Part shown: positions 1 through 57,312 of the stretch, one piece after another
Layout of the letters: every line of letters starts with the position of its first letter
Position numbering within the stretch: the first letter of the stretch is position 1
Assembly: GCA_016208165.1 (NCBI GenBank)
Contig: JACQYL010000046.1
Coordinates: 1 to 57,312, forward strand
Source of the DNA: Deltaproteobacteria bacterium
GTDB lineage: Bacteria; Desulfobacterota; Desulfarculia; JACQYL01
Reading direction: 5' to 3'
Length of the DNA stretch: 57,312 bases
Translations under genes and position numbers: made by a program
The notes under the pieces: model-generated
Seen by the model: only the letters and a program-made list of their open reading frames with translations
The model's database searches: none
What the model was told of the DNA's origin: nothing

Positions 1-19
1 AAGCCAACTCGGCATGACG

Positions 20-83
20 ACTCCGTTCCGCCTCGGCGGAACGGAGTCCGCACAGGGGGTCCGGGGGAATCTTATTCCCCCGG
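20..83. terminator. Two adjacent GC-rich hairpins downstream of the dehydratase gene
   Basis: Positions 20-47 form a perfect 13-bp inverted repeat (ACTCCGTTCCGCC and its complement) with a 2-nt loop. Positions 61-83 form a second 10-bp perfect stem with a 3-nt loop. They lie just after the stop codon of the minus-strand gene that ends at 91, so transcription termination or 3'-end protection is the likely role. No uridine tract follows either stem, so a classical Rho-independent terminator is not proven. Confidence 0.5.
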
Positions 84-90
84 CCGACTG

Positions 91-1437
91 TCACTCCGAT
101 ATGCGCCCGACTTGACCCCCGTATTTCCGCTGCTCGAGCATCTCCATGAACGCGTCGATCCTGCCGAGAACCAGGGCTTCGTTGTACCGCCGGGGGTCCA
201 CCTGATCCGAATCCAACAACAGGGCGGGAATGCCGCAGTCCCGTTCGAAACTAGTCTGGACCCGGGGAAACCCGATGCAGCTCACCAGGCGGCACGTGTG
301 CAGGTTCCACAGGATGGCGCCGTCCACATGGTACGACCGCACACGATCCTGGATGCGCTCGCTGACCGCGCTGTAGGTGGCCGTGGCGTTCATGGACAAC
401 ATGTATTTGACGGCCAGCGACTCGAGGGGTTTTTCGGGGTCCAGTCGGCCCACCCAGGCCCTGGGATACGCCTCCTCGACGCTGACGGCTCCGAATTTGT
501 GGAAGTAGTTAAACAGTCCCATGTTGAACCAGGGAGGTATGCCGTCGAAAATGAGCCGGAAACGTTCCTCCGGAAGCACTCCTCGGCCTGCGTCCACCCG
601 CTGTTCGATCTCCGTCAATGCGGCTCGGATCACATCCACCGCCTCCTGGGTTCCCGCCAGGCACACGGGGAAAAACACCAGCGTATTGAGGTCCTCGCCG
701 CCCACCGGACACGGGACGGTCTGACGGAGTTCGAGAATGCGTTGAAACAACTCGTTCAGCTCAGCCGCGCATGCCACCACTTCGCGCAATCGATCCCAAT
801 CCATTCGTCGGCCCGTGTGCGCTTCCAGAAACGCAATGTATTCCTCGAGCTGGGCCACGCAATAGTCCAGAGCCTCGGGTCCTACCTTGTATCGGTAGTG
901 CGCGCCCCACAAGCCTTCAAACGCCGTTTCATTGTTCTGGTATCGGGGCGGCATAACGGGCGCGTCCATGGAAAAATAAGGGACCCCGTAATGTTCCGCC
1001 GCAATCTTCATCCACAGGGGATGCAGCCGGCAGAGGTTCTTGTTGGACACCACCAGATCGGGGTCCGGCAGACGGATCCGCTTCAATGCTTGGTTTACGC
1101 CGTCGGGGAACGTTCCCTTCATGAAACCGTAATGCGTTTTAAAATAGGAGCAGAGATCTTCCGGAGCGCCCATGTTTTCGGACACGTCGATCAGGACACG
1201 GGCCAGTTGAACGGCTCCGCAGGCCGCGGAAAAGTTTTCAGGAAACATGGGGATAAGACCCATGGCATAGTCGATCTCGATGGGATCATTGCCCGTGTGA
1301 TACACGATTTGGCTCGAACCCGTTGACTTGGCTTTGTACGCACGCTTGTAATACTCGATAAGACGGGGAAAAACCTGGTTGGACGCGTCGAGGGCTTTGG
1401 TGGACCTGGAGGTTTTCGCTTCGTTCGGTTCACTCAT
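91..1437 (-). CDS. 2-hydroxyacyl-CoA dehydratase / benzoyl-CoA reductase family subunit (D-component type)
   Basis: The 448-residue product has the length and sequence character of HgdB/BcrB/BcrC-type subunits, which carry an iron-sulfur cluster and catalyse radical dehydration of 2-hydroxyacyl-CoA or reduction of aromatic CoA esters in the cytoplasm. Recognisable stretches are the N-terminal YHTGNDPIEIDYAMGLIPMFPENF segment and the NKNLCRLHPLWMKIAAEHYGVPYF segment, with scattered Cys residues expected to bind the cluster. The ATG at 1437 is preferred over the GTG at 1440 because AGGAG lies six bases upstream of it. The partner subunit and the ATP-dependent activator (HgdC type) are not in this window, so the substrate cannot be named. 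It could be an orphan or paralogous subunit. The family call is firm, the reaction is not. Confidence 0.8.
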   Translation of the reverse strand: MSEPNEAKTSRSTKALDASNQVFPRLIEYYKRAYKAKSTGSSQIVYHTGNDPIEIDYAMGLIPMFPENFSAACGAVQLARVLIDVSENMGAPEDLCSYFKTHYGFMKGTFPDGVNQALKRIRLPDPDLVVSNKNLCRLHPLWMKIAAEHYGVPYFSMDAPVMPPRYQNNETAFEGLWGAHYRYKVGPEALDYCVAQLEEYIAFLEAHTGRRMDWDRLREVVACAAELNELFQRILELRQTVPCPVGGEDLNTLVFFPVCLAGTQEAVDVIRAALTEIEQRVDAGRGVLPEERFRLIFDGIPPWFNMGLFNYFHKFGAVSVEEAYPRAWVGRLDPEKPLESLAVKYMLSMNATATYSAVSERIQDRVRSYHVDGAILWNLHTCRLVSCIGFPRVQTSFERDCGIPALLLDSDQVDPRRYNEALVLGRIDAFMEMLEQRKYGGQVGRISE

Positions 1438-1669
1438 CACGGTCTCCTCTGAGGAAGTGCTTATTCGAGCAAGGATGATTTCCGGGGCGGTTGTCCCACT
1501 CCGGACCGATTTCCACGATTTCTTTTTCAGCAGGGATACCTAATAAGACGCTTCATTTCCTCCTGTTCGCAGCTTCGAGAAAAATCTTGGACAGTATAGC
1601 CTTAACAAGCGGATAACTCAAACGCCCGATTTTGGGTTAATGGTCTTCTTCGTCCCGTGCACGCGGTCG

Positions 1670-2248
1670 TCAGACGACAGCTCGTCCTTTTGATCGGGCC
1701 TCTGCTTCCCATAGGTTTGGATACCTCTCCACGAAACCCACCGCGCTAACCTGAAGGAGAGCGAAGTAGCCGAATCGTGGAGCCTCGTACCAGTATACCT
1801 CTGCGCCACGCCGCTCATAGCGCTGTTGAAGTACGTCGAAGGCTCCAACATGCACATCCAGCCATGCCACCGCAAGATCAGCGGCCTGTCCGACCTCGAG
1901 TGCTATGCGCCGCAACTGGAACAAATTCGTGGCCGGGGTGAACTCGAGGTCCAGATCGACGCACCCGTCCAAGCCGGGAACGACCCGGCCGTTGAGCGTC
2001 CAAACGGCATCTTGCGTTCGCGCAATCCGGAAATCGAAGCGGCGCGCTCCCAGCCAGCCGCGGATGAAACCCTCCCGCGTCCGCCACTCTTCGTCACAGT
2101 CCACGTCATAGGCAAAATATGCCGGAACACCTTCGTACTCAAACACCGCTGCGCCCTCGAGTCGCCGGGCGCCGTCGTCTGTCACCAGGCGGCAGGCGTC
2201 GTGACCGGCGGTGTCCAAGCGACGCCAGAGAATCGCGTCTATCTCCAT
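1670..2248 (-). CDS. Putative glycolipid-binding family protein (PF06475-like)
   Basis: The 192-residue soluble protein resembles the 'putative glycolipid-binding' family (structure known for a Pseudomonas member with a spurious-lipoprotein-like barrel). Typical features are the opening ILWRRLDTAGHDACRL, the central VVPGLDGCVDLDLEFTPATN and the terminal AVGFVERYPNLWEAE segment. There is no signal peptide and no membrane segment. AGGAGG lies eight bases before the ATG, which supports the start. The biochemical role of the family is not established. It lies between the dehydratase subunit and the rubredoxin/hydrolase gene on the same strand, without obvious functional link. Confidence 0.75.
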   Translation of the reverse strand: MEIDAILWRRLDTAGHDACRLVTDDGARRLEGAAVFEYEGVPAYFAYDVDCDEEWRTREGFIRGWLGARRFDFRIARTQDAVWTLNGRVVPGLDGCVDLDLEFTPATNLFQLRRIALEVGQAADLAVAWLDVHVGAFDVLQQRYERRGAEVYWYEAPRFGYFALLQVSAVGFVERYPNLWEAEARSKGRAVV

Positions 2249-2358
2249 TGTCGTATCCTCCTATAGAAGAAAGTGCTCTGCTGGAACACGGGGTAAATGA
2301 CATCAAAACAAGACGTACTTTGCGGATCGGACCTATCCCTATCGAGGGCTATACTTTC

Positions 2359-3120
2359 TCAGAATCCGCTAAACAGCGGCCCGGCGGCGAACCGTCGTTT
2401 CCAATCATCGTATGCGCAGACGTAATTGTAACCGCAGACAGTACTGAGGGGCCGTCCTTCGAGAATTTCGTGGATTCGCCTACCTCCTTCGACGGTTTGG
2501 CCTACGGGGCCAAAAGGATTGTACTTCATGCTCTCATCTTGAAGAAAGACGTAGTCACAAATGAAAAGCAGATCTTCGAAAATATAGAACGTAAAGCCAG
2601 GGGTGTGGCCATCAATATGGAAAGCTTCGATGCCCTCATGGCGAAAGTTCCCTTCAAAGGTGATATCGAAAGTGAAGGGGCGGCAGATCTCGTGAACCGA
2701 GTCGTTGCGATGGATGTGTATCTCGGCGGTGAAGCGTTCCCTGTATTGATTGGACGCGCCGAGGAAATGGTGGTGCGTGAAAAAAATCTTGTCCGCCTGT
2801 TTCAGAGAGGAATCAAAAGATGAAGGACAGTCAATCCAACAGGTGCCGCCGCTGGTTTCGATATGGTATGCGGCATGTTCAAGGCCGAGCGGTGGAGTGG
2901 AATTCAGCCTCGTCACCTTCTCGCCCACCGGAGTTTGCACCACCTGGTAGCGGGCCGAGCATTCCTCAGAGGTGATGAAATTCTTCCTTGCCGCACCACA
3001 AAATGGGCAACGCTCGGGATGAAAGCCGATCATATTAAAGCCGCAGACCAAGCAGACGTACTGCCCGTGTTTGGTGTTGCCTCCTTGGTTATACTTATTG
3101 ACGGCTGGATTGGATTCCAT
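2359..3120 (-). CDS. Rubredoxin-like domain fused to a metallo-beta-lactamase-fold domain
   Basis: Residues about 20-48 carry two CxxC knuckles (CLVC and CPFC) in the arrangement of rubredoxin or rubrerythrin tails, which bind one iron for electron transfer. The rest (about 60-250) is a metallo-beta-lactamase fold, with the HTPG motif in IDGHTPGF and a following Asp in FICDYVF. The normal THxHxDH signature is here THHHFLGAS, so the Asp and last His of the second metal site are missing. The fold therefore probably binds one metal, or serves as a redox or binding module rather than a standard hydrolase. The family resemblance to flavodiiron or oxygen-detoxifying proteins is inference. AGAGG lies nine bases upstream of the ATG. 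No signal peptide is seen. Confidence 0.7.
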   Translation of the reverse strand: MESNPAVNKYNQGGNTKHGQYVCLVCGFNMIGFHPERCPFCGAARKNFITSEECSARYQVVQTPVGEKVTRLNSTPPLGLEHAAYHIETSGGTCWIDCPSSFDSSLKQADKIFFTHHHFLGASNQYRERFTAEIHIHRNDSVHEICRPFTFDITFEGNFRHEGIEAFHIDGHTPGFTFYIFEDLLFICDYVFLQDESMKYNPFGPVGQTVEGGRRIHEILEGRPLSTVCGYNYVCAYDDWKRRFAAGPLFSGF

Positions 3121-3714
3121 GCTTTATTACCTCTCTTTGACTAGTTCTCCGGTTTGGCAACATAAGTCTACTTTTTGGTTTTTTACAACGCCTGAAGTAG
3201 CATTTGTTGTGAGCTAACAGACCTCGTGCGGAGTCAACACTGTGAGATTTCAATCCCCGTTGGAATCTCCTTACACTCACACTTGGAGGTGGGATCTCGC
3301 CTAGCTCGGCTCGAGGTCGTAGGTAAAGGGCACATGCTGGTGTATATCTTGCAGCTGCCATCGGCGGTCAAGATCCAATCGGTCGGAGGTAGGATTTGCA
3401 GCACGATAATTGCATCAAATAATGGTCCTGTCGGCACACAAATCATATCGGGTAAATCATCTATTCTTTAAACAAAATAAAAGACTGGTGGTAACTAACC
3501 ATCTTCAGCTTCTCAGACACTGCTCACACCACAAACCTACGTGGTATCCCGACTTGTTATGCAGATCCCTCCTGTGAGCAATGAGGTGTACTCAGAAGGG
3601 GAGCGTACCAATCCGATTTTTCAGAGTTCGATTAGACACTTTCCTGGCAGTGAATTCCTCTGCGGCGAGTGTTCATTCCCATGGAAAGTCATGTTCGGGG
3701 TATACTCCTTCCGG
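3121..3714. other. Intergenic stretch without recognised gene
   Basis: This 594-base region separates the rubredoxin/hydrolase gene from the large HD/Hsp90 gene. The short open frames in it have no recognisable product and no convincing ribosome binding site. It likely holds the promoter of the gene ending at 2359. It marks the left border of what looks like an accessory block extending to the tRNA at 9086. Confidence 0.4.
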
Positions 3715-6700
3715 TCACCCGATGCGCGCCGGTGAGTCTCGCCACCTTGCAAAGTCCTCTTCCTCAAAACAGAACCATCCCCTGTCCGCCGTCCATAGTC
3801 TGTACGGCGGCCGTAGAGATTTGTCATACTGATCCCATGGCACGGAGAAAAAGAGGTGGCCCACACGTTTCTGCCAGTAGCCTGGTTCATCCAGCGAGGG
3901 GGTCCGATCCTTCGTGCTGACTGATTCTGAGATGCAGTGCACGAAGGATTCAGCGAAACTCGCTATGAGTGTAGGGGTGCTTGTCGGGAAGGAATCGTGA
4001 TAAAGTTTTGAGAGGACGTGATTTCGGTTCGCAGTTGGGTATGGTGTCTGAACAGCCAAGGCATCACTCGCATTGCCAACATAGTCAAGAAGAAACATGC
4101 TGACGCCAATCCCGTTGGATTTTGCATACGGTGCGAGAGGGATTCTTCCAGATGAAGGGGGCTTAGGAGATAGAGTCGCCTTGTCGCCCAAAACATCAAG
4201 GCTGCTCATCAGAAGAACGATCCAATTCATGTTCCATCCAAGGCTTGGGCGCTCTTCCCCCTCGTTCTCCCAAGCACTCAGACTTGCATCAGGTCCGACA
4301 TTGTACCCATTTTGATCTCTAAGCACGAAAGTCCATTCACTGTCATGGTGCATCGACATGTCTCCAAGTTCCCGAACCAGTTGCCAGTGGCCCGACTCAC
4401 TGTCCTTTGCAAGAGAGACAGAGAGGGTTTGCCACAGCGTTTGTGTAGGAATCCATATGACTGAGAGCTCGTGCACAGCAGAGAGCTTCCAAAAGGTTTC
4501 AGGGGAGAGTCCTTTGAGGAGGTACTTTGAAAGTTGCTCCCAAAGTAATCCCTGTCCCTTTTTGAAGGCCACACGTAGACGGTCCCATCCCGGGGCTGAT
4601 TCTATGAAAGAAGGTCTTATAGGCGTTCTCCCTGGAGTGATTTCAGGTTTGAGCTCTCCACGGGCGTCTATCAACGCAGGCGAGAAAGAGGAAATACGGG
4701 ATGTTGACTCGCCCAGCCTCAGCCTAGTATCCTTGCGAAATGAAGCGCGGCCCGGCGCGCCAGCGATCAGTATTCCATCTGTGCACACAGGCACGAATCC
4801 CATCCCGTAGTCATCGTCCTTGGAGCACTCAGTTTTAGCTGGAAGAAGATACAACCCCCACTCCTTCCTTGTCGAAACCATTTCACCGCGCCACTCCGCT
4901 TCAGAGTTGGCAAGACAAGGCAGGCCATCGTCGTCTGCTAAGAAGCACTCCCGGACGAACCCTCTCAGCGAGGGTGAAACCTCTGAAAGGTCCTGCTCAA
5001 TACATATGCGATTCCTCACCTCTGCTTGTTCTATAAGCGTTGCATCTTTCTCATAACTTGGGGGAATGGTTACTGACTCCTCGATTTCTGGAACCTCACA
5101 TCGCCCAACAACAGGGAACTCAGTGGCCAAGGCGTAACCTTTGAGAACCCGGCAGAGTTGAACCTTATCAGTCCAAGTGTCAATGAATGATGGTTTTTGA
5201 CGCGACACTATCGAAACCGTAGTTCCGACAGGTTGATGGGGGGGGCCATCACGAACGACAAGGAGCCCACTCAATCCGTTGATCTGAATGATGAGCGGAG
5301 GCCCCCAGCCCCGCCCTTGTCCGCAATCGCGACGGGTTGTGATGGTGATCCTATCTCCCAGCATGAAACAAGACATGAAGCCTATTCCAAATTGTGAGCA
5401 AGGATCAAAATCATTTCCGGATCTCCTTAATCGATTTCTCTCTCGCTCGAAAACCGGCGAGCGATAAAAACTCCTTCCTATTCTGACGAAATGGTTCTGG
5501 ATGATCTCCTCATCCATGCCGCAACCGTTGTCGGTGCACTCCACAATTTCATATCCGTCTCCGTCGACGTAGTGTCGAAGCTTTACCGTTGCCTCGTCCC
5601 ATCCCACTTTTGCTTCGAAAAACAATGCGCTGCGGTAACGCAATGCATCAAGCGAATTCTGAAGCAACTCACGAATGCACAGATGTTCCCCTCCGTAGAG
5701 TTTGTCAGTCATGAGAAGGCGTACGACTTCGTCCCTCGAAAGGCTGAACTGGAGATCATGAAAGCGATAAGCATCATCAAGGGGCTCGATTCTGGAACGG
5801 TCCACAACCGCAGGAAGATTTAATTGGCAGGCACTAACGTTCTGCGGCTGCATGCGACAGACTTCTCTAGCATCTGAGAGTTCTCTGTCGACCCAATCCA
5901 TATACCTCCGCGCTGTGGCTTCATAAACAGGATGTTCGCATTTGATAGCAAACTGTATGAGATCGGGCGATATTCTCCAACCTCTCACTGAGCGATGCTT
6001 CTCCCATTCAAGTATGCTCACAGGAGACGTGAAATGAATACTTCTGAGCAGCACCTCTGGCGTCCGATCTCGGTCAAAATCAAGAATATCTGCAAGCCGA
6101 AGTATCACAGCGAGAAAGGGCATGTTCAGAGTGAATGTTCCAATCTGCTCGTCGTAACGAAAGCCCCTTTCATGCACAAGTGCCGCAGCGGAAAGTGTGT
6201 GCGACTCACATAGATTCGCCAAAAATGGGGAGAGATTAACGTGTTGCACCTCCATGCGCTTGTCGTGTCCATATTTTGAGCGAATGAATTCGGCAGATCT
6301 ATGCCCGTGCGTCTCTCGGATATGATCAACCAGCAAGGCCGACTCCAATTCGGCAATTTTCTTGGCAAGCTGTTCTTTGCGTTCTTCTGATATGTGAGGG
6401 GCGTTCATTTGCCTGGCCGTCTCGTCATAGTTCGGATGTTCCACGCGCCAATTGTCCCTAAAAAGCCGAAAATCTTCATCTTCCTCCAAGGCCTTCAGTT
6501 CGTCCTCAGACAATACCATGCCCTGGTCGTGAAAGAATGCAGAGAGGATAAGGAGAGCCAACTCTATCTCGTTGAGCTTTGCCATTTCGTCGCCCAATAT
6601 AAGCCCCATCAGTTCAGTGGTCCGGAGTAAGTGACGATCGTCATGCAAAGTGAATTCGGGTGCATAAGCAGGCACAGCCTTCATGCGATCGGCGGCTTCC

Positions 6701-6816
6701 TCACAGAGGCATTTCACATTGGTGGACAGGCTGCTCGCGACTTCTCCCTCTCTCTCAGGCAAGTTTTTCCACAGGGCTGTTTCTTGAACCTTTGTCACCT
6801 GAATAACGCGTGTCAT
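3715..6816 (-). CDS. HD-domain protein with Hsp90/GHKL-type ATPase domain
   Basis: The 1033-residue protein joins two enzyme-like modules. An HD-type metal-binding region spans about 50-260: His58 in LHDDRHLL, FFHDQGM with His96-Asp97, HGHRSAEF with His170/His172, and LADILDFD near Asp243. An Hsp90-like GHKL ATPase spans about 355-540, with N-box RELLQNSLDA (Glu383, Asn387, Asp390), G1 box DNGCGMD (Asp429), lid motif QFGIGF (475-480) and a GTT motif near 531. About 490 C-terminal residues are unrecognised. The start at 6816 is chosen because AAAGGA lies six bases upstream of that ATG. An upstream GTG at 6921 would overlap the preceding gene and has no such site. The HD region suggests a phosphohydrolase or nuclease gated by ATP-driven conformational change. 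This architecture next to small partner genes and a tRNA suggests a defence or stress role, which is inference only. Confidence 0.75.
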   Translation of the reverse strand: MTRVIQVTKVQETALWKNLPEREGEVASSLSTNVKCLCEEAADRMKAVPAYAPEFTLHDDRHLLRTTELMGLILGDEMAKLNEIELALLILSAFFHDQGMVLSEDELKALEEDEDFRLFRDNWRVEHPNYDETARQMNAPHISEERKEQLAKKIAELESALLVDHIRETHGHRSAEFIRSKYGHDKRMEVQHVNLSPFLANLCESHTLSAAALVHERGFRYDEQIGTFTLNMPFLAVILRLADILDFDRDRTPEVLLRSIHFTSPVSILEWEKHRSVRGWRISPDLIQFAIKCEHPVYEATARRYMDWVDRELSDAREVCRMQPQNVSACQLNLPAVVDRSRIEPLDDAYRFHDLQFSLSRDEVVRLLMTDKLYGGEHLCIRELLQNSLDALRYRSALFFEAKVGWDEATVKLRHYVDGDGYEIVECTDNGCGMDEEIIQNHFVRIGRSFYRSPVFERERNRLRRSGNDFDPCSQFGIGFMSCFMLGDRITITTRRDCGQGRGWGPPLIIQINGLSGLLVVRDGPPHQPVGTTVSIVSRQKPSFIDTWTDKVQLCRVLKGYALATEFPVVGRCEVPEIEESVTIPPSYEKDATLIEQAEVRNRICIEQDLSEVSPSLRGFVRECFLADDDGLPCLANSEAEWRGEMVSTRKEWGLYLLPAKTECSKDDDYGMGFVPVCTDGILIAGAPGRASFRKDTRLRLGESTSRISSFSPALIDARGELKPEITPGRTPIRPSFIESAPGWDRLRVAFKKGQGLLWEQLSKYLLKGLSPETFWKLSAVHELSVIWIPTQTLWQTLSVSLAKDSESGHWQLVRELGDMSMHHDSEWTFVLRDQNGYNVGPDASLSAWENEGEERPSLGWNMNWIVLLMSSLDVLGDKATLSPKPPSSGRIPLAPYAKSNGIGVSMFLLDYVGNASDALAVQTPYPTANRNHVLSKLYHDSFPTSTPTLIASFAESFVHCISESVSTKDRTPSLDEPGYWQKRVGHLFFSVPWDQYDKSLRPPYRLWTADRGWFCFEEEDFARWRDSPARIG

Positions 6817-6902
6817 TCTTCGTCCTTTCGAAGTAGCCTCTCGCTCGATTGACATAACGGTCATTGTCAAGTCGAGCCTTAATCGGGATAAAATTGATCT
6901 GG

Positions 6903-7541
6903 TCAGGCTTTTTTCTGCCACATTTTCATATTATGGATGGCAATCTGCATATCCTCGGTCGAGGAGTAAAAGACTCTATCTATTTGGTCACGAATGACAA
7001 CTCTTTGAATTGTTAGGTCTCCAGCTTCAAGCGCCGCTCCGGTGATCTCGAGGAAATCCAACGCAACATTGAGGCTGGAGCCGGGATCAATCTTCGTGGG
7101 ACCCGGAACCGGTCTATCGAACGCATCTACCCGAGGAACCATTGTTTTCCCCTTGCTCAGTTCAAGGTATAACGAATTAAAGAAGAAAATCTGGTCCGAG
7201 TGATTCTGTATATCGATAAAGAGCACGCTATTGACGTTTCGCCCCATCCCTGTGGGAATTCCCCAAGTTGCCTTCACACGCACATCCGGACGATCGTGGG
7301 CGGTTGACTGCGCCCCACCCTCAGATTCTTGTATTCTGCGCTCTGGAGCCCACCGATGAATTGCATAAAAGGTGATGCCCCCAACCATGAGAAGAAAAAT
7401 GACTGCAATTACCGCCGTCTCTGTGGGGGCAATTGTCTCAAACTGAAAATTGAATTGCCGGAGGACCAGATAAAAGACCCCCAAGGCTACACCGGGTACC
7501 CCTAAGACGACCAACGCTTTAATAATCTTGGATTCCATCAT
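6903..7541 (-). CDS. Two-TM membrane-anchored protein of unknown function
   Basis: The 212-residue product begins with two hydrophobic helices (about residues 6-27 and 42-62) followed by a polar linker and a soluble C-terminal domain of about 120 residues, predicted beta-rich from its alternating pattern (VNSVLFIDIQNHSDQIFFFNSLYLEL). No known family is recognised. The SD sequence AAGGA suits the second of two adjacent ATG codons (7538) best. It lies 86 bases upstream of the HD/Hsp90 gene's preferred start on the same strand, so the two are probably cotranscribed. The tail could act as a membrane sensor or anchor for its partner, but this is a guess from position. Confidence 0.6.
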   Translation of the reverse strand: MMESKIIKALVVLGVPGVALGVFYLVLRQFNFQFETIAPTETAVIAVIFLLMVGGITFYAIHRWAPERRIQESEGGAQSTAHDRPDVRVKATWGIPTGMGRNVNSVLFIDIQNHSDQIFFFNSLYLELSKGKTMVPRVDAFDRPVPGPTKIDPGSSLNVALDFLEITGAALEAGDLTIQRVVIRDQIDRVFYSSTEDMQIAIHNMKMWQKKA

Positions 7542-7720
7542 TTTCCTTTATGGCTGCCACTCCATCCAGAGCCAACACTACGAGCTTAAGACGTCCGCCT
7601 CCGCCCTTATTGGAGTTGACCGTTACTCCGGTGAAGGGGAATTACGGCCAAAATAAGTAGCGCATTCCAAGTTGGATTCGAGGCAGCGTCTCACACTCCG
7701 TCGTCACTCTCAATTATGCG

Positions 7721-8170
7721 TTATTCGGGGCGATTCAGGCCATTGCTCATCAGTTCTGCTTCAAGGCCGCGAAACCGGCTCCAAACCCATTCCCGTGTCG
7801 TTTCCAAAGAATCAGGCGGACTCACGCCTTTTCGGATTGCTATTTCCGCATCAACGATTTCCTGCGCCAACGCGATACACCAACGTGTTGCATATTGCGC
7901 TTTGTCTTCCATGCCTGCATCCTCTAAACCGGGGTTCAGAATCGAGCAAGCCCACTGCCACCATTTTTGGAGGGTCCGCAATTTCTTACTAAGTTCAGGA
8001 TCGTTAAGTGGATCCCCTTCAACTACCGAGAAATGTAATGCATCCAAGGCCTCTTGGTGACGAATCTTTTGACGCAAGTGCTCTTCGTAGTGCTCCTCAC
8101 ATAGCCCTTCACGGTGGGCTAATTTCAGGCAATGAGACTTCAGACATTGCGGGTGTCTTCGTTTTTTCAC
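7721..8170 (-). CDS. Small Cys/His-rich N-terminal protein of unknown function
   Basis: The 149-residue protein starts with GTG, preceded by AGGAGG at six bases, a strong signal that the frame is real. Its first 27 residues hold three Cys and a His in the order C9, C14, C24, H27 (CLKSHC ... GLCEEH), a spacing compatible with a small zinc knuckle such as those found at the front of some nucleases and phage proteins. The remainder is helical and Trp-rich (LQKWWQWACSIL). No family is recognised. It is 180 bases upstream of the membrane protein on the same strand and may be the first gene of the three-gene set ending in the HD/Hsp90 protein. Confidence 0.55.
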   Translation of the reverse strand: MKKRRHPQCLKSHCLKLAHREGLCEEHYEEHLRQKIRHQEALDALHFSVVEGDPLNDPELSKKLRTLQKWWQWACSILNPGLEDAGMEDKAQYATRWCIALAQEIVDAEIAIRKGVSPPDSLETTREWVWSRFRGLEAELMSNGLNRPE

Positions 8171-9043
8171 AGTGGTCCTCCTCTATTCTCGGCTTTCTCA
8201 AAAATCTTCTGTGAAAAGCCAATCTGTAGTCACGTTCCCCCGTCCAATTTCGACCGGCTTCCGCAGTTGTGTGCTTCCCCCCCAGTTTCTGGTTGAAACC
8301 AAGATTTGCTCCGGTGGAAGGGTTATTCATTTAAACACTCGCCATTTTTCTTGCCATGAAGTTGACCACTGAGCTGGCGACTGTGGGTGATGGGAGTGCG
8401 GGGAAAATACTACTCAATAAATACACGGAAATGAGGAAAACTGCAATAGTGAGAATCAGTTATATCAATGACGACAATCAGTCATGCCGCCCAACTTGAA
8501 GGCGCATTGCTCCACCCAAAGAAGATTCACCCTTGCTTCAAGGGCAGAGCACGCACCTGTGAGCGACGGCCAAGGCACCCTAAGCGGAGGAGGTAAGTGC
8601 GGAGATCCTCAAGTGCGACAAGGCAGCCAGCCTACCTTACCGCGCGACAAGACGATCGTCGAGGATTGTGCTCATGGTACAAATCAGCATCGGTTTACCA
8701 TCCCAAAGGTCACGACTGAGAAGGGCAAGAGAGAGGCTGCCCGGCTTGTTCGGCGAATCCACCCCTGAGTCAGCGAATTCGGAACAGGCGCAGGAGATCC
8801 CGGCATTCCGAGGGGTAGGACAAGGGGAAATCGAGAAAAGCCATCTGAGGGCAAGATTTCAGACACACCACAAAAAGTTGATGCTAGTATTTGTATGGTA
8901 GGCTAGAAAAACGGTAGGCCACTCCAGCATCCAGGCGACTGTGGATATTTACGGTCAGCTGATTCCAGGCAGCGAAAGGGACGCCGTCAATCAGCCCGAC
9001 AAGATGGCGCCCAGCGGCGCTCTATCGCCGTTCTCCAAAAGCA
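8171..9043. other. Long non-coding stretch between accessory block and tRNA-Ala
   Basis: About 870 bases hold no frame that I can support. Two short plus-strand frames at 8484-8901 lack recognisable domains. The composition changes from AT-richer (around 8340-8480) to GC-richer (8560-8860), which would fit decayed mobile DNA beside a tRNA. No integrase remnant or direct repeat of the tRNA 3' end could be identified by eye. Confidence 0.4.
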
Positions 9044-9073
9044 CAAAAGGCGTAACCCGTTAAGATTACGCCT
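9044..9073 (-). terminator. Rho-independent terminator of tRNA-Ala
   Basis: On the minus strand, thirteen bases after the tRNA 3' end, AGGCGTAA pairs with TTACGCCT (8 bp, loop of about 10) and is followed by TTTTGTGCTTTT. This is a normal intrinsic terminator position and form. Confidence 0.75.
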
Positions 9074-9085
9074 CTATTCACTACG

Positions 9086-9161
9086 TGGTGGAGATGATGG
9101 GATTCGAACCCACGACCTGTACGTTGCGAACGTACCGCTCTCCCAGCTGAGCTACATCCCC
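9086..9161 (-). tRNA. tRNA-Ala (anticodon CGC)
   Basis: The minus strand folds into a full cloverleaf: acceptor stem GGGGATG/CATCTCC, D arm GCTC/GAGC, anticodon stem GTACG/CGTAC with loop TTCGCAA (anticodon CGC), and T arm GTGGG TTCGAAT CCCAT. The CCA end is encoded. The G3-U70 wobble pair, the main alanine identity element, is present. It reads GCG codons. It lies at the edge of the accessory-looking HD/Hsp90 block, a typical integration site, but no att repeat is visible. Confidence 0.93.
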
Positions 9162-9277
9162 AAGCAATCTTTGATATATACACCGAACCGATTTCGAATT
9201 CAACATTTTTTGGAGTGTTTCTTTTCGGACCGGTTCTTCGCGGAAACGTCGGGAATGGTGCGTTACTCAATAAGGAG

Positions 9278-9312
9278 CCCCTCCGCCGGGGAATTCGGGC
9301 CGGGCGGAGGGG
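9278..9312. terminator. Hairpin downstream of the diheme protein gene
   Basis: CCCCTCCGCC (9278-9287) and GGCGGAGGGG (9303-9312) form a perfect 10-bp stem with a 15-base loop, just after the stop of the minus-strand gene ending at 9337. There is no clear uridine run, so it may be a terminator or an mRNA-stabilising hairpin. Confidence 0.5.
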
Positions 9313-9336
9313 ATTCGAAAGTTCAGCGGGAGGGTG

Positions 9337-10824
9337 CTACTGAGTCACGGACACCGAATTCAGGACCCAGTACACTCCGTTGGGATCCGAAGGATTCGCG
9401 TACGGTGCGAGGGTCAGGTGGTATACGGCGCCGTTGTAGAGGATACAGGGAATGTCGATGTTCGCGTTTTCGTCCACGGCTACGAAAGTCGTGTTCCGCG
9501 CGCCGGCCGCCGCCGGGGTGACCGACCCCAAGGTCCAGTACAAACCGGCCGGATCTTCCGGGTTGGGATAGAACGTAAACGTGGCCTGATAGCGCGCTCC
9601 CATGTATTCCACGCTCGGGGCGACGATACCGGCGGTGGTGGAGTCCGCGGTGGCCACGGGACAAGCGTCTCCTCCGGCGAGGGCCCCATAGACCAGGATT
9701 TTGCCTTCATCCACGTACTGCCATCCCGCCTCGAGTATGTTGACGTCCGTCGTGCCCTCGGGCAACGGTTCCACCCGGATGATGGTTGCGGATCGCGATG
9801 AGAAACCGGCGTTGTGATCCCAATCCTCCGTATAGGGCCAGATCACGTTCTGGTCTTCCGCTCTCGAAGACTGGTCCGGTGGACTGGTGACTTTCTGGGG
9901 AGGCGCCACCCGGAAAGGGCCTTCTCCATCCAGACTGTTATCCTCGTTCAGCACGCCCGGATCCATGTAAGCCCCGTCCCGCTTGACCGCCAGGATCAGT
10001 TTGAGTCCATCGGGATTCACTATGAGATCCTGGTCATTTCGTCCCTGGCACGAAGGCGCGCTGTAATCGCACCAGCCGATCTCGGGGTTCAGCGCCTGGT
10101 CCGCCTGAGCTTGGTAGTGATATACGGCCTCGGGATACACTCCATTGACGTGGTACAATGAGGGGCTGTCCACCGGGTTAATGGGGTGGTCGTTCGAGAA
10201 ACCGTCGGGTGCATACACCCGGATTCCCGTGGCTGAGTTCAGGGCGCTCGCGTCATTTAAAAGCTGCTCCATCACCACCCCGGAGTACTCGGCGTAAAAG
10301 TCCCCCGACCGGGAAGTGTTCAGCAACAGGAACTGAGTGTGCTGAGGCATGGCCTCCAGCTGAGCTTTGGTATACACCCGAAAGGGCGCCGGGATTTTGC
10401 TCGGATCGTCGCTTGCGTCTCCCGGATAACGAACGGCGTCGATCTCGGCCTTGTTCGAGTACGTGTCTCCATCCGAATCCGTCCCCTCGATGGCCTGCAC
10501 GGCAGCCTGGTTCCGTCCGTTCGCCAGATAATCTTTTCCGTAACTGTTCAGTGTTCCGAAGATGTCGCCGCTGCCGTCGTACCCGTAGGTGGCGTGGCAA
10601 TACTGGCAGCTGCCGGCGGTCACGGTTCGGTCTCTGTCGTCAATGTATTCTCCCCCCGTGTGACACAGCGCGCAGTGATCCAACTTGGTGGCCACCTTGT
10701 CCGGATACAGCGCCGTGAAGTTATCGGAATCCATCTCACCTTGGTGGTCGTACGCAGCCATTGCCGGCGAGGCCGCAAAAACGACCATGACCAGTAGGAC
10801 GAAGCCTACCATTCCCTTCCTCAT
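9337..10824 (-). CDS. Secreted GEGP-motif diheme c-type cytochrome
   Basis: The 495-residue product starts with a clear Sec signal peptide (MRKGMVGFVLL...AASPAMA). Two heme c sites follow, CALCH at 51-55 and CQYCH at 73-77, with a calcium-loop-like GTDSDGDTYSN segment. The middle part contains LDGEGPFRVAPPQ, the GEGP motif shared with molybdopterin-oxidoreductase-like folds and used to name the family 'GEGP motif-containing diheme protein'. The C-terminus holds two related segments of the pattern Y-GA-Y/F-L/F-PNP-DP-G-YW-L-SV (about 410-495). The start at 10824 is chosen because AAGGAG lies six bases upstream and the signal peptide begins there. The protein should sit in the periplasm or outside the membrane and take part in electron transfer. 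The substrate is unknown. Confidence 0.75.
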   Translation of the reverse strand: MRKGMVGFVLLVMVVFAASPAMAAYDHQGEMDSDNFTALYPDKVATKLDHCALCHTGGEYIDDRDRTVTAGSCQYCHATYGYDGSGDIFGTLNSYGKDYLANGRNQAAVQAIEGTDSDGDTYSNKAEIDAVRYPGDASDDPSKIPAPFRVYTKAQLEAMPQHTQFLLLNTSRSGDFYAEYSGVVMEQLLNDASALNSATGIRVYAPDGFSNDHPINPVDSPSLYHVNGVYPEAVYHYQAQADQALNPEIGWCDYSAPSCQGRNDQDLIVNPDGLKLILAVKRDGAYMDPGVLNEDNSLDGEGPFRVAPPQKVTSPPDQSSRAEDQNVIWPYTEDWDHNAGFSSRSATIIRVEPLPEGTTDVNILEAGWQYVDEGKILVYGALAGGDACPVATADSTTAGIVAPSVEYMGARYQATFTFYPNPEDPAGLYWTLGSVTPAAAGARNTTFVAVDENANIDIPCILYNGAVYHLTLAPYANPSDPNGVYWVLNSVSVTQ

Positions 10825-11021
10825 TTCTTTCTCCTTTTTCGCCATCCGTGTAATGGAAAAACGGTTCATGGGTCCCCTCCAAATACCTAGCACTCAAACC
10901 ATGCATCACGCCCCGAAAGGCGGATGCCGAAAAGCCGCGTCTCGATCCCTCCATGAACCCCGAGGGCCTTGCCTCGACGGCCGGAACCGCCGTGTGAAAT
11001 GCTTCATGCTTCCGAGATGTG

Positions 11022-12451
11022 TCAGAACTCGAATTGGAAACGGGCCGTGAGCACATCCTACCGATCGCTGTATATGGACTCGCCGGTGAGGGAATCCCGG
11101 TCTATTTTCAGGGGTCGATCGAATTCGGTTCGCGTGGCGTCCAGAATCAGCCGTAGGTTGGGATCGAGGTACCAGTTGACCGCCAGAGTGTACGCTTCCG
11201 CTTTTCGGACCGAATCGCCTTAAATATTCCGTTTTTGTAGGTCGGACGTTCTCCTGTGACCATCCACAGGAGCGATACGTAGGTATCCTCGAGGTCCACG
11301 TCGAACTGGTCCGCACTGGTGGTGATGTCCCGGTATTGGACCTTGATATACTCGCTCGCCAGGGCAAACGGACCATAGGCCCAACCCAATTCCGCCCCGT
11401 ACCGGTACCGTTTGTCCGCTTCGCGGATGACGTTGAACTTGGCTGAGGTGGCAACGTCAAAAAAGGTGGTGAGACCCGTTGTTTTGACGTTAATATTCAC
11501 ATTGTTCCGATCGATGCGGGCGTATCCCAGAGATCCGCCGATTTGAAAGTCCTCCAGCCAGGGGAGGCCCCACTCTCTGAAGGGGGCGAACACCAGCCGC
11601 CCGGTGAATTCGGGCTCGTCCACGTCTCCCCCGGTAGCGTCGTCCTCACCGTCGCCATTGAACAGACCCAGGCCGTAGTTGACCCGGTCGTCCCACACGG
11701 AAGCGTGAACCATGACACCCAGGTCCCTACCCGGAGTGAGGTAATACCCCATGGACCGCTCGGCAAAGACAATGTTCTTGTCCTTGGTGACCTGCTCGAG
11801 GCTGAACGGTTCCTTGAACTGGCCCAGGCGAACGGAAAGGTAGGGGAGCAGGTGAACGTCCCCGTAGGCGTCCAGCAGACGACGACTGCCCGCACCCTGG
11901 AATTCATACTCGAATTTGTAATCAAAGTGACTGGTCAACCAGCCTTCAAGAAGCAGGCGCGCGCGCCGGATATCGAATTTGTTCTGGTCCGGATCTTCAC
12001 TGTCGTAGTCATAGTAACGATAGTCCGTCTGCAGCAACCCTCCGACCCGCAGCGAGAACACGTCCGGCTCGGTTGTCCTCAGCCAAAAACCCTCCTCGTA
12101 CACGGCTTCAAGTGCGAGCCCCGTCTCCTCTTTTTCGCCCGGCGAGGGCTTGGATTCCTCGGACGGGAGCGGCTTCGCTTGTTCCGGTTCTTTCTCCGCG
12201 AGCGCCTGTTCTCTGCGTAACAGCTCCTGTTCACGCTGTTCCAGAGCCTGCTCTTTTTCCAGGAGGAGCCGTTGATCCCTCGCGATGATCCGACGCATGG
12301 TCTCGGCTTCCGCCGGCGTGAGGGCGCCTTTTTGCTCGAGCAGTTCCACCAACTGCTGCAACGCCCGGTCTTGGGCCCGGAGTGGTGAAGCCATGCAGAA
12401 AAAGTAGGCCGTTGCCACGGCGAGCAGGATACAGATCGCTTTCCATCTCAT
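11022..12451 (-). pseudogene. Phosphate-selective porin O/P (OprO/OprP-like), decayed
   Basis: From 12451 the frame has a signal peptide (MRWKAICILL...SPLRAQ), an N-terminal coiled coil rich in Glu/Gln/Arg (about 20-80) and a porin O/P barrel with typical stretches such as DIRRARLLLEG, LRLGQFKEPFSLE-like and WMVTGERPTYKNGIF. Near 11210-11225 the frame shifts: the expected final strands (AEAYTLAVNWYLDPNLRLILD) continue in another frame, and about 40 residues usual between these segments are missing. That second frame then meets a TAG at 11058-11060 before the terminal DVLTARFQFEF and TGA at 11022. An internal deletion with frameshift plus a nonsense codon make a functional barrel unlikely. The uninterrupted frame alone ends at 11147 with a foreign tail. 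A sequencing error would have to explain two separate lesions. Confidence 0.8.
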
Positions 12452-12910
12452 GGGGCCAAGTCCTCGGGATCGGAACGAAAAGAAAAGGTCATTCGATGTC
12501 GACATGTTACAGAACCATGTGAAAAATAGACCAAGACGGTTTCTTATGTCAAGATAGATATATGTCATGCTCGATATAAATATCGCCTTCGGATCTCCAA
12601 AGTCCGGTTTCCCGGAATCGTGCAGGAACCCAGGTCAAAGGCCGAAGATCCGGAGGCGAACAGGAACGATTTTCGCTTTAGTCTCTTGCACACCCAACCC
12701 CTTAAAGGTTACACTTCGCCTTTAACGGACGTTTCATGAATGCGTTGGAATTCGACACGCGCAACACCGGCGGTGCTTCGACGATCGGCGGCTCGATTGC
12801 GGTACCCGCTCGGCATCGAGCGAGGGAAGACCGCTATCGAGCAGTCCGGTTCCATCCTGCAGGTTCGGTTACTTTTACCCTTAGCAGCCCGTTGAAAAAG
12901 CCGGGTTGTT
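12452..12910. other. Intergenic region upstream of the repeat element
   Basis: Apart from the divergent promoter areas expected here, I see no gene. At 12888-12910 a partial copy of the start of the following element (GCCCGTTGAAAAAGCCGG) precedes the full element, so the repeat may be nested or partly duplicated. Confidence 0.4.
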
Positions 12911-13035
12911 ACAGGCCGTTGAAAAACGATGAGATGCAAGGCACGCAAATCCCGAGGAATGAGGCGTACATAGAGTACGTCGCAGTGACGAGGGATGAAG
13001 CGCAACGCCGCAGATCGCGTTTTTCGACGGCCTGT
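12911..13035. repeat. Palindrome-bounded repeat element, MITE/REP-like
   Basis: The 125-base unit begins ACAGGCCGTTGAAAAACG and ends with its near-perfect reverse complement CGTTTTTCGACGGCCTGT (one mismatch in 18). Its interior is itself imperfectly self-complementary, with GGCGTAC/GTACGTC around a short ATAGA loop and ATCCC/GGGAT further out, so transcribed RNA would fold into one long hairpin. The form is that of a non-autonomous inverted-repeat element of the kind found in many copies in delta-proteobacterial genomes, as I recall. Only this copy and the partial one just before it are seen in the window. Its right end runs directly into the ribosome binding site of the next gene. Confidence 0.7.
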
Positions 13036-13047
13036 TAGGAGGAGTTC

Positions 13048-14181
13048 ATGCGCCTATCAGAAGATCAGATCTTGATTCGGGATACGGTTGCGAGATTCAC
13101 CCGGAATGAAGTGTTTCCCATCGCCGAGAAGATGGACCGGGACGACTATTGGCCTGAAGACATGTTCCCGAAATTGGGGGACCTGGGAGTCCTGGGAATC
13201 ACCGTTTCTGAAAAATACGGGGGCATTGACGGCACTCCCCTAACTCACGTGCTGGTGACCGAGGAACTGGCCAAGGGCAGCGCGGCCGTGTCGCTGAGTT
13301 ATGGGGCCCATTCCAACCTGTGCGTTCATAATCTCTTTACTCACGGCAACGAAACCCAGAGGATGAACTACCTCCCCTCCCTCTGTTCCGGCCGGCACGT
13401 CGGAGCTTTGGCCATCACGGAACCGCAGGCGGGATCGGACGCTGTAAGTATCCAATTATCCGCCGTAAGAGACGGAGACGCCTACCGGCTCAACGGCACC
13501 AAGATGTTCATCACCAACGCCCCCATTGCGGACACTATGATCGTTTACGCCAAGACCGACAAAGCCAAAGGGGCTCATGGCATCACCGCTTTTGTCGTGG
13601 AGCGCGGCTTCGAAGGATTTTCCATATCCCGCAATCTGGAAAAGATGGGCTGCAAGGGATCTCCCACCGGGGAGGTGGTTTTCGATAACTGCCGGGTCCC
13701 GGCGTCGAACTTGCTCGGTGAATTGAATCGCGGCGTCGAGGTGATGATGTCCGGACTGGACATCGAGCGGGTGGTCATGGCGGGCATGTGCCTCGGCGTA
13801 TCCGATTCCGCTTTCCGGGCGTCTTTGAAATATTCGAAGGAGCGCGAGCAATTCGGAAGTCCCATCTCGCACTTCCAGTTGATACAAGCGAAACTAGCGG
13901 ATATGTACACCAATCTGGAAGCAGCCCGCTTGCTGGTGTACGACACGGCCGAGCGCAGTGCTTCGGGCCAAAGGCTTCGCAAGGAATCCGCCGCGGCCAT
14001 TTTGTTCGCGGCGGAAACCACCACCAAGATCTGTAACGAAGCCGTTCAGATCCACGGCGGTTACGGTTACATGCTCGAATTCCCGGTCAACCGTTATTTA
14101 AGGGACGCCAAGCTGGCCGAAATCGGAGCCGGCACCTCGGAAATCCGACGCCTCCTGATCGCCAGGGAGCTGCTCAAATAG
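13048..14181 (+). CDS. Acyl-CoA dehydrogenase, isovaleryl-CoA dehydrogenase type
   Basis: The 377-residue flavoenzyme has the three-part acyl-CoA dehydrogenase layout: helical N-domain (1-120), beta domain with the FAD-contacting AITEPQAGSD (122-131), and helical C-domain ending QIHGGYGYMLEFPVNRYLRDAK. The catalytic base appears to be Glu240 in SGLDIERVVMAG, the position used by isovaleryl-CoA dehydrogenase. At the alternative medium-chain site the motif is GAGTSEIRR with Gly instead of Glu. It should oxidise a branched or short acyl-CoA in leucine-type degradation and hand electrons to ETF. AGGAGG lies five bases upstream of the ATG and abuts the end of the repeat element. The acyl-CoA ligase follows on the same strand. 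Confidence 0.88.
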   Translation: MRLSEDQILIRDTVARFTRNEVFPIAEKMDRDDYWPEDMFPKLGDLGVLGITVSEKYGGIDGTPLTHVLVTEELAKGSAAVSLSYGAHSNLCVHNLFTHGNETQRMNYLPSLCSGRHVGALAITEPQAGSDAVSIQLSAVRDGDAYRLNGTKMFITNAPIADTMIVYAKTDKAKGAHGITAFVVERGFEGFSISRNLEKMGCKGSPTGEVVFDNCRVPASNLLGELNRGVEVMMSGLDIERVVMAGMCLGVSDSAFRASLKYSKEREQFGSPISHFQLIQAKLADMYTNLEAARLLVYDTAERSASGQRLRKESAAAILFAAETTTKICNEAVQIHGGYGYMLEFPVNRYLRDAKLAEIGAGTSEIRRLLIARELLK

Positions 14182-14220
14182 GGGTGGGTTAGGGCTCTCC
14201 CACGAGCTGCAATCGACTTG

Positions 14221-14298
14221 GTGCGCCTCCCGCGGGAGCCTGCCCTGAGCTTGCTGAAAGCCGTGAGCCTGTCGAACCGGTCGAAGGGTGGCGCCTTG
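14221..14298. repeat. Degenerate CCTGAGC-TTGTCGAA-GGG intergenic repeat
   Basis: The segment contains CCTGCCCTGAGCTTGCTGAA and then GCCTGTCGAACCGGTCGAAGGG, variants of a short dispersed repeat known from intergenic regions of many bacterial genomes. Ends GGCGCC/GTGCGCC may allow a weak stem. Its function is unknown. Confidence 0.5.
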
Positions 14299-14323
14299 AT
14301 GAACGGTTTTGAAAGGGGGGAGA

Positions 14324-14357
14324 CGGGGGGAAAACTTTTTCAAAAGTTTTCCCCCCG
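14324..14357. terminator. Perfect 34-base palindrome, terminator-like
   Basis: CGGGGGGAAAACTTTT (14324-14339) and its exact complement (14342-14357) form a 16-bp stem with a 2-base loop, with internal T and A runs. It lies between the acyl-CoA dehydrogenase gene and the ligase gene, 29 bases before the ligase start. It could terminate transcription in one or both directions, so the two genes may not form a simple operon. Confidence 0.55.
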
Positions 14358-14386
14358 TGGATAAATGCCAAGAGGAGAACATCACC

Positions 14387-15931
14387 ATGCCGAGACTCGT
14401 TGCGGGCGATGCGTTGAGGGCCACGGCCCGGAGGCTTCCTGGTAAGACGGCCTTTATCTTCAGGGATCGGCGCATCACGTACGCGGCCTTTGAAGAGCGC
14501 GTGAACCGTCTGGCCAACGGGCTTCTGGGGAAAGGCTACAGCCCCGGGGACCATATCGCCGTGCTGGCGTACAACTGCATCGAGTATTTCGAAATCCTCT
14601 TTGCCTTGGCCAAGGCCGGGATGACGGCCGTACCCGTGAACTTCCGTCTGTCGGAATCGGAGATCGGGTATGTGATCGACCAATCCGACTCGAGGGCCCT
14701 GATCTACGAAGCGGCGTTTCGGGACAAGATCCGGAACAGGCGGGCCGGGTTCGAGAGGATATGGCAGGGGGACGTGGTGGTTTTCGGCGGCGCCGGGGAC
14801 CCGGGCGATGTGGATTACGAAGCCCTGCTCGCGACCTCGAGTCCGTCGGATCCCGAGATCCCGGTGGACGAAACCACGACCTGGTACATCGGTTATACGT
14901 CCGGAACCACGGGGCGCCCCAAGGGCGCCATGCGCTCTCACCGGTCGAACATCCTCCTGGCGGCCAATACGTTCTATCTGGGCGAAGATGACATCATACT
15001 CCTGATCATGCCCATCTTTCACTCGAACTCGATCTGGTTCGGAACCATCAGCGTGTATTGGGGAGCCACCACGGTGATCTATCCTTCGGGTGGGTTCAAT
15101 CCCCGCGAGATCCTCGACACCGTGCAGCGGGAAAAGGTCACGTTCAGTTCGATGGTGCCCACCATGTACAGCTTGATTCTGCAGGCGCCGGACAAGGAAA
15201 ACTTCGATACCCGTTCCCTCAAGACCCTGCTTTGTTCGTCCGCCCCGCTCATGACCACGACCAAGGAGCAGATCCTCGAGTTCTTCGCACACGCGCAACT
15301 CTATGAGGGGTACGGGGCCACCGAGTCGGGAGCGGTGACCCTTCTGGGTCCCAGGGACCAGTACCGGAAGGTCCGTAGCTGCGGCGCGGCCCGTCCGTTC
15401 ACCCGGATCAAGATCCTCGATGCGGCGGGTAATGAATGCGCTGTGGGCGAAGTGGGGGAACTGTTCGCCGTAAGTCCCGGCATGTTCGAGGGTTATTACA
15501 AACAGCCCGAAGCCGACGCCGCGGCGTTTCGAGGCGAATATCTTTCGGTCGGGGACATGGCCACAGTGGACGAGGAGGGATATTACTACATTGTGGATCG
15601 GAAGCACGACATGATCATTTCCGGTGGTGAGAACATCTATCCCACGGAGATCGACGACGTCCTGTCGAAACATCCGAAGATCCTTCAGGCGGCTGTTATC
15701 GGAGTTCCGGACGAGAAGTGGGGGGAGGCCGTCAAAGCGGTGGTGGTTCCCAAACCGGGGGCGGACGTTACGGAGGCGGAGGTCATAGCCTATGCCAAAG
15801 CGCATCTGGCCGGATACAAGTGCCCCAAGTCAGTGGACTTCCGGGATTCCCTTCCCACCAGCCCCACGGGCAAAATCCTGAAACGGGAAATCCGGAAAAT
15901 CTACTGGGAAGGGCGGGACGTCCAAATTTGA
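14387..15931 (+). CDS. AMP-forming acyl-CoA synthetase (ligase)
   Basis: The 514-residue protein belongs to the ANL superfamily, which activates a carboxylic acid as acyl-AMP and transfers it to CoA. Signatures are the P-loop YTSGTTGRPKG (170-180), YEGYGATESG, the hinge and GENIYPTEI segments, and the catalytic lysine near 496 in PTSPTGKILKREI. The start at 14387 is used because GAGGAG lies nine bases upstream and the family's N-terminus begins there. An upstream in-frame ATG at 14309 lies before the palindrome. Paired with the acyl-CoA dehydrogenase it would supply the CoA ester of a fatty or branched acid. The substrate cannot be read from sequence. Confidence 0.85.
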   Translation: MPRLVAGDALRATARRLPGKTAFIFRDRRITYAAFEERVNRLANGLLGKGYSPGDHIAVLAYNCIEYFEILFALAKAGMTAVPVNFRLSESEIGYVIDQSDSRALIYEAAFRDKIRNRRAGFERIWQGDVVVFGGAGDPGDVDYEALLATSSPSDPEIPVDETTTWYIGYTSGTTGRPKGAMRSHRSNILLAANTFYLGEDDIILLIMPIFHSNSIWFGTISVYWGATTVIYPSGGFNPREILDTVQREKVTFSSMVPTMYSLILQAPDKENFDTRSLKTLLCSSAPLMTTTKEQILEFFAHAQLYEGYGATESGAVTLLGPRDQYRKVRSCGAARPFTRIKILDAAGNECAVGEVGELFAVSPGMFEGYYKQPEADAAAFRGEYLSVGDMATVDEEGYYYIVDRKHDMIISGGENIYPTEIDDVLSKHPKILQAAVIGVPDEKWGEAVKAVVVPKPGADVTEAEVIAYAKAHLAGYKCPKSVDFRDSLPTSPTGKILKREIRKIYWEGRDVQI

Positions 15932-15966
15932 AAGATGGGGTCCGCATCGGCCCGGGGAAGCCGATC

Positions 15967-17052
15967 CTATTCGTCCACGATGTCCGACGGCAGGCGGCTT
16001 CCTCCTTTGTCGCCAAACAGGATCGAGCGATTTCGACCTTCCTGCTTCGCCCGGTACAGGGCCCGATCCGCACGCTCGATCCAATCGCCGTGTTTCTTTA
16101 TATTGCCTTCCACTTCAGCGATCCCGAAACTGGCCGTACACTGGCCATCACGTTTGTTCTGCAGAATGGATGCCTGGATTTTCTTTCTAAGCTTTTCCGC
16201 CACAGTGCAAGCTCCCCCGGCATCCGTGTCCGGTAGGACGATGCCGAACTCGTCCCCCCCAAAACGACCCACAATATCCGTTTGGCGCAGACCTGCTCGT
16301 AACAGCTTAGCTATGTCTCGAATGACTTCATCTCCCGTCGCGTGCCCGTATCGATCATTGATATCCTTGAAGTGATCGATATCGATCAGGATCAGAGAAC
16401 TCGAGCCTTTGCTACGTTTGCATCGGTGAAATTCGATACCGACAAGTTCTTCCCAATACCTGCGGTTGTACAGATCCGACATGCCGTCCGTCTGGCTCAA
16501 TGACTCGAGCTGTCTTTTTTGCCGGCTCAGCTCGAGTGAAAGCCGATGGCTGATCATGCCGATGTGCAGGGGGAAAACCGTCAACATGGGCAGGCAGCTC
16601 AGTACATTCAACATGGTCGACTCGGGCTTCAGATCGAATCCAAAAATCAGAACGGCCAACACCCCCGCTGTTATGTGAGCGAACATCCCTTTGATAAACA
16701 GGCGGATCCCACCCACACTGATGTTGTCCATGCTCATCATGATCAGAATGAGGACGCTGGGCAATACATTGAACGACATCAACGGGACCCATAGTCCCCC
16801 CAGAAACGAATCGATCATCAGATTTCGTATTTCGGCTTTGTACGGATTGCGGCTGTGTTTCGCCCATATGTACGCTATGTGCGGCCACAAAAAGCCGTTC
16901 GCGACGAGTCCCGCCCAGAACGGAACGGGCATGGCCTTTTGATAGAAAACCGTCGCCACGCAGAGGAAGCCTAATCCCAGCCCCACGATACGCGGAGTGT
17001 AGATTCGTCTGGCAAACCTGGTCCCTCGAAGTCTGTTCCGCTTCATAGGCAT
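15967..17052 (-). CDS. Membrane diguanylate cyclase, MASE2-GGDEF (DgcC/AdrA-like)
   Basis: The 361-residue protein begins with a MASE2 membrane sensor of about five helices (20-180), recognisable from FARRIYTPRIVGLGLGF and the FLWPHIAY and NVLPSVLILIMM stretches also seen in enterobacterial DgcC. A GGDEF domain follows (about 195-350) with an intact catalytic motif GGDEF at 265-269 and a product-inhibition site RQTD at 256-259. It should make cyclic di-GMP at the inner membrane, with feedback inhibition. The ATG at 17052 is the most likely start, because the frame's earlier ATG lies inside the neighbouring oxidoreductase gene. The ribosome binding site is weak. The gene converges with the acyl-CoA ligase. 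Confidence 0.85.
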   Translation of the reverse strand: MPMKRNRLRGTRFARRIYTPRIVGLGLGFLCVATVFYQKAMPVPFWAGLVANGFLWPHIAYIWAKHSRNPYKAEIRNLMIDSFLGGLWVPLMSFNVLPSVLILIMMSMDNISVGGIRLFIKGMFAHITAGVLAVLIFGFDLKPESTMLNVLSCLPMLTVFPLHIGMISHRLSLELSRQKRQLESLSQTDGMSDLYNRRYWEELVGIEFHRCKRSKGSSSLILIDIDHFKDINDRYGHATGDEVIRDIAKLLRAGLRQTDIVGRFGGDEFGIVLPDTDAGGACTVAEKLRKKIQASILQNKRDGQCTASFGIAEVEGNIKKHGDWIERADRALYRAKQEGRNRSILFGDKGGSRLPSDIVDE

Positions 17053-17123
17053 GGCCGGCAGTGCGGAGCGCCTTTGGTCCGCTTTTTGTGACAACTGCGT
17101 GATAGGATCATACCTCTTACCCT

Positions 17124-19208
17124 TTATAGTCCTGCTTTGCGGATGTCGCACAGCAAGACTCGAAGACTCGTCGAACCCATGGCGGGATCGCAACTTTCAA
17201 ATGCGTTTTCCGTCAGGATATCGATATTGGAACGGTCCCATCCCAGGTCATCTTCGGCCTCCGGAAACCACCAGCCGTGATCCGCGGCAATGACTTCCCT
17301 GGGCACCCGATCCGTGAGCACCGCTTTTTGGATGACCTTTCCCCGGGGAGACTCGATGCTCACCCAATCTCCCTCACCGATGCCTTTGTCGGCCGCTGTA
17401 TCCGGATGGATCTCGACGAGGGGATCGGGCCGTTTGGACCTGAGGGGCCCGGGAACGCGGTTCTCGGTGTGAAAGAAGAATGGGATGCGCGCTCCGGTGA
17501 TCAGCTGGTAGGGGTAGCGTTTCGCCAATTCCGGGCTGCTCCAGGGAGATTCCGAAGGATCGAAGTAACCGGGCAGGGGATCGTAACCCAGCCTTTCGAG
17601 AATGCCGGAGGAGAATTCAAATTTGCGGGACGGGGTGCGAAAACCGCCTTCGCGGTATTTGCGGAACCGTCGTTCACCCTGCAAATACCCCCGTGCGCAG
17701 AACTCTTCCCAGGTGTGACCCGAGGGGGACAGGATCTCGTTGAGGGCGTCTTTTACCGTAGGCCACCAGAGAGCCGGATCGGTGCATCGTTTGCCCAGGT
17801 CGTTCAGGATCTCGTAATCGGAGCGGGCTTCGCCCACCTGGACCGCTTTTTGCCTAGCCACCACCCAGCCGTGGCGTTTCCACAAATCTCCTACATAGTC
17901 ATGTTCGAGCCACGTGGACGAGGGGAGCACGATGTCGGCTTCCCGCGCCGTAGGGGTCATGAAGAAGTCCGCGACTACGGTGAAATCCGACTTAACGAGC
18001 GCGGCTTTGACTTCGCGAGCGTTGGCCCGGGAAACAACCGGATTGGTGCTGATGAGAAACAGCCCTTTGACCGGGTAGGGTTTCTCCTCGAGGATCGCGT
18101 CCCACACGGCTTTGGGATTGAGAACCGCGATGAAGTCCGCCAGCCTGAATCGGTCTCCGCCCAGTCTTTTTGCGCGGGCTTCTTCACTCAGTCTACGATG
18201 CAAACCCAGCCTTGAAGCGTTGAACACCGGAGGATTGGGGTAAAAGACGTTGCCTCCCGGCCGGTCCAAGTTGCCCGTCATGGCCATGAGACACGTAAGC
18301 AGGCTGATCGTGTTCACGCAGTTTTTGGATTGCTCGAGAGCCACTCCCCAGTGGATGCCCGCAGGTTTGGTATTGGCGAAGAGCTCGGCGGCCGCCTCGA
18401 TTTCCGACGGGGCCAGACCCGTCTTTTCGGAAGCCCAGGACAGCGGGTACTCTTCAGCCCGTCGGCAAAAGGCGTCCCAACCGTGGGTATAGGCATCCAC
18501 GAACTCCTCGTCGTAGAGCTTTTTCCCGATGATCACGTCGATCATGCCCCAGGCCAGTGCTCCGTCCGTGCCGGGCCGCAAACGAAGCCAGATGTCGGCC
18601 TGGCCCGCAACCATGGATCGACGGGGATCCACGCAAATGATTTTGGCCCCCTGCTTCATGGCCTGAGCCAGGTACAGGCCTTTATACTCGTCCGGGTTGG
18701 AGACCAGCGGATTGGCCCCCCAGACGATGACGCAGGCCGGTCCGCCCTCGTAGTCCACCACGGGCAGATTGCCGCAACGGGCGATGCCAACGGCGATACG
18801 GGGTCCGTAGCACATGTGGCCGGCGGTGAGCACGTTGGGGGTTCCGAAGGTGTTGGCGAAACGGTAGATGAAGGCTTCGTTGTCACGGCCCGTGCCGTAA
18901 CCCACAACCAGTGATTCGGCTCCAAACCGATCCCTGATCCCAAGGAAACGCTCGGTGATTTCGTCATAGGCGTCGTCCCAGGATATCCGTTCCCACGATC
19001 CATTTTTTTTCCGTAACGGGTGGGTGAGCCTCTGGGGGTGATGGGTGATGGTATGGTACCGCTTTCCCTTGATGCACAGCCACCCCCGATTTACGGGACT
19101 ATCGGGATCCCCATTAATAGATCGTACCGTGTTGTCTTCGACGGTCACCAGAACTCCGCATCCGCCGTGGCAGCCCCTGCAGGCGCTTTTTACGATTCGT
19201 CCGGCCAT
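17124..19208 (-). CDS. Molybdopterin (Mo/W-bisMGD) oxidoreductase with [4Fe-4S] cluster
   Basis: The 694-residue protein has the N-terminal cluster motif C10-x2-C13-x3-C17 and C45, the alpha, beta and molybdopterin-dinucleotide-binding domains of the DMSO-reductase family, and Cys133 in AGHMCYGPR at the position of the metal-ligating Cys. There is no twin-arginine signal, so it is cytoplasmic. It resembles the branch holding thiosulfate/polysulfide reductases and acetylene hydratase. The residue after the second cluster Cys is His14, whereas acetylene hydratase uses Asp there, so that activity is not supported. GAGGAG lies six bases before the ATG. No electron-transfer partner gene adjoins it. 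It is divergent from the MerB-like selenoprotein gene with a 236-base shared region. Confidence 0.85.
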   Translation of the reverse strand: MAGRIVKSACRGCHGGCGVLVTVEDNTVRSINGDPDSPVNRGWLCIKGKRYHTITHHPQRLTHPLRKKNGSWERISWDDAYDEITERFLGIRDRFGAESLVVGYGTGRDNEAFIYRFANTFGTPNVLTAGHMCYGPRIAVGIARCGNLPVVDYEGGPACVIVWGANPLVSNPDEYKGLYLAQAMKQGAKIICVDPRRSMVAGQADIWLRLRPGTDGALAWGMIDVIIGKKLYDEEFVDAYTHGWDAFCRRAEEYPLSWASEKTGLAPSEIEAAAELFANTKPAGIHWGVALEQSKNCVNTISLLTCLMAMTGNLDRPGGNVFYPNPPVFNASRLGLHRRLSEEARAKRLGGDRFRLADFIAVLNPKAVWDAILEEKPYPVKGLFLISTNPVVSRANAREVKAALVKSDFTVVADFFMTPTAREADIVLPSSTWLEHDYVGDLWKRHGWVVARQKAVQVGEARSDYEILNDLGKRCTDPALWWPTVKDALNEILSPSGHTWEEFCARGYLQGERRFRKYREGGFRTPSRKFEFSSGILERLGYDPLPGYFDPSESPWSSPELAKRYPYQLITGARIPFFFHTENRVPGPLRSKRPDPLVEIHPDTAADKGIGEGDWVSIESPRGKVIQKAVLTDRVPREVIAADHGWWFPEAEDDLGWDRSNIDILTENAFESCDPAMGSTSLRVLLCDIRKAGL

Positions 19209-19379
19209 AACAGACTCCTCATCCGTTGCATTCCCTTTTGCTTCGATCCAGCAGTTTTGTTTTTCCTTTTCATATCAAGCAATTGCCTGACATTCAAGTT
19301 GAATCGGGTTGAACCGGCCATCCGAGCCCCCCGGATTTCTTTTTTATAACCGGATTGAGGAGCCGGTACATTTATCTAG

Positions 19380-19408
19380 TTGCCTGAGAAGGGGAAAGCT
19401 ACCATACT
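19380..19408 (+). promoter_or_regulatory. Candidate sigma-70-type promoter for the MerB-like gene
   Basis: TTGCCT (19380-19385) and CATACT (19403-19408) are separated by 17 bases, and each matches consensus at four of six positions. They lie 36 bases upstream of the start codon. This is a pattern match only. Confidence 0.3.
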
Positions 19409-19444
19409 GAATACTCAACGCCAATCAGAAAGGAGAAGCGCGAT

Positions 19445-20152
19445 ATGAGTGATCCGAGCATGTTGGACAAGACCTTCCATGTCGTCATGAAACGTATGGT
19501 GGAAACCGGCCAAGCCCCGTTCTATACGGAGCTGGCGCACGAACTCGGATTGTCGGTGGAAGAAGGGAGGAAACGACTCCACGAGCTGTTTTCCTCCCGC
19601 ATCGCCGGCTGGCTGCATCCGGGAACAGATCTTATCGTTTCGTTCGCCCCCTTCAACAACCTCCCCACCCAGTATCGCATCAGTGTCGACGGCCGACAAA
19701 ACTGGTTCGGGCAGTGAGGGTTCGAGTCGCTGGCGGTCAGCCGGCTCTTCCCCGGCAAAACAGTCCGGATCGATTTTCCCTGCCTGGATTGCGGTGGGCC
19801 GCTCCGGGTGGAAATGAAGGATGGGAAGGTACTCAACGCCGAGGCCCTAACATACATGGCCTACGTATCCGTGCCTTTCTGGAAATGGGTGGAAGACATC
19901 GCACACTCCTGAAGCACCATGAATCTCTTCCGGTCGGAAGAGCATATCCGGAACTGGGCTTCTTTTGCCCCCAACACCGAGGAAGGCGTCACTCCCTTGC
20001 CGGACATGGTCAAATTGTTCTCCGGGCCGTATTTCAGACGGCGTCTGGATCCGGATTACGTGTCTCACATGTCCGAGTATGCCCGGGACATGATCGGGAC
20101 CATGATCGAGATCGGAAAAACCGGTCCGTTCTGGAAGCGGCCCAAACCGTAG
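19445..20152 (+). CDS. MerB-like (organomercurial lyase family) protein with two selenocysteines, Sec91 and Sec156
   Basis: One continuous frame of 235 codons is interrupted only by TGA at 19715-19717 and 19910-19912. Residues 8-58 form the helical, winged-helix-like front domain of MerB. From YRISVDG onward the core follows MerB: the first UGA stands where MerB has catalytic Cys96, with Glu94 three residues later at the place of Asp99, and a CLDC pair (113, 116) at the place of Cys117. The second UGA stands at the place of Cys159, before MNLFRSEEHIRNWAS, which matches the MerB HVHFFAS...DWAS region. Both UGAs are followed by SECIS-like hairpins. AAAGGAG lies nine bases before the ATG. In MerB the two Cys cleave the carbon-mercury bond and bind Hg(II). 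Selenols would bind mercury more tightly or protonate faster. Whether the substrate is organomercury is inference. A twice-mutated pseudogene is the alternative, and I think it unlikely. Confidence 0.85.
19718..19753 (+). promoter_or_regulatory. Bacterial SECIS-like hairpin for UGA at codon 91
   Basis: Immediately after the first UGA, GAGTCGCTG (19724-19732) pairs with CAGC-GGCTC (19738-19747, one bulged C) in a nine-pair stem with apical loop GCGGU. Outer GGG/CCC pairing (19718-19720 with 19751-19753) can extend it. The loop starts 16 bases after the UGA and contains the GGU expected for SelB recognition. Confidence 0.7.
19925..19942 (+). promoter_or_regulatory. Bacterial SECIS-like hairpin for UGA at codon 156
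   Basis: CTCTTCC (19925-19931) and GGAAGAG (19936-19942) form a perfect seven-base-pair stem closed by the tetraloop GGUC. The loop begins 20 bases after the second UGA. The GGUC loop is the same as in the E. coli fdhF SECIS, and the distance is within the bacterial range. Confidence 0.8.
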
Positions 20153-20427
20153 GCACACGTGTGGGTCCGCGGAATGCGCTTGGGAATTCTTCTGCAAAGG
20201 AGATTTCCCAAAGCCTTCCCAACCATTTCCTGAAAACAGTTACCCCCGCGGGATGGCGTGAACCAACGGGGAGTCTCGAGACGAAGCGGTGGTGGACGGC
20301 GCAACCGCCTCAATCGACGATCGACACGTCGGTATGAACGGCCTCGTGGGCTTTCGTTCCAACAAGTTCATCAGAGGACTACATAAGATTAGAGATATTG
20401 AGGGAAGATCCGGCTGGGACCACTATT

Positions 20428-23400
20428 CTATGTAGCCATGTCGGATGGGTATTGCTTCTTTTCCAGGACCTCTCTAACCTTCCCCAGAAGATCCTTATTA
20501 AGAAAAGGTTTGGATATGAAGCCCGCCGCACCGGCCGCAAGCACATCTTTAATCTGACGGTCGGCCGAGTAACCGCTGGCAACGATCACCCGGGCCTTGG
20601 GGTCGATGGCCCGGATCTTCTTCAGGCATTTGAAGCCTCCCATGCCCGGCATGCCCAAATCCAATATCACCAGGTCCAGCGTACCCTTCTTTCTGCTAAA
20701 AATATCCAGCGCTTCCTCGCCGTTCCGGGCAGTGATGACGTCATAGCCCATCCTCTGCAGCATCTCGACGCCCAGGTCTCTCAACGCCGGCTCATCATCC
20801 ACGATCAGAATCCGCTCGCTGCCTCCGGCCGGCTCCGCGGCCGTCTCATCCGCCGGCGTATCCGCAGGAACTTCTGTTTCGTAAGCCGGCAGGTATATTC
20901 TGAACAGCGTCCCCCTCGATGGTTCGCTGTAACAGGAAATGTGACCGCCGTGGGTCTTCACTATTCCGTGAACCGTAGCCAGCCCCAGCCCGGTACCCTT
21001 GCCCACCTCCTTGGTGGTGAAAAACGGATTGAAGATCTGATCGAGCGTTTTTGAGTCCATTCCTATTCCGGTGTCCTGAACCTGCAGGAGCACGTAGGAC
21101 CCGGAACGCACTTCCACATGCTGTCGGCAATAATCCCGGTCCAGGTCGGCGTTGCCGGTTCTTATGACCAGCCTGCCCCCATCGGGCATGGCGTCCCTTG
21201 CGTTGCTCGCCAGGTTGACCAGCACCTGTTCTATCTGGCCGGCGTCCGCATTGACCTTTTTCAGGTTCTCCGTCAAGGACGTCTCAATACCGATGTTCTT
21301 TGGAATGGTCCGATCGAGCATCCTGACCGTCTCGACCACCTTCTCGTTGAGACTCAATGGTTTGAACTGGGCTTCGCCTTTCCGGCTGAACGTGAGTATC
21401 TGGCGCACCAAATTTTTCGCCCGTTCCGAGGCCTTGATGATCTGCTTGATTTCTTCGCTGTTGCTTTTCGCCTGACCGGCCAATTCCAGGGCCAGCTCTC
21501 CATACCCCATAACGGCGGCCAGGATGTTGTTGAAGTCATGGGCAATGCCCCCGGCGAGGGTGCCGATGGCTTCCATCTTTTGCGCCTGGCGAAGTTGGGT
21601 TTCCAGGTTGGATCTTTCCTCGGCGACCTTCTTGCTTTGAGTGATATCCAGGGCGGTAAAGACCATACCGGCCGACAAGTCCGAGGGGTCCAGAGGGGCG
21701 GAACTCAGCAGGACGTCCAACACCGTCCCATCCTTGCGCAGAAACTGCGATTCCACGGAGCCAAGACCTGTGGCGCGTACTGAGGTTTGCATTATGCACC
21801 CCACCCGGTCATACTCCTCCCGGCCGGTATAGAGGCGCCTGGACGGCATACCCATTAACTCCTCTGCCGAATAACCCGTCATCTCGCTCATTTTCTCGTT
21901 GGTCCATCCCAGGACCCGGTCGGGAACGCTCACCATTCCGATTCCAATGGGAGAAGCCTGGTAGATGGTGCGAAGGGTGGCCTCCCTATTCCTCAATTCT
22001 TCGTCCGCCCGCCTGAGTTCGGTAATATCCTGAACGGTCCCCTCGATCCTCACAGGGTTCCCGGCATCGTCGGAAATCAGTTCGGCTTTGGAGTGTATGA
22101 AACGGATTTCTCCGTCGGATAAGCGCCGGATCCTGAATTCCTGGTCATAGGTTTTTCCCCCGTCTTTGAATTCTTTCAGGGCTCGGTCCAGACGGGGTCG
22201 GTCTTCAGCCGTAACGGCCTTCTGCGCCTCTGCCAAGGGAAGTTCCAACGAAGACGTGGGTTCGAGGCCATAAACCCTGAAAGCCTCCTCGGATCCCCAG
22301 ACGACGTTGTTGGAAAGGTCCACCTCAAAGTTGCCCACATGGGCTACGCTCTGAGCCCTCTTGAGCCGCGCCTCGCTCGTCTCGAGTGCTTCCGCAGCCA
22401 GCTTGCGTTCCGTAATGTCGAAGGTGAGCACCACGATTCCCCGGACCTTGCCTCCCTCGCCGAAGTCGGGAACGTAATTGACCTTGGCCCATCGCCTTCC
22501 TTCCGCGAGACGAAACGCGTTTTCGTACGAGGCGGGTTCGCCCGCCCTCACTTTCTCGATGTGGGGCAGAGCAAACTGATAGTTGGTCTCCCCGATCAGG
22601 TCCTTGATGTGCATTCCGACAATCCGCTCACGCGGAACCTTGAACCCCTCCTCGAACTGTCTGTTGACAAAGTGGTAGCGGAGATCGTCCATTCCCACAT
22701 AAGCGATGTATGCCGGCAGGTTGTCCGTTATAAGGCGCAGTTCCTCCTCGCGGCGTTTGATCTCTTCTTCCGCACGCTTACGCTCAGTGATGTCCCGGGT
22801 TACCCCCAAAACCTGAGTTGCTTTTCCATGGGGGTCGGTGAGCAGAGTCGTTACGATCTCCGTCGGCACGATAGATCCGTCTTTACGGGGCTGATCGACC
22901 TGGATCGTATATATGCGGGCCGACCCGTCGCCCTCCGAGAGCGTGGCTATTCTTGGCATCAGGTTTTTGGACAGCAGACGAAAAGACTCTTTCGTTAACA
23001 CATGTTTCACGGGTTTGTTCATGACTTCTTCAGGAGAGTAGCCTCGCAGCCGCTGAATGGATGGACTTATATAACTGAACTTCTCCAAGGTAAGATCATA
23101 AAGCCATATGACGTCAGCCGTATTTTCCGATATCAGGCGATACCGTTCTTCGCTGCGGCGCAACGCATTCTCGGCCGCCAGACGTTCCTGCCTCTCCTCG
23201 AGCAGCCGGCGATTGGCCTCCTCCAGCCCGCGCAGGGCCACGGATTCCTTTTCGAGGGCTCCAGCCAGGTTACGGAAGACCACCGCGAGTGAAGTAGCCG
23301 TCAGGAAGTTGAGCATCAGGAAACTGATCGACAGCACCAGCCATTGCTGGTCGGTGACGGCGTAGCGGGCGATCCAGGAGAATTGGCCCTGGCTGAACAA

Positions 23401-23841
23401 CCACCAAGCTCCCAACAAGGTGACGACATTGAGAACCAGGGCGAGAGTCCCGGCCCTAAGCCCGAAAAACACCCCCGTCAGGACGGCAAATGTGAAGAAC
23501 CACACCAGCCAACCCGAGGCCGGCCCCACGGTCCATAGAACGATTGCGCCGACCAGATACAGCAGTCCGACGGCAATCTGGGCCCGAAGGCGGAAGGCGA
23601 GTCTGCGCCGGCACGCCACACCCACGATGAACCAGAGTACGGCCAGGGAATCCACCACGCCCAGCCGCCACCGATCCTCCTGATAGACAAAAGTTAACGA
23701 TACCAGGAGCGCGACCGGACCCAGGATAGCCCCCGTCAGGTACACAGCATTGAGTATCTGCTCGCGTCCCTCTGCGAGGCCGCTCGTCTTTTCCCAAGTC
23801 GTTTGAAATAAACCTTTAAACCAATTTTGCATAACCTTCAC
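20428..23841 (-). CDS. Membrane hybrid sensor histidine kinase with multiple PAS domains and receiver
   Basis: The 1137-residue protein has about six N-terminal membrane helices (30-190), a short coiled coil, four PAS domains (about 225-750; [10 protein letters not shown] and [10 protein letters not shown] linkers mark their ends), a HisKA/HATPase core and a C-terminal receiver. The phospho-accepting His is 768 in GGIAHDFNN. The ATPase has DTGIGMD and [15 protein letters not shown]. The receiver Asp is 1061 in [10 protein letters not shown]. The GTG at 23841 is the annotated start, but an ATG three codons later is equally possible and the SD is unclear. It probably relays signals through the attached receiver to a separate phosphotransfer protein. 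No cognate regulator is adjacent. It is divergent from the second kinase. Confidence 0.88.
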
Positions 23842-24194
23842 ATGTGTCCATCAAAAGCGAATCTCGCAAGAAGCAACGGAAAAGGCGCCGATACCCTGCA
23901 AAGAGACGGTTTCCGACAAAATCAATTTGAAAAGGGCTTGTAGCCTTAAATGAGGCATAGTATGTTCCCTGTACTCGACCAATCAACCGGACAAAGGGTC
24001 TTCAACTGCGCCTATCGCCGGCCGGCTTCGGAACGCCTCTCCGGAATGGCCGATCCACTCGACGCCACGCGCCACCTCTATAGCGGACTCAGAAGGATGA
24101 CCCTGATGGGCTGGTCGAAGCGGCTCAAACGCCTCACGCTATACGTATCGGTTGGGAAGCATGTCTCGTTAACTCATTTTTCGAAATCCGCAGC
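23842..24194. other. Divergent promoter region between two hybrid kinases
   Basis: The 353 bases separate two divergently transcribed sensor kinase genes and presumably hold both promoters. No gene or clear operator could be recognised. Confidence 0.4.
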
Positions 24195-26294
24195 ATGAAA
24201 TATAGATTCAGAGATCTGGTGGACGTGCCAAAACTCCAGGAGTTGACCGATGAGCTCTATCGCGCCACTGCGATCCCTTCTTCCATCATCACTATAGAAG
24301 GCGAGGTTCTCACCGGTTCGGGCTGGCAGAGAATCTGCACCGAATTTCATCGCCAACATCCGGAAATCGAACGAGAGTGCATTGAAAGCGACATCAGGAT
24401 AAGGAAAGGTATCGCCGACGGGGAACCCTTCGTCATTTACGAGTGTCCCCGCGGTCTCGTCGATGCTTCCTCGCCGGTAATCATCGAGGGGCAACATGTA
24501 GCCAACGTGTTTGCCGGTCAGCTGTTCATGAAACCGCCGGACGAAGACAAGGAGCGATTCTTCAAAGAGCAGGCCGGAAAATATGGCTTCGATGTAGAGC
24601 AGTACCTCGACGCCTACAGAGAAATTCCGGTACTTTCGGAAGAGAAATTCCGACACGCGCTTTCCTTTCTGGCCAAACTCGCCGAGCTGCTCGCCGGCAT
24701 CGGAATGGGCAGGATCAGGGAGTTGAACGCGATGGAGGAAGTACGCGACAACGAACGAAAATATCGTCGTTTGCTTGAGTCGACTAATACGGCGCCTTGG
24801 GAACTGGATCTGGCTACGAAAAGATTCAGCTACATGGGCCCCCAAGCGGAGACTCTCTTTGGTTATCCTCCGGAGTACTGGAAGGGATTGGATGATTGGA
24901 TCCGAACCCTTCACGAGGACGACCGCCGCCGAGCCGTAAACTTCTGCCTGGCGGAGACCAGGTCGGGGAGGGATCACACCGTTGAATATCGCATGATGTC
25001 CAAGGATGCCCGTCAGCTATGGATACGGAATGTGGTCTCGGTGGTGTCCGGACCGGAGGGGCCCGAGAAGTTGGTCGGCTTCATGCACGATATCACGGGT
25101 CAGAAAAGGGCGGAAGAAGAACGAGGGCGGTTGGAATCGCGACTTCGCCAATCGGAAAAGATGGAAGCGATCGGCACCCTGGCCGGAGGCATCGCTCACG
25201 ACTTCAACAACATCCTGGGCGCGATATTGGGCTATGCCGAGCTGACCCTGGACCAGACACCCGGTCACGGCGAGGCCCGGGAGAATTTGGAGGAAGTCAT
25301 CAAGGCCGCCAACCGCGCCAAGGAGCTGGTTAAGCGGATTCTGCTGTTCAGCCGGGCCGCCCATGAAGAGCGCAGGCCCATGGTGCTTGCCGAGGTTGTA
25401 AGCGAGGTGCTTAAACTACTGAGATCCGCGCTTCCCAGCACTATTAGGATAGAAGAGGATATTGAAGAGCAGACGGGCTCCATATTGGGCGATCCCGTTC
25501 AGATCCACCAGGTGGTGATGAACATCTGCACCAACGCTTACCATGCCATGCGGGAGCGTGGAGGCATGATATCGGTATCGGTCAGATCCGAACAAATCGA
25601 CCCGAAGGAAGCGGATGAAGTCAAAGGACTGCGCCCGGGTCCCTTTCTCAAACTGTCCATTAAGGACACCGGGTGCGGGATGGACCCGGAAACCCTCGAC
25701 CGTATTTTCGAACCTTACTATTCCACGAAAGGACTGGGCGAAGGTACCGGGCTTGGGCTGTCGGTCGTAAAAGGAATCGTGGCCAACCACGGAGGGGCCC
25801 TGAAAGTGGAAAGCAGAGTCGGAATGGGCTCCTGCTTCAGCGTCTATTTTCCTCGATTCGAAGAAAAGGCCGTCGAGCAGGATTGCGATAGCGACGAGAT
25901 CGTCCATGGCGCCGGACGCCTGTTGGTCGTCGACGATGAGCCTTCGTTGGCGCATCTTATGAAGCTTTATCTGGAAGAGGTCGGCTACGAGGTCCAGGCA
26001 ACCACCAGCAGCCTGGAGGCCCTGAACCTGTTTCGGGGCAGCCCGCAACGTTTTGATCTGATCATTTCAGATCAGACCATGCCGGGCATGACAGGGGCAA
26101 AATTGGCCGTAGAAACTCGCAGGATCAGAAAAGACATACCTTTCGCCTTGTGCACCGGCTACAGCGACGTAATAGACGAAAAGGGCGCGAAATCACTGGG
26201 GGTGGACGCGTTCATCTTAAAACCCATCGATTTTACTACGCTTTCACGAATTGTCCGGAACATCCTGGATACATCCAAACGAAGCTCCGACTGA
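24195..26294 (+). CDS. PocR-PAS hybrid sensor histidine kinase with receiver
   Basis: The 699-residue soluble protein begins with a PocR sensory domain (about 5-175; FRDLVDVPKLQELTDELYRATAIPSSI and YECPRGLVDASSPVI are typical), followed by a PAS domain (about 188-305), HisKA with His335 in GGIAHDFNN, an HATPase domain (DTGCGMD, GEGTGLGLSVV) and a receiver with Asp626 in LIISDQTMPG. PocR domains are thought to bind small hydrocarbon derivatives such as 1,3-propanediol. With no membrane segment it should sense an internal ligand. The ATG at 24195 has no clear SD, so the start is somewhat uncertain. No response regulator gene follows. Confidence 0.88.
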   Translation: MKYRFRDLVDVPKLQELTDELYRATAIPSSIITIEGEVLTGSGWQRICTEFHRQHPEIERECIESDIRIRKGIADGEPFVIYECPRGLVDASSPVIIEGQHVANVFAGQLFMKPPDEDKERFFKEQAGKYGFDVEQYLDAYREIPVLSEEKFRHALSFLAKLAELLAGIGMGRIRELNAMEEVRDNERKYRRLLESTNTAPWELDLATKRFSYMGPQAETLFGYPPEYWKGLDDWIRTLHEDDRRRAVNFCLAETRSGRDHTVEYRMMSKDARQLWIRNVVSVVSGPEGPEKLVGFMHDITGQKRAEEERGRLESRLRQSEKMEAIGTLAGGIAHDFNNILGAILGYAELTLDQTPGHGEARENLEEVIKAANRAKELVKRILLFSRAAHEERRPMVLAEVVSEVLKLLRSALPSTIRIEEDIEEQTGSILGDPVQIHQVVMNICTNAYHAMRERGGMISVSVRSEQIDPKEADEVKGLRPGPFLKLSIKDTGCGMDPETLDRIFEPYYSTKGLGEGTGLGLSVVKGIVANHGGALKVESRVGMGSCFSVYFPRFEEKAVEQDCDSDEIVHGAGRLLVVDDEPSLAHLMKLYLEEVGYEVQATTSSLEALNLFRGSPQRFDLIISDQTMPGMTGAKLAVETRRIRKDIPFALCTGYSDVIDEKGAKSLGVDAFILKPIDFTTLSRIVRNILDTSKRSSD

Positions 26295-26402
26295 AAGAAC
26301 TCCTTAGACAATCAAGAGGCAGGCAGCGAACTCAAAATGATGATTCAAACCGGCGACGCGAACTTATATTTACGAAACATCGAATGGGGAAGATCGAACC
26401 AT

Positions 26403-28925
26403 TCATCGGTACCAACAAATCCGATTTGTTTCAATCGGAACAAGAGCACCTTCAAAAGCCGGGATGATTCGTGGCGTATAGTCGCCGGCCGGCCGGCGTG
26501 ACGGAATCTCGCCGGTGTACATGTACCCTCCTGCAGAACCGGTAATCTCTTCTCCGGGTTTCATGGTGTGGACCATGGGTTCCTCTTCGTCATGGGAATC
26601 CGCGTAGATCTGAACTTGAACAGCTCCGGGATCCAGCTCTCCAAGGTAGACCGGCACCTTGAAGGTGTATTGCCCCTCTTGTTCGTGAACCTCGAGATTA
26701 CCAAAGCGAAGCTGTTGCCAGTGGGTTTCCAGCGAATCGCGCCAATTTCCGAGCAGCACCGCCTTGCGGGCGCCGTCGGCGACGCGGTCACGGTAGGCCG
26801 AAGCCGCCGGCAGATACAATCTTTCCACGTATTCGCGCACCATCCGGTTGGCGCTGAAACGAGGCGTGAGCTCGGCCATGCTCACTCGCATCCGCGCCAC
26901 CCACTCTTTCGGTATACCGTCGGAGCCCCGCTTATAAAAGGCGGGGATCACTTCCTCCTCCAAGAGTCGGTAGAGTTGATCCGCCTCCCGGGCGTCCCAT
27001 GAAGAATCATCGTCATGTTCCCGGCCGTCTCCAATGGCCCAGCCCGTTTCCGGCGCGTAGGCCTCCGCCCACCAGCCATCCAGTTCCGAGAGGTTGAGGC
27101 CGCCGTTGACCAGAACCTTCATGCCGCTTGTGCCGCAGGCCTCCCAAGGTCGACGCGGCGTATTGATCCAGAGATCGACACCCTGCACAAGACGCTCCGC
27201 GAGAGACATGTCGTAATCCGCAAGAAAGACGACGCGCGAAACCACGTCCGGCCGACGGATGAAGAAGGACCACTCCTTGATCAAGGCCTTACCCATCGCG
27301 TCTCTCGGATGCGCCTTACCGGCAACGATGAGTTGCACGGGTTGCTCGGTGTTTTGAAGCATGCGCGCCAGACGATTCGGGTCGCGCAGCAGCAGATTCG
27401 GTCTCTTGTAAGGTGCGAAACGCCGGGCAAAGCCCATGGTGAACGCGTTGGGATCGAGACGTTCCATGGCCTCATCCTTCTCTTTTCCGGAAGCGCCCAT
27501 CGCCTCGAGCTGGCGGGCCAGTCGTTTGCGCACATACTGAATGAGGCGCCGGCATCCTTCACTGCGGAAGGACCAGAGGGTTTCATCCGGCACCGCCTTC
27601 AGGTCGGCTTCAAGGCCGGCCATGGTTCCCATCCAGCGCCCTTTGCCGCAAGCCTGCTCCCACAAGTCATCCGCTGCCGCCGAATCCCATGAAGGCGTGT
27701 GCACACCGTTTGTTATGTGGGTCACCGGGACTTCCGGTCGCGGCCAACTAGGAAAGAGCGTCTGAAAAATACGGCGGCTTACTTTTCCGTGCAGTCGACT
27801 TACTCCGTTCACCCTACCCGATCCCCGAATGGCCAGATACGCCATGTTGAACGGTTCCTCTCCATTTTTCGGGTCCATCCGACCGAGGGCGAGGAGGCGG
27901 TCCAGGTCGATGCCGAGTTGGTCCGCATAGACTCCCAGGTAATTGCCCATCATGCTCGGAGAAAAGCGATCAAAGCCGGCATCCACCGGGGTATGGGAAG
28001 TGAATATATTGCCGACCCTCGTGGCTGCCAGCGCCACATCGAAGGGTTGATTCGAGTCCTCCATGAACGAGCGGGCTCTTTCCAACACGGTGAGCGCAGC
28101 ATGACCCTCATTGAGATGGCATACTTCCGCTTCGATGCCCAAACTTCGCAGAAGCCGCCACCCGCCTATACCGAGGACCATCTCCTGCTGGAGCCGCACT
28201 TCCGGCCCGCCGCCATATAATTCGGACGTTATGCACTGGTCCGCCGGACTGTTGGCCGGGTCATTGCTGTCGAGAAGATAGAGGATCGTACGTCCCACTT
28301 TGGCTTGCCACACTCGAAATCGCACCTGCCGGCCAGGAAAGCGCAACGCCATTCGCAGCCATTCTCCTTTCGAATCGCGCGCGGGCAGAATCGGAAGCAT
28401 ACCCGGGTCATTGTAGGGATTGAACTCGGTCTGGGCTCCATCGGAAGTTATGACCTGTCGAAAGTAGCCCTGCTGATAAAGGAGTCCTACTGCCACAACA
28501 GGCACTCCGAGATCGCTTGACGCTTTCAGGTGGTCGCCCGCCAGAATCCCGAGCCCTCCGGAATAAATGGGCAGGGCTTCGCTCAAGCCAAACTCCATGC
28601 TGAAGTATGCCACGGTCAATCTTGAAGCCTCGTGGGTCCTGGCATACCAGCTCTGCTGCCCCAACCCCGCTCGGTGTTTCTCGATGTGTTTCTCCAGCTC
28701 CAGGCGGAAATCCGGATCCTGCGCCAGGGCGTGGAGTCGAGCGGAAGAAACCGATTGAAGAATAAGCCAAGGGTTCCGGGTAAGATCCCAAAGCTCGGGG
28801 TCGATGCGTTCCCATAGCGGGTCCGTCGAATGGCTCCAGGACCAACGAAGGTCCAGTGCAACCTCGGCCAATCCTTCCAGCCCTTCAGGCAGGGGAGGTA
28901 AGAGATAGTAATGGGAAATGGTCAT
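26403..28925 (-). CDS. glgP: Alpha-glucan (glycogen/maltodextrin) phosphorylase
   Basis: The 840-residue GT35 enzyme releases glucose-1-phosphate from alpha-1,4-glucans in the cytoplasm. It has the short-type N-terminus (DUF3417-like, LALDLRWSWSHSTDPLW region) found in bacterial and archaeal phosphorylases, the AYFSMEFGLSEALPIYSGGLGILAGDHLK start of the catalytic part, and the PLP-binding lysine at 603 in GTSGMKVLVNGG. GGGAG precedes the ATG. It is the last gene of the run dedA-mprF-acvB-like-glgP, 27 bases after the acvB-like gene. The link to lipid modification is not obvious, and an internal promoter is possible. Branching enzyme and a glucosidase elsewhere in the window complete glucan turnover. 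Confidence 0.92.
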   Translation of the reverse strand: MTISHYYLLPPLPEGLEGLAEVALDLRWSWSHSTDPLWERIDPELWDLTRNPWLILQSVSSARLHALAQDPDFRLELEKHIEKHRAGLGQQSWYARTHEASRLTVAYFSMEFGLSEALPIYSGGLGILAGDHLKASSDLGVPVVAVGLLYQQGYFRQVITSDGAQTEFNPYNDPGMLPILPARDSKGEWLRMALRFPGRQVRFRVWQAKVGRTILYLLDSNDPANSPADQCITSELYGGGPEVRLQQEMVLGIGGWRLLRSLGIEAEVCHLNEGHAALTVLERARSFMEDSNQPFDVALAATRVGNIFTSHTPVDAGFDRFSPSMMGNYLGVYADQLGIDLDRLLALGRMDPKNGEEPFNMAYLAIRGSGRVNGVSRLHGKVSRRIFQTLFPSWPRPEVPVTHITNGVHTPSWDSAAADDLWEQACGKGRWMGTMAGLEADLKAVPDETLWSFRSEGCRRLIQYVRKRLARQLEAMGASGKEKDEAMERLDPNAFTMGFARRFAPYKRPNLLLRDPNRLARMLQNTEQPVQLIVAGKAHPRDAMGKALIKEWSFFIRRPDVVSRVVFLADYDMSLAERLVQGVDLWINTPRRPWEACGTSGMKVLVNGGLNLSELDGWWAEAYAPETGWAIGDGREHDDDSSWDAREADQLYRLLEEEVIPAFYKRGSDGIPKEWVARMRVSMAELTPRFSANRMVREYVERLYLPAASAYRDRVADGARKAVLLGNWRDSLETHWQQLRFGNLEVHEQEGQYTFKVPVYLGELDPGAVQVQIYADSHDEEEPMVHTMKPGEEITGSAGGYMYTGEIPSRRPAGDYTPRIIPAFEGALVPIETNRICWYR

Positions 28926-28952
28926 TTTTGTCTCCCGTGGTAAAGAGCATGC

Positions 28953-30377
28953 TCATTCATTTTGGGAAAATCCGGGTGATGAATCCCGTACTTCTTGGAT
29001 GATGGTTTTGGCGATGGCGTCGTATCGCCCTCCAAAATGATGGCCTCCCGGCAAAACCACACGTTTTACGAGGTCCTCATCCGCTTTGCTGCAAAGAGAA
29101 TCGCTTTCACCCTTCCCGTAAAAGCACAAAATCTTCATGCCGCGCAACTTCTCCAACTCCGGAAGCACCGGACTTTCGTTCGCATCGGCTCGCGAACGGA
29201 TCCACTCCAGGATGTGGAATTCAAACGCCACTCGTTCGCTCGGTCCTAGAAGACCGATTAGACGCACCTTCTTCAGAATATCCTCTGGAAGTCTATTCGT
29301 CATGAAAGGCAGGACGTTCGCTCCCAAGGAATAGCCCAATAGGATGACCTCTTTCTTGTTCCACTGTGCCAAATAATGTCTGATCGTCCGTTCCAGGTCC
29401 TTTGCAGCTTCCTCCGGCGTTTTGCGTTTCCAGAAATACTGAAGAGCGTTCAGGCCTACCACTGGAACCCCGCGAGATGAGAGATCATTGGCAACATCCC
29501 GGTCGATACCGGCCCACCCCCCGTCGCCTGAAATCATGACGCCGAAAGTCTGAGATCCTTCCGGCCGGGCTGCGACTTCCACTAGTGGGAGATCCTTCAG
29601 ACTATCGGACACGCCGGCTTCAGCGGGCCTCGAGTTTTTGGTCATGCGTACAAAGGTCTCTTTGAACTGTGGCATCCAATTCTTAGGCACTGAGAAACCG
29701 TGACCGACCTTCGGCAACAGAACGATTTCTCCTCCTCTCACTTTGTTGATATAGGCTGAGGTCTTTTCAGCTTCGCAAACCTGGTCGATGGTTCCTTGAA
29801 ACGCCACCCATGGAGCGTTAAGGTTCTTCGCTGGAAGAAAGCTATACCCTTTGCCTTTGGGCAAACGGATCCATTCCAGGCCGGCGCCCCTGCAAAGCGG
29901 TCTCTGAATTGGAAGGTCCGGGCAGAAGCCCATGCTGATCGCTCCCTGAAACGTGTTGGGAGGAGCCTGGAGCAGAACAGCATAAACCAAAGTGGCGCCG
30001 GAGGAGTAGCCTACCAGTATCGGGGGCGTGTAGTGCGGGAAATCGAGGGTTTTTTGGACGAACTGACTCAAGGCCTCGAAGTCGGCGGCAGGGTACGCAC
30101 AGGTTCCGTGCTCCTTTTCCATTTCATTCAGGTAGTGGACAATATCGATCCCCGCCACCAATGCGCCCAAACGGGAAAGCTCGCGGGCCATATCAACGAC
30201 TCCGAGATTCCACCCCCCATCGCCGGACACAAAAAGGACCACCTGGGATGGATGAGGGGATTGTCGAACAACACTGACTCTCCCGAACGGCCCGAAATTA
30301 AGTGACTCTTCCCCTACGGCCGCCGCGCTGCCCGCAAGAACTATAAAAGATAAGAGAAAAAGCGGAACGATCTTCAT
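28953..30377 (-). CDS. AcvB/VirJ-like serine hydrolase, probable lysyl-phosphatidylglycerol hydrolase
   Basis: The 474-residue exported protein has a signal peptide (MKIVPLFLLSFIVLAGSAAA) and two tandem alpha/beta-hydrolase-like VirJ domains. Each half starts with the same SGDGGW motif (51-56 and near 288) and has a nucleophile elbow, GYSSG at 123-127 and GYSLG near 350. AcvB of Agrobacterium hydrolyses lysyl-phosphatidylglycerol in the periplasm and is co-operonic with the synthase. Here the start codon overlaps the stop of mprF by four bases, which supports the same pairing and translational coupling. It would limit or reverse MprF-made aminoacyl lipid. The catalytic His is likely in GHHFGG near the C-terminus. 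Confidence 0.8.
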   Translation of the reverse strand: MKIVPLFLLSFIVLAGSAAAVGEESLNFGPFGRVSVVRQSPHPSQVVLFVSGDGGWNLGVVDMARELSRLGALVAGIDIVHYLNEMEKEHGTCAYPAADFEALSQFVQKTLDFPHYTPPILVGYSSGATLVYAVLLQAPPNTFQGAISMGFCPDLPIQRPLCRGAGLEWIRLPKGKGYSFLPAKNLNAPWVAFQGTIDQVCEAEKTSAYINKVRGGEIVLLPKVGHGFSVPKNWMPQFKETFVRMTKNSRPAEAGVSDSLKDLPLVEVAARPEGSQTFGVMISGDGGWAGIDRDVANDLSSRGVPVVGLNALQYFWKRKTPEEAAKDLERTIRHYLAQWNKKEVILLGYSLGANVLPFMTNRLPEDILKKVRLIGLLGPSERVAFEFHILEWIRSRADANESPVLPELEKLRGMKILCFYGKGESDSLCSKADEDLVKRVVLPGGHHFGGRYDAIAKTIIQEVRDSSPGFSQNE

Positions 30378-32929
30378 CTTGCGATTACTCCTTTTAAGCC
30401 CCCCGAAACGAGGGTCGCAATGTTGACCAGTAATCTAGGAACCACAATTCCTCCCGGACAGGCCAGGTATTTAGGCGTCCAAACAGGATCGAACTTCTCC
30501 TTGTACTGCCTGAGTCCCTGAAAATTATAGAAGTGTTCCCCGTGTCGGAAGATGTATGCACCCACACGGTTCCAGAGGGGCGCCAGCGCGTGTTCTCCCA
30601 GACCCGACAAGGGCGCCATGCCTAGATTGAACCATTGATATCCCTCGATCTTACCCCACAGCATGAGTTGAATAAAGAGATACTCCATCACCCCGTGGGG
30701 GGCATCCGGCATGTACCGCATAAGATCGATGGATAACTCGTGTTTCTCCGCCCCGGGCCATATGTTAGCGAAAGCCAGGACCTTCCCGTCCTTGCGAATG
30801 ATGGCGGCGGGGAGTTGTTTCAGGTACTCTTCGTTGAAAAAACCGAGCGAAAATCCCTTCTCTCCGGTTTTTTTCTCTCCCAACCAGGCTTCGGAAACGC
30901 GCCCCAAATCCGGCAACAGAGCGGACACTTCGTCTTTGGAGACAACCTGAAAAACGCAGCCTTCTTTTTCCAACTTGTGAGTGGTATATCGCAGATCCTT
31001 GCGGTCCCTGCCTTCCAAAGCGAACTTCTCCAATGAAACTCGAGCCTCTTCTCCCAGTTTGAGGAGGGTGAGTCCAAGATCCAGATACACATAGAGCTTT
31101 TCTGCGCTGACTTCGTAAAAAATGGGCCATCCGGCGAAGCGATCCGCCATTTTGCAGAACTGCCAAGCCAGTTCCGCTCCCTCTTCATCCCGACCCACAG
31201 GATCTCCCATACTGACCCAACTCCGTGCTTCGACACCATACATGATAAAGGCATCGCCGCTCTGGCTGAAGAGGAACGACTTGTCCCCGAGAAGAGCGAG
31301 ATTGGCATACGTCCTGGTAGAACGTTGAACGATGACGCTCGCCCTTGCCAATTCCTCTTTCCTTGTACCGGAAAATCTTGGGGGGGCCGGGCTGAGCATC
31401 TTGGCCGCAATATAGAAGGATAGGAGCGCTACGACCCCTACGCCGGCTCGGGCAAACCGTGACGCATTTCCGGCAAAGGCAAAATACCACCAGAGATCGC
31501 TTCTGAACTCGACATGCTTGTATGAGAAAAGACCCAACCACAAGGAACACAAGAGTACGGCTGCGATACCGGCGATCCACCCCGGGCTGAAGCTCACTCT
31601 GAAAAGCGACGCGGACCGATAGAAATGCCGGCGACAGGGAAGAAGAGCGCCCATCATAACGGTCAGAATGATCGCTTCCTCATAATCCCATCCTTTGAGC
31701 AAGGAGAATGTGATTCCTCCGGCCAGAAGGAAGACCGTCAGCACATAGGCGGCATCGATCCGGCGCTGAAGGCCCCTGGCCAGAAGAAGCAGCCCGCCGC
31801 CGACAAGGCTTCCCAGGAAGTGGCTAATCTCCAGCACCGGCAAGGGGATGACGTGCTTGAGCCACGCAAGCCGACTGCCAACGGCTGGCGTCGCTCCGGA
31901 GAAAAGCAAAATCGCCCCCCCCACAAAGGTGCTGAGAGCCAGACCCTGGGGCACGATGACGGATCCCCATCGACTAAAAAGATGGGCGACCCTTTGCAGG
32001 GAGTCTTTTTCCCGAAACGCTTCTTGAACTCCCAATAATACAATCGCCGATAGGAATGGGAGGACATAGTAAATGCCCCTGTACGCCAGAAGGGATCCGA
32101 CGGACTGGGATGCGGGAAGATGCGACGAGATGAGCATGACGAGAGCCGTCTCGAAGACGCCGATGCCTCCGGGGACCTGGCTTATGAGTCCAATCAATTG
32201 AGCCAATAGATAGAGCCCGATAAACTCCTTGTAGGAAAGCCCCGGAACCGACGGAAGGAGGGTGTAGAGTACAGCGCCCGCCAGAAGCCAGTCCAAGGAA
32301 GCCACCATGATCTGGGATAGTAGAAGACCGGGAGAAGGTAAAGAGAATTGCCAACCTTTCACCTTGAAAGGCCTCTTCACCAAGAGGCTCCACAATAAGA
32401 CCGAAACCACGATAACAAGAAACAGCATCCCGAGAATATGAACGGACTTAAATGGGAAATGAAGAGCCGTGGGAAGCGCCAGAGGCTCGAACAGAAAGGC
32501 CAAACCTTCAACAGCCAGGAACCCGAGCCACAACGTCAAGGTGCAAAAGCCGACAACCTGAGTAATTTCGAAAGCCGTCAGACCCCATGTGGAGTATAAA
32601 CGGTAACGCACCGAGGCCCCGGCAATCATTGAGAACCCGATGTTGTTGCTGAAAGCGTATCCGATGAAGGAGGCCAGAGCTGTTTTTCGGTACGAGAGCG
32701 GGTGGCGGATATAGCGCAACGCCAGGGTGTCATACCCTGTCATAATAAAGTAGCTGAGAGCCGTCAGCAAAAATGAAAAAAGAACGCCTCGAACGGGCAG
32801 GCCGTACAAATGGCTCAGAATATCGTGAAGGTGGTATGTTCTGAGCTGATGATAGAGGACCACTAGAGCCGACGTGAAGAGCAGAAGGCCGAACATCGGT
32901 CCCACTATACGAAGAACCTTTCTATTCAT
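30374..32929 (-). CDS. mprF: Phosphatidylglycerol lysyltransferase / flippase MprF
   Basis: The 851-residue protein has the full two-part MprF architecture: about 13-14 membrane helices (1-530) forming the lipid flippase, and a cytosolic DUF2156 aminoacyl-tRNA:PG transferase domain (about 545-840) with MGDPVG, AWQFCKMADRFAG and the final FHRGEHFYNFQGLRQYKEKFDPVW segment typical of the family. It transfers an amino acid, usually lysine, from tRNA to phosphatidylglycerol and moves the product to the outer leaflet, lowering surface charge and raising resistance to cationic peptides. It lies between a DedA gene 51 bases upstream (nearest frame ends) and the overlapping acvB-like gene. Confidence 0.92.
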   Translation of the reverse strand: MNRKVLRIVGPMFGLLLFTSALVVLYHQLRTYHLHDILSHLYGLPVRGVLFSFLLTALSYFIMTGYDTLALRYIRHPLSYRKTALASFIGYAFSNNIGFSMIAGASVRYRLYSTWGLTAFEITQVVGFCTLTLWLGFLAVEGLAFLFEPLALPTALHFPFKSVHILGMLFLVIVVSVLLWSLLVKRPFKVKGWQFSLPSPGLLLSQIMVASLDWLLAGAVLYTLLPSVPGLSYKEFIGLYLLAQLIGLISQVPGGIGVFETALVMLISSHLPASQSVGSLLAYRGIYYVLPFLSAIVLLGVQEAFREKDSLQRVAHLFSRWGSVIVPQGLALSTFVGGAILLFSGATPAVGSRLAWLKHVIPLPVLEISHFLGSLVGGGLLLLARGLQRRIDAAYVLTVFLLAGGITFSLLKGWDYEEAIILTVMMGALLPCRRHFYRSASLFRVSFSPGWIAGIAAVLLCSLWLGLFSYKHVEFRSDLWWYFAFAGNASRFARAGVGVVALLSFYIAAKMLSPAPPRFSGTRKEELARASVIVQRSTRTYANLALLGDKSFLFSQSGDAFIMYGVEARSWVSMGDPVGRDEEGAELAWQFCKMADRFAGWPIFYEVSAEKLYVYLDLGLTLLKLGEEARVSLEKFALEGRDRKDLRYTTHKLEKEGCVFQVVSKDEVSALLPDLGRVSEAWLGEKKTGEKGFSLGFFNEEYLKQLPAAIIRKDGKVLAFANIWPGAEKHELSIDLMRYMPDAPHGVMEYLFIQLMLWGKIEGYQWFNLGMAPLSGLGEHALAPLWNRVGAYIFRHGEHFYNFQGLRQYKEKFDPVWTPKYLACPGGIVVPRLLVNIATLVSGGLKGVIAR

Positions 32930-32980
32930 CGGAAGGTAGGTCCTTTCAGCGCGAACCTATCTTAGATTCCGCCGTTTTGT

Positions 32981-33640
32981 TCATTCCCTTTGACCTTGCC
33001 CATTACCGCGGAGGCAAGGCTCTTCCAACGGAGTGTCATCAAGCGCCCCTTGCTTCCGGCCGGTCCTTATTTCAACCCTACGGCGTTTTCTTCGGCCCGA
33101 AATGAAATGCACTGCCCAGATCACGGCTCCCAGAGCGGCAATAGCTCCAAAAACTCTTACCTCATAGTGTCTCACATCTCCGAGCAACAACTCCAGTGCA
33201 TCTCCAAACAGGTAACCGGCGACGCCCACGGCGATGGCCCACATGGACGCTCCGATGGCGTTTAACAAGACAAAGAGAGGAGCAGGAACATTGCTCATGC
33301 CCATTACAAAAGGGGCGGCAGTGCGAACTCCGTACAGAAAGCGGAACACAAGAATGAAGGGGTACCTATATCGGCTGACAAGTTTCTCGGCTTTTTCCAC
33401 GCGACACTTCAAGGAAGGCCATTTTGCCAGTATCTTCTTGCTGCGCCAACGTCCCAGAAAAAAGAAGAACTGGTCCCCCATAAGGGTTCCGGTAAAGGCG
33501 GCCAAGACGACGAGGGGAAGGTGCAGATATCCCCGGTGTGCGGCAAATCCGCCGATCACGAGAATGGTCTCACCCTCGAGAAAGGTTCCCACCAGGATGG
33601 CCAGGTAACCATAGGTGTCTATCAGTGATTCCAAGATCAT
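32981..33640 (-). CDS. DedA family (VTT domain) membrane protein
   Basis: The 219-residue protein has the DedA pattern: FLEGETILVIGGFAAHRGYLHLP with the conserved E near the start, the GDQFFFFLGRW segment, and FRFLYGVRTAAPFVMGMS. Four to five membrane helices are visible. The start at 33640 (MILESLIDTYGYLAIL) matches family length and has AAGGAA nine bases upstream. An in-frame ATG at 33799 would add 53 residues not seen in relatives. DedA proteins are linked to phospholipid or undecaprenyl-phosphate translocation and to peptide resistance. Being just upstream of mprF suggests cooperation in lipid translocation, which is inference. Confidence 0.85.
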   Translation of the reverse strand: MILESLIDTYGYLAILVGTFLEGETILVIGGFAAHRGYLHLPLVVLAAFTGTLMGDQFFFFLGRWRSKKILAKWPSLKCRVEKAEKLVSRYRYPFILVFRFLYGVRTAAPFVMGMSNVPAPLFVLLNAIGASMWAIAVGVAGYLFGDALELLLGDVRHYEVRVFGAIAALGAVIWAVHFISGRRKRRRVEIRTGRKQGALDDTPLEEPCLRGNGQGQRE

Positions 33641-34062
33641 TCCAACCCGTTCCTTAATCGCAAAGCCGACATGATTGTAATGGCGAATAGATAAGGTGAA
33701 ATTGAAAAACAAAAAGAAGAAATCCAGGATTAACAAGAGCAGTCTGATCGTCCACACAATCAAGCTGTTTGTTCCAAAGATATTGAACACATGAAACACA
33801 TCGCTTGCGCGGTCCGTGCTGAATGCGACGCTGATCAGGTCAAGTCCGACCCGGCCGAGCCATCGATGAGGACATCATCGAATCCGGGTTCTTACTTCCC
33901 GCGATACGAGTCGTTCATAACATCGAGATGCTCCTATTCAGGTTTCATTCATGAAGAAACAGGGTGCAGCGAGACCGCCCTTCCACTCGAATTGTGTGTC
34001 GAGTACCTCGAATCCGGCCATCCGGATGAATATTGGGATGACGAGGGCGACAGGGCCGGTTT
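33641..34062. other. Intergenic region between RND pump and dedA operon
   Basis: These 422 bases hold the presumed promoter of the dedA-mprF-acvB-glgP set and the 3' end of the pump transcript. No gene, tRNA or strong hairpin was recognised. Confidence 0.4.
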
Positions 34063-37000
34063 TCAATCCGGACTTGCTTTCTTTTCGGGATGAAACAAGG
34101 AATAGACCACCGGAATCAACACCAACGTGATCAGCGTGGATCCGGTGAGTCCCCCGACAACCGCGCGCGCCAGAGGCGCCTGGGCGTCGGCGCCCTCTCC
34201 GATGCCCAGAGCCAGAGGCATGAGGCCCAGGATCGTCGTCAGGCTAGTCATCAGAATCGGCCGCAATCGGCGCCGGCCCGCCTCGGCCAAAGCATCGTAC
34301 GTGGACATACCGCTACCGGCTAATCTACCGGCCTGGTCCACCAGAAGAATCGCATTGTTGACCACGATCCCCCCCAGCATGATACAGCCGATGTAGGACT
34401 GAACGTTAAGGGTAGTCCTGGTGACGAAAAGCGTAACCAATACCCCCACTGCAGCGAGCGGTACTGAAAACATGACCACCAAGGGATCCCGTAACGACTC
34501 GTACTGGCAAGCCAGCACCATGTATACGAGCAGGAGAGCCAGTATGAGGGAGATCACCAGCTCGCCGAACGCCTTTTGCTGCTCCTCGAACGTCCCGGCG
34601 ACCGTCAGGTCATAACCGACGGGACGTGGAATGCGATCCAGCAAGACATTAACGTCCCGGGCCACGGAGCCCAAGTCCCTTCCCGACACGTTGGCCTGGA
34701 CCGAGACGGTTCTCTGCTGGTCTTTTCGGTCAATGAGGACCGGGCCGCGACTCGCTTCGTTGGTGACCACGTTGCGCAGCGTTACCTGCTCGCCGGATGC
34801 CGTGGTCAGAGTGAGGTCGAGAATCTCATCCAGGGACCGTTTCTCCGCATCCTTGAGCCGCACGAGAATGCGATACGAGTTTCCTCCGGTTCGATACTCG
34901 CCGGCTTTGGAGCCGGCCACCGCTGTTTCCAGAAGCTGCGTCACGTCGCGAACGCTCAGGTCGAGATCCGCCACCTTGTCTCGGTCCACGCGGATTTCCT
35001 CCTGGGGTACTCCGGCCTCGAGACTGGTCTGGACATCTGTAATGCCCGGTACCTCGGCAATCGACTCGTCAACGCGTTGGGCCAGGGCGTCGAGAATGGC
35101 GAGTTCGAACCCGCGGATCTCGACCGTCAGTCCTTCGTCACCGCCCAGGATCCGTTCCAGCAGGAACTGGCCTTGGGGCGCGCGTGTACGGATTTCCATA
35201 CCGGCAATGTTGTCTCTCAATTTGCGACGAAGATCCTCGGCGATCTCCACGTTGGAGCGTTTGCGTTGCGCGGCCGACAGCAACGACAGGCGGATTTCAC
35301 CCTCTGCGCCCGCGTCCGCCCGCCAGCCGACTGCCCCCACGCTGGCCACCGATGCCACGGCCTCGGGCACGGCGGGGTAGACGATCTGCTCCATTTTCCG
35401 CGTCTGCGCGTCGACCAGGTCCAGTCGGGTTCCGATTTCCATCTTACCGGTGACATGGACCTCTCCCTCATCGCTGGGCGGAATAAATTCCGTGCCGATG
35501 AAGGGCAAAAGAAGCAGACTTCCGCCGAGAAGGGAAGCCGCCGCGAGAATGGTGATCAGGCGATGAACCAGCACCCGACGAATCAAATTGAGGTAGGCAT
35601 TGTCGAGACCTTTAAAGAAACGGACCGCGATATCGTCTAATCGGACGATCCATAATTTTCGTTCCTTGTGGTCCTGCGGAGACGACCTGACGAGCTTGGA
35701 TGCCAACATGGGCACCAGACTCATGGCCACCGCCAGGGAGCAAATCAGCGAAAAAATGATGACATAGGCCAGCTCCTGAAAGAGAAGGCCCGAGACGCCG
35801 CGTACGAAAACCTGCGGTACGAAAATCACCAAGGTGGTAATGGTGCTGGCCACAATGGCCGGTCCCACCTCCCGCGCACCTTCCACGGATGCGACCGCTG
35901 ACGGCTCGTTATTCTCGTTCTGACGGCGGAAGATGTTTTCGAGCACCACAATGGAACTGTCGACCATCATGCCCACACCCAACGCCAGTCCGCCCAACGT
36001 CATCAGGTTGAGCGTGAATCCGCCGAAGTACATCATCGCAAACGTTGCCACGATCGAGATGGGGATCGAGAGAGAAATCACCAACGTGCTTCGGATGTTG
36101 CGGAGGAAAAACAACAGAACCAGGATGGCGAGCCCGCCGCCGTAAAGCACCGATCGGGCGACATTGGTGATGGACCGCTCGATGAAGTTTCCCTGGTTGA
36201 TGACCGGTACGACCTTGATCTGGGGGAAGTCTTTATTGACCTCGGCGATTTCATCGAGGATGCGTTTGGATACGTCAACGGTATTGGCATCGGCCTGTTT
36301 GCGAATGCCCACCCGTAGTCCGCGTTCATCATTGACTCGCACGATACGGGTTAATTTTTCATAAGTGTCATTGACCTCGGCGATTTGACCGAGCGTTACC
36401 GCAGCGCCCTCGCGTCCGACAATGACCGTGTTACGAATCTGATCGAGATTGGTGAATTCCGCCGGCGCACGCAGAGTGACCTCGTGACGTCCCTGCTCGA
36501 TCTTGCCCGCCGGCAGGTCGAGGTTGGCGTCGCTGACCGCTTTGATCACCCGGTCCATGGGCAAACCCAACGCCTTGACCCGGTCGGGGTCCAGTTCAAT
36601 GCGGACTTCGCGATTAAAGCCCCCCCAAACGTCGACCTGAGCTACGCCCGGAATACGGGCGAACCGGTAGCGGATCTGAACTTCGATCAATTCGGTGAGT
36701 TCCACAGGATCAAGGCTGCTGGAAATCCCGAGAATAACCACTGGAAAACTGGCGATATCAAATTTCCGTACGCGGGGTCTGACGATATCTTCGGGCAACT
36801 CGTTGATTTCGTCCTCGAGCTTGCCTTGTACGTCGATGGCAGCGGTGTCGATTTCGGTGCCCCAGGCGAAGCTCACCCGAACACTGCTGTTGCCCTCGGA
36901 AGAGGTGGATGAAATTTCCTCGACGCCGGGCGCCGTGGCAACGATCTCTTCAATGATCTGCGTTACCAGCCGCTCCATCACCTCGGGACTGGCGCCTTCG

Positions 37001-37152
37001 TACTCTGTGCGGATCGTCAGCGTCGGCAGCTCGATATTGGGCAGCATATCGATCTGCAGTCGGCTCAAAGACACGGCCCCAAGGATCACCACAATCAGGG
37101 TCACCATGGTGGTAAAGATAGGACGACGAACACTGAAACCCGGTAGATTCAT
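34063..37152 (-). CDS. RND efflux transporter, HAE1/AcrB type
   Basis: The 1029-residue inner-membrane pump has 12 membrane helices and two large periplasmic loops. It begins [17 protein letters not shown], and the start codon overlaps the stop of the adaptor gene (37149-37152), showing coupled translation. In the proton relay the motif is [18 protein letters not shown], so only the first Asp of the AcrB Asp-Asp pair is kept, and the usual Lys of helix 10 is Asn in [10 protein letters not shown]. This variant is common in SwrC-like pumps. The frame extends upstream to 37290 but that part lies inside the adaptor gene. With the adaptor it would export hydrophobic compounds. No outer-membrane channel gene is present here. 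Confidence 0.9.
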
Positions 37153-38360
37153 CTGGTGTCCGCCTTTGTTCCCTCGGAAACGGCTCCCCCGCGCGCGGCG
37201 GGAATCGTAATCTTCGACCCGTCGTCGATGAGCTGTTGCCCCAGGGTTACAACCCGCCCTTGCAGCCCATCGCCTTCCACCTGTACCCACTCGCCTTCCC
37301 GGATGCCCACTTGTACCGCACGCCAGGTAACCGAGTTCCCATCCTTGCTGACAACAAAAACTCCGCTCTGATTATTGCGGGCGGTCAGTGCCCCTTCGGG
37401 GACGATGGTGGTTTCGGAAACCTTGTCCATTTCCACTGTAGCTCTGATGAACATGCCGGGTTTAAGCCGATGTTGCGGGTTCTCGATGATCATCTCCACC
37501 CGCGCCTGCCGTGTAGACTCGCGGAAAACAGGGGCGATTCGTTCGATCCGGCCTTGAAACAATTCAGAGGGATAAGCATCCGTCGTCAATGAAACGATCT
37601 GTCCGGGCTTCAGATGAGCGTAATCTCTTTCGGCGACAAAAAATACGCCGATGATCGGACTTAGATCCACGATCAATAGCAGCGGTTCGTTGGCCGCAAT
37701 GGTCTGGCCTTCGTCGAGATAGCGCTCGGCTACGACACGATGCTCGTCCCCACCGGACCAGTCGGCGGTGACTTTGGTGTACCCGAGCCGGATGTTGGCT
37801 GTTTCCAACGATGATTCGGCTTTGGTCACCTCGGCCTCGGCGACTTCGAGTTGTACCTGCTTGGCCAGATGTTCCGCCTCGACCGCGTCGAACTCGGAAT
37901 CCGAGGCGATTCCGCGTTCGCGAAGGGATTTGGTGCGCTTGAATTCCCGGACTGAGGTGTCCAAGGCGCTCTTTGCCTTGGCCAGATTGGCCCTGGCCAC
38001 CACCAGATCGGCCTGGGCCTGGGCCACGGCCTGCACGTATTCGGCGTTGTCCAACTCCGCAACTACCTGGCCCCGCGCCACCCTGTCGGCGATGTTCACG
38101 ACCATTCGCTTGACCCGCCCGCTGACTTTGGGAGCGGCCACGAACTCGGCCAACGCTTCGAGAGCGCCACTGAACGTGCGCCGCAACACAATGGGTCCTT
38201 GCCGAATCTCAGCCACCTCGACCGGCGCCGGTCGAGAAGCCTTGTTCTCTTGGCTCGGGACTGCCCCGTCCCGTGTTTGACCCAGGATCGCCCAAATTAA
38301 TCCTGCAGTTCCCAATAGAAGGACCGCCGAAACGACCAACTTCCGACCAACCCGTTTCAT
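37149..38360 (-). CDS. RND periplasmic adaptor subunit (membrane fusion protein)
   Basis: The 403-residue protein has one N-terminal membrane anchor or signal ([20 protein letters not shown]), then the adaptor layout: lipoyl half ([27 protein letters not shown]), an alpha hairpin coiled coil (about 95-170), the second lipoyl half, and beta-barrel and membrane-proximal domains ([31 protein letters not shown]). It bridges the pump to an outer-membrane channel in the periplasm. The ATG at 38360 is chosen because the hydrophobic segment begins there. An upstream in-frame start at 38465 would add an unusual 35-residue leader. It is the first gene of the two-gene pump operon. Confidence 0.88.
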
Positions 38361-38898
38361 CCGTGAACCATCCTCACACCCGTATTCAATACCGATGTCT
38401 TCATTTCGATTGAACAAGCACCACAGAATCAAAAATAGCATAGCACCGAGGGAACTTAAGGACAAACAGTTCGCAGCGCCATAGTTGTGCCTTACTGAAG
38501 GGCCGGTCGAGCATGCCGCCTACGCCTGTGCGTGACGGAAGCGGATGCTTGACCAACAAGGCCGCCCGATGGCAAACTGGTGTCCAAAGAACCGGGTGCG
38601 GTACCAATCCTCATCTTCAGGGCATAAGAGCTACCCTCCGCTCGGAACGATGCCGGTGGAATGTTCTTAACTGCCCCTTTAGTAATACTACTGATCTTGT
38701 CGATACTAAGAACGCGTATCGCCTCCCACCGTCGTCCTGACTCCCGCCGGATTGTCGGGCGTACAACCGGGTATTAGGCTTGATCGGCTTTGAGCGGATT
38801 CGGTTTCGGGCCCACCGGTTCTGAAGATATCGCCGGTCATCCTAAAGAACCCCCGCCGAACGGTTCTTGAAGCACACGTCGAGTCTGGAGAATGAGTT
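38361..38898. other. Divergent intergenic region, 538 bases
   Basis: This region lies between the pump adaptor and the glucosidase gene and should contain both promoters. No frame is supported. No tandem repeat or strong hairpin was found by eye. Confidence 0.4.
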
Positions 38899-41160
38899 AT
38901 GCTTTTGCGATTCTTACCGTGGAGGTTTTTGATCAAGCGTGCCGCCCGCGCCTATGGGGTCATTGACCCGGCGACCGTTTTGGCGCGGGTTCGCCGGTTT
39001 TCTCAGCCGTCCGAGGTTCAGGAGCCCATAGAATTGCTGCGGGCCGGAATCGTCTTTCAGGCCCGAGGGCTGATCAACACGCGGGCCATCCAGTATAATC
39101 TGGACTGGGTTTGGCCGAATTGGGTCGAGCGGCAGTTCAATCCGTCCGATCTTTCGTTCATTCCTCGAGCGTTTTCGGCTACGCATGTAAACCTGACCCA
39201 ACGCAACTGGAGCGCGGTGGGGCAGCCCAATTTGCCGCTTTACCCGCTGGTCGACCCACGCGGGCTCTTTACGCCGCTTTACAACGGCTGGTCCATCGAT
39301 TTTTGGATCATACCCTCCTGCGGGGAAGATGTCCTATTACCCTCTAAAGAGAAAACGGTTCTGCAAAGATATGAATTCGAAAACAACCTTTCCGTGTTAA
39401 CCAGATCGGAACGGCCAGGCCTTAATTTGGAAACCTCGGCGTACCTCAGCGTGGAAAATGGAGGGCCCGAAGCCTGCGTGCATATTAAAGGCCTGGCGGA
39501 TCGAAAGGGCTGGCTCTGCGTATCGTTGAGACCGTACAACCCGGAAGGAATCCAGTTTATAGAGAAGATAGCGTACGATCCCGCCGGGCCCTGTTTCTGG
39601 GTCGATGCCCGCACACCGGTTTACTTCGACCGGCCCCCCGACCGCCTGGCTTTTTCCAACTATGAAGAAGGCGACGTATTTAACAGACTGGAAGAAACTG
39701 ATCACGAGAACAAAATTACTTGTCATGTGGGGCTGGCCACCAGTGCGGCCCTTTTCGCTCTGGAGCCCGGGCGGGAGAGCCGGGCGGAAATACGGATTCC
39801 CCTGGCCAAGGAATTGAAACGGGCATTCCCCCACTTCGATTCGGAGGCCGTCTCTTGGCCGATGGCTTTGAGAGACTCGGCCAGGCTGGACATTCCGGAC
39901 AAAAGGATACAATACCTGTTCGATTGCGCGGTCCGAACGTTGGTACTGCTCTCTCCACACGACATCTTTCCCGGCCCTTTCGGATACCGGCGTTTCTGGT
40001 TCCGCGACGCATGCCTGATGCTAAGCGCCCTGATGACCTTGGGCCTTTTGGAAAGATCGAAACACATTTTGGACAAGTTCCCGGGCCGCCAAAAGAGAAA
40101 CGGCTTTTTTCTCTCCCAGGAGGGCGAATGGGATTCCAATGGGCAGGTTCTCTGGATCATGGACCGCTTTCAGAGCTTGACGGGACAGGATCTTCCGGAA
40201 GAATGGTTAAAATCGGTCATAAAGGGAGCAAACTGGATTATCGGTAAGCGGATGAGGCGCCCGGGTCGGGAACGCCTCGGAGGGTTACTTCCGGCCGGAT
40301 TCAGCGCAGAACACCTGGGACCCAACGATTATTATTATTGGGACGATTTTTGGGGAACGGCCGGTTTACGCGCGGCCGGTCGTTTGGCCGGACTGGCGGG
40401 TCTCGAAAAAGAGCGCCACAGGTTCACGACTGAAGCAGACGATTTTCTAAAGGCCATTTTCAGCAGCATTGAAGCCATTCCCGAGAATAAATCCAAAGGT
40501 GCAATCCCGGCGGCGCCTTACCGTCGGATGGATTCGGGAGCCGTAGGTTCGATGGTGGCGGACTGGCCGTTGAAACTGACTGCGCCCAATGACCAAAGGG
40601 TAGCCCGGACGCTCGCCTTTCTCATGGAACACTGTTTTCATCGACGCGGCTTCTTCCAGGACATGATTCACTCGGGGATCAATATCTATCTCACGTTGGG
40701 CCTGGCCCAGACTCTGCTCCGTTTCGGCGATGATCGCTACCGGACCCTGATAGAGGCCTCGGCCGGCTTGGCTTCGCCGACCGGCCAATGGCCCGAAGCG
40801 ATCCACCCCTTTTCCGGCGGAGGCTGCATGGGAGACGGACAGCATGGCTGGGCAGCCGCCGAATGGGTATGGATGATCCGGAATATGTTTGTTCGGGAGG
40901 AAGGCGGCCTTTTGATCATCGGCTCGGGTATATTCCCCCAGTGGATCGAACCGGGCGTACCGCTCTCTTTCGGGCCGACACCCACTCCATACGGGCCGAT
41001 TGCCGTTTTCCTGACACCTGAAGGGCAAGAACTGGAAGTGCGCATCGAAGCAAAGTGGCGAGAAAGACCTCCCACAATGGAAGCCTTGGTACGGGGTTAT
41101 GAACATAGGCTCCTGCCGGAGCATGGCGACAGGATAACCCTGCGGAGGATTGCCCAATGA
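38899..41160 (+). CDS. Amylo-alpha-1,6-glucosidase-like / six-hairpin glycosidase protein
   Basis: The 753-residue cytoplasmic protein has a beta-rich N-terminal half and, from about 330, an (alpha/alpha)6 barrel like that of glycogen debranching and MGH1-type enzymes: PGPFGYRRFWFRDACLML holds the RDA motif that binds the terminal sugar, and later QWPEAIHPFSGGGCMGDGQHGWAAAEWVWMI supplies the likely acidic residues. GGAG lies eight bases before the ATG. Its stop overlaps the start of the glycosyltransferase gene by four bases, so the two are cotranslated. The substrate could be a branched glucan or a compatible-solute-type glucoside. No signal peptide is present. Confidence 0.7.
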   Translation: MLLRFLPWRFLIKRAARAYGVIDPATVLARVRRFSQPSEVQEPIELLRAGIVFQARGLINTRAIQYNLDWVWPNWVERQFNPSDLSFIPRAFSATHVNLTQRNWSAVGQPNLPLYPLVDPRGLFTPLYNGWSIDFWIIPSCGEDVLLPSKEKTVLQRYEFENNLSVLTRSERPGLNLETSAYLSVENGGPEACVHIKGLADRKGWLCVSLRPYNPEGIQFIEKIAYDPAGPCFWVDARTPVYFDRPPDRLAFSNYEEGDVFNRLEETDHENKITCHVGLATSAALFALEPGRESRAEIRIPLAKELKRAFPHFDSEAVSWPMALRDSARLDIPDKRIQYLFDCAVRTLVLLSPHDIFPGPFGYRRFWFRDACLMLSALMTLGLLERSKHILDKFPGRQKRNGFFLSQEGEWDSNGQVLWIMDRFQSLTGQDLPEEWLKSVIKGANWIIGKRMRRPGRERLGGLLPAGFSAEHLGPNDYYYWDDFWGTAGLRAAGRLAGLAGLEKERHRFTTEADDFLKAIFSSIEAIPENKSKGAIPAAPYRRMDSGAVGSMVADWPLKLTAPNDQRVARTLAFLMEHCFHRRGFFQDMIHSGINIYLTLGLAQTLLRFGDDRYRTLIEASAGLASPTGQWPEAIHPFSGGGCMGDGQHGWAAAEWVWMIRNMFVREEGGLLIIGSGIFPQWIEPGVPLSFGPTPTPYGPIAVFLTPEGQELEVRIEAKWRERPPTMEALVRGYEHRLLPEHGDRITLRRIAQ

Positions 41161-42461
41161 GAATCTGCATGTTCACCAACACGTACCTTCCTCACGTAGG
41201 GGGGGTCGCCAATTCCGTGGCCGCCTTTGCCGAGGATTTACGTTACCACGGCCACGGCGTTTTGATCGTGGCGCCCGTGTACGAAAGGGAAGGAGAAAAA
41301 CCGGATGGCGAAACCGACGTGCTGCGCCTGCCGGCTATTCAGAATTTTAACGGGAGTGATTTTTCCCTTCGGTTGCCCGTACCTTTTGTTATAGAAGGTA
41401 AGCTCGACAAATTCCGGCCGCAAATCATCCACAGCCATCACCCCTATCTGTTGGGCGATACCGCCCTGCGCACGGCTCGGCGGAGAAGGCTTCCTCTGGT
41501 CTTCACGCATCACACCTTGTACGAAAATTACACCCACTATGTGCCCTTGGAGTCCAAAGGCATGCGTCGTTTTGTCGTTCGTCTCTCCACGGAATACGCC
41601 AACTTGTGCACCAGGGTCATTGCCCCCAGCAAAAGTATTCTCGATCTTCTGGTCAAAAGAGGAGTGACCCGTCCCATAGTGGAGATTCCGACCGGCGTGG
41701 ATACGAACTTCTTCTCAGCCGGACAGAGAGAGCGGGCCCGCCGCAAACTGGGCCTGTCGGAAGGAAATATTGTATTGGGGCACTTGGGCCGCCTGGCTCC
41801 GGAAAAGAACCTCGAGTATTTGGCCGCGGCCGCGGCCGACTATGTGAAAAAGGATGAACACGCTTGGTTTCTCGCAGTGGGCTCAGGTCCCAGCGAAGAT
41901 GAAATCAAGAGAGCTTTCGCCAGGCGAAGCATTCGGAAAAGGCTGATCATGGCCGGTCAAAAAGCCGGGTCCGAACTGGCCGACCTATACGCGGCCATGG
42001 ATCTCTTCCTTTTCGCTTCACGCACTGAAACTCAAGGCATGGTTCTGACCGAGGCCATGGCCTCGGGAAAGCCGGTTATCGCCCTAGACGCCTCCGGGGT
42101 GAGGGAAGTAGTCCGGGATCGGTACAACGGACGGTTACTGGACGCCGAAGCTCCGGTCGACGATTTTTCAGCGGCCATAGCCGAAACGATAAGAGACAAA
42201 GACCTGATGAAGCGGTACGGCCTGGCTGCTCGCAAGACCGCGAATGAGTTTTCCAGAGAGGTGTGCTCAAAGAAACTCGAGGATCTGTATCAGTCGCTTG
42301 AAGCGGAACACGCCCGAAGCAGGCGGCGTGAGGCTACGGACCATCAGGCTTTAACCTCCATCGTGGAAAGGCTCAAAGTCGAATGGGAGCTGGCCGTAGG
42401 CATGACCTCCGCCGTGGTGGAGGCTTTTGCTTCCGACGATGAGGATATCGGCGTGGAATAG
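41157..42461 (+). CDS. GT4 family glycosyltransferase
   Basis: The 434-residue GT-B enzyme starts with MRICMFTNTYLPHVGGVANSV, the loop near the acceptor site in GT4 enzymes such as diacylglycerol glucosyltransferases and PimA. The C-domain has HLGRLAPEKNLEYL and the nucleotide-sugar motif ETQGMVLTE (E-x7-E). The tail of about 50 residues is extra. It should use a nucleotide-activated sugar to glycosylate a lipid or soluble acceptor at the cytoplasmic face. It is translationally coupled to the glucosidase-like gene and followed by a VTT membrane protein, so glycolipid synthesis and transport is a reasonable guess. Confidence 0.85.
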   Translation: MRICMFTNTYLPHVGGVANSVAAFAEDLRYHGHGVLIVAPVYEREGEKPDGETDVLRLPAIQNFNGSDFSLRLPVPFVIEGKLDKFRPQIIHSHHPYLLGDTALRTARRRRLPLVFTHHTLYENYTHYVPLESKGMRRFVVRLSTEYANLCTRVIAPSKSILDLLVKRGVTRPIVEIPTGVDTNFFSAGQRERARRKLGLSEGNIVLGHLGRLAPEKNLEYLAAAAADYVKKDEHAWFLAVGSGPSEDEIKRAFARRSIRKRLIMAGQKAGSELADLYAAMDLFLFASRTETQGMVLTEAMASGKPVIALDASGVREVVRDRYNGRLLDAEAPVDDFSAAIAETIRDKDLMKRYGLAARKTANEFSREVCSKKLEDLYQSLEAEHARSRRREATDHQALTSIVERLKVEWELAVGMTSAVVEAFASDDEDIGVE

Positions 42462-42513
42462 ATCCCGGAGAAGCCCGTGAGACCGACGAAGCAACTATTT
42501 CAGCGCCGAACAT

Positions 42514-43230
42514 ATGACAAGGGTCTCGCACCAAAGGAAGATCAAGAGGTCCCAAGTGCTTAGAGCTTTTTGTTTTTTGGCTGCCGGCCTCGCTTTGGCC
42601 GCCGCTGTCCTGCTTCTCGTTTACCTTGCGGACCAATACGATTGGGCCGCCGCTGCAGGCCGCCTGATCAACGATAACACGCCCCTGGCGCCGTTTCTCA
42701 TCCTGATGGCCGTCTTGCCGATTCTAGGGTTTCCCATCAGCGTTTTCCTGGTGGTTTCAGGGATTAAATTCGGTCTTTTGGGAGGGATATTGGTCTCAAC
42801 GCTTTTTTACCCGCTTCACTTGGTCCTGTCCTACTACCTGGCCAATTCGGTTGTCCGTCAACGCCTGAGTAAAATGCTTGCCCGATGGGGTTATGACACG
42901 CCTCGAATCCCCGGCCAACAGCTCATTCTATACGGAAGCATCTTTGCGGCGATTCCCGTGATTCCCTACACCCCAAAAAATTACCTGCTGGCCCTGGCCG
43001 GTTTGCCTTTCAAACCCTATGTTCTCATTTGCTGGCCCATACACACCGCCCTGGGACTGCCTTTCATCTTTTTGGGCCAGTCCGCCGTCAGCCTCGATTT
43101 TCGCGTAGCTTTAGCGGCCGTGGTCCTGCTGACAGGGGCCTACGTTATTGCCGTATGGTTAAGAAGAAGATATGCCTTCTCGGCGGAAGAAGACTCGGAA
43201 GTGAGAAAGACAGAGGCAAAAACGAGGTAA
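42514..43230 (+). CDS. VTT-domain (TVP38/TMEM64, DedA-like) membrane protein
   Basis: The 238-residue protein has about five membrane helices and the VTT features GFPISVFLVVSGIKFGLLGG and YGSIFAAIPVIPYTPKNYLLALAGLPFKPYV. An alternative start is the GTG at 42556, which has AGAGG seven bases upstream and would give 224 residues; the ATG at 42514 has no clear SD. VTT proteins scramble or flip phospholipids or polyprenyl phosphates. It follows the GT4 gene by 52 bases and probably belongs to the same transcript. It is the second VTT protein in the window. Confidence 0.8.
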   Translation: MTRVSHQRKIKRSQVLRAFCFLAAGLALAAAVLLLVYLADQYDWAAAAGRLINDNTPLAPFLILMAVLPILGFPISVFLVVSGIKFGLLGGILVSTLFYPLHLVLSYYLANSVVRQRLSKMLARWGYDTPRIPGQQLILYGSIFAAIPVIPYTPKNYLLALAGLPFKPYVLICWPIHTALGLPFIFLGQSAVSLDFRVALAAVVLLTGAYVIAVWLRRRYAFSAEEDSEVRKTEAKTR

Positions 43231-44336
43231 GCCCGCGGCCGGGCGGTCGTACTCAGATGCTATCCACGTTTTGTTGATGACTCTTCCACTTTCGTTTGTG
43301 GGTCTGTTCTAACTTTTGAACGGACTTGCCGTGATCGGGACGAGGTTTGAGATCAATCCTGCGAATCTGAAGAGGTTTACTGCAATGGGACGGGCCTGCC
43401 CGCTCCCTCCGCTCCGGCGATTTCAAACAACCCGGGGCCGGGGGCTTACGCAGTTCCGCATCGGAAAGAAATCGATCCTATTGAACCACACATAGGTCAA
43501 GTTCTGTATTGATCGATCCAAAGGACTGTATTTTTGGCTGTGGCGCGATCCGGGGATAATTGGTCACAGCCCCGGCGCGGGCGTTTCGACCGGCGATTCC
43601 ACGACCCGGTTCCAAGCCGGAGGTCTGGAGCAGGGCATCGACGATCGAGACCGCCGCACCGCTCCGACCTCCGCCGGGTCCGCCCGGCCGATTCCTGTGG
43701 CAGCGTTCTCTTCAATGATCCTGTCATTAACCCCCTATATGGGAACTAAGGCGCTTTTCTCGTAACCCTTACAGCGCCATTGATCTACCCGGCTGAATCT
43801 TCGTCTTGGGCGCCTCCCCATTGGTTATTACGGTTACTTGTCGAAACAATTATTCTATAATGACATGGACTACAAAATCCACGTCAGCTTATCGGCGTCC
43901 GTAGAACTCGTCGGAGAAATGGAAGTCGTCGATCTTCCCGTATTTCGGGCGCAAAAGGACTATAAAGTAAATGGCTTTATTTCTCTTCCTCCGGCGCTTC
44001 ACGAATCCTGCCTTTCCTTGCTTGCGCCATGGAGGGCAAAAGAAGTCTCGACAGCACTTTTGCACAATCTACCATCCATTTCAGAGAACAATACATGATT
44101 CAAGGCATATTCCTTTGACTCGTACGAAATTAGTGTAATGCCAATGAGTCAGACTCTTTTCGCAGGAGACCGAGCGCGGCTGTCTTCCGCAAACATAAAA
44201 AAATCGATTCTCCGCGGATCGACCGCAACCGCGAAACGATATTCTAAGGGGACGAGAAGGGCGATCTTATATGGATCCGGCGTCCCTTCCGCCGCCACCC
44301 CTATGTAAGACATGATCAAACCAGGAGGTAGAATAG
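43231..44336. other. Long intergenic region upstream of the Lon-like gene
   Basis: About 1.1 kb with no supported gene. A frame at 43838-44098 (TTG start, 86 codons) has no recognisable domain and no clear SD. The stretch should contain the promoter of the Lon-usp operon and may hold decayed DNA. Confidence 0.4.
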
Positions 44337-46793
44337 ATGCAAGTCAAGGACGTCGCTGAGCTCAAACCGGAAAGCCTTTATCGTCGATGCAATCCCGAGG
44401 TGTTTCCTTTCGAGACGACAAAAGACCTGGAAGACCTCACTGAATTCATCGGTCAGCCTCGAGCCTTGGAGGCCTTGCGCTTCGGCGTGGGGATCGAAAG
44501 TGAGGGATTCAATGTATTCGCCTTGGGAAATCCGGGAACAGGAAAACATACCTTTGTCCGACAGTTTCTTGAGAGTCGGGCCGAGACTGAACAGGTACCC
44601 CCGGACATTTGCTATGTGAACAACTTCGAAGAGCCTCACAGGCCCAAAATCTTGCGATTGAAGGCCGGCGGAGGCAAAGAGCTTTTTCAGGATATGGAAA
44701 AACTGGTCGAAGAATTGCGTAACGCCCTTCGGGCTGCTTTTGAGAACGAAGAATACCAGAATCGACAAAGGACCGTCGCTCAGGAGATTCAAGAACAGCA
44801 ACAGCACGCTTTTGAGGACCTGCAGAAGAAGGCGGATGAAAAAAGCCTCAGCGTCCTCCGGACCCCGGCCGGCCTTGCCTTTGCTCCGGTTCGCGACGGT
44901 GAAGTCGTGCCTCCCGACGAATTCAAGAAACTTCCGGAAGAAGAACAAGAGCGTATAAAGCATGATGCTGAGGAGCTTCAGCAAGAATCCCAAAAGATCT
45001 TCCAGAAGATTCCCGTGTGGGAACGCGAGATGCGGGAAAAGTTGAAGGACCTGAATCGTGAAGTCACCAGCTTTACCGTGGTCCCGTTGATCAACGAATT
45101 GCGCAAAAAATACGAGGATGCGCCGGATGTGGCAACCTACCTGAACGTGGTGGAAAAAGACACCATTGACAACGCCCAGGCCCTGCTTCAGTCCCAGGGC
45201 GCTCAGGAACCGGGCCAGCGGCTTCTTCCCTCCGGAGTCGGCCCTCAGGCCGCAGGAGGACCGGCCTCGGAATCTCCACAACTTCGCCAGTACAGGGTAA
45301 ACGTGCTCGTAGACCACAGCGAGTCCAAAGGGGCGCCGGTCGTCTATGAGGACAATCCGAATCTTCAAAACCTGGTGGGACGGGTCGAACATCTCGCCAG
45401 CATGGGGATGTTGCTGACGGATTTCAACATGATACGTTCAGGAGCGCTCCATCGGGCCAATGGCGGCTATCTGGTCATGGATGCGTTGAAGCTTTTGCTG
45501 CAGCCCTTTGCCTGGGACGCCTTGAAACGGTTGCTGAAGTCCAGGGAAATAAAGATCGAGTCTTTGAGCCAAATGTATGGGTTTATCAGCACGGTTTCAT
45601 TGGAACCGGAGCCCGTGCCCCTTGACGTAAAGGTGACTTTGCTGGGCTCACCGATGATTTACTACTTGCTCCGTTACCACGACCCGGAATTTGGTCAACT
45701 CTTTAAGGTGGCCGCGGATTTTGATATGGAGGTGGACCGCACCGAACAAAACGTTGGCCTCTACGGCCGGTTGATCGGCACGGTGGCTCGAAAGGAAGGC
45801 CTGCGCCACTTCGATCGGGATGCCGTGGCGCGTATTGTGGAGCGCGGTGCGCGCATTGCGGGGGATGGAGAGAAGTTGTCCGTCCACATGCAGGCGATTA
45901 CGGATCTGCTGCGGGAGTCCAATTACTGGGCCGGCCAAAACGGCAACGGCATCGTCGGGGCCTCGGACGTCCAACGCGCAATCGATGCCTGGATTTATCG
46001 TTCCGACCGGATCCGGGAACGCATGCAGGAACAGATCCAACGGGGGATTATCTTGATCGATACTGAAGGCCGAAAGGTGGGACAGGTCAACGGCCTTTCC
46101 GTCATCCAGCTTGGAGAGTTCGCCTTCGGCCGTCCCAGCCGGATTACGGCGCGCGTGAGAATGGGCAAAGGTGAAGTGGTGGACATCGAACGGGAGGTGG
46201 AAATGGGGGGGCCCATCCACTCGAAGGGCGTGTTGATTTTGGCCGGCTTTCTGGGAGAACGCTATGCCACGGATCAACCCTTGTCCCTTTCCGCCAGCCT
46301 GGTGTTCGAGCAATCTTATAGCGGCGTAGAAGGGGACAGCGCCTCCTCCGCCGAGCTGTATTCCCTGCTTTCCGCCATAGCCAAGGCGCCCATCGATCAG
46401 TCACTGGCTGTAACGGGTTCGGTAAACCAGCACGGTCAGATCCAACCCATAGGCGGGGTCAATGAAAAGATCGAGGGGTTCTTTGACACCTGTAAACAGA
46501 AAGGACTGAACGGCGATCAAGGGGTGCTCATTCCCGCTTCCAACGTGAGACACCTGATGTTGAGACAGGACGTGATCGATGCCGCCAAGGAAGGACGTTT
46601 CCATATCTATGCCGTTGAAAGCATTGATCAGGGGATTGAAATTCTGACCGGTGTGCCGGCCGGAGAGCCGGACGCGGAAGGAAACTACCCTCCGGACAGT
46701 ATTAATGGAAAGGTCTGTGCGCGGCTGAAGGAATTCGCCGAAAAGCAAAAGAAATTCAGCCAATCGCCGGAGGGCGAAAGGAGGGCCACATGA
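44337..46793 (+). CDS. Lon-like ATP-dependent protease (AAA_32 / YcbZ type)
   Basis: The 818-residue protein has an N-terminal ATPase region with Walker A GNPGTGKHT (64-72), a long coiled-coil insertion (about 120-250), an AAA body with GALHRANGGYLVMDALKLLL, and a C-terminal Lon protease domain. The catalytic dyad is Ser668 in GDSASSAEL and Lys711 in GGVNEKIEGF, 43 residues apart as in E. coli Lon. It degrades unfolded or specific proteins in the cytoplasm. AGGAGG lies eight bases before the ATG. Its stop overlaps the next start by four bases, so it is coupled to the universal stress protein. Confidence 0.9.
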   Translation: MQVKDVAELKPESLYRRCNPEVFPFETTKDLEDLTEFIGQPRALEALRFGVGIESEGFNVFALGNPGTGKHTFVRQFLESRAETEQVPPDICYVNNFEEPHRPKILRLKAGGGKELFQDMEKLVEELRNALRAAFENEEYQNRQRTVAQEIQEQQQHAFEDLQKKADEKSLSVLRTPAGLAFAPVRDGEVVPPDEFKKLPEEEQERIKHDAEELQQESQKIFQKIPVWEREMREKLKDLNREVTSFTVVPLINELRKKYEDAPDVATYLNVVEKDTIDNAQALLQSQGAQEPGQRLLPSGVGPQAAGGPASESPQLRQYRVNVLVDHSESKGAPVVYEDNPNLQNLVGRVEHLASMGMLLTDFNMIRSGALHRANGGYLVMDALKLLLQPFAWDALKRLLKSREIKIESLSQMYGFISTVSLEPEPVPLDVKVTLLGSPMIYYLLRYHDPEFGQLFKVAADFDMEVDRTEQNVGLYGRLIGTVARKEGLRHFDRDAVARIVERGARIAGDGEKLSVHMQAITDLLRESNYWAGQNGNGIVGASDVQRAIDAWIYRSDRIRERMQEQIQRGIILIDTEGRKVGQVNGLSVIQLGEFAFGRPSRITARVRMGKGEVVDIEREVEMGGPIHSKGVLILAGFLGERYATDQPLSLSASLVFEQSYSGVEGDSASSAELYSLLSAIAKAPIDQSLAVTGSVNQHGQIQPIGGVNEKIEGFFDTCKQKGLNGDQGVLIPASNVRHLMLRQDVIDAAKEGRFHIYAVESIDQGIEILTGVPAGEPDAEGNYPPDSINGKVCARLKEFAEKQKKFSQSPEGERRAT

Positions 46794-47638
46794 GCGGGAT
46801 GGAAGGCAAACTGTCCGTTCAGCGAATCGTGGTGGCCTTGGATGCCTCTCCCCGGAGTCTGGAGGTGATCGAGACGGCGACCAGCCTTGCGGCTCGACTG
46901 AGTTCGGAGATCATGGGGCTGTTTGTCGAGGACATCAACCTGCTGAGGGTAGCCGACCTGCCGTTCACCCAAGAAGTCAGCACCTTCTCATCCGGTCGGC
47001 GTTCACTGGACCGGCCGGAACTCGAACGCCAGTTTCGCGCCCAGGCCGGCTGGATGCGTCAAGCCCTGGAACGAGCCGCGGAAAGCAAGCATCTCCCCTG
47101 GAAATTCAGGGTTGTCCGGGGTTCGGTTGCCGGAGAGCTGCTTGCGGCCGGGGCTGAAGCCGAACTGCTCATTTTGGGCAAGATCGGCAGATCCTTGATG
47201 CAAAAGCGTCGCATCGGCTCGACGGTGCGAATGCTGATACTCGAGAGATCCGGTCTCACTCTGGTGCTCCAGGAAGGTAGAGAGTTGGCCACCCCTGTCG
47301 TGGTTATATACGACGGTTCTCCCGGTTCCCAAAAAGCATTGGCTGTGGCCGGCGGACTCGTGGAAACCAACCAGACAAGCCTATTGGTGATCGCATTGGC
47401 CGATGATGAATCCTCCGCCCCGAAGCTCAGAGGCGACTTGGCGGAGAAGCTGAGGGATCTGGGGCTGATAGCGGACATTCGACTACTCATCAACCCGAGT
47501 CTCGAGGGCCTCGCCGAGGTGGTGCGGATGCAAAGCGCCGGTCCCGTCGTCATTCCCTGTGGTCCGCGGTTGCTGCAAAACGAGGCTTTGTGCTCGCTGG
47601 TGAACGAGATCCCCAATCCGGTGCTGATCTTACGTTAA
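46790..47638 (+). CDS. Two-domain universal stress protein (UspA family)
   Basis: The 282-residue protein has two Usp-like halves: VQRIVVALDASPRSLEVIETATSLA starts the first and TPVVVIYDGSPGSQKALAVAGGLV the second. The nucleotide-binding Gly motif is partly present in the first half (LGKIGRSLMQKRRIGSTVRMLI), and the second half lacks it. Its start overlaps the Lon-like gene's stop, so both are made together. It may help survival under starvation or membrane stress. The binding of ATP is uncertain. Confidence 0.85.
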   Translation: MSGMEGKLSVQRIVVALDASPRSLEVIETATSLAARLSSEIMGLFVEDINLLRVADLPFTQEVSTFSSGRRSLDRPELERQFRAQAGWMRQALERAAESKHLPWKFRVVRGSVAGELLAAGAEAELLILGKIGRSLMQKRRIGSTVRMLILERSGLTLVLQEGRELATPVVVIYDGSPGSQKALAVAGGLVETNQTSLLVIALADDESSAPKLRGDLAEKLRDLGLIADIRLLINPSLEGLAEVVRMQSAGPVVIPCGPRLLQNEALCSLVNEIPNPVLILR

Positions 47639-47644
47639 GCTATC

Positions 47645-48742
47645 TTAAAAGAACAGATGGACGCCGATGCCGAGAAATTCAATGCTGTGTTCATAAAATT
47701 GTCCATTAGGGGATTTACCGTTGTAATACTCGAGCAGCAGAAGAACCTTTCGACTCAGAAAATTGGGGTTCTCAAGCTGAATTCCAGTACGTACTGAGAT
47801 GTCCGTGATCCAGTTAGTCTCCTGACGATTTTGTACATCTACACTCGCTACGGGCCGCAACGCGCCCTCAAGCCATGTCGCGGGACTGCGAAATTCCAGT
47901 CCGGCTTGCGTAGACCATGGATCCAGATCCGAGGGGGACTTACGTATGAGATAGCCCCCTCCGGCGTAGATGCGAAAACCGGCGGGCAGGTGATAGGAAA
48001 GAAGGTTGTCGACGCCTTCATAGCTTAAGTTAATGCGTTCATCCGTCTCACCGCGCAAAAGAAATTCATCCCCCAAGTGGGAGCTTTGGTGGAAGATTCG
48101 GAACATATTGGTGAAGTCGCCTTTTTTCAGGGTGATTGGAATTCCGAACAGATAATCGGCATTGATCAGGTCGAATGACTGGGCGCTCATATCAAAAATG
48201 GAAAATACACCGGCGTGGACCCCAAGCTCCATGGTCGAATCCCAGGGACCTTGAAATCTGTAGATGCCGATCGACTCCCCAAAGCCGGCGGCGGCAACGT
48301 TTCTCAGCAGATCATTGCCCAGGTAATGTTGGTAGGAGATCGAAAAATGCGGCCAACGCGGGTCCGCCAGCAGGGCCTGGAAGAGCGGCTGGCTGGGTAA
48401 GAACAGCGGCAGTTGTTCTTCTGATTGTCGGACAACGGCTTCAGTTCTATCAGCGACAAATTCAACTCTTGTGACGCCTTCAACACTTAGAAGGATCTTC
48501 TGTATTTCCGATTTCTCCGTTTCACCTAAGCTGCCGCCTTCCATATAAATTACCCCGTCGTACACCCGAATGGTTTTAACACCTGACGGGAAGTGTTCGG
48601 CAATGATTGCGGTTGCATAACCGCGGATAAATTCGTCACTGGGTTGAGCCGCCTGAACCGCCGAAATTGAGGCCCAGCAGCATAACAGCAGGATCAACGG
48701 CCCGACCTGCTTCCTTAACGTATACATTAAGACCCTATCCAT
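47645..48742 (-). CDS. BON-like domain + DUF1207 outer-membrane protein
   Basis: The 365-residue exported protein starts with a hydrophobic signal (QVGPLILLLCCWASISAVQA), followed by a BON-like segment (about 35-100; TIRVYDGVIYMEGGSLGETEKSEIQKILLSVEGVTRVEFV) and a DUF1207 domain with PLFQALLADPRWPHFSISYQHY and many amphipathic strands ending in LGIGVHLFF, a terminal Phe as in outer-membrane barrels. AAGGGG lies five bases before the ATG at 48742. The function of DUF1207 is unknown. The location in the outer membrane is inferred from the strands and final Phe. It converges with the usp gene, six bases apart. Confidence 0.75.
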   Translation of the reverse strand: MDRVLMYTLRKQVGPLILLLCCWASISAVQAAQPSDEFIRGYATAIIAEHFPSGVKTIRVYDGVIYMEGGSLGETEKSEIQKILLSVEGVTRVEFVADRTEAVVRQSEEQLPLFLPSQPLFQALLADPRWPHFSISYQHYLGNDLLRNVAAAGFGESIGIYRFQGPWDSTMELGVHAGVFSIFDMSAQSFDLINADYLFGIPITLKKGDFTNMFRIFHQSSHLGDEFLLRGETDERINLSYEGVDNLLSYHLPAGFRIYAGGGYLIRKSPSDLDPWSTQAGLEFRSPATWLEGALRPVASVDVQNRQETNWITDISVRTGIQLENPNFLSRKVLLLLEYYNGKSPNGQFYEHSIEFLGIGVHLFF

Positions 48743-48987
48743 AGTGACCCCTTGAATAGAACGGATTTCTTGAATCTTTGCAGCAGACTTCAAGAAAAGA
48801 AATGGGGTAAACGCTGTATATTCATGCTATGGAGGGGGGCCTCTGGAATGCATAGAGGAAGTCGGATATGGTGTGGTCGGGATCGACATAGGTCAGGAGA
48901 TTTTGAAACACGATCAGCAGTGGGACCGGGTAGCGCAGGGCGGGGCAGCGGAAGACGACCAGGCCACGTAGCGTTCTTATCTTCTTT

Positions 48988-49605
48988 TCAGCTGGTCTCC
49001 TCGAGATACTTGACCAGTGATCGGGCTCTCTGCTCCGCTTCCGCGAGCTTGATTCGTTCCTCTCGGCCTTCGGTCACCTCTTTGGGAGAGAGGCGCTCTT
49101 CCATATGATAGATACAAAAGGCCGCTCCATGTTTCGCCAGTGTTTCATAAACGGCATCGGCGAACCAGCTCGGATCACGGAATTCAAAGGCGTACCGGAA
49201 ATCACTCGAGAGAAATTGCAGAAATGGATCGAGTCTTTCAGGATTCATACGCCAGCGCGGAGGCAATTGAAACAGGACGGGGCCCAATTTCTCTCCTAAC
49301 ACGCCTGCAGCCTCGAGCAGAGGGGGGACCCCTTTGGAGGGATCCTTGAGCTTCTTCATGTGAGTGATGTAGCGGCTTGCTTTCAGAGAAAAAACAAAGT
49401 CGGGCGGTACGGTCTCTTTCCATCGTTCAAGGGTTGTTTTCTTAGGAAGCCGGTAGAAAGAGTTGTTGATTTCCACGGTATGGAAACGGCCGGAGTAGTA
49501 AGGAAGCATATCTTCAGCGGAAAGGTAGTCCGGATAGAATGGCCCCTTCCAGTGATGGTAGTGCCATCCCGATGTGCCGATATGGATCGTTCCGGAACCT
49601 TTCAT
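48988..49605 (-). CDS. DUF72 (YecE-like) protein with divergent, short C-terminus
   Basis: The 205-residue product has the DUF72 TIM-barrel start IHIGTSGWHYHHWKGPFYP, VEINNSFYRLP, KASRYITHMKKLKDP and VLFQLPPRW. Relatives are about 240-250 residues and have a VRLHGP segment after the KEVT motif; here SPKEVTEG is followed directly by a charged helical tail. About 40-60 core residues are thus missing, possibly by deletion, so activity is doubtful. The ATG at 49605 fits the family start, with a weak SD. The function of the family is not known. Other frames do not contain the missing part. Confidence 0.65.
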   Translation of the reverse strand: MKGSGTIHIGTSGWHYHHWKGPFYPDYLSAEDMLPYYSGRFHTVEINNSFYRLPKKTTLERWKETVPPDFVFSLKASRYITHMKKLKDPSKGVPPLLEAAGVLGEKLGPVLFQLPPRWRMNPERLDPFLQFLSSDFRYAFEFRDPSWFADAVYETLAKHGAAFCIYHMEERLSPKEVTEGREERIKLAEAEQRARSLVKYLEETS

Positions 49606-49723
49606 CGTGTCCAAACCCAACACCGTCGACTCCCGTGCGCAACTTAACCTACGGTCGATTGTACAGGAAAGCGACCACCAATCATAGTGCGAAGGGGCCA
49701 AAGAACAACCTGACAACTTCCTG

Positions 49724-49981
49724 TTACGGGTTCTTGATCGACGCGCCGGGCATGAATTGCTTTATGCCCTGTCCAATCAGCAGGGTGACCAGGCTTATTC
49801 CGAAGAGGAGGCCCCATCCATTCGCTCCAATAGAGACCGTATGGAGGGCCGTGGAAACGCCCGGAAGGTAGAGCGCTACGAGAAGCAGTGGAACAGAGAG
49901 CCAATGACTCTGGCGGCTTATCCGGTTCCGTTTGCTCTTCCTACTTTTCCAGTTGATCCAGGTGTTCATTGATTCTTGCAT
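49724..49981 (-). CDS. Small two-TM protein resembling a P-type ATPase C-terminal end
   Basis: The 85-residue frame contains two membrane helices (HWLSVPLLLVALYLPGV and WGLLFGISLVTLLIGQGIK) with the spacing and Lys end of helices 9-10 of cation-transporting P-type ATPases. The first 15 residues overlap the end of the preceding gene in another frame, so the true start may be further in. No ATPase core lies nearby. It is most likely a remnant of a lost ATPase gene, but could be a small membrane protein in its own right. Confidence 0.4.
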   Translation of the reverse strand: MQESMNTWINWKSRKSKRNRISRQSHWLSVPLLLVALYLPGVSTALHTVSIGANGWGLLFGISLVTLLIGQGIKQFMPGASIKNP

Positions 49982-50144
49982 TACTCAGGCCGGCCGCCTG
50001 CAGCAAAGCTACCATCTGTTTCTTGTTGTTCTTCGTGGGATCGACACGCCCACCCTTGCACGTGTCTTTAATCCCTTCTTTTCTTGCCGTTCTCGCGTTC
50101 TCGCACATCGCCATCATTCGCATCAATTCGTTCATGCTTTCCAT
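49941..50144 (-). CDS. Small hypothetical protein, 67 residues
   Basis: ATG at 50144 is preceded by AAGGA at seven to eight bases, a good signal for translation. The product is charged and helical with two Cys and a C-terminal helix-turn-helix-like segment (QMVALLQAAGLSNARINEHLDQLE). No family is recognised. Its end overlaps the next small frame by 41 bases. Confidence 0.45.
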   Translation of the reverse strand: MESMNELMRMMAMCENARTARKEGIKDTCKGGRVDPTKNNKKQMVALLQAAGLSNARINEHLDQLEK

Positions 50145-50971
50145 ATTGTGATCCTTCCATCGTTTTCGTATTCACAGGAAGCCGCTGGAGGCGACAGGGT
50201 TTCCCCGGGAATACAAGTATCAGACCCGGCCATCCGTTCAGCTTATTTCAGGGCTGTGACATTGTTGTGAGGAACCGTTCGGACTGGTTCTTTTAAGTCT
50301 TAAATTTCCCAACTCCAATGCCCTGCTATCTGCATACTATGTGTGCATAGGCTGACGCGTATATGGGGTCTATCTTGTATTTTCAGTGAATCGTCACCCT
50401 GAAGTATTGCGTGAACAAGTTGCGGGATTTTGACAAAGAAAGAACGATTTTCCCGGGATCCCTCTCATCTGCGTTTCTTCGCGGATGACCGCTGCGGTTC
50501 CAACCTTTTGAATGATCCATGGTTTCCGCGGCGAACCCATGAGCAGACCGGCTAAGGTGATTCAATCTCCCCAAATTGCTTTTTGGGCGGGTGCGGTTAT
50601 ATTTCAGCCGATATCATGCGTATGCTCTTCTATGCTTGGATCTACCGCGATTTGGGAAGGCGTATCCGCCTCTTTGGCTGATACCTTAATTGCTTCTCGT
50701 ATTCGACGAGGAAAAGGGCCGCAGCATCCCGTTTAATCGTTCCTCTTTTCATCCCGTTCCTAACTTGTCGCCCGGCCGCTGTATGAAAATGTCTTTTGTG
50801 TCCGCCTTCTAAATACATGATTCATGGTATTGGCACCATAAGGTGGAGATGAAAGAATGATTCGAAGAACGTTTGTTGCTCGAGATTCTTACGATCTCTT
50901 TCGATCAAAAGGAGGTTCGACGAGGCGCCATGAGTCAATCCATGCGAAAGCCTTGTTGGAGAGGAGGAACG
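50145..50971. other. Intergenic region upstream of the DksA-BON gene
   Basis: About 830 bases with no supported gene. The 74-codon frame at 50512-50736 has no recognisable domain. The frame of the next gene is open upstream to 50873, but the first good start is at 50972. Confidence 0.4.
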
Positions 50972-51751
50972 ATGGTTAAGAAAAGAGATTTTGGGCACTT
51001 AAGAGAAGCGCTTGAAAGGAGACGCAACGAGATTTTTGGGCTTCGGGGCAGCATAGACGAGTCGTGGAAAGGACTTCAGGAGGGAGAAGTGGAGTACGAG
51101 GAAACCGCGTCAAAGAGCGCCATGTCTCTGAGTCTCGAACAGTTGGACGAACGTGAAACCCGGGAAATCGAAGCCATCGACCTGGCCTTGCGCCGAATCG
51201 AGACGGGCGATTACGGAATATGCCTGTCTTGTGGTAAGTCTATTTCTCCGGGCCGTCTGGAGGCCATACCGTGGACGTCTGTCTGTACCCGATGCGCAGC
51301 CGAAGGGGAAGGGAAGCCCGCCTTGGTGGTAGCCTTGGAAAAGACCGGAGCGGATCTTCCTCAGGAATACGAGGGAATGTCCGACGATGAATTGACAGCC
51401 GTCATCTATGACGAACTGGAGATCGACGGCCGCGTGGAGCGTGAAGATCTTGATATAAAGGTGTGCGACGGTGTCGTCCATCTTAGGGGGGCTCTCCCGA
51501 GCGGGACTTCGCACCAAATCCTTCTTGAAATCCTGCAGGACAATATGGGCCTTCAGGAGATCGAAGACCGCCTTCGCATTGAGGAACTCCCGTGGCAAAA
51601 AGACGATCGCGAGACGCCGGAACGGAAGAAGACAAAGCTCGAGGAAGCGTTCCAGGGCGAGGACATTGAAGAAGACGTGGTTCATTCGCTTAAGTCCGGA
51701 AAACCACTCAGCCCACCGGACGAATTTGTCCCGGAAAAGGAAGAAAGGTAA
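50972..51751 (+). CDS. DksA/TraR-type zinc-finger protein fused to a BON domain
   Basis: The 259-residue protein starts MVKKRDFGHLREALERRR, a helical hairpin typical of DksA/TraR proteins, followed by the four-Cys zinc finger C84-x2-C87 and C105-x2-C108 (CLSCGKSI...VCTRC). After a linker, residues about 137-205 form a BON-like fold (YDELEIDGRVEREDLDIKVCDGVVHLRGALPSG...MGLQEIEDRLRI), and a charged tail ends the protein. DksA members bind RNA polymerase and, with ppGpp, tune transcription in starvation. BON domains usually bind lipids or other partners in envelope proteins, so this cytoplasmic combination is unusual. AGGAGG lies four bases before the ATG. The link between the two parts is not known. 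Confidence 0.75.
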   Translation: MVKKRDFGHLREALERRRNEIFGLRGSIDESWKGLQEGEVEYEETASKSAMSLSLEQLDERETREIEAIDLALRRIETGDYGICLSCGKSISPGRLEAIPWTSVCTRCAAEGEGKPALVVALEKTGADLPQEYEGMSDDELTAVIYDELEIDGRVEREDLDIKVCDGVVHLRGALPSGTSHQILLEILQDNMGLQEIEDRLRIEELPWQKDDRETPERKKTKLEEAFQGEDIEEDVVHSLKSGKPLSPPDEFVPEKEER

Positions 51752-52123
51752 GGTCCAATCACAGGGATTCTTTCTCAGGTATGATACCGTCTACGGCAGG
51801 TACGATAAGATCTTCCAAGAACCAAGGTCCACCGTCGACTACAGTGTGTTTTGAAGAAAAATACCGAATTGAACTCATTGCCCCAACCGGGATTTTTCGA
51901 ACATAATTTAGTGAGCGAGGCGTAACGTGGGGGGCATGATTTTGTGCGTTCGAATCGGAACAAGGCGCATCCAACGGAAGGAACTCAGATGTGGCTTTCC
52001 TGGCCGCGTTACCGGCGCAAAAGGAAGCGACCGTCTGAGCGTGCATAACAGACTGCTCAGTGATTACGCCACCCTTGGATGAAGGGGCTGAGAATAATAG
52101 AAGACAACCGGGGGAGGAACACC
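51752..52123. other. Intergenic region, no gene seen
   Basis: The 372 bases between the DksA-BON gene and the next plus-strand gene contain no recognisable coding or RNA feature. Confidence 0.4.
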
Positions 52124-52438
52124 GTGCTATTCGAACTGAACATCATTTCATCAGGACAAACCAGCCAAAAGAAGGGAGAGATTGCCGAAGCCATGAAGAT
52201 GCTCGACGGTTCGGGGTTTCACTATCTGTTGACGCCTTCCGGCGCTTGCATCGAGGGGGATTGGGAGGAAGTCATGACTCTCATCGCACAGTGCCATGAC
52301 CACAGGAGGGAGCCGTCTTCTCATGTAATTACCAAGGTCAAGGTCGAGAACGACAGGGACGGTAGGAACCGACTGACGCTGAACGTACAGTCCGTTGCCG
52401 CAGACGGAAAGTTGGAGTACGCTCCCCTTGTTCTCTGA
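52124..52438 (+). CDS. Thiamine-binding protein superfamily (MTH1187/YqgV, DUF77)
   Basis: The 104-residue protein follows the family pattern with a beta-strand start (LFELNIISSG), helix, and HYLLTPSGACIEGDWEEVMTLIAQCHD, the most conserved region. The GTG at 52124, with GGAGG six bases upstream, is the best start. The frame is open back to an ATG at 52079 that would add 15 residues not found in the family. Members form ferredoxin-like tetramers and some bind thiamine or related rings. The cellular role here is unknown. Confidence 0.75.
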   Translation: MLFELNIISSGQTSQKKGEIAEAMKMLDGSGFHYLLTPSGACIEGDWEEVMTLIAQCHDHRREPSSHVITKVKVENDRDGRNRLTLNVQSVAADGKLEYAPLVL

Positions 52439-52603
52439 GCCGGCCTTGGGACCGTTCCGAGAAGATGTCGGGCCAGTCTGGATCCCATTTCGGCAGGTTG
52501 AATCGAGCGAAAAGCAATCCAACCATTCAAGACAGGTAAGCGGCCCTTTCTCCAATGGGCGTGCTCCGGCGTGCGTACCCCAAAAAAGAGCCGGTAAAAC
52601 GGG

Positions 52604-52945
52604 TCAGCACGTAAGGTGAAAGGCCCCTGCCACCTCCTTCCCCTCTGATACCAATTTGTTGAATGTATGCACCGCGTCGGTCGTCGTCTCCGCAATCAGT
52701 TCGGTCCCACGTTCTTCGAGGAGAGAGCGAAGAGATTCCTCCACCCGCATGTTACCAGAATAGCCGGTTCCTACCACCAGGATGTCGGGACCGGCTGAAA
52801 GAATGTCTCGCACGTCATCCGTGTCAAGACGATGATCCTCGTTGCGCCACCAGTTTCCCAACACACGGCCTTTGACGATTTTGAGATCTTGGCGATGCAC
52901 CTCACCGTCGATCTTCATTTGACCGAAGCTGTAGCTCTTTATCAC
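52604..52945 (-). CDS. Mth938 / NDUFAF3-domain protein
   Basis: The 113-residue protein has the short beta-alpha fold of the Mth938 domain: SYSFGQMKIDGEVHRQDLKIVKGRVLGNWWR, then ILSAGPDILVVGTGYSGNMRVEE. Human relatives (AAMDC, NDUFAF3) assist complex I assembly; bacterial roles are not known. The start is GTG with GGAG five to seven bases upstream. It is convergent with the thiamine-binding protein gene. Confidence 0.8.
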   Translation of the reverse strand: MIKSYSFGQMKIDGEVHRQDLKIVKGRVLGNWWRNEDHRLDTDDVRDILSAGPDILVVGTGYSGNMRVEESLRSLLEERGTELIAETTTDAVHTFNKLVSEGKEVAGAFHLTC

Positions 52946-53122
52946 AATCTTCTCCGGTTCTTGTCCAAGATGAAATACTCCTCACAACGGAGTTCCCCGA
53001 AAACCCGGCCCGATCGGATGGATCAAGCTTAGTTGGAGTAATCGAGTTCTTATAAGTGTTTTCCTTCTTCGAACTCGAATAGAAGTAATCCTGTATTTTG
53101 GACAAGTGCACTGACACGCTGA

Positions 53123-54163
53123 TCAGTATCGCAGGATGGCCGCGATCGGCGCATGCTCTTCCGGCATCTTTTCTCTGTTGACTGCATAGACCCGGCCGCC
53201 ATTCTTTATCGTTTCCACCGCGGCTCGGTCCAGCAGGTCCTCGGCGTCCTGTTCCTCGTCGCTCGTTATCTTTAACTCGTTGTTGTCCCTGTCGTATGTA
53301 CCGAATACCCGCTCTTTCAGGACGACAAAGAGCGTGTCCACGCGTCCGAAAGCGGCTGCAGGCAGCACACTGCGAACACCCGCGGCAGTGAATCCCCTAC
53401 CGGCCAGTTCGTGGTAGCGTTGCGCAGCTTCATGCTGAGCTCGCTCCATGACGGGGCGAACGATGTCAAGCGCCTTTTCGTGAAGTTCTTCGGCTCGAAG
53501 TTCGTCTGGATTACCTGGAACGGCTTCCGGCAAGACCCACTGGTAGGAAGTGGCTTCCCGGAAAATCGGAAGCAAATAATCGACTCCGGCCAGAACCAGA
53601 GGTACTTTCTGGTCGGATAGGATTTCCGAAAGCCCCTCGTCTACGTCCCGGAAGTAACGGAGGATCTCATCCTTCCTGTCGATGCCTTGCGGAACGTCGA
53701 CCAGGTCGATTTCCATCACGCTATGGCGCGTGCAGGAAAAAAGGCGTATTTCCGCCTGGCTCAGAGCCAGGACATAAAATTTCCCCTCGGCCATGAATAA
53801 CGGCATCAGCGGCTTCAGGGCAAAGCGGTTTGAAACCGCAAACACTTCGTCGAAAGCCACCGGAAGCCGGTAAAACAAAAACACTTCAGGGGCGATGAAG
53901 GCCGCCAGCCCGTGGCTTTGGTGGCGCCAGAAATACTCATTTTCCAGCAGCCGTCGTCCTTCTTCGATCATCTTTTGCAGTTCTTTTTCTTTTGGCGCCC
54001 GCTCCTGGATAGTCTTCTCAGCCCGGCGAAGCAGATTCTTGAAACGAATCCGTTCCTCATCCGTTGTGGCGGAGGCCGTGTCGGTGGGCATGTACATGGA
54101 AATACACACGTCGGCTTCGATGGCCGCCAGACGCTTCAGGTCTTCCAGAGTGAAATTCTTCAT
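53123..54163 (-). CDS. Bacterial archaeo-eukaryotic release factor (baeRF) family protein
   Basis: The 346-residue protein has the baeRF layout: VCISMYMPTDTASATTDEERIRFKNLLRRAEK at the N-terminus, a middle eRF1-like domain (SQAEIRLFSCTRHSVMEIDLVDVPQGI) and a C-terminal L7Ae-like domain with AAFGRVDTLFVV. These are ribosome-associated eRF1 homologues lacking the GGQ peptide-release motif, thought to act on stalled or dormant ribosomes. GGAGG lies six bases before the ATG. It lies 79 bases after the HPF/cold-shock gene on the same strand, so the two are likely cotranscribed. Which baeRF subfamily it belongs to is uncertain. Confidence 0.8.
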   Translation of the reverse strand: MKNFTLEDLKRLAAIEADVCISMYMPTDTASATTDEERIRFKNLLRRAEKTIQERAPKEKELQKMIEEGRRLLENEYFWRHQSHGLAAFIAPEVFLFYRLPVAFDEVFAVSNRFALKPLMPLFMAEGKFYVLALSQAEIRLFSCTRHSVMEIDLVDVPQGIDRKDEILRYFRDVDEGLSEILSDQKVPLVLAGVDYLLPIFREATSYQWVLPEAVPGNPDELRAEELHEKALDIVRPVMERAQHEAAQRYHELAGRGFTAAGVRSVLPAAAFGRVDTLFVVLKERVFGTYDRDNNELKITSDEEQDAEDLLDRAAVETIKNGGRVYAVNREKMPEEHAPIAAILRY

Positions 54164-54242
54164 CGATCGCCTCCATTACCGCAGCCCAGCCTCTGTACGG
54201 GCGGGCGCCATACGGTCTAATGATTCTCGATTAAGATCGCCC

Positions 54243-54863
54243 TTAAGGGCTCACCCCCGCCGGCGGCTCGATCTGCGGCTCCTCGACTTTCGAAACCCGG
54301 CTGCCGGTCTTGTCCACAACCTGCACCGTGCTGGCCTGAGGCCCCTCGTCTCCCTCCGATGGAAAATATCGGACTCCGGTTCCGATCTCGAGACGTTGAA
54401 AATCGTCATGCAGCACGGCATGTTGATGAAAATAAATCTCCCGGCCCTCGGTGGTTCGGATAAATCCGTATCCTTCGTCGCGAAACAGGCGCACGACATA
54501 CCCAATCAGCTCCTGGTCCGGGGGCGCTTTCACCTTCCCCTGCTGCTTGTCCTTGGTCTTGATGAGCTGTCGGCGCACATCTCCGAAAGCCTCGGTGACG
54601 GCGGTCTGCAGGCGTTCACGAATGTCCCCTTCTCCAAGCTCGTGCCTCCCGACAAGCTCTTTTCCCGGGGGAAGCCGTACAACGACCCGGACGCGGTACG
54701 GAGCGCCGGAGCGCTGATGCTCCTGGAGCTTTTCCACGGCAACCCGGCAGCTGATAATGCCGGGATGGATCTCGTCGAGTTTGTTGACCTTTTCGAGAAT
54801 GCGCGCCTCGATCTCGTCGTTCTTTTCCAACCCGCGAAAGGTGATTTCAGGTGGTGTTTCCAT
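54243..54863 (-). CDS. Hibernation-promoting-factor (S30AE) domain fused to a cold-shock domain
   Basis: The 206-residue protein joins an HPF/RaiA-like domain (1-105; ITFRGLEKNDEIEARILEKVNKLDEIHPGIISCRVAVEK) with a cold-shock domain (about 115-180; GYVVRLFRDEGYGFIRTTEGREIYFHQHAV), which carries the RNP motifs GYGFI and IYFHQ. HPF silences ribosomes in stationary phase and the cold-shock part binds RNA. The ATG at 54863 fits, with AAGGA ten bases upstream; an in-frame TTG at 54881 is less likely. Together with the baeRF gene it points to a ribosome-dormancy unit. Confidence 0.85.
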   Translation of the reverse strand: METPPEITFRGLEKNDEIEARILEKVNKLDEIHPGIISCRVAVEKLQEHQRSGAPYRVRVVVRLPPGKELVGRHELGEGDIRERLQTAVTEAFGDVRRQLIKTKDKQQGKVKAPPDQELIGYVVRLFRDEGYGFIRTTEGREIYFHQHAVLHDDFQRLEIGTGVRYFPSEGDEGPQASTVQVVDKTGSRVSKVEEPQIEPPAGVSP

Positions 54864-55099
54864 TTGAGATTGTCCTTTCAACCGAGATGTTAGAATGGTT
54901 TCCCAATGTTCTTAGGCTACTTCTTGGGTCCGCAAATCGACCCGTTCTGCGGGCGGTTCGGCACTCTCAAACCGCCTTTTGAATCAGGGCGTCCCTTAAC
55001 TATAGGCAACGCTGAAATCGAATGAAATACGGTCGATGCGGTATTTAATACAGGCGAAGGGAGTATGCAGCAGAAATATGGGAGGGCCAGTAAGGGTGC

Positions 55100-55918
55100 T
55101 CATGACGCTTTTTGGCGGTTTAGAATGGCGTCGATGTTTCTCTGGGCCCAGTCATCAACTCTCCGTTCGTTCTCAACGTAGTTGATGACCCTGTGCGAGA
55201 TGCGCCTTCCTTCCAGTAAGGCCGTCACAGCCTTATCTCCGGCGTCTTTCAACTTCAAAGGGTTTATGTAAACAATTCCGTCTACCTCTCCAAAGCCTTT
55301 CTGCTTGAGCACCCTCGACGCACCGCTCGTGCTCAAGACCAGGATACCTCGATCCTTTGGGCGTTTGTACTTTTGTGAGAGCATATATTCAAAGGCCACC
55401 AGGTTCATGCCATCTTCAAGGGGCGTGGCGAGCATGACGTCGATCTCCTTCATAAACCGATAATTCTGGGGAGGTAACATCCCCGTGTCGATGCGGGTAA
55501 TAGGGGAACCAGGCATTTTCGCATTCATTTTCGAGACGGCTTCCTCCAGGACCGTGTTGAGATGCTGATAGTCCGGACTGTCAGACCTGCTCGGCGCCGT
55601 GACCTGGTAAAACCTCGCATCCATTCGCGAGTTAGTAAGACTATTATACGCATTGAAGAATATGTTCATTCTTTCGACCAGCCCCTTGGTATAATCGCGC
55701 CGCTCGATGCCTCCAAAAATACGGCGCCCAGCTTTTCTGTCCGTGTCGATCCTTTCATAAAGATCGTTATTCCCGAATCGAAAGCTTAACCTCTAACCTT
55801 CAGAGACCTCGGAGAGGATTTTGTCCACGTCCAGACCGATCGGAAAGGCTCCGACGGTGGTCACGCTATCCTGATGGAAAATTTCATAAAATCGCCCATA
55901 TTATTGGAACCTATCCTT
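55100..55918 (-). pseudogene. GT20 glycosyltransferase (trehalose-phosphate synthase family), 5'-truncated with two in-frame stops
   Basis: The frame ending at 55100 reads through the GT20 C-terminal half: RRDYTKGLVERMN, FYQVTAPSRSDSPDYQ, DVMLATPLEDGMNLVAFEYM and LVLSTSGASRVLKQKGFGEVDGIVYINP. Upstream, in the same frame, VTTVGAFPIGLDVDKILSEVSEG is cut by TAG at 55793-55795, and a TAA at 55901-55903 precedes GRFYEIFHQDS. No N-terminal half is found before it. The gene would have made trehalose-6-phosphate or a similar glucosyl-phosphate. An open frame from 55669 exists but lacks the donor-binding front part. The stops are TAG and TAA, so selenocysteine does not explain them. Confidence 0.75.
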
Positions 55919-56018
55919 AAGCATCTTTGAACAATCTTGAGGGCAACCAGCGGGAGGCGGATCCATGACCAACCGTGTTTTCCGGGATCCGCCGGCCCGG
56001 AGGTGGAATGTGTCGGTC

Positions 56019-56408
56019 TTAGGGAGAACTCCCTTCTTCTTGTTCGCCGTCCCTCCCTCGACTCCCCTGCTCCCTGATTTCCGCCCTCACTCTGGGTAAA
56101 GCTTCGGGGATATTTTCCTGTAAGAAATGAATGAGTTTTTCTCTCACCTCGCAGCGCAAATCCCAGGCGCTCGATGAATCCGCAGCACTCGTGAGCGCGC
56201 GCAACTCTATGGTTCGCTCCGTCGCATCAGTCACCTGAAGGGCGCAGACCCGACCGTCCCATTGTTTCGAATTTTGGACGATGCGTTGAAGTTCCTCTCT
56301 GACCGCCTGAATAGGCGTCGAATAATCAACATGAATAAAGACCGTAGCCAACAGGTCGGCCGATGTCCGTGTCCAGTTCTCGAACGGTCTTTCTATCACG
56401 TCCGTCAT
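56019..56408 (-). pseudogene. C-terminal fragment of an MscS-type mechanosensitive channel
   Basis: The 129-residue frame is almost entirely the cytoplasmic C-terminal domain of a large MscS-family channel (ERPFENWTRTSADLLATVFIHVDYSTPI, WDGRVCALQVTDATERTIELRALTSA, DLRCEVREKLIHFLQ). No membrane helices or pore are encoded, and in-frame stops lie upstream. Its ATG overlaps the stop of the branching-enzyme gene. It is most likely the leftover of a deletion that joined the channel's end to the branching-enzyme gene. A functional soluble domain cannot be excluded. Confidence 0.7.
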
Positions 56409-57312
56409 GAACCCTCGATCGGTGAATCCGTTGATTCACCTCCGTGATTTTGGCATTTCATGAAAACCACTCCGAGCGGAGGAAGCGTCAGGTTCAGGGA
56501 AAAGGGAAGGCCATGAAAGGATATGGGAGAGGCCTCGATGCCTCCCAGATTGCCTTGCCCGCTTCCCCCGTAGTCCTTGGCGTCACTGTTTAGGGCTTCG
56601 CCCCAGAATCCGCCTTTGGGAGCGCCTACGCGGTAATTGTGGCGGGGAACGGGTGTAAAATTGAAGGCAATAACCAGGACGTCTTCTCCTGAACGGCCCA
56701 TACGCATCATGCTGAGCGTGCTCTGCTGCGAGTCGTTGCAATCGATCCACTGAAATCCCGAAGGATTGAAATCCAACTCGTGGAGGGCAGGTTCGGTCGT
56801 GTAGATGCGGTTCAGATCCTCGACCCATCGCTGAACGCCCCTGTGAAAGGGCTGATCGAGCAAGCTCCAGTCCAAGCCCGTCTCATGATACCATTCGTCC
56901 CATACGCCGAACTCGCCGCCCATGAACAGCAGCTTTTTGGCCGGCTGGGCATACATGTATCCGAACAGCAGCCGCAGATTGGCGAACTTCCGCCATTCAT
57001 CTCCGGGCATTTTCCGCAAAAGGGAGCCTTTGCCGTAGACCACCTCATCATGCGAGAGGGGGAGAACGAAGTTTTCTTGAAAGGCGTAAATCATGCGGAA
57101 AGTCAATTTGTTGTGGTGATAGGTTCGGTAAATGGGGTCCTTTGGCATGTATTCCAACGTGTCGTGCATCCAGCCCATGTCCCACTTCATCCCGAAACCG
57201 AGGCCGCCCACATAATTGGGCCGCGATACCATGGGCCAGGCTGTGGACTCCTCTGCCATGGTTTGAACATCCGGAAAGCTCTTGTATACCTCTTCGTTAA
57301 AGCGCCGTAAGA
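56405..57312 (-). CDS. glgB: 1,4-alpha-glucan branching enzyme, C-terminal part (runs off window)
   Basis: The visible 302 codons cover the end of the GH13 catalytic barrel and the C-terminal all-beta domain. [26 protein letters not shown] leads into [20 protein letters not shown], and [24 protein letters not shown] holds the third catalytic Asp region. The enzyme makes alpha-1,6 branches in glycogen. The gene continues past the end of the window at 57312, so its start is not seen. The last dozen residues ([14 protein letters not shown]) are unlike other family ends and run into the channel fragment, suggesting a rearranged 3' end. Confidence 0.92.

Follow-up and report, generated by a model that had tools for sequence, protein, structure and literature searches.

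Predicted selenocysteine at both catalytic positions of a MerB-like protein

The locus examined here raises the question of whether one MerB-like protein is translated through two in-frame UGA codons and, if so, what a protein with selenocysteine (Sec) at both sites would do. The window, a 57,312-nucleotide stretch of DNA from a Deltaproteobacteria bacterium, contains a single plus-strand frame of 235 codons that begins with ATG at 19445, ends with TAG at 20150-20152, and includes two TGA codons and no further stop (Table 1). The original prediction of a frame intact apart from two UGA codons was thus exact. The gene, assigned here to "family A", is solitary in the window and lies outside any mer operon, with a molybdopterin oxidoreductase gene upstream and a multi-PAS histidine kinase gene downstream. 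A reassigned code or read-through was ruled out: long standard-code ORFs in the window end at UGA, which therefore serves as a normal stop codon there and is not reassigned, and intact family members have no internal TAA or TAG.

Table 1. Features of the family A locus and its neighbors (positions in the window)
Feature	Position	Strand	Basis or remark
Molybdopterin oxidoreductase gene	17124..19208	-	upstream neighbor
Shine-Dalgarno-like aaaggagaag	19429..19438	+	AAGGAGA core ends about 8 bases 5' of ATG; read from sequence
MerB-like gene with two predicted Sec (family A)	19445..20152	+	235 residues, Sec at 91 and 156
UGA codon 91 (predicted Sec91; MerB Cys96 position)	19715..19717	+	frame and alignment
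Putative SECIS hairpin 1	19729..19745	+	stem GCTGGC/GCCGGC, loop GGTCA at 19735-19739; comparative evidence
CLDC motif (Cys113, Cys116)	19781..19792	+	invariant among 35 aligned relatives; Cys113 aligns with MerB Cys117
UGA codon 156 (predicted Sec156; MerB Cys159 position)	19910..19912	+	frame and alignment
Putative SECIS hairpin 2	19925..19942	+	stem CTCTTCC/GGAAGAG, loop GGTC at 19932-19935; comparative evidence
Multi-PAS histidine kinase gene	20428..23841	-	downstream neighbor

Conservation of the UGA codons

Relatives were collected from two samples, 395 genomes of the phylum Desulfobacterota and a second genome collection with one genome per species. The pattern of two UGA codons lies far outside chance expectation. 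A paralog in the same genome (contig C38) is 60% identical and has UGA at the identical codons 91 and 156. Among the 395 phylum genomes, every full-length close homolog (43-76% identity, about 20 genera) contained exactly two TGA codons, and relatives below about 35% identity had at most one within the region matched. The one-genome-per-species scan yielded 281 relatives, mostly from Desulfobacterota metagenome-assembled genomes (MAGs), with further hosts in the Chloroflexi, Nitrospirae, Abyssobacteria, Lambdaproteobacteria, and Acidimicrobiia. G358, a phylum genome of the same class as the genome studied here, gave match coordinates and identity equal to those of L072 (Desulfarculus sp. SURF_10), so that a Desulfarculus-like member of the Desulfobacterota is the likely source of the window. 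Both UGA codons were present in 78 of the best 80 of these relatives, so that the two columns hold UGA or, rarely, Cys, in favor of the original prediction. The exceptions are L097, which is frameshifted, and L138 (7070-7771), in which Cys at 91 alongside UGA at 156 represents a natural Sec/Cys exchange, indicating that such exchange is possible at site 91. Carriers include L071, L075, L087, and L124, MAGs that were each deposited as one chromosome, which argues against assembly error, and dN/dS values of about 0.06-0.2, where dS is unsaturated, indicate purifying selection on each of the three segments into which the UGA codons divide the gene. No viral relatives were found, and the only plasmid relatives were two distant MerBA proteins of the Cys type.

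The genes next to family A vary between species, and no constant operon partner was found. About eleven Syntrophaceae loci (L060, L063, L076, L083-L086, L090, L092, L093, and L128) share a downstream same-strand set encoding CCG-domain Fe-S proteins, a FAD_binding_4 oxidase, and a C_GCAxxG_C_C protein. In the genome studied here, a cation efflux (CDF) gene (L019 16962-17504) begins about 260 bases 3' of the paralogous double-Sec gene and runs off the contig end.

Putative SECIS elements and Sec machinery

A conserved hairpin follows each UGA codon. With numbering from the U of UGA (position 1), positions 15-20 of hairpin 1 pair with 26-31, the six pairs being 99-100% paired across 79 sequences, and the loop is GGTC[T/A/C] in 65 of the 79 and AGTY in the remainder. 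Positions 16-22 of hairpin 2 pair with 27-33, with a GGTC loop in all 78 sequences compared and a compensatory C-G/U-A change in the outer pair (45/26); its codons CGG (Arg163) and TCG (Ser164) are fixed in 79 of 79. When the 61 conserved degenerate codons were ranked by wobble entropy, the lowest values belonged to exactly Ser95, Leu96, Ala97, Val98, Arg163, and Ser164, and these six most constrained synonymous sites all fall within the two hairpins. This wobble constraint is a better test than minimum free energy, for which the mean z was +0.3 for hairpin 1 (uninformative) and -1.4 for hairpin 2. An Rfam scan of the region gave no match to a SECIS family, and the case for the hairpins is therefore a comparative one. 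Their loop and distance from the UGA resemble those of the SECIS element of Escherichia coli fdhF.

The genome carries all four of the Sec genes that the original prediction had listed for checking, namely selB (384 bits), selA, selD, and a tRNA-Sec gene (selC) with anticodon TCA. The selA match (G000 contig C48 84608-85842) is divided between two frames, with a gap of about 50 residues; this split may reflect an assembly frameshift or a sequencing error. From the conserved pair of UGA codons, the presence of selABCD, and the two hairpins with their constrained synonymous sites, comparative genomics predicts, with near certainty, that Sec is inserted at both 91 and 156.

Fold and active-site residues

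Searched with Cys in place of U, the protein matched the Pfam MerB model (PF03243) at 68.7 bits against a gathering score of 27 (E 6e-19), and it matched the sequence of a MerB2 entry in the PDB at E 7e-5. An AlphaFold model, built from an alignment of 35 relatives with Cys substituted for Sec, had a mean pLDDT of 94.8. Foldseek returned eleven significant matches to this model, all of them MerB or MerB2 (E 3e-10 to MerB), and VIA-align gave Z scores of 16.2 to MerB2, 14.6-15.3 to MerB crystal structures, and 9.6 to the MerB NMR model, with the next-best fold at 4.4; identity to MerB and MerB2 in the structure alignments was 14-20%. No NCBIfam model cut-off was reached by the window protein, which scored 29.7 and 25.9 bits with the MerB equivalog models NF009710 and NF033555 (cut-offs 193 and 200) and 28.2 bits with the SaoL model NF040728 (cut-off 140). 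The 35 aligned relatives (set A3) also matched the SaoL and MerB models weakly, with a best E of 3e-14. Membership in classical MerB was rejected given the scores below cut-off and the replacement of Cys96/Asp99/Cys159 by Sec/Glu/Sec, and membership in SaoL was rejected given the score below cut-off and the presence of two Sec with no Cys-Sec pair.

Three plasmid MerB sequences and one MerBA served as references for aligning the active site. In MerB numbering, U91 falls on Cys96, Glu94 on Asp99, Cys113 on Cys117, and U156 on Cys159. Pfam and the structure comparisons therefore bear out the original assignment as a MerB homolog, and the real MerB sequences confirm its placement of these four residues. 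None of Glu94, Cys113, and Cys116 varies across the 35 relatives, and neither do the two Sec columns (U written as C), apart from a single genuine Cys at column 91. Three unusual features call for explanation: the Asp-to-Glu replacement, the additional CxxC, and the exit of mercury from two selenolates.

Mercury context

The same genome encodes a canonical HgcA (444.5 bits, motif NVWCAAGK) with hgcB adjacent (L183 2864-4208, contig C98), and the organism is thus a predicted mercury methylator; no MerA above cut-off was found in the genome. Within the 395 phylum genomes, HgcA exceeded its cut-off in 19 of 27 carriers of family A and in 95 of the 368 other genomes (P 4e-6). Stratification by taxonomic family, tabulated by hand, gave an odds ratio of 4.8 (P 0.015), with relatedness and genome size remaining as confounders. 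As selA is present in 359 of the 395 genomes, Sec use alone does not account for this pattern. Among 50 named carriers, HgcA was above cut-off in 26 and in none of those from Chloroflexi, so self-made methylmercury need not be the sole substrate. The connection between family A and methylmercury is accordingly suggestive and non-obligatory.

Proposed function and alternative explanations

The fold, Sec sites, SECIS elements, Sec machinery, and conservation are covered by sequence evidence, and we infer catalysis, substrate, the order of steps, and metal release largely by analogy with MerB. In the proposed mechanism, the ordinary bacterial SelB pathway would place Sec at both metal-binding positions of a cytosolic MerB-fold enzyme, with a separate hairpin, some 15-33 bases 3' of each UGA, directing insertion there. 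Sec91 would attack the metal of the substrate, an organometal that is most likely methylmercury; Glu94, at the Asp99 position, would donate the proton that frees the organic group, and the freed metal would be held between the Sec91 and Sec156 selenolates. We propose that it then passes to sulfide, to thiols, or to the conserved pair Cys113-x-x-Cys116. The selenolates could allow the enzyme to compete for methylmercury within sulfide-rich anaerobic cells.

Our best explanation as a whole, which we hold to be reasonably probable, is a double-Sec MerB-fold enzyme with SelB-inserted Sec and MerB-like organometal cleavage. The fold, the retained active-site layout, and the genome context suggest that, on balance, family A probably cleaves methylmercury or a similar organometal, although the choice between an organomercurial lyase and another metal or metalloid enzyme on the MerB fold is inferential. 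The explanation as a whole is favored by the MerB domain score together with fold matches confined to MerB and MerB2, UGA in both catalytic columns in 78 of 80 relatives with invariant Glu94, Cys113, and Cys116, and the two hairpins accompanied by selABCD. The Cys91 of L138, the Glu retained in the closest Cys/Cys relatives, and hgcAB in the same genome with HgcA over-represented alongside the gene in the phylum point the same way. Evidence against it comprises the lack of a mer operon and of MerA above cut-off, the variable neighbors, HgcA in only 26 of 50 named carriers, the altered catalytic acid, and the chance that two selenolates hold Hg(II) too tightly for turnover. The main competitor, which we consider unlikely, is a double-Sec MerB-fold lyase whose substrate is some other organometal or a metalloid compound, in line with what has been proposed for the SAO system: SaoL is assigned to an organometallic system assisted by Sec, for which no mercury substrate is stated (PMC13188914). 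Glu at the Asp99 position, the distance of family A from classical MerB, and the roughly half of carriers without HgcA fit such a lyase, but no neighbor indicates another metal, and the HgcA association within the phylum speaks for mercury.

It is less probable still that the protein is a high-affinity scavenger whose pair of selenolates captures methylmercury or Hg(II) in stoichiometric amounts, turning over slowly or not at all. Mercury binds more tightly to selenolates than to thiolates, and no above-cut-off MerA partner awaits the product; on the other side, a carboxylate (Glu94) in all aligned members and the complete MerB active-site layout suggest catalysis, and sulfide could strip off the Hg. 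The conserved CxxC, and the CCG-domain, FAD_binding_4, and C_GCAxxG_C_C neighbors in one Syntrophaceae group, would suit a redox enzyme or metallochaperone with a Sec-Sec or Sec-Cys pair, which we regard as very unlikely given that about eleven loci from a single clade account for all cases of this neighborhood and that, to our knowledge, no MerB-fold redox enzyme is known. Nothing but the UGA codons themselves suggests a pseudogene or assembly error in which they are true stops. Their retention in dozens of species, including the single-chromosome MAGs, with purifying selection in three segments and conserved SECIS elements, leaves that reading a negligible probability, the homologs having already refuted it.

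Relation to published work

A 2026 catalog of 119 prokaryotic selenoprotein families contains, on the MerB fold, only the single-Sec SaoL (PMC13188914). A 2020 review lists an "Organic mercuric lyase MerB2" among predicted selenoproteins, with the number and sites of Sec not given (PMC7435645), and an earlier report of such a protein is therefore possible. In the literature covered here, we found no described organomercurial lyase with Sec at both metal-binding catalytic residues. Genomes encoding MerB alone were reported in a 2021 survey, none of them with HgcAB homologs (PMC8261052); in contrast, the genome studied here combines hgcAB and two double-Sec MerB-like genes with no MerA above cut-off. 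Family A is widespread, and ordinary gene prediction fragments its genes; a gene broken up by two UGA codons is easily missed in merB surveys. We tentatively propose, with slightly more doubt than belief, that many anaerobic mercury methylators hide a double-Sec methylmercury demethylase, so that one cell would both make and break methylmercury, and that two MerB lineages separately went from Cys to Sec at both sites. If the protein does demethylate methylmercury, net methylmercury production by anaerobes needs rethinking, and mercury turnover by two selenolates becomes a directly testable question of chemistry.

Comparison with known and related families

Among known proteins, MbdU (NF045648), the metal-binding double selenoprotein, likewise has two Sec and a metal-related name (PMC13188914) but differs in its unrelated 468-residue profile; identity with MbdU was rejected, as the genes that match it weakly in this genome are different ones. 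MerB itself (PF03243; the R831b/R830b type and MerB2 of Bacillus) shares with family A the fold, the catalytic layout, the Cys117 equivalent, and a winged-helix-like N-terminal part, whereas family A has Sec for both catalytic Cys, Glu for Asp99, an extra Cys116, and no mer operon. SaoL (NF040728; L147 and L148) is also a MerB-fold selenoprotein, and its Sec aligns with Sec156; unlike family A, it has a single Sec in a Cys-Sec pair, with Cys at position 96 and Asp99 kept. Two further single-Sec MerB-like proteins (L151 and L152), not SaoL by score, keep Cys where MerB has Cys96, and UGA takes the place of Cys159.

A second double-Sec MerB-like group, "family B" (L154, L156-L158, L160-L162, L171, L172, and L175), resembles family A in having UGA at the Cys96 and Cys159 positions and a GGTC hairpin after the second UGA, but differs in its Asp at position 99, an N-terminal extension, and another hairpin after the first UGA. 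In hairpin 2 of family B, CGG-TCG and TGG-TCA change together in 10 of 10 sequences, so that the protein alternates between FRSEE and FWSEE (Arg/Trp) in step with the RNA base pair. In the tree, family A lies closest to a lineage of MerB-like Cys/Cys proteins about 300 residues long (L163, L166, and L176), which have the same Glu at position 99 in a comparable "KW(F/Y)GEC" context and are set apart by Cys at both sites, no CxxC, and a longer C-terminal part. Family B forms a fully supported clade apart from family A, which groups with these Glu-sharing proteins (100/99). The double-Sec state therefore likely had two separate origins, with family A not one resolved clade relative to those Cys proteins.
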